Of a stretch of 22,449 nt of DNA, positions 1 to 22,449 are shown one piece after another. The notes beneath the pieces are model-generated. The model saw only the letters and a program-made list of their open reading frames with translations, searched no databases and was not told where the DNA came from. The translations under genes and the position numbers were made by a program. Origin of the DNA: a virus; IMG/VR virus record IMGVR_UViG_3300049893_001189, positions 1-22,449 of that record; one strand, 5' to 3'. Numbering within the stretch: position 1 is the first letter of the stretch; every line of letters starts with the position of its first letter.

Positions 1-63
1 AGTATGTCGTGCAGGCTCCACGTCCCGAGGGAGGAACTGCTGAACCTCAATGAGGGAAAGTAG
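1..63 (+). CDS. Possible 3' end of an upstream gene (partial)
   Basis: Frame 1 is open from the left edge to a TAG at 61-63. Most of its 20 codons end in G or C, like the phage genes downstream; the visible C-terminus reads ...REELLNLNEGK. Frame 3 also gives a short open tail (stop at 51-53) but with a poorer third-position pattern. There is too little sequence to name a product. If real, it is a gene of the phage or of the host chromosome ending about 30 bp before the tRNA. Confidence 0.35.
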   Translation, partial: SMSCRLHVPREELLNLNEGK

Positions 64-91
64 CACTCCGCGATGTGGTAAAGTGGGATCA

Positions 92-166
92 GGGCCGGTG
101 GCGCAATGGCAGCGCAGCAGACTCTTAATCTGCGGGTTGTGGGTTCAAGTCCCACCCGGCTCACCA
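92..166 (+). tRNA. tRNA-Lys (anticodon CTT), CCA encoded
   Basis: The cloverleaf folds by hand. Acceptor 92-98 (GGGCCGG) pairs with 156-162 (CCGGCTC, one G-T wobble). The D stem is 101-104 with 112-115 (GCGC/GCGC), the anticodon stem 117-121 with 129-133 (GCAGA/TCTGC), and the loop 122-128 carries CTT at 124-126. The T stem is 139-143 with 151-155 around TTCAAGT. Discriminator A163 is followed by an encoded CCA at 164-166. It reads AAG, by far the preferred Lys codon of the downstream genes. Its D arm lacks the AGCT found in the common TAGCTC D arm. Whether it is a host gene used as attB or a phage-carried tRNA cannot be decided here. Confidence 0.95.
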
Positions 167-200
167 CGATACCGTTTGGCGGGCTTCTACGATACCGTTT
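144..200. other. Probable attachment-site region with 12-bp direct repeats
   Basis: The 3' end of the tRNA lies next to the integrase gene, the classic location of a phage att core. Just after it the 12-mer ACGATACCGTTT occurs at 166-177 and again at 189-200, a 23-bp period or about two helical turns. Such repeats could be integrase arm-type sites. The att core cannot be confirmed because the second att copy is not in the window. Known: many tyrosine-recombinase phages integrate into tRNA 3' ends. Seen: tRNA, repeats and integrase are adjacent in that order. Confidence 0.55.
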
Positions 201-236
201 CGCAAAGGAACCCCCAAACGAAGCCAAACTTTGGCG

Positions 237-1133
237 TCAGCCCCTTCGCCCCATGACGCGGGTGAGGGGGCTGAACTGTTCGTGCTTCGCCTGCAGGTCG
301 TCGGTCACGAGGTGGGCGTAGTTGCGGATGGTGGTGCTCACGTCGGCGTGTCCGAGGATGCGCTGCAGGCTGTGGGGGTCGCCACCGGCTCGCAGGTAGT
401 TGGTCGCGAACGTGTGCCGGAACGCATGGGGGTTCACCTTGCTGGTCACCTTCGCACGCCTGCCGATGACCCGCAGCCGCTGCGTCACACCGTAGGGCAG
501 GATGCGCCCTCCCCTCGCCCGCTTCTGCCCCACGAAGACGTACTCGCTGCCGTCCCGCCTGCGCGTCAGGTAGCGGCTCAGGCCCAGCGCAGTGTGCGTC
601 GAGAAGAACACCACCCGGTGCTTCCTCCCCTTCCCGACGACGTGAGCCTGCCGGGCCTTGAGGTCGAGGTGCTCCTTCTTGAGGGCGCACATCTCTGACA
701 CCCGCACGCCAGTGTCGTACAGGAACATGAGCATCGCAGCGTCCCGCCTGCCGATGTCGGTCTGCAGGTCGCAGGCCGCGAGCATTGCCTTGAAGTCGGC
801 GTCAGGGATGGTCTCCACGTCGCGGGCCTCGACCTTGGGGGCCGGGACCTTCTTGAACGGGTCGCTCCGCAGCACCTCTTCCTTGACCAAGAACCTCACG
901 AACGCCTTGAGGTGGACGTAGTAGTGTTTGACCGTAACGTCCTTGACCTTAGGCTGGAGCATGGCAAGCCATTCCCTGATCGCCCACTGGTCGATGTCCT
1001 CGACCGTTTCGACCTTCGGCATCTCCCGGGCGAACCTGTACAGGGCCTGTGCGTAGGTGGCCAGCGTGCTCGACGTGACGTTCATCGCCCGCCTGCTCGC
1101 GAGGAAGTGCTCGATGGCCACATCCAAGTTCAC
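237..1133 (-). CDS. int: Tyrosine site-specific integrase
   Basis: This 298-aa protein is a phage integrase of the tyrosine recombinase family, which catalyses attP x attB recombination and, with an excisionase, the reverse. Residues about 1-90 form a SAM-like core-binding domain; the catalytic domain follows. Visible catalytic residues are R144 (TGVRVSE), K168 (GKGRKHR), H236 and R239 (HAFRHTF), H262 (GHADVSTT) and Y272 (NYAHL), so the enzyme looks intact. The start is GTG at 1131-1133, chosen because an AAGGAG ribosome site lies 6 nt upstream (complement of 1140-1145). It is short and lacks an obvious N-terminal arm-binding domain, as in XerC/D-like integrases, although the nearby repeats suggest arm sites. 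It is the only minus-strand gene and its 3' end faces the tRNA, as expected of an att-linked integrase. Confidence 0.93.
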   Translation of the reverse strand: MNLDVAIEHFLASRRAMNVTSSTLATYAQALYRFAREMPKVETVEDIDQWAIREWLAMLQPKVKDVTVKHYYVHLKAFVRFLVKEEVLRSDPFKKVPAPKVEARDVETIPDADFKAMLAACDLQTDIGRRDAAMLMFLYDTGVRVSEMCALKKEHLDLKARQAHVVGKGRKHRVVFFSTHTALGLSRYLTRRRDGSEYVFVGQKRARGGRILPYGVTQRLRVIGRRAKVTSKVNPHAFRHTFATNYLRAGGDPHSLQRILGHADVSTTIRNYAHLVTDDLQAKHEQFSPLTRVMGRRG

Positions 1134-1183
1134 GGCTCACTCCTTCGCTTCACCGTGCGGCCTTCAACCTATACCTTGCGCTT

Positions 1184-1206
1184 TATCGCTTGCATTTCAA
1201 GCGATA
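1184..1206. promoter_or_regulatory. Inverted repeat, candidate operator of int
   Basis: TATCGCTTG and CAAGCGATA form a perfect 9-bp inverted repeat with a 5-bp spacer, centred about 60 bp upstream of the integrase GTG. On the minus strand TTGAAA (complement of 1195-1200) and TATAGG (complement of 1168-1173) could be promoter elements, but their 21-bp spacing is long. The dyad would fit a dimeric regulator. This is inference from position and symmetry only. Confidence 0.4.
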
Positions 1207-1342
1207 CCTTACGATCCAGCCGCTTCATCGAGCACGGTAGCAGCGCCAAGTCTTCGTGTCAAGAAGTGATTGGATTAAGAGCCATGCCATATTTGGCCTG
1301 ATTTCGCCTGACCTGTAACACTTTGGCCGTCAAATGCACATA

Positions 1343-1348
1343 TATAGT
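1343..1348 (+). promoter_or_regulatory. Candidate -10 box for the structural operon
   Basis: TATAGT, inside ATATATAGT, differs from TATAAT at one base and stands out in otherwise GC-rich DNA. No convincing TTGACA-like -35 lies 16-18 bp upstream (the sequence there is ACTTTG). A transcript from here would have a leader of about 180 nt containing the hairpin at 1379-1402 before the first gene at 1532. Confidence 0.3.
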
Positions 1349-1531
1349 AGAGGGGTATTGCGCCTCTTCGACTACGGGGGAGTGCTTGGTCTAGCGCACT
1401 CCGACCTTTGACTACCCAGCAAGGTCTCGACCCGCTCCCCCAATACTTCTGGCCATTCCCCTTGCGGGTGAGCAGTCGCAGCACCCCCGGCGCGGTGCTC
1501 CTGCTCCCCGCTCTAACACTGGAGGCACGCG

Positions 1532-1786
1532 ATGCCCATCTTCACTTACGAATGCCATGCGGGCCATCGGTGGGACGAGCGGCGCGACCGCAACGACCCG
1601 ATGCTCGGCCTGTCCCTCGATGTCTGCCCTGTCGATGGCTGCGAGGAGACCGACATCTGCGGGTGCTGCGAGTACCAGTCGATTGGCACGCGGGTCTTCG
1701 CACCGACCACGACCGTCTACTACCACGGCATGGGTTGGGCCGCCAAGGACCGTTACTGGGAGAAGATCAATGCCTCAGAACAGTAA
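1532..1786 (+). CDS. FmdB-like zinc-ribbon protein
   Basis: This is an 84-aa protein beginning MPIFTYEC, with C8 and a later CPVDGC and CGCC cluster. The MPxxxYEC start followed by a CPxxxC pair is the pattern of the FmdB-type zinc-ribbon family, small putative regulators often found in actinobacteria and their phages. The second knuckle is irregular (CPVDGCEETDICGCC), so zinc binding is likely but its exact ligands are not certain. Start: GGAGG at 1521-1525, 6 nt before ATG. It is the first gene of the plus-strand operon and overlaps the small terminase start by 17 nt, suggesting translational coupling. A role in terminase regulation or DNA binding is only a guess. Confidence 0.7.
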   Translation: MPIFTYECHAGHRWDERRDRNDPMLGLSLDVCPVDGCEETDICGCCEYQSIGTRVFAPTTTVYYHGMGWAAKDRYWEKINASEQ

Positions 1787-2348
1787 CGTCCCGACCCGAG
1801 GCAACGAGGGTCCGCGCCCCGGGCCTGCGTCCTTCGGGCATGGCGGTGAGAGCCGCATCGTGAACAAGGGCGGCCGTCCGGTCGGCTCCAAGAACAAGCC
1901 GAAGAGCCTGATCCCCACGGAACTGGCGAACGAGATGCTGCTGGTCATGAAGGATCAGGTGCCGCCTGAGCACTTCAAGTACCTGCAGGGCGTCATCCGC
2001 GACGGCAAGGCGATCTCCACCAAGCAGGAACTGGACACCATGATCCTGCTGCTCAGCCGGAACCTCTACCCGGCCCTGATCGCCGAGACACACAACACCA
2101 TTGACGAGACCGGCGACGACGTTGGTCCCGTGTTCCGCAAGGATGTAACCGAGCGGCTCAAGGTTCTGAACTCCCTGCTCACCCTCCGCAACCAGATCGA
2201 GAAGCGAGAGGACGAGGCAGGTCAGGGCGGCAACAGCCCGGTGCTCAAGGTCTGGGCCTCTCGCGGTATGCAAGACCGTGTCGCAGTCCTGATCGGCCCG
2301 CAGCAGGAGCAGCCCCTGCTGGTGGACGGTCATGCTGAACCTGCCTGA
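1770..2348 (+). CDS. Probable terminase small subunit
   Basis: This 192-aa protein lies directly before the large terminase and overlaps it by 17 nt. By position it should be the DNA-recognition subunit that binds the packaging site and hands DNA to the motor. The N-terminus is basic and Gly/Pro-rich (NKGGRPVGSKNKPKS, a pattern common in phage DNA-binding proteins), followed by a helical middle and a charged helix (LRNQIEKREDE) suited to oligomerisation. The ATG at 1770 was chosen over an in-frame start at 1557 because the longer version would lie over the zinc-ribbon gene and has atypical codon use. GGGAGAAG at 1758-1765 may serve as the ribosome site. Function rests mainly on gene order. 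Confidence 0.65.
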   Translation: MPQNSNVPTRGNEGPRPGPASFGHGGESRIVNKGGRPVGSKNKPKSLIPTELANEMLLVMKDQVPPEHFKYLQGVIRDGKAISTKQELDTMILLLSRNLYPALIAETHNTIDETGDDVGPVFRKDVTERLKVLNSLLTLRNQIEKREDEAGQGGNSPVLKVWASRGMQDRVAVLIGPQQEQPLLVDGHAEPA

Positions 2349-3798
2349 GAACCCAACCGAAGAGCAGATCAGGGCACTGATCGCTGGCGATCCGGTCATC
2401 TGGCTGGAGACTCTGTGCGAGATGGAGGGTGAGCCCCTCCAGTTGGAGCCCTACCAGCAGCGGGTGCTGCACGACGAGAGCGCATTCCGCATCGTCAACA
2501 AGGGGCGCCAGATCGGCCTCTCGACTGTCATCGCGGCCGAGGGCCTGTACAACGCCTGCACCCAGCCGCGCTACCGAGCCTCGTACATCTCCATCAACAA
2601 GGACGAGGCGTCCGACAAGATCAACATCGCCCGCAACCTGTACCACTCGATCCCCGACGAGTTCAAGACAGGCGCGGATGACGACCTCAAGCCTCGACTG
2701 TGGAACGACTCCGAGTACGAAATCTCGTTCCACCTCCCGCCCTACACCAGCGAACTCCACTCGCAGCCCGCATCCTCCGCGATCCGAGGCGGCAAGAAGG
2801 ACATCTACTTCGATGAGTTCGCCCATGTGAGGGACGACAAGAAGTTGTATCAGGCCGCGCTCCCGGCCATCACCCGGGGCAACCGGCGCATGACCATCGT
2901 GTCCACGCCGCTCGGCCTGTCCGGCCTCTTCGCTGAAATCTTCACCGACGAGGTCAACTTCTCCGAGTACAGCCGCCACAACATCCCTTGGTGGGAGTCC
3001 AAGGCGATGGTGCGCGACGGCTGGTACTCCGAGGCTCTGGCTCTCGCAGAGGGTCTGGACACTGAGGCCCGGGTCTTCAAGTACGGGACGCCGAAGATCA
3101 TTGCGATCTACAAGTCCTTCGGCGGCGACCTCTCCTCGTTCCAGACAGAGTACGAGGCAGTGTTCGTTGACGAGACCACGTCGTACTACCCGTGGAGCCT
3201 CATCATCCAGAACATTGACGATGACGAGTGCCCCATCTGGAAGGGCATCCCGCCCGGCTGGGAGCCAATCGGCAGGATCAGCATCGGCGTTGACCTCGCC
3301 AAGGAGCGCGACGAGACCGTCTTCACGGTGGTCGAGCATCGCGAGCAGGGCGACGAGATGCACCGCTATGTGCGGCACATCTACTCGACGCAGAGCGACT
3401 ACGCAGACCAGTTGGACTCGCTCATCACCTTGGCCAAGCGGACCAAGGCGAGCCGAGTCACCATCGACCAGACCGGCGTCGGACAGATGTTCGTGGAGCG
3501 AGCGCGAGCCCGCTTCAAGGAGATGCCCGGCTGCTTGGTCGAGGGCGTTGTCTTCACCAACCAGAAGAAGGAGCAGTGGGCGACCCGGTTCAAGGGCGAC
3601 CTGCAGTTGAACACCGTTCACCTGCAGCGCCATCCGATGCTCACGCGGCAGGTTCACGGCATCCGGCGAACCAAGACCGAGTCCAACTTCTACAAGTTCT
3701 CTGGCCCAAGGGATGACCACTTCTGGTCGCTCGTCCTCGGTATGTACGGGGAGCAGCGCACCGTGTCGCGGATCAGCATCCTCGGAGCCGGGAGATGA
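2332..3798 (+). CDS. terL: Terminase large subunit (packaging ATPase-nuclease)
   Basis: This 488-aa motor protein pumps DNA into the prohead through the portal and cuts it. The ATPase half shows a terminase-type Walker A, KGRQIGLST (residues about 57-65), a Walker B with catalytic Glu, DIYFDEF (157-163), and the coupling motif STP (191-193). The RNase H-like nuclease half shows GVDLAKERDE (D321), TIDQTGVG (D379) and a terminal RDDHFWSL (D461/D462), the expected acidic triad. Length is normal for the family. It overlaps the upstream gene by 17 nt, and its stop is shared with the next start in ATGA (3795-3798). Confidence 0.93.
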   Translation: MLNLPENPTEEQIRALIAGDPVIWLETLCEMEGEPLQLEPYQQRVLHDESAFRIVNKGRQIGLSTVIAAEGLYNACTQPRYRASYISINKDEASDKINIARNLYHSIPDEFKTGADDDLKPRLWNDSEYEISFHLPPYTSELHSQPASSAIRGGKKDIYFDEFAHVRDDKKLYQAALPAITRGNRRMTIVSTPLGLSGLFAEIFTDEVNFSEYSRHNIPWWESKAMVRDGWYSEALALAEGLDTEARVFKYGTPKIIAIYKSFGGDLSSFQTEYEAVFVDETTSYYPWSLIIQNIDDDECPIWKGIPPGWEPIGRISIGVDLAKERDETVFTVVEHREQGDEMHRYVRHIYSTQSDYADQLDSLITLAKRTKASRVTIDQTGVGQMFVERARARFKEMPGCLVEGVVFTNQKKEQWATRFKGDLQLNTVHLQRHPMLTRQVHGIRRTKTESNFYKFSGPRDDHFWSLVLGMYGEQRTVSRISILGAGR

Positions 3799-3995
3799 AG
3801 TCCCCCGAGGGCGCCATGACAACCAAGCCCATCAGATGCTCATGTGGCGCTCTGTTCGGCAACGAAGAGGGCGACACACTCAACATCAAGGCGCGAGACA
3901 TCTACCGCTCGATCAAGGGCGGCGTCGTCACTGGCCCCTGTCGTAAGTGCGGAGCCATCATGCGATGGCCCCTGACGATTGAGAAGGGTAAGTGA
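3795..3995 (+). CDS. Small Com-like zinc-finger protein
   Basis: This 66-aa protein has a CSCG pair near residue 15 and a CRKCG pair near residue 51, enough for one zinc knuckle. The opening PIRCSCGALF and the closing CRKCGAIM resemble the Com family, known from Mu as a translational activator of a DNA-modification gene, but here the two cysteine pairs are further apart. ATG 3795 overlaps the terminase stop (ATGA); an internal ATG at 3816 (MTTKPIRC) would also leave the finger intact. It ends in a TGATG overlap with the next gene. Together with the zinc ribbon at 1532 it brackets the terminase genes. Confidence 0.6.
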   Translation: MKSPEGAMTTKPIRCSCGALFGNEEGDTLNIKARDIYRSIKGGVVTGPCRKCGAIMRWPLTIEKGK

Positions 3996-4213
3996 TGGAG
4001 ACTCGCGACCTCGACCGGCTTGCTTCCAAGATCGAGATGGACCCGCTCAAGAAGCAGGTGCTCCGCAAACTGCGGAAGTCTGCAATCAGCGGCAAGGTCG
4101 ATGGACCCTACGAGTCGAAGTACTCGTGGACGGTCGTGACTGAGGACTGCGGCCTCTTCAACAAGGTGACGTTCAGTCTCAAGAAGGTAACCGATGGCCC
4201 GAAGGAAGACTAG
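3995..4213 (+). CDS. Small hypothetical protein
   Basis: This 72-aa protein starts at ATG 3995 in a TGATG overlap with the previous gene; a GTG at 3992 is possible but less likely. It is charged and mostly helical at the N-terminus (METRDLDRLASKIEMDPLKKQVLRKL), with a more beta-like second half. I see no known motif. It ends 20 nt inside the portal gene, so it belongs to the same translational chain. No function assigned. Confidence 0.6.
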   Translation: METRDLDRLASKIEMDPLKKQVLRKLRKSAISGKVDGPYESKYSWTVVTEDCGLFNKVTFSLKKVTDGPKED

Positions 4214-5609
4214 TACAACTCAAGAGGCTAGTACGACTCAACCGGCGATTGCTGGCGAGGTCATCGAGAAGGCGCACATCGCCATTCCTTCGCCGGATCG
4301 CGTCCGCATCTCCATCCTCGGTCAGGTGAAGTCCAGCGGCGAGGGCCTCGCGCAGCGGGCCGGACGCCGGACCCGCGCCTCGATCTACTACGAGATGTAC
4401 CGCCAGCACGGCACCGTCCGCGCAGCCATCGAGAAGATCGCCAAGGTCGCGGTCTCCAATGGCTACACGCTGATCCCTGAGGAGCCGGGTGCCGACGTTC
4501 CCAAGGAACCGGCCAAGGCGATCCGCAAGTTCCTGCGCCAGTCCAACTCCACGCAGTTGTTCCGGCTGACCTACAAGGACTTGCTGATCTACGGTGAGTG
4601 CTTCTGGTGGATCGAGAAGACCCGTGGCACCAAGCCCTACCGGGCCAAGCGGCTCCACCCGCGCTACATAGACATCGAGACCGACGGCATCGAGATCACG
4701 AAGTTCATCTATTCGCCCGACGGGCCTGACGCTGAGAACACTCGCGAGTACAGCCCGGACGAGATTGTCCACTTCAAGATTGACGATCCCGGCGACGACC
4801 TCTACGGCCTGAGCCTCCTCGACTCGCTGCAGACCACGGTCGCGGTTGACCTGTTCGCCGCCCAGTTCAACGGCAAGTTCTTTGAGAACGCCGCCCAGAC
4901 TGGCACCGTCTTCGCCCTCAAGTCTCAGGACCCGGCTGAGATCGAGAGGAACCGCGAGTACCTCAACCAGAACTACGTTGGCACCGAGAACGCTCACAAG
5001 CCGCTGCTGCTTGAGGGTGATGTCGATGTCAAGAAGAGCGTCAGCACTCCGCAGGAGATGCAGTTCATCGAGGGCCGCAAGTTCAACCGCGAGGAAATCC
5101 TCTCGGTGCTCGACCTGCCGCCCGACAAGTTGGGCATCTACGAGGACGTGAACCGCTCCACCTCCAGCGAGTCGGACAACTCGTTCCGGCAGGAGACCAT
5201 CCAGCCGCTGCAGTCCATCGTTGAGGAAGAGTTCAACAACCGAGTCGTCCTTGAGATGTTCGGCTACGACAACATCCTGTTCGCGCACAGCGAGGTCTCC
5301 CGCCGCGACTCCCTCGACCAGATGAAACTCCTGAGCGAGGCCGAGCGGATGGGTGTCATGTCGCCCAATGAGATCAGGGCGCAGCAGTTCGGACTCCCGC
5401 CCGTTGAGGGTGGTGACGAGCACTTCATCCAGACCGCAGCCGGTCTCATCCCGCTTGAACTGCTGGAGGAGGCGGCGAAGGCACTCTTCATGCCGGTCCC
5501 CGCTTCGGGCGTCGGCACTGAGAACCCCGCTGGTGGCGGCGAGAAGCCAGCCAAGCCTGAGTCCAAGTTCGACCCAGCGGCGCCCTCCATTGGAGACCTT
5601 AGAGGCTAA
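4194..5609 (+). CDS. Portal protein
   Basis: This 471-aa protein is the probable dodecameric portal at the head vertex, through which DNA enters and leaves and to which terminase and connector bind. Family-like stretches are YYEMYRQHGTVRAAIEKIAK (crown/clip side), a central KDLLIYGECFWWIEK, PDEIVHFK, and DPGDDLYGLSLLDSL near the middle, as in HK97/SPP1-type portals. The C-terminal 50 residues are Pro/Gly/Glu-rich and probably disordered. Start ATG 4194 follows AAGG. The N-terminus is encoded by an imperfect tandem repeat (CTAGTACRACTCAA at 4210-4223 and 4228-4241) giving STTQEASTTQPA; the upstream gene's stop lies in the first copy. Confidence 0.88.
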   Translation: MARRKTSTTQEASTTQPAIAGEVIEKAHIAIPSPDRVRISILGQVKSSGEGLAQRAGRRTRASIYYEMYRQHGTVRAAIEKIAKVAVSNGYTLIPEEPGADVPKEPAKAIRKFLRQSNSTQLFRLTYKDLLIYGECFWWIEKTRGTKPYRAKRLHPRYIDIETDGIEITKFIYSPDGPDAENTREYSPDEIVHFKIDDPGDDLYGLSLLDSLQTTVAVDLFAAQFNGKFFENAAQTGTVFALKSQDPAEIERNREYLNQNYVGTENAHKPLLLEGDVDVKKSVSTPQEMQFIEGRKFNREEILSVLDLPPDKLGIYEDVNRSTSSESDNSFRQETIQPLQSIVEEEFNNRVVLEMFGYDNILFAHSEVSRRDSLDQMKLLSEAERMGVMSPNEIRAQQFGLPPVEGGDEHFIQTAAGLIPLELLEEAAKALFMPVPASGVGTENPAGGGEKPAKPESKFDPAAPSIGDLRG

Positions 5610-5611
5610 GT

Positions 5612-6760
5612 ATGACCATGACCCCGACCTTCAAGTACACGATGCCAATCGAGAAGGCCGAGCAGCGCGAGGATGGCTACTACATCGTCGGGCTCGCCTC
5701 TGGCCCCGAGATTGACAAGGACGGCGAGCGCATCGCTCCCGAGGGGATCGCCCGGTTCGCCGAGCAGATCAATGCCCGGGTGGCGAAGGGCGACCCGATC
5801 CCGTACCGCGATGCCCATCTCAAGGATGGCGTGCTGATCGACCTTGGCTACATCGTCAAGGGCTGGATCGACCCGGAGTTCCACCTCGGCATCGAGGTCA
5901 GGCTGGACGAAGACAACCCTGCCGCCATGTCCCTCTACAAGCAGTTGAAGAAGGGCAAGCAGTACGGGATGTCGGTAGCCGGTCGCGTCGTTGACTTCAC
6001 GCGGACCTTCGTGCAGGAGGTCGGGAAGTCGGTCACTACGTTTAGGGACGTGGAACTGGCAGAGATCAGCAACACGACCCGCCCAGTTTGGACCCCGTCT
6101 TTCGGGACGGTGCTCAGTAAGGCCATCGACGCGGCGCAGGATGCCGAGTCGAGCGTGGCGAAGGGAGAGAACCCTGTGGATGACACGGAACTCCTGAGCA
6201 CGCAGGACGATACCACTCCTGCTGCCGAGGAGGCTGTTGACGAGGCTCAGAAGGCCGAGTCCGAGGAGGCTGCCCCCGAGGCCGCCACTGAGGACACGAC
6301 CGAGAAGGCCGAGGAGACCGCTGACGATGACCTTGAGAAGGCTGGCAAGACCCTGTCTGCAAAGACTCGTGCCGCTCTTCTCGCCTCCTACCAGAACATC
6401 ACCGAGACTCTGCAGTCCATCGGAGTCCTTGAGGCCGAGCAGGCCTCGGAGGACGTGACCGAGGACAGCGCCAAGTCGGACTCCCCGGACGCCGAGGATG
6501 TCGAGAAGGCAGAGACCGGGAGTGACCCGCGTGACGCTCAGATCGCGGAACTCACCGCTGCCGTCGATGAACTCAGGAAGTCCCTGACGGAGATGACCGC
6601 TCGCGTGCAGGAACTGCAGGACACCCCGGCTGGCCACAACGCCCCGCCCGTCATCACCAAGTCTGATGAGGAAGCGGAGAAGTTCCTTGAGACCTTCAAG
6701 GCTCTTCCCGCCTCGGAGCGCATTCGGCTCAGCCTCGCGGCCCGCACAAGCGGCCAGTAA
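5612..6760 (+). CDS. Prohead protease with fused C-terminal scaffold
   Basis: This 382-aa, two-part protein has residues about 1-170 resembling the HK97-type prohead protease (herpesvirus-like serine protease fold): YIVGLASGPEIDKDGERI at the start, H69 in YRDAHLKDG, S121 in KQYGMSVAG, and the strand ELAEISNTTRPVWTPS. H69 and S121 are the likely catalytic pair. Residues about 171-382 are acidic, Ala/Glu/Asp-rich and predicted helical, ending in a coiled coil (AQIAELTAAVDELRKSL); this is the expected scaffold (delta-like) part. The capsid protein next door is short and has no delta domain, so scaffolding in trans from this gene makes sense. ATG 5612 lies 2 nt after the portal stop. Confidence 0.85.
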   Translation: MTMTPTFKYTMPIEKAEQREDGYYIVGLASGPEIDKDGERIAPEGIARFAEQINARVAKGDPIPYRDAHLKDGVLIDLGYIVKGWIDPEFHLGIEVRLDEDNPAAMSLYKQLKKGKQYGMSVAGRVVDFTRTFVQEVGKSVTTFRDVELAEISNTTRPVWTPSFGTVLSKAIDAAQDAESSVAKGENPVDDTELLSTQDDTTPAAEEAVDEAQKAESEEAAPEAATEDTTEKAEETADDDLEKAGKTLSAKTRAALLASYQNITETLQSIGVLEAEQASEDVTEDSAKSDSPDAEDVEKAETGSDPRDAQIAELTAAVDELRKSLTEMTARVQELQDTPAGHNAPPVITKSDEEAEKFLETFKALPASERIRLSLAARTSGQ

Positions 6761-6780
6761 CCACTAGAAGGAGTCGTACC

Positions 6781-7641
6781 TTGGACATTCTCAAGGCACT
6801 CACCACGCTCAACACGGGCGCCTACCTCATCAAGGAGGCCGTTGACGAGGGCATTCGGGACTACATCGGCAAGGAGCCGGTGCTTCTGAACGCCGTCAAC
6901 AAGGTGCCGTGGGCCACGAACACCTACTTCATCCGCAAGCGGACTGCTGCCCCGACGGCGACGTGGAAGCCTGACTTCGGCGATCTCCCGGCCGCGCAGC
7001 AGAGCACCTACGCCAAGGTGAGCAAGAGCGTCAAGTACGTCTACGCTCGTGGCGAGGTGTCGGGTCCTGAGATCGAGGCGGCGGGCGCCCTCTACAACGC
7101 CCTTGCCATCGAGATCGAGGCCCAGAGCCGCGCTCTGGCGATGGAACTCTCGACCAAGATCGCTACTGCCACCGGCAGCAACGACGAGATCGAGGGCATC
7201 ATCCACCAGATCGACACCAACACCGACATGAATGCCGGTGGTGGCGCAGTCACCAAGTCCGGGACGCTGGCCCTCGCCATGATTGACGAGGCCATCGACG
7301 TTGCCCGTGGCGAGGTCGATATGCTCGTCACCAGCCGTGCCGTTCGCCGGAAGGTGAACTCGCTCCTGCAGGCGCAGCAGCAGTTCGTTGACCGGGTCGA
7401 GGTGCAGGCGGGCTTCCGCGTGCTGGCCTACGACGGGCTCCCCATCGTGACCGACCTCAACTGGGAGACCAACACGGACATCCTCATGGTTCGCCGCGCG
7501 GATGCCAAGTTGCTCGTCCACAAGGACTGGACTTACGAAGACCTTGCCAAGGTCAAGGACTCGGTTGACTTCTACATCAAGGGCTACTTCGGTTTCGCTC
7601 TTGAGGGTCGCCCGGTCCACCTCAAGGGCTTCACGCTCTAA
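6781..7641 (+). CDS. Major capsid protein (HK97 fold)
   Basis: This 286-aa protein follows protease-scaffold, as major capsid genes do. Supporting stretches are an N-terminal helix with TGAYLIKEAVDEGIRDYIG, an E-loop-like region with RTAAPTATWKPDFGDLPA, the A-domain-like MLVTSRAVRRKVNSLL, and a C-terminus with VDFYIKGYFGFALEGRPVH. The start is TTG at 6781, supported by a near-perfect AGAAGGAG (6766-6773) 7 nt upstream and by the absence of any nearby ATG; a TTG start on the most abundant virion protein is noteworthy. It is too short for an attached delta domain. A strong hairpin follows the stop (7661-7684). Confidence 0.88.
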   Translation: MDILKALTTLNTGAYLIKEAVDEGIRDYIGKEPVLLNAVNKVPWATNTYFIRKRTAAPTATWKPDFGDLPAAQQSTYAKVSKSVKYVYARGEVSGPEIEAAGALYNALAIEIEAQSRALAMELSTKIATATGSNDEIEGIIHQIDTNTDMNAGGGAVTKSGTLALAMIDEAIDVARGEVDMLVTSRAVRRKVNSLLQAQQQFVDRVEVQAGFRVLAYDGLPIVTDLNWETNTDILMVRRADAKLLVHKDWTYEDLAKVKDSVDFYIKGYFGFALEGRPVHLKGFTL

Positions 7642-7660
7642 TCCTAGCGGGTTAGTGCTG

Positions 7661-7684
7661 GGGGGCTGGCTTCGGCTGGCCCCC
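7661..7684 (+). terminator. UUCG hairpin after the capsid gene
   Basis: GGGGGCTGGC (7661-7670) pairs with GCTGGCCCCC (7675-7684) through ten pairs, two of them G-U, closed by the extra-stable C(UUCG)G tetraloop. It lies 19 nt after the capsid stop. No T-run follows (the next bases are TCCCCCC), so it is better seen as an mRNA 3'-end stabiliser, a partial terminator, or both. The following gene keeps its own good ribosome site. Confidence 0.7.
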
Positions 7685-7713
7685 TCCCCCCTTCCGAAAG
7701 GAGAAGCCACACG

Positions 7714-7941
7714 ATGGCTGCTGCCAAGACGGTTCGCCTGCGCCACAACTACCGCGAGGGCGACTGGGTCTTCTACTACTACGAGGGTGAGGCGCCCGTC
7801 GTTGACGGTGTCCTTGCTATCCCGGCTGACCGCCCCGAGTGGGCGAAGCGTGCCTACGTCATGGGCTTCCGCAAGGACGTGGATGGCGAGCCGATCACCG
7901 ATCTTGATGCACACGTTGCGCGGGAACTCGCCCGCAAGTAA
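7714..7941 (+). CDS. Small hypothetical protein after the capsid gene
   Basis: This 75-aa protein starts at ATG 7714 with AAAGGAG at 7697-7703, 10 nt upstream. The N-terminus is basic (AAAKTVRLRHNYREGDW), then VFYYYEGEAP and VVDGVLAIPADRPEWAKRAYVMGF, suggesting a compact beta-rich domain. The position directly after the capsid gene is where decoration or head-fibre proteins often lie, but no family is recognised. The capsid 3' hairpin separates it from the capsid gene, so it is probably made at a lower level. Confidence 0.65.
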   Translation: MAAAKTVRLRHNYREGDWVFYYYEGEAPVVDGVLAIPADRPEWAKRAYVMGFRKDVDGEPITDLDAHVARELARK

Positions 7942-7962
7942 CTCCCGAGAGGAGAAGACGCC

Positions 7963-9165
7963 TTGAAGGTGCTGATGCTGGGCGATAGCCCGCTGATCTC
8001 TACCGGCTTCGGCCGGGTCCAGAAGCATTCGCTTGATGCGTTCCTTGAGCGTGGATGGGATGTGGCTTCGGTCACCGCCATGCAGTACGAGGAGCGCGAG
8101 ACCGATCTGCCGTTCAAGCAGTACGTCCCAGAGAAGCGGGACCAGATGGGCCTGTTCAAGGCCGTCGATGCGATCAAGGAGTTCCAGCCGGATGTCATCT
8201 TCTCGATGGGTGACCCGGGGACTGCGGCATCGCATGGCATCGTGATCCCGACCAGCATCCCGGCGTTCTTCTACGTCCCCGTCGAGGGTGAGCCCATCGT
8301 GCTCCCCGAGTGGCGCAACCTGCTGAGCAGCGTCCGCTGGATGTCCTGCACCAAGTACGGTGCCGAGATCGCCAAGCGTGACCTCGGCGTGGATGTCCCT
8401 TGGGTCTACCACGGTGTGGACACCGAGGCCTTCTACCCGTACACCGACACTCGTCGGGACACAATCCGGGAGAGCCTCGGCTGGAGCGACAAGTTCGTCG
8501 TCATGACCGTCGCCGCCAACGTCCGGCGCAAGCAGCACCCACGCCTCTTTGAGGCCCTGCGGGTGCTCAAGAACGACTTCAAGATGAAGGACATCATCCT
8601 GTACGACCACACGGTCCCGTTCCAGCAGTACTGGCTGGATGGCTGGGACCTGCCGGTCATCTCGCAGGCCTTCGGTCTCACTGACGACATCGTCTTCAAC
8701 CCGTTCATGACATCGTTCGGCAAGTCGATCCCTGACTCTGCCAAGAGCGATGCGCCGTCACTGGCTGACCTCTACAACGCGGCTGACCTGTTCGTCCTGC
8801 CGTCGCAGGTCGAGGGCTTCGGTCTGCCCATCGCGGAGGCTATGGCCTGCGGACTCCCGGTCGCCGTGACCGACTACGCTGCGGCGAAAGAGGTCGCCCG
8901 GCACGGACAGGGTGCCATGATCCCGGTCCATGACTGGGAGGTTCACAAGAGCGGCACGCTCTACGCCAACATCGACCCGCATGGTCTGGCCCAGTTGATC
9001 CGCTCGCTCCGCAACGACCCGAAGCGTCGTGCCCGGATGCGGCAGGCAGGTATCGAGGCGACTCCGCTGTTCTCATGGGATGCCTACAAGGAGATGCTCG
9101 TTGGCCAGATCACGGACTGCTATGAGGCGGGTCCGGCTCAAGACCTTCCGCAAGCAGAAGGATAG
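7963..9165 (+). CDS. GT4-type glycosyltransferase in the head operon
   Basis: This 400-aa enzyme has the GT-B two-domain layout. The N-terminal Rossmann half begins MKVLMLGDSPLISTGFGRV (acceptor side). The C-terminal half carries the nucleotide-sugar site with the EX7E motif E284-GFGLPIA-E292, followed by AMACGLPVAVTDYAAAKEV, and a helical end. This is typical of retaining family-4 glycosyltransferases; donor and acceptor cannot be read from sequence. The start is TTG 7963 with GAGAGGAG at 7947-7954, 8 nt upstream. It sits between capsid and connector genes in the same orientation, so a virion protein is the likely acceptor; modification of host surface sugars or phage DNA are alternatives. 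Codon use matches its neighbours, so it is not a recent insertion. Confidence 0.88.
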   Translation: MKVLMLGDSPLISTGFGRVQKHSLDAFLERGWDVASVTAMQYEERETDLPFKQYVPEKRDQMGLFKAVDAIKEFQPDVIFSMGDPGTAASHGIVIPTSIPAFFYVPVEGEPIVLPEWRNLLSSVRWMSCTKYGAEIAKRDLGVDVPWVYHGVDTEAFYPYTDTRRDTIRESLGWSDKFVVMTVAANVRRKQHPRLFEALRVLKNDFKMKDIILYDHTVPFQQYWLDGWDLPVISQAFGLTDDIVFNPFMTSFGKSIPDSAKSDAPSLADLYNAADLFVLPSQVEGFGLPIAEAMACGLPVAVTDYAAAKEVARHGQGAMIPVHDWEVHKSGTLYANIDPHGLAQLIRSLRNDPKRRARMRQAGIEATPLFSWDAYKEMLVGQITDCYEAGPAQDLPQAEG

Positions 9166-9337
9166 CCGGAAGATCAAGGGCACCAAACTGCCTCGGCGGT
9201 TCGGTAGTTACCTGAGCAAACTCAAGGATCAGATCGGCCGACGCAGGGAGACCATCTCCATGCGGGGCCGCGCTGCTCGTATCTCCAACGTGCGCCGGGC
9301 TCAGAACTCTGGCGGCGGGTACAGGAGGCGGCGCTGA
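9122..9337 (+). CDS. Very basic small protein
   Basis: This 71-aa protein starts at ATG 9122, inside the last 44 nt of the glycosyltransferase gene, and ends in a TGATG overlap with the connector gene. More than a third of its residues are Arg or Lys (starts MRRVRLKTFRKQKDSRKIKG, ends GGGYRRRR). Without it 171 nt would be non-coding in an otherwise packed operon. Earlier in-frame starts (9029) would only lengthen the overlap. It could bind DNA or coat packaged DNA in the head, or be a minor head component; no family is recognised. Confidence 0.6.
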   Translation: MRRVRLKTFRKQKDSRKIKGTKLPRRFGSYLSKLKDQIGRRRETISMRGRAARISNVRRAQNSGGGYRRRR

Positions 9338-9873
9338 TGGCGCTCATCGACTCTGACTACTTCAACCAGCAGATGACGACCCTCGGCCTCAAGAGTGCCT
9401 TCACGCCCCAAGCCAACCAGTTGGACACGCTGATCGCCGAGGCCTCCGAGTGGGTCGAGGGCTACTGCCAGCGCAAGTTCGGCACGGCCGTCACCGACGT
9501 TGTGCGAGGCAAGGGCTACCGCCGACTGATCCTCGGCCAGTACCCGATCCAGTCCCTGACCTCGATCAACTACGTTGATGACGGGAACAACTCCGGGACG
9601 ATCAGCACGTCCGATGTTCGCATCCTCGACGGCGGGATGCTGGAGTTCAAGGACGGCTCGCGGACGTGGTCGAAGAACCACCTCTACACCGTGGCGTACT
9701 CGTTGGGCAACACGGTCCCGGGGCCTGTCAAGCGAGCCACGGCACTCAAGGTCGTTGACCTTCTCGCGCCCATGTATCAGGGGCCTCGCGACAAGGCCGT
9801 CGAACTGGTGTCCAACGTGCAGGAGCAGATCGTGATCCTGCTTGAGGACTACCGGCGGGAGCGGCTGGGATGA
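9337..9873 (+). CDS. Head-tail connector / adaptor protein
   Basis: This 178-aa protein has the composition and order of HK97 gp6/SPP1 gp15-like adaptors that bind below the portal. It has helical N-terminal LDTLIAEASEWVEGYCQRKFG, a beta section with GYRRLILGQYPIQSLTSINYV (target-loop style, common in this family), and helical C-terminal PVKRATALKVVDLLAPMYQ ending LLEDYRRERLG. AGGAGG just upstream supports ATG 9337. It overlaps the basic protein (TGATG) and the next gene (ATGA at 9870-9873). Confidence 0.8.
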   Translation: MALIDSDYFNQQMTTLGLKSAFTPQANQLDTLIAEASEWVEGYCQRKFGTAVTDVVRGKGYRRLILGQYPIQSLTSINYVDDGNNSGTISTSDVRILDGGMLEFKDGSRTWSKNHLYTVAYSLGNTVPGPVKRATALKVVDLLAPMYQGPRDKAVELVSNVQEQIVILLEDYRRERLG

Positions 9874-10445
9874 CGCTGGTCCGGTACACGGTCCGGGGCC
9901 TCACCCCGTTCAAGAACCGGATGAAGGCCTACAACCGGAAGATCAGCCGGGCCTACACGCCGGGCCTCATCAAGGCGGCGAACAAGATCGGTGAGGTCTG
10001 GAAGACCAACTACGAGGCCGAGGGCGGCAACTACAAGAAGTGGCCCGACCTGTCCGAGGTGACGCAGGCGATCCGCGCCGAGCAGAACTTCGACCCGCAG
10101 CACCCGATCCTCGTCCGCTCTGGCGCCATGAAGCGTGTCGTGACCGACCGTGTCATCGAGGCCAAGCAGCAGGGGTCGTGGACCCAGACCGACAACTACG
10201 TCAAGAAGCCAACCACGCTCAAGATCAGCGGTGGCAACGGGCGTCCCCTGACTCTGCAGGCCTTCGGCTGGAAGGTGTCCAACCAAGACGGGTTCACGTC
10301 CCGGGCTCCCACAAAGCGCAGCCGGAACGCTGTGAGTCGGATCAAGGTTCCGGCCCGCCCGTTCTGGTTCGTTGACAACGCAGTCAACGACGCGGCCATG
10401 CGGGGCTTTGAGGAGTGGCTCAGCGAAGAGACTAGGAAGGTCTGA
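9870..10445 (+). CDS. Virion morphogenesis / neck protein (gpS or HK97 gp10-like)
   Basis: This 191-aa protein is basic at the N-terminus (FKNRMKAYNRKISRAYTPGL), with a central region WPDLSEVTQAI...ILVRSGAMKRVV and a C-terminal VPARPFWFVDN. The W-x-x-L...T / ILV-S-G-x-(M/L)-x-x-S-like block followed by a PARPF motif is the signature of the phage virion-morphogenesis (tail completion) family. It lies between connector and tail terminator, the normal neck-gene position. It joins the neighbouring genes by ATGA at the start and TGATG at the end. Confidence 0.75.
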   Translation: MTLVRYTVRGLTPFKNRMKAYNRKISRAYTPGLIKAANKIGEVWKTNYEAEGGNYKKWPDLSEVTQAIRAEQNFDPQHPILVRSGAMKRVVTDRVIEAKQQGSWTQTDNYVKKPTTLKISGGNGRPLTLQAFGWKVSNQDGFTSRAPTKRSRNAVSRIKVPARPFWFVDNAVNDAAMRGFEEWLSEETRKV

Positions 10446-10927
10446 TGGAACAGGTCATCGACAAGGTCATCTCGGAACTGAACACCTTCATCGAGACCCC
10501 GGACGCTCAGGGCGGCTGCTCGGACATCATGCAGATCGCCGCCGTCTACTTCGGTGACCCGGGAGTCATCCCGGTCAACTCGTATCCAGCCTTCACGGTC
10601 GAGCCGGTGCGCGACGAGCCTCTCTCTGAGACCATCGGCTACGAGGTCCGGCGGCTGGTCATCTCCATCAGCCTCCTCATCGACGCACGCGAGTACTTCG
10701 ATGCGGATGTGCTGGAGGCATCCGGCGACAGGGACATGGTTCGGACCATGGCCAACCTCCGTCGCTGGCTCAGGACAACCTCCAATCGTCAGATGGACGG
10801 GCTGGAGGGCGTGCGTGAAGCGTCCGTGTCGGCAACGGACTACATGGTACAGGTTCGTGACTCTGTGATCGCGAAGTCAGCGGTCATCAACTTCGTCGTG
10901 GACCGGCAGTACAGCCGTCAGGCGTAA
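10445..10927 (+). CDS. Tail terminator protein
   Basis: This 160-aa protein sits immediately before the major tail tube gene, where the tail terminator (gpU-like, caps the finished tube and joins it to the head) is encoded. It has an N-terminal helix (MEQVIDKVISELNTFI), then YPAFTVEPVRDEP, a strand-rich VRRLVISISLLIDAR, a helix with MANLRRWLRTT, and a last strand KSAVINFVVDRQY. This alpha/beta plan fits the family. Sequence motifs are weak, so the name depends mostly on position and size. Confidence 0.65.
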   Translation: MEQVIDKVISELNTFIETPDAQGGCSDIMQIAAVYFGDPGVIPVNSYPAFTVEPVRDEPLSETIGYEVRRLVISISLLIDAREYFDADVLEASGDRDMVRTMANLRRWLRTTSNRQMDGLEGVREASVSATDYMVQVRDSVIAKSAVINFVVDRQYSRQA

Positions 10928-10937
10928 GGAGTAATCA

Positions 10938-11891
10938 ATGACAGCCTCTCTTGGCTATTTCGGCTACGGAGTCGAGGCCACCGAGGGTACTGCGGTCGCA
11001 CCGACCAAGTTCCTGCCGGTCACCTCGGTGTCGTTCGATGATACGAACGACTACATTCTCCCTGAGCAGATCAGGGGGAGTCGCGACTTCAGCATCGCGA
11101 TGGCGGCTCCGTACAACGTGGCAGGCACGTTCGATCTGGAACTCGTTCCGCTCGACATCGCCTACCTGCTCAAGTCCGCATTCTGCGCGACGGTCGCCAC
11201 GTCGGCCTACGCTGGCGGCGGCTACCAGCACGTCTTCACTCCCGCGAGTGAGGAGAAGGCCTTCTCTGCTGAGACCTCCGCTGGCAACAACATCCTCGTG
11301 ATGCGCTATGCCGGTTGCCGGGTCAACACGTTTGAGGTCAAGGCCGCCCATGGTGAGATCGTGACCGCGACGTTCGCCGTCGAGGGTTCGGACCGCACCA
11401 AGCAGGGCTCGCCTGCGACCCCGTCCTACGCAGCCTGCACGCCGTTCCACTTCTCGGGCGTCACGGTCAAGGCGAATGGCAACAACATCCTCGCCTACGT
11501 CAAGGAGTTCACCTTCGGTGTGAACAACAACCTTGAGCGGATCGGTACGCTCCGCAAGACTCGCGGCTGGCGGCGCATGGCACTCGGTGCCCGTGAGGTC
11601 ACCCTGTCCATGACGCTGGACTTCACCGACACCACGGAGTACGACCGCTTCCTCAATGAGACCTCGTTCGACGTTGATCTCATCATGGAGGCTGCCGTCG
11701 GCTCGATCACGGGCCTCGGCTCCAACGCTCCGACACTCCGCATCCAAATCCCGCAGGTCAAGTGGACGAAGGTCTCTGTGCCGCTCTCGGCCGGTGACCT
11801 GATCGAGCAGTCCTGCGAGGCGACGATCACGAAGGGCGCGGGGGCCATCTTCACGGCCACGCTCGTGAACAACGAGAACACCGTTCCCTGA
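10938..11891 (+). CDS. Major tail tube protein
   Basis: This 317-aa protein builds the tail tube by stacking rings around the tape measure. The opening SLGYFGYGVEATEGTAVAPTKFLPV (pattern G-Y-G-x-E-x-T-E-G-T-A-V-x-P) is characteristic of tail tube proteins of many siphophages. The rest is beta-rich with internally similar blocks (VNTFEVKAAHGEIVTATFAV and VKEFTFGVNNNLERI). AAGGAG at 10926-10931 is 6 nt before ATG. It follows the tail terminator and precedes the chaperone genes. A hairpin follows the stop. Confidence 0.87.
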   Translation: MTASLGYFGYGVEATEGTAVAPTKFLPVTSVSFDDTNDYILPEQIRGSRDFSIAMAAPYNVAGTFDLELVPLDIAYLLKSAFCATVATSAYAGGGYQHVFTPASEEKAFSAETSAGNNILVMRYAGCRVNTFEVKAAHGEIVTATFAVEGSDRTKQGSPATPSYAACTPFHFSGVTVKANGNNILAYVKEFTFGVNNNLERIGTLRKTRGWRRMALGAREVTLSMTLDFTDTTEYDRFLNETSFDVDLIMEAAVGSITGLGSNAPTLRIQIPQVKWTKVSVPLSAGDLIEQSCEATITKGAGAIFTATLVNNENTVP

Positions 11892-11912
11892 TCCTAGAGT
11901 AGCGTGACTACC

Positions 11913-11940
11913 GGGGGCGAGTCTTCACCGGCTCGCCCCC
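11913..11940 (+). terminator. Hairpin after the tail tube gene
   Basis: GGGGGCGAG (11913-11921) and CTCGCCCCC (11932-11940) form a perfect 9-bp stem with a 10-nt loop, 21 nt after the tail tube stop. As with the hairpin after the capsid gene, no T-run follows. It ends 22 nt before the next start codon and leaves a GAGGAG ribosome site free. Confidence 0.65.
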
Positions 11941-11962
11941 TCACTCCCCAGAGGAGAGAGCA

Positions 11963-12304
11963 ATGGGTATCCTTCGACTCGCTTCCGACGCCACGACCAA
12001 GATCGACATGGGTGATGGCGACTTCATCGAGGTTCGCACTGATGTCAGCAAGCGGACCTTCAACGCCATTCTCGCGGCCATGCCGGATGTGCCGGACGGC
12101 GAGACCATCTCGCTGAGCCAGTCGCTTGACTTCGCCGCGAACCTCTTTGAGGTGTTCGTGGTCGGGTGGTCGCTCGACGTTCCTTGCACCAAGGAGTCGT
12201 ACTTCGACCTTTCGCGTGAGGCGGCCGATGCCATCGACCTTGCGGTGGCCAAGCACTTTGAGGGGCTGACCCCCAACAAGGACGAGGCCACGAAAAGCCC
12301 GTGA
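11963..12304 (+). CDS. Tail assembly chaperone, short form (G-like)
   Basis: This 113-aa, acidic protein lies between tail tube and tape measure, the place of the lambda G gene product that coats the tape measure during tail assembly. It starts GILRLASDATTKIDMGDGDFIEVRTDVSKRTF, and later has a helical AANLFEVFVVGWSLDV. ATG 11963 follows GAGGAGAGAG. The last codons are ACG AAA AGC CCG TGA (12290-12304). A second open frame overlaps this 3' end and has no early start codon of its own, so a longer product is expected from ribosomal frameshifting (see next entry). Confidence 0.82.
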   Translation: MGILRLASDATTKIDMGDGDFIEVRTDVSKRTFNAILAAMPDVPDGETISLSQSLDFAANLFEVFVVGWSLDVPCTKESYFDLSREAADAIDLAVAKHFEGLTPNKDEATKSP

Positions 12305-12593
12305 TCTAGCACGACAGAGCCTTCTGGGCTTCAACGTCCGAGGACTGAGGAAGAACTACCCAGAGTTGGCTAGATCATACGACCTGTACGACCAGTGCCG
12401 GACATTCCAGATGGTCACACAGGAGATGCCGGATGGGAAGAAGTCGAAGATCGTCTTCGTCCACTTCCCTACCGGGCTAGCACACCTGCCTGAGGCTGGC
12501 GGGATGCTGGATCAACCCTACAGACTCATGTTCCTCTTCGATCTGTTCCTTGAAGGTGAGCGATCAGCCTTCAACAAGCAGATTACATCGTAA
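12297..12593 (+). CDS. Tail assembly chaperone, frameshift extension (T-like)
   Basis: The frame one base ahead of the short chaperone is open from 12270 (after a TGA at 12267) to TAA 12591-12593 and contains no ATG, GTG or TTG before a TTG at 12366. Read as a +1 shift at AAA-A (12293-12296), the ribosome continues ...ATK|ARDLARQSLLGFNV and makes a 209-aa G-T fusion from 11963. The protein sequence is protein-like and codon use is normal throughout. The -1 frame hits TAG at 12307. In known tail chaperones the T part recruits tail tube subunits while G coats the tape measure. An independent start at TTG 12366 (75 aa, AGGAAG about 12 nt upstream) is the alternative. Confidence 0.72.
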   Translation, partial: ARDLARQSLLGFNVRGLRKNYPELARSYDLYDQCRTFQMVTQEMPDGKKSKIVFVHFPTGLAHLPEAGGMLDQPYRLMFLFDLFLEGERSAFNKQITS

Positions 12594-12598
12594 GGAGT

Positions 12599-12660
12599 GC
12601 CCGTTCGACTGCTAAATGACGACTAAGTTCGACTAAGTTAGCAGTTGAACGGGCTTTCTT
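12599..12660 (+). terminator. Strong terminator-like hairpin before the tape measure gene
   Basis: Arms 12599-12615 and 12638-12654 pair over 17 positions with one G-U, GC-rich at the base (GCCCGTTC/GAACGGGC), followed by TTTCTT. The 22-nt loop and adjoining arm hold two exact tandem copies of CGACTAAGTT (12620-12629, 12630-12639). It starts 6 nt after the chaperone stop and ends 25 nt before the tape measure ATG. This has the form of an intrinsic terminator, perhaps leaky, that would lower transcription of the tape measure and baseplate genes. Confidence 0.75.
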
Positions 12661-12678
12661 GCGTTTAGGTGACGCCAA

Positions 12679-15600
12679 ATGGCACTGCCCGACATTCAGG
12701 TCAATGTCGTTGTCAATCTCAAGGGCAACGAGAAGATCGTCGAACTGAATAAGTTGCTCGATAGCCTGATTACAAGGCAGCGCACACTCTCCAAGACCTC
12801 TCGGCAGGCTGCTGCGAGCCTCAAGGTGCAGGAGCGGGCCATCACGGCCAATGCCAAGGCCACCCGCAACTACACGTTGGCCCAGAAGGCACTCAACACG
12901 AGCGTTGGATCGGGCAACAAGAGCCTCCGGGCCTACGGGAACACCGCCAAGAGCCAGTACAAGGTGCTTGAGGGCATCGCACGCAAGGTGCTGAGCGTCC
13001 GCAAGGCCTTCAACTCGTCCATCGTGACCCTCCAGAGGATGCAGGCGGCCTACCAGAAGGCCGATGTGACCATCAAGGGCTTCTTCAACCGGCTCCAGCA
13101 CGCCGAGAAGCAGATGGACGCCCTCTTCCGTGCCTCCTATCGCCTGACCATGACCGGCCAGCGCATGATGGAGTGGGCGCAGATGGTTATGGGCGCCTTC
13201 GTGAACGTCAGTGAGGCGTGGGCCGAGTACGAGTTCATGCTGAACCGCGCTGCGGGCGCCCTGCGGCTGTTCAAGGGCGATAGCAAGGACGCTGCAGGCC
13301 TCTACAACGCCCTCAACGACGCCATCCTGACCGCTGGCGAGTCTCTGGCCCTGTTCCCTGCCGAGGAAGTGGCCAAGGCGACCTACTACTGGGCATCCAC
13401 CACCGGCCAGCAGATCACGAACCTCCGGGACATCGAGAAGTTGATGGGCGCGGTCAACCCGCTCATGAAGGCCGCCGCCATGACCCAGACCGACTACGAG
13501 TCGGTCATCAAGGGCACCTACTCGATCCTCGTCCAGTACGGCAGGAGCATCGCCGACGTTGAGGACGTGGCCAGCAAACTGTTCCAGACCACGCAGCGCA
13601 CCGCACTTGAGTTCAACGACCTGATCTCGTCGTTCAAGATGGTCGGTCCGCTCGCATCGAGCATGGGCGTGTCGTTTGAGGACGTGGCCCAGTTGCTCGG
13701 CCAGTTGGGCGATGCCGGTATCCGGGGAACGATGGCCGGTCGCGCTCTGCGCCAGACCTTCATCAAGTTGGTGCGTCCGACGGCCAAGGCACGCGAGGAA
13801 CTCGACGCCCTCTTCGGCGACAAGTACGGCAAGACCTTCTCCGAGGCCATCTTCCCCAAGGGCGAGTTCATCGGCACGACCAAGTACATCGAGATGCTCG
13901 GTGCTGCCCTCAAGGACATGACGACCGAGCAGAAGGGGGCGATCCTCGCCACCATCACCACGGCCAACGAGTTGCCGGTCATGACGGCCCTCATCGACAA
14001 CCAGATCAAGGTGCTCAAGGGCGACGTGACGGCGTGGGACAACGCCAAGACCGCGCTCGGTGAGTACGGCTCGGCCGTCGAGGACTTCAACAAGTCGTGG
14101 GGCATCCTCGCCGGTTCGTGGAAGGGCCTGACCTCGCAGATCGAGCGTGGCATCGAGGCCATCCGCATCCGGCTGGGCAAGGTGCTCGCGGAGGCCCTGA
14201 CCCCTGCGGTCGAGAAGGCCAAGGTCTTCCTCCGGGCCATCGAGGAGTGGATCGAGAAGAACCCTGAGATCATCTCGTTCATGATGAAGATCGCTGGTGC
14301 GGTCGCTGCCTTCTCTGCCATCGGTGGCGCAGTGCTCGCGACGACCGGCGCCATCGCTGGCCTGTTCGCGGCGTTCAAGTCCTTCGCCTACGCTCTGGCC
14401 CCGGCCGTCGCGCAGTTGGCGATCCTCGCTGCTGGCTTCTACGCCTTCATCACGGCCCTCAAGCGCAACTGGAACTACATCGTCCGCACCGTGACGCCGT
14501 CCCTCAAGCGTCTGCAGCAGGCTCTGGGCCTGACGGGCGAGGGCATGGACGGCATGAAGAACGCTGCCCAGCAGTTGTTCCAGCGGCTCCAGCCGATTTT
14601 CAACACCATCGTCCGCACGCTCGCCGACGTGACCGCTGCGGTCCTCGACTTCATCGCCGCCATCGCTGAGACCAAGTGGGCTGCCGACCTGCTCTTCGGC
14701 TTCGCCAAGGCCTTCGCGCTCGCGTTCGTTGCCAAGAAGGTGCTCATCATCGTCGGTCTGGCGAAGGCCTTCACGATCCTGCGGAAGGCCATCATGCTCC
14801 TCGGCCCGACCATGAGCGTGACTGCGACTGCTGCTCGTGGGCTCCGCGCTGCTCTGTCTGCGCTGATGAAGGTCGGCCCGATGCTGCTGGCGTCCGCTGC
14901 CATCATGGCTGCCGAGGCCATCGCGAGCATGGCCGACTCCGCTGGCATCCACATCCCCATCATCTCCGACCTGTTCGGTGAGGCTGGCGACTCTGCTCAG
15001 GATGCGGCCAACAAGGTGCGCGACTTCTACGACTCGCTTGAGTCCGGGAAGAAGAGCGCCGCGCTGCGTGCCGCGATCCTGCAGGACTCCGGGCTGCAGA
15101 GTGCGCTCAATCAGGCGCGGATGAACGCCTCGCCGAAGACCGCAACGAGCGCAATCACCGGCAAGCAGGAGACAATCTACCCGAGCCAGCAGGCCATCGA
15201 CGCCTACAAGACCCTCACGGATCAGGCCACGGCCGCCGAGGACAGGGTCATCTCCTCGCTGCAGCGTGTCGCCGACTACTACGGCACGTCCTACGACGAC
15301 GTGGTGGACACGACGCTCAAGTTCGTCAACAAGTACGGCATGAACATCCAGTCGGCCACGCGCATGACCGAGGAGTTCTTCAAGGCCACCGACGGTGGTG
15401 CCAACCTTGTGCCGAAGTCCATTGACGAGATGTGGAAGGCAGTCATGGACCTTGGTCTGAACTACAAGTTCAGCAAGGACGACCTGCAGAAACTCATGAT
15501 CCCGAAGGAGATGCTCGACCAGTACGCCCTTGAGCAGAAGGCCATGGCCGAGATCGCTCGCGCCAAGGCGCTCAAGGATGCTGGCAACACGGCTGATGCC

Positions 15601-16524
15601 TACAAAATCCTCGCCCCGATGAAGGGTGCGATGAGCGGCATGAGCCTCGACGTGGAGCAGGCCTTCAACTCGGTCTTCGACTCCATCCCGGTGGCGATCC
15701 AAGAGTCTGTTGACGAGGCCACTGCCGTCGCCGAGCAGGCTCCCTCCGACATCTACAACGCTTTCGTGACTGGCCTCAACTCACTTGGCGACATCGGCAA
15801 GGAGTGGAAGGGCCTCAAGAAGAACAAGAACCTCAACAAGACCCCGCGCCAGATTGTCAACGACATCATGGGCCAGTTCACCGATCCCAAGAGCCCGCTC
15901 AATCAGGCCCTCAACTCCAAGGCCCCTGCCCTCGTGGCATGGGGTGAGATGAAGGCCGCTGAGATGCAGGGCACCCTGATGACCACGCTCGGCGACTGGA
16001 CAGGGCCTCAGGGAAAGGGCGAGGGCAAGAACGCTGGCAAAGGCAAGGGGGACGTGCAGTCGCTGTTCAAGAAGTGGCTGCTCCCCGACGGCAAGAACGC
16101 CCTCAAGTTCAACGAACTGGAAGGCCCCGTGCAGGCGGCCATGATGGATGTCTACACGGGCGTGTGGGGCAACCTGCAGACGGCCAAGCCGACCGTGCCC
16201 GAAGGCTCCAAGACCGGCCACCCGGTCACCGACAAGATGATCTATGACCTGAGTCAGGCATGGTCGCCGTTCAAGTCTGTCCTCACGTCCGAGGTGCAGA
16301 CCAACGTCAACGAGCCCATCAACGACCTCTTCGGTTCCAACTTCACGTTCAAGGGCGGCAAGTTGACCGTCAACGCCACCGCCACCAAGAACGTCAACTT
16401 CAACCTCAGGATCACTGGGGGCACCAACCCCAACACCAACGCAGGTGCCGTTCGCTCCTCGCTGAACAACTCCAACTTCTCTGGAGCCATCACGCAGGCG
16501 GCGACTCAGGGCATCCTCCCCTAA
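12679..16524 (+). CDS. Tail tape measure protein
   Basis: This 1281-aa protein, the second largest gene here, sets tail length and is ejected with the DNA. Residues about 20-150 are helical/coiled-coil. Residues about 230-370 resemble the TP901-type tape measure core (MGAVNPLMKAAAMTQTDYES, FNDLISSFKMVGPLASSMG, GIRGTMAGRALRQTFIKLV). Hydrophobic, membrane-like stretches lie at about 530-597, 666-714 and 730-760, as expected for a protein that helps DNA cross the membrane. The C-terminal 500 residues are mixed, with a Gly/Lys-rich linker near 1110-1130. ATG 12679 has AGGTGA 6 nt upstream. At about 0.15 nm per residue an unprocessed protein would imply a tail near 190 nm. Confidence 0.93.
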   Translation: MALPDIQVNVVVNLKGNEKIVELNKLLDSLITRQRTLSKTSRQAAASLKVQERAITANAKATRNYTLAQKALNTSVGSGNKSLRAYGNTAKSQYKVLEGIARKVLSVRKAFNSSIVTLQRMQAAYQKADVTIKGFFNRLQHAEKQMDALFRASYRLTMTGQRMMEWAQMVMGAFVNVSEAWAEYEFMLNRAAGALRLFKGDSKDAAGLYNALNDAILTAGESLALFPAEEVAKATYYWASTTGQQITNLRDIEKLMGAVNPLMKAAAMTQTDYESVIKGTYSILVQYGRSIADVEDVASKLFQTTQRTALEFNDLISSFKMVGPLASSMGVSFEDVAQLLGQLGDAGIRGTMAGRALRQTFIKLVRPTAKAREELDALFGDKYGKTFSEAIFPKGEFIGTTKYIEMLGAALKDMTTEQKGAILATITTANELPVMTALIDNQIKVLKGDVTAWDNAKTALGEYGSAVEDFNKSWGILAGSWKGLTSQIERGIEAIRIRLGKVLAEALTPAVEKAKVFLRAIEEWIEKNPEIISFMMKIAGAVAAFSAIGGAVLATTGAIAGLFAAFKSFAYALAPAVAQLAILAAGFYAFITALKRNWNYIVRTVTPSLKRLQQALGLTGEGMDGMKNAAQQLFQRLQPIFNTIVRTLADVTAAVLDFIAAIAETKWAADLLFGFAKAFALAFVAKKVLIIVGLAKAFTILRKAIMLLGPTMSVTATAARGLRAALSALMKVGPMLLASAAIMAAEAIASMADSAGIHIPIISDLFGEAGDSAQDAANKVRDFYDSLESGKKSAALRAAILQDSGLQSALNQARMNASPKTATSAITGKQETIYPSQQAIDAYKTLTDQATAAEDRVISSLQRVADYYGTSYDDVVDTTLKFVNKYGMNIQSATRMTEEFFKATDGGANLVPKSIDEMWKAVMDLGLNYKFSKDDLQKLMIPKEMLDQYALEQKAMAEIARAKALKDAGNTADAYKILAPMKGAMSGMSLDVEQAFNSVFDSIPVAIQESVDEATAVAEQAPSDIYNAFVTGLNSLGDIGKEWKGLKKNKNLNKTPRQIVNDIMGQFTDPKSPLNQALNSKAPALVAWGEMKAAEMQGTLMTTLGDWTGPQGKGEGKNAGKGKGDVQSLFKKWLLPDGKNALKFNELEGPVQAAMMDVYTGVWGNLQTAKPTVPEGSKTGHPVTDKMIYDLSQAWSPFKSVLTSEVQTNVNEPINDLFGSNFTFKGGKLTVNATATKNVNFNLRITGGTNPNTNAGAVRSSLNNSNFSGAITQAATQGILP

Positions 16525-16535
16525 GCGAGTGACTG

Positions 16536-19500
16536 ATGCCGACAACTGCTGAGATTTACGCATCGAAGGATGCGTGCGCCCTCAAGGAACTCAATGCTTG
16601 GTCCGGCTCCGACAAGCACCTGCCTGTCGGGCATGAGGACTCCCTCGGGTACACCTACCGATCCATGGTGTACTTCCCCATCTCGTGGACTGGGATGACC
16701 GGCATCACGTCGGCCCGGATGTACCTGCGTGCCCACCGCTCGTCTGGCGGCGGCAACCATGTCTACTCGGACGACTCGACCACGAACCGGACGCTGGGCG
16801 TCTACCGCAGCACGTCCAACTGGGGCGAGGGCTCGACGCTGACCGAGCCCAATATGTCCACCACGCAGGACTGGAACTGGAACAACACGGCTGGTGACTA
16901 CGACACGGCTGGCGGCAACACCTACACCTTCACGACATTCAACGACGGGGCTTGGTACGACTTCGACATCACCAGCCTCGTCAAGTTGTGGGCGCCTACC
17001 AGCATCGGCGGCAGCGGCTACGCCAACTACGGCTGCCACCTCAAGAACAACTCGTCCGAGACCAACGACCTCTACGCCATGGAGTTCTACTCCTCGGAGC
17101 AGGGGTCGGGCTACAAGCCGTACATCAAGATCACCTACACGGACAACCAAATCCCCACGGCGCCCATCAACTGCTCGCCGGGCGGCACGACCAGCGGCAC
17201 GGCCACGGTCCTGTCGGGCCTGACGCCGACGTTCACGGGCCTGTTCCAAGACCCGGACTCTGGCGACACGATCACTGGTGTGCAGGTCATCCTGTACGAC
17301 GGCACAACGCAGGTCTGGGACTCCGGGACCGTGGCGACGACCAATGCCCAGTGGACCGTGCCCTACACCGGCCCGGCCCTGACCGGCAACAAGGTCTATA
17401 ACTGGAAGGCCCGCTGCAAGGACGCTGCTGGCGCATGGGGCACGCAGTACTCGTCGCTGCTCTACATCAAGCCCAACAGCACGCCACTGGCGCCTGTCCT
17501 CGCCCTCTCAGAGAGCCCGACCACCGATGTCCTGACGCTGACGCCTGCCTTCAACGTCACGCACAACGACCCGGACTCCTCGGACAATCAGGCCTACGGA
17601 TACCAGATCGTCATACAGACCAGCGGCGGCTCCCCGGTCGCTGACACGGGCGAGATTTCGCTCGGAACCCCCGCCACTACGGTCAACGTGCGCTACGGAG
17701 AGGGAACCCTGACCGGCAAGCCCGCGCTCGTCGCTGGCTCATCGTACCGCTGGCAGGCCAAGACCAAGGACGCCAACGGCGCATGGTCGTCCCTGTCAGG
17801 ATGGGCTACGTTCACGATCCACGCCACGGCCGCCCCGACCAACCTGTCTCCGACCGGCAACTTCGTGTCCGGCACGCTGACGCCCGTGTTCAGCGGCGCC
17901 CGGGGCAGCACGGACGATGCGCTGACCGAGGTCACGGTCGAAATCTACCGGACCTCCGACCTTGTCAACCCCTATGACTCTCAGGTGCAGACGGCTGGCG
18001 TCACCTCGACCGGCTTCTCGTTCACTTGGCCGCGCAGCCTTCTGAACACCACGGTCTACAAGTGGCGTGCCAAGGTCAAGACGGCCACCTTTGGCTACGG
18101 TGGCTGGTCGGCGCTGCAGGACTTCTCAATCGACACGAGCGGCCTGCAGATGACCGCGCCTGTCGGCACGGCCGTCAACAACGACCCTGACTTCACGCTG
18201 ACTCTCACCTCGTTCCGCTGGTTTAGGATCGAGGTCTGGACGAACGACGGCGTGACCAAGATGTGGGACTCGGGCGACGGCGACCATGGCTCGTCCGTCG
18301 GGTCCAAGACCATCAACTACGGCACCAACTCGGGCACCGGCTACTCGCTGGCACAGTCCACCCTCAACTGGGCCACCCAGTACAAGTGGCGGGCAAAGGT
18401 GTCCAACGTGTCCCTGTCCGACCTGCAGGGCAAGTCCTTCGGCTCCTACGCCTACTTCACGACCGACTCTGCCAACCCGCCGACCCTGACGGGCAGCGCC
18501 ATCGGCGGCGCGTGGATCACCACTGCCAACCCTGTCTTCGGCCTCACCCGTGGCGGCACCGACACCATCGCTACCGCTCGGGTCATCGTCTACCGGGTCA
18601 TCTCCGGTGTGGACACCGAGGTCTGGGACTCGGGCACGGTCGATGTCGCCGACGGCACCACAGCCACCATTACCTACGGGACCGGCGGCTCGGGTGAGAA
18701 CCCGACGGCTGAGCCCGCCCTGATCGGCGGCAGTACCTACCGCTGGAAGGCCCAGTACACCAAGGCCACCGGCCCGACTGGCGGCTGGTCTGGCACAGAG
18801 TCGTTCTACTTCAACTCGGCTCCCAACATCCCGACCGACCTGCAGCCCGACAACGGCGCGTGGATCAATGGGATCAACCCTGTCTTTGAGGCCACCTTCT
18901 CGGACCCGGACGTTGCCACCAAGGGCGACTACCCGACCGAGTGGGAGATCGTCATCACCACGGCGGCCGACGCTGCGGTTCGCACTTACTCGCAAACCAC
19001 GAGCCTCAACAACGGTCTCAACACTTGGACGTACAGTGGCTCGCCGCTCCTCGTCAAGGGCACGACCTACAAGTGGAAGACCCGCTTCAAGGACAGCAAG
19101 GGTGTCTGGGGTCCGTACTCCTCGGTGCGAACGCTCACCCCGACGACCGGGCCTGTCGGCACGATCACGTCACCGGCCACTGACTTCACTGTCGCGACCA
19201 ACCGGGTGGACTTCACCTTCGACTACTACTCCGAAGTCGGCTCTGCCTGCGCCTCCTACAAGTTGCTCGTCTACCGGACGGCCGACTCCAAGGAGACCGT
19301 GGCAGCGGGCATCCCCGGCAACTACAACAACGACACCACGCAGGACATCGGCCCGGCCTACAACTCGGGCATCCTGCCGCTCACGGTTGCCAGTGGCCAG
19401 AGCGCCACGGTGACCATGCCGTCAGGCTACACCCAGACCGGCTGGCGCTACCGCGCACGCCTCACCGTCTGGGACGTGAACGGCGTCCAGTCCACCACTG

Positions 19501-20222
19501 ACTACCAGCCCTTCATCATCAACGTCAACGCGCCCCCTGCGCTGGCCGAGATGAACGTCGCGCCTGATGACCAGTACTCGCGCATCCGGCTCGACTGGGA
19601 AACGCAGGAGACCGCTGAGCCTTCCGGCTTCGCGGGCTACCGTGTCTACCGGCGAGTCCCGGGCGACGATGACTTCACCGCCATTGCCTACATCAAGTCG
19701 TGGGCATCCAAGTCCTACGACGACTACTACGCTGGCAATGGCAACACCTACGAGTACACCGTCGTCCAGTTGAAGAACACGCCGGACGACGCTGACCTCT
19801 CCAGCCCGGCGTCCAGCATCGCCGCCTCGGTCCTCTCTGCTGATGACTGGATGGTCGTCGGTGCCGACCGCAGGCCTGAGCACATCTTCGTCCTGCCGGT
19901 CGTCGGTGAGGATCACCAGCGTCCGGTGCAGCAGGAAATCTTTGAGCCCATTGGCTCTGACCGCAAGGTCATCGCCCGTGGCGCAGTCCTCGGCCACGAG
20001 GGCAACCTTGAGTGCCAGTGGGTTGCCGAGGAGACCAAGACGGCCCGCGAGCAGACCGAGTACCTGTACCGGGAGCGCGGTCCGCACATCCTCAAGTCTC
20101 CCTTCGGTGAGGTGTTTGAGGTCGAGTTCGCTGGCCCCGCCAGTCGCTACTCGTCCGGCGGCCACCTCAACATGACCCTGTCCTACATCGAGACCAGCCA
20201 GAAGACCAGCGACCTCGGGTGA
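16536..20222 (+). CDS. Large modular distal tail protein (DNRLRE-Ig repeats-FN3-ring domain)
   Basis: This 1228-aa protein follows the tape measure, the usual place of the distal tail (Dit) gene. Residues 1-210 match the DNRLRE/CBM96-like carbohydrate-binding fold: RSMVYFPISW, ITSARMYLRAH, LGVYRSTSNWGEGST, WYDFDITSLVKLW, and FYSSEQGSGYKPYIKITY. Residues about 215-1000 hold seven Ig-like repeats, each ending in a (Y/W)-(K/R)-W-(K/R/Q)-A-type strand near residues 286, 403, 506, 614, 733, 843 and 967 (spacing 103-124). Residues about 1001-1100 look like FN3 (RLDWETQ, GYRVYRR, YEYTVVQLKN). The last 120 (RPVQQEIFEPIGSDRKVIARG...LKSPFGEVFEVEF) resemble a tail-ring domain. It probably forms a cell-wall sugar-binding adsorption structure. 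No signal peptide is seen. ATG 16536 is 12 nt after the tape measure stop. Confidence 0.82.
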   Translation: MPTTAEIYASKDACALKELNAWSGSDKHLPVGHEDSLGYTYRSMVYFPISWTGMTGITSARMYLRAHRSSGGGNHVYSDDSTTNRTLGVYRSTSNWGEGSTLTEPNMSTTQDWNWNNTAGDYDTAGGNTYTFTTFNDGAWYDFDITSLVKLWAPTSIGGSGYANYGCHLKNNSSETNDLYAMEFYSSEQGSGYKPYIKITYTDNQIPTAPINCSPGGTTSGTATVLSGLTPTFTGLFQDPDSGDTITGVQVILYDGTTQVWDSGTVATTNAQWTVPYTGPALTGNKVYNWKARCKDAAGAWGTQYSSLLYIKPNSTPLAPVLALSESPTTDVLTLTPAFNVTHNDPDSSDNQAYGYQIVIQTSGGSPVADTGEISLGTPATTVNVRYGEGTLTGKPALVAGSSYRWQAKTKDANGAWSSLSGWATFTIHATAAPTNLSPTGNFVSGTLTPVFSGARGSTDDALTEVTVEIYRTSDLVNPYDSQVQTAGVTSTGFSFTWPRSLLNTTVYKWRAKVKTATFGYGGWSALQDFSIDTSGLQMTAPVGTAVNNDPDFTLTLTSFRWFRIEVWTNDGVTKMWDSGDGDHGSSVGSKTINYGTNSGTGYSLAQSTLNWATQYKWRAKVSNVSLSDLQGKSFGSYAYFTTDSANPPTLTGSAIGGAWITTANPVFGLTRGGTDTIATARVIVYRVISGVDTEVWDSGTVDVADGTTATITYGTGGSGENPTAEPALIGGSTYRWKAQYTKATGPTGGWSGTESFYFNSAPNIPTDLQPDNGAWINGINPVFEATFSDPDVATKGDYPTEWEIVITTAADAAVRTYSQTTSLNNGLNTWTYSGSPLLVKGTTYKWKTRFKDSKGVWGPYSSVRTLTPTTGPVGTITSPATDFTVATNRVDFTFDYYSEVGSACASYKLLVYRTADSKETVAAGIPGNYNNDTTQDIGPAYNSGILPLTVASGQSATVTMPSGYTQTGWRYRARLTVWDVNGVQSTTDYQPFIINVNAPPALAEMNVAPDDQYSRIRLDWETQETAEPSGFAGYRVYRRVPGDDDFTAIAYIKSWASKSYDDYYAGNGNTYEYTVVQLKNTPDDADLSSPASSIAASVLSADDWMVVGADRRPEHIFVLPVVGEDHQRPVQQEIFEPIGSDRKVIARGAVLGHEGNLECQWVAEETKTAREQTEYLYRERGPHILKSPFGEVFEVEFAGPASRYSSGGHLNMTLSYIETSQKTSDLG

Positions 20223-20225
20223 CCT

Positions 20226-21434
20226 ATGTGGAGAGTTAGCACTCAGTTCAAGGAAGAACTCCGTAAGGACTCCCATACCGTTGCCTTCATGGCTCAGGTG
20301 CTCGACTCCTACATGAGGCCCGTCATCGGCGGCACGATCTACGATCCGCTGACCGCCAAGCGGGTGGGGACCAGCCAGTTTGAGAACATCATCGTTGATG
20401 GCTCTGTGGACATCGACGTTGACTCGGACATCCAGCGGTCCTTCACCATGACCATCCTCAACAGCAACGCAGAGTTCAGCCCGGACTCCCAGTGGGCCGG
20501 GCTGTTCTACGTCAACCGCATCATCCGCATCTGGCGTGGTCTGGTCATCAACGGCGAGCCCGAGTGGGTTCCTATCGGCACGTTCATGATCGACCACGCC
20601 GATGTGATCGTGGACCGCAACATCTCCACGGTCGTCCTGTCCGGCTCAGACCTGTGGAAGAAGTTCGCCAAGTCCCAGTTCTCAACGCCCGGCTCGTTCG
20701 CAGCGGACACGACGTACAACACCATCATCAAGGACATCGCCGCCGACGTTGGCATCTCTGCGGATGGCGAACTCGCCCTCGACCCGCTCTCCGACCGGGC
20801 CAGTGACGACAAGCGCATCCAGAAGAAGTTGGCCTACGAGCGGCTAGACAACCGGGGCGAGTTCCTGTCGGCCCTCTGCAGGAAGGCTGGCATCGACATC
20901 TACTTCGACCCGCTGGGCAAGTTGGTGACTCAGGACTTCCGCTCCTCCAAGGATCAGGCCGTCGTCTGGAAGTTCTACGACGCGGACGGCGGGATGCTCC
21001 TGTCACTCAACCGCTCGTTCAACGACGATCGGGTCTACAACCACCTCATCGTCGTCGGGACCGGCGACTCCAACACCGTCTACAAGGCCGAGCGCAAGGT
21101 GGACTCCACCTCGCCGGTCTCCATCAACAAGATCGGCGACCGCTGCAAGGTCATCGAGTCCAAGAAGTGGAACACGCAGACCGAGGTCAACAACGCTCTC
21201 AAGGCATACTGGGAGAAGTTCTCCTACTTCGATGAGACCCTTGAGATCGAGACCATCTGCAACCCGGCTCTGGAGGGCAATGACGTGATCTCCGTTAGAG
21301 AGACTAAGTTCACCGACCTTGGTCAGGAAGAGAACCTTGAGGGCAGGAAGTACCGGATCAAGCAGATGACGATCCCGCTCTCCTCATCGCGCTCCAAGAT
21401 CACGATGCGCGGCGCAACGGCGGTGGACGTATGA
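20226..21434 (+). CDS. Tail hub / tail-associated baseplate protein
   Basis: This 402-aa protein, by order (tape measure, distal tail, then this), corresponds to the tail hub (gp27/Tal N-terminal-like) that closes the tube and carries the fibres. Typical hub features are DGSVDIDVDSDIQRSFTMTI near residue 60, an entry-strand FYVNRIIRIWRGLVINGEPEWVPIGTFMID near 95-125, and VVLSGSDLWKKFAKSQFS (the D-x-W/x-x-K pattern). The C-terminal half has a second hub-like barrel (VYNHLIVVGTGD, NPALEGNDVISVRE). Start ATG 20226 is 3 nt after the upstream stop with no clear ribosome site, so it is probably coupled. It overlaps the next gene by ATGA (21431-21434). Confidence 0.77.
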   Translation: MWRVSTQFKEELRKDSHTVAFMAQVLDSYMRPVIGGTIYDPLTAKRVGTSQFENIIVDGSVDIDVDSDIQRSFTMTILNSNAEFSPDSQWAGLFYVNRIIRIWRGLVINGEPEWVPIGTFMIDHADVIVDRNISTVVLSGSDLWKKFAKSQFSTPGSFAADTTYNTIIKDIAADVGISADGELALDPLSDRASDDKRIQKKLAYERLDNRGEFLSALCRKAGIDIYFDPLGKLVTQDFRSSKDQAVVWKFYDADGGMLLSLNRSFNDDRVYNHLIVVGTGDSNTVYKAERKVDSTSPVSINKIGDRCKVIESKKWNTQTEVNNALKAYWEKFSYFDETLEIETICNPALEGNDVISVRETKFTDLGQEENLEGRKYRIKQMTIPLSSSRSKITMRGATAVDV

Positions 21435-22449
21435 GCGAACTGAGTGAGGCCAAGGCCCTCGTCGGGGCCATGGACATCCGCGTTGCCAACGCCCTCGGCT
21501 CTGCCGGGCGCATCGACTACAAGACCGGCGTCGTCGCTGATGTCGCGGACCCGACTGACATCAAGGTCTACGTCCAAGGCGACACCATCGCCTCAGAGGG
21601 CTTCCGCATCAAGAACGGTCTCAGCCCCTCAGTGGGCAGCCGCGTCATCGTCGCTATCGACAAGGACCGAGATGACCGCTGGATCGAAGAGGTGCAGTCC
21701 GGGCTCTCGTTCGTCGCTCCGGTCGTCAGGGCTGGTGGCAGCAGCGGGGATGCCTACTTCGTTGGCGACGATGCAGTCATCGCTGACGGCAACATCGCCG
21801 ACACGCTGGTCATCAAGGGCCAGCAGAACCCGGCCAATGGCGCCATCGTCTTCGGCTCTGCCAAGGACACCAACCTCTATCGGGGTGCTGCGAACTATCT
21901 CAGGACAGACGACTCGCTTCACGCCTTGGGCTACATAGAGTCCGAGAACATCGTCACGGCCAACCATGGCGTGTCCGGCAAGGCCGTTCAAGTTGGCACC
22001 TACGATGGCGGCGTCAGCATGGGTGCTGGCATCACACTCAACTCTGACACGAACCTGTACCGGGAAAGTGCCAACGTCCTCAAGACCGACGACACCTTCA
22101 AGGCCGTCGGCGGGCTGTACACGGACGACGACATCGTGGGCACTGGTCCGCTCACTGTGGGTGGAACACAGGCAGACGGTAACGGGGTCGTCCTAGTTCG
22201 CGGCTTCAATGACCCGGAGTTCATCTTTCTGATCTACAACGGGGCAAACGGCGGGGTTATCCAACTCGGCTCCGGGGCCTCGTCTGGCGAGAGGGATGTC
22301 AACCTCTATCGCGCATCGGCCAATGTACTCAAGACCGACGACAGCCTTGAGGTTGTCGGGAACCTGACGGTCGGCGGCGGCTCCGGGACCATCTCGGCCA
22401 AGCCGCCCATCGAGCGGGTCTACACATCAGGCACGAGCCAGACGTGGAC
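21431..22449 (+). CDS. Tail fibre/spike protein with NLYR repeats (partial, runs off the edge)
   Basis: It is open from ATG 21431 to the right edge, 339 complete codons with no stop. Residues about 1-95 (MDIRVANALGSAGRIDYKTG, VYVQGDTIASEG, SVGSRVIVAIDKDRDDRW) form a small beta domain with the look of an OB/hub-binding anchor. Then come three copies of a motif NLYRxxANxLxTDDxxxxxG, at 21869-21931, 22049-22111 and 22298-22360 (60 and 83 residues apart), alternating with Gly-rich beta stretches. This motif recurs in tail fibre or shaft proteins of phages of high-GC Gram-positive hosts and suits a trimeric beta-helical shaft. The receptor-binding tip would lie beyond the window. Confidence 0.78.
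   Translation, partial: MSELSEAKALVGAMDIRVANALGSAGRIDYKTGVVADVADPTDIKVYVQGDTIASEGFRIKNGLSPSVGSRVIVAIDKDRDDRWIEEVQSGLSFVAPVVRAGGSSGDAYFVGDDAVIADGNIADTLVIKGQQNPANGAIVFGSAKDTNLYRGAANYLRTDDSLHALGYIESENIVTANHGVSGKAVQVGTYDGGVSMGAGITLNSDTNLYRESANVLKTDDTFKAVGGLYTDDDIVGTGPLTVGGTQADGNGVVLVRGFNDPEFIFLIYNGANGGVIQLGSGASSGERDVNLYRASANVLKTDDSLEVVGNLTVGGGSGTISAKPPIERVYTSGTSQTW

Follow-up and report, generated by a model that had tools for sequence, protein, structure and literature searches.

Between the tail tube and tape measure genes of the virus studied here, a short gene is overlapped by a second reading frame that has no start codon near its opening, which raises the question of how ribosomes would enter this frame, and in which direction they would have to slip. 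The window, that is, the whole stretch of 22,449 nucleotides that was analyzed, a virus record of IMG/VR type, carries on its plus strand a tail tube gene at 10938..11891 (Pfam Phage_tube_2, E 1.7e-36; PHROG 290, E 1.4e-48), a gene G for a putative short tail assembly chaperone of 113 amino acids (11963..12304, stop TGA at 12302-12304) and a tape measure gene at 12679..16524, which matches PhageMin_Tail (E 1.6e-30) as well as numerous tape measure families in PHROG. The second frame, T, whose codons start at positions divisible by 3, opens at 12270 after a TGA (12267-12269) and ends with TAA at 12591-12593, and the first ATG, GTG or TTG within it is TTG 12366. The relation between the two frames can be read off directly: T lies +1, or equally -2, from G. 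An earlier note on this DNA had placed the end of G at 12304, described T as open from 12270 to 12593 without a start before TTG 12366, pointed out that a -1 shift would run into TAG 12307-12309 and proposed two slip sites, AAA-A at 12293-12296 and CCC-A at 12272-12275, and all of these positions proved to be correct. Further upstream, a glycosyltransferase gene (7963-9165; PHROG 2170, E 7e-28) precedes the neck and tail genes.

The G/T locus (11963-12593) occupies the position of tail assembly chaperones, and it shows the architecture of a G/GT pair: two overlapping frames, the downstream one without its own start, and a conserved slip site. We consider it very probable, from comparison of sequences, that the pair encodes a chaperone G and, through a programmed +1 shift of the ribosome at AAA-A, an extended form GT; this arrangement probably arose from a -1 ancestor. 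If AAAA is read as one lysine, the GT fusion is open for 209 amino acids. Xu, Hendrix and Duda reportedly described in 2004 a conserved family of frameshifted tail assembly chaperones, including lambda gpG/gpGT, in which the shift is mostly -1 and, in Mu, -2. Like gpG/gpGT, the window pair would comprise a short chaperone plus a less abundant frameshift product with a C-terminal extension, encoded ahead of the tape measure gene. Unlike the lambda family, it would shift by +1 at AAA-A while relatives within its own family would shift by -1.

The resemblance of G itself to known chaperones was modest. Pfam Phage_TAC_4 was matched by 4 of the 17 G family members (best E 0.0009), with the window's G below the cut-off. 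Similarly, the G model (pLDDT 82) resembled 2ob9, the tail assembly chaperone of HK97, only weakly (Z 4.5 and rmsd 4.7 over 90 residues); several of its BFVD matches were named tail assembly chaperones. Since these sequence and fold matches are weak, the putative chaperone role of G is based mainly on gene order and frameshift architecture.

We then compared the locus with its relatives. Profiles of T, G and the tube protein, run against IMG/VR, yielded about 47 distinct G/T junctions with homologues of the T domain and the same gene order; loci L073-L079, which matched just part of T, were left out. Of 33 representatives, 32 had the tube gene on the same contig as G, and the remaining contig was truncated. 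Eleven distinct junctions were of the +1 type and 36 of the -1 type, both within this one homologous family. The -1 relatives, unlike the window, show the tandem slippage motif X XXY YYZ: the site was G GGA AAR (AAG or AAA) in 33 of the 36 junctions, G GGA AAU in L064 and UCA AAA in L006 and L018. The last of these (L006 3990-4010; L018 3980-3995) leaves room for only one tRNA-Lys to slip back, on AAAA. The window does not belong to this class, given that its T lies in +1 and that TAG 12307-12309 blocks the -1 frame. Its putative slip site, AAA-AGC (12293..12298, plus strand), is instead shared with L003, L004, L020, L046, L091, L105, L106 and L094 and occurs as AAA-AGU in L005, so that AAA-AG[CT] is found in 10 of 11 +1 junctions; the eleventh member, L002, has GCC-UUU-CGA. 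In L094 (4024-4350), the G gene carries a separate internal frame break, and the junction is locally +1.

All +1 members are metagenome contigs. Isolate phages searched by tblastn gave no relative of T and just one weak match of G, and no relatives were found in GTDB genomes with the T and tube profiles. Nevertheless, an open frame in -1 relation was present at the position of T in three isolates, Xanthomonas phage DoCa5, Gordonia phage Demosthenes and Bacillus phage vB_BpsS-36, two of which were found through the tail tube protein and one through the G protein. The Demosthenes record annotates a joined tail assembly chaperone there.

To locate the point at which reading changes frame, we followed conservation across the junctions of the ten AAA-A members. 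The zero-frame lysine codon AAA of G is at 12293-12295, the +1 landing codon AAA is at 12294-12296, and the zero-frame A-site codon is AGC. Over the 10 codons upstream of AAA, the mean BLOSUM62 score was 1.39 in the G frame versus -0.4 in the T frame. In 7 of the 10 members, a stop interrupts the T frame in the ten codons ahead of the landing codon; in L046 it lies only two codons away. Over the 30 codons downstream, the relation is reversed, the T frame averaging 1.65 and the G frame, with its 19 stops, 0.11. Because conservation passes from the G to the T frame there, reading switches frame at or very near AAA-A and not at CCC-A. Indeed, of the two motifs that the earlier note had suggested comparing in relatives, AAAA was kept in ten +1 junctions; CCC-A was not conserved, and the stretch following it is conserved as G-frame protein only. 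The recurrence of the +1 phase together with AAA-AG[CT] in ten diverged contigs, with a T domain conserved from the landing codon onward, exceeds chance as judged from these alignments. Furthermore, a codon that re-pairs one base 3', as expected for a P-site slip, is retained among the +1 members: AAA-A in ten of them and UUU-C in L002.

The frame relation alone fits +1 and -2 equally, and T could in principle be reached by a -2 slip, likeliest at ACC-CCC (12269-12274), where tRNA-Pro on CCC would move back two bases and re-pair perfectly with CCC. Mu is a documented case of a -2 slip, and phage 9g a predicted one (PMC3498833, PMC4276943). However, the C run is missing from most other +1 members, conservation between it and AAA-A is confined to the G frame, and L046 has a T-frame stop between the two positions. 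Neither would a -2 slip at the conserved AAA-A be helpful, as it would place tRNA-Lys on CGA, CCA or similar codons and allow no re-pairing. A Mu-type mechanism therefore appears very unlikely.

The T domain (12294..12593, plus strand), read as the C-terminal part of GT, might also be a separate protein, translated from TTG 12366 or by re-initiation past the G stop, and a 75-amino-acid frame with this TTG start is indeed present. The conserved T sequence nevertheless begins 24 codons ahead of TTG 12366, and in L004 and L046 the T frame lacks any start codon between its opening and 25 codons beyond the landing codon. The predicted structure points the same way: in the T-domain model (pLDDT 90.6), helix 1 begins one residue past the landing lysine, and a start at TTG 12366 would cut away the first two predicted helices. 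When this fold was searched for, no match passed E 0.001 in BFVD or Z 3.0 in the PDB, which carries no weight either way. Together with the classical slippery heptamers of the -1 relatives, these observations leave little probability for unfused synthesis of T. The proposal of the earlier note, +1 frameshifting at AAA-A, is thus supported by ten homologous junctions in the same phase, which favor it over the alternatives of CCC-A, a shift by -2 and independent initiation of T.

According to the mechanism that we propose, tRNA-Lys would occupy AAA 12293-12295 in the P site with AGC awaiting decoding in the A site. We infer both the slip and its efficiency: a minority of ribosomes would move one base forward, tRNA-Lys would re-pair perfectly with AAA 12294-12296, and reading would go on through GCC CGT GAT CTA into T. 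Ribosomes that do not slip would read AGC CCG TGA and terminate, giving G. In the -1 relatives, tRNA-Lys would move back on G GGA AAG, from AAG to the same T-frame AAA. Both types would thus converge on one T-frame AAA, from the 5' side in +1 members and from the 3' side in -1 members. The T-frame text of the junction is indeed alike across types, being GGG AAA GCC CGA GAC CTC in the -1 member L009 and CGA AAA GCC CGT GAT CTA in the window.

AAA is rare among lysine codons in the main open reading frames of the window (8 of 344), and it accounts for 9 of 103 lysine codons in the tube, G and T genes of six +1 loci. A hungry or slow AGC codon following AAA had been suggested to favor the site. 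A slow, rare or stop codon in the A site is frequent at +1 P-site slips, although not obligatory. The suggestion was not supported, as by the phage's own codon usage AGC is common in the window's main open reading frames (99 of 430 serine codons). Moreover, because the T-frame alanine codon constrains most of AGC, the presence of AGC at the site is weaker evidence, and only AAAA is free.

We also searched for stimulators. A weak Shine-Dalgarno-like GAGG on the plus strand (12281..12288), about 5 nt upstream of the slip codon and with an anti-SD duplex of -5.9 kcal/mol, is a possible stimulator in the window. At this distance of about 5 bases, the element is strong in L004, moderate in L046, weaker in the window and absent in L005. 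Found in these three and weak or absent in other +1 members, it was rejected as a common cause. Downstream RNA folding of the +1 members gave z-scores from about +1.2 to -3.7 with no shared structure. Since neither the Shine-Dalgarno-like element nor the downstream folds are common to all +1 members, we claim no stimulator. The bacterial prfB gene (RF2) likewise uses a +1 P-site slip, at CUU-UGA, and this slip is stimulated by a Shine-Dalgarno-like element close upstream. Its A site is a stop codon, whereas that of the window is a sense codon, and the upstream element is not conserved in the window's family. Programmed +1 frameshifting is also known from a structural protein of a Listeria phage.

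Mixed +1 and -1 relations among orthologues would be typical of transcriptional slippage, which could join the frames on the A run. In a large survey, direction was mixed among orthologues using such slippage and conserved among those using ribosomal frameshifting (PMC3711429). The sites reported there comprise more than 7 A or more than 8 T, however, while the runs here are A4, A3 or T3, and the G GGA AAR of the -1 types is a motif for tandem tRNA slippage. Transcriptional slippage is hence a still less probable explanation than a -2 shift or a separate T. Least probable of all is that the +1 phase reflects a faulty assembly, a sequencing error or gene decay, as might be suspected from the metagenomic origin of all members and the frame break in G of L094, given that ten diverged contigs from different samples share phase and site and that T is still conserved. 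This argument concerns the AAA-A class, L002 being a single contig.

The coexistence of both directions in one family, which goes beyond the earlier note, led us to consider how the +1 type arose. As most relatives use -1, +1 is probably a derived state. In a tree of concatenated G, T and tube proteins (midpoint root, with weak deep branches), the +1 rows fell in three places: the window with L003, L004 and L091; L020 with L005, L046, L105, L106 and L094; and L002. Three changes of direction were needed on this tree (bootstrap range, 3 to 4), and its most distant clade was -1 throughout. In a first tree, a single clade of all seven +1 rows including L002 was disfavored, at the level of AU p 0.021 only, and a single clade of the six AAA-AGY rows was not rejected (AU p 0.27). 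L006, a -1 member with UCAAAAG, joined the second +1 group in the tree (moderate support, 93/99), perhaps as a reversal or an intermediate. Because the +1 type sits in three places and L002 has a different site, UUU-CGA, these sequences indicate that the direction switched at least once, and probably two or three times.

As for the order of events, we infer that the +1 type probably arose from a -1 ancestor by a small insertion or deletion among the final codons of G, which would change the frame in which ribosomes arrive but leave T and its landing codon intact. In principle, a one-base deletion or a two-base insertion there, plus a G-to-A change, would be enough. We cautiously favor the broader view that frameshift direction is evolvable within one orthologous family, with a shared landing lysine and a small indel that turns -1 into +1 while keeping the fusion, and that this happened two or three independent times (once or twice for AAA-A and once for UUU-C).

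L002 apparently represents an independent route to a +1 system. UUU is rare in this locus, where the tube, G and T genes have a single UUU against 26 UUC. At L002 4250-4300, the residues KVAF, which belong to the T frame in -1 relatives, are encoded by the G frame, with the UUU-CGA of the putative +1 slip just after them. The shift from UUU to UUC would improve pairing with the usual tRNA-Phe anticodon, as in the model for influenza A PA-X (PMC3498833). The PA-X site, UCC-UUU-CGU, has the same P-site UUU-C slip and an arginine CGN codon in the A site as the GCC-UUU-CGA of L002, a class that had been predicted (PMC3498833). The genes are unrelated and L002 is a bacterial virus, so that the likeness is one of mechanism only.

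A +1 tail chaperone as such is of a kind already known. A +1 shift is likely in the tail frameshift of the haloarchaeal myovirus HSTV-2, and forward-shift chaperones in actinophage records were used as training data for PRFect; they share +1 with the window, and the passages on these shifts describe neither a conserved AAA-AGC nor a change of direction (PMC5009743, PMC8211752, PMC10274946). In SPP1, a +1 shift at a rare CCC beside a stop codon gives gp17.1*, the extended form of gp17.1, and the phage's own chaperone is predicted to use -1 (PMC6316719). This is, as in the window, a programmed +1 shift in a phage late gene, although in the tube protein and not in a chaperone. What is new is the change of direction in one family at a shared codon, of which we found no description in a literature search that had most subscription journals outside it. 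The direction of ribosomal frameshifting has been described as conserved among orthologues, and mixed directions have been read as indicating transcriptional slippage (PMC3711429). In contrast, our data suggest that the direction of a ribosomal slip can seemingly change in evolution. Both directions at a homologous codon within one family provide a natural series to test what decides direction.

Two further elements of the window deserve mention. A long hairpin with a T-rich tail (12595..12658, plus strand; dG -32.9) lies between T and the tape measure gene. Hairpins of unrelated sequence are found at the same place in L002-L006, L008, L013, L017, L048 and L094 (dG -26 to -43 kcal/mol), and the element is probably an intrinsic terminator or attenuator between the chaperone and tape measure genes. 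Near the start of the window, a complete tRNA-Lys(CTT) gene (92-166) adjoins a tyrosine integrase gene on the minus strand (237-1133), and a repeated cgataccgttt immediately follows the tRNA. This region may be a prophage attachment end, or the tRNA may be phage-borne.
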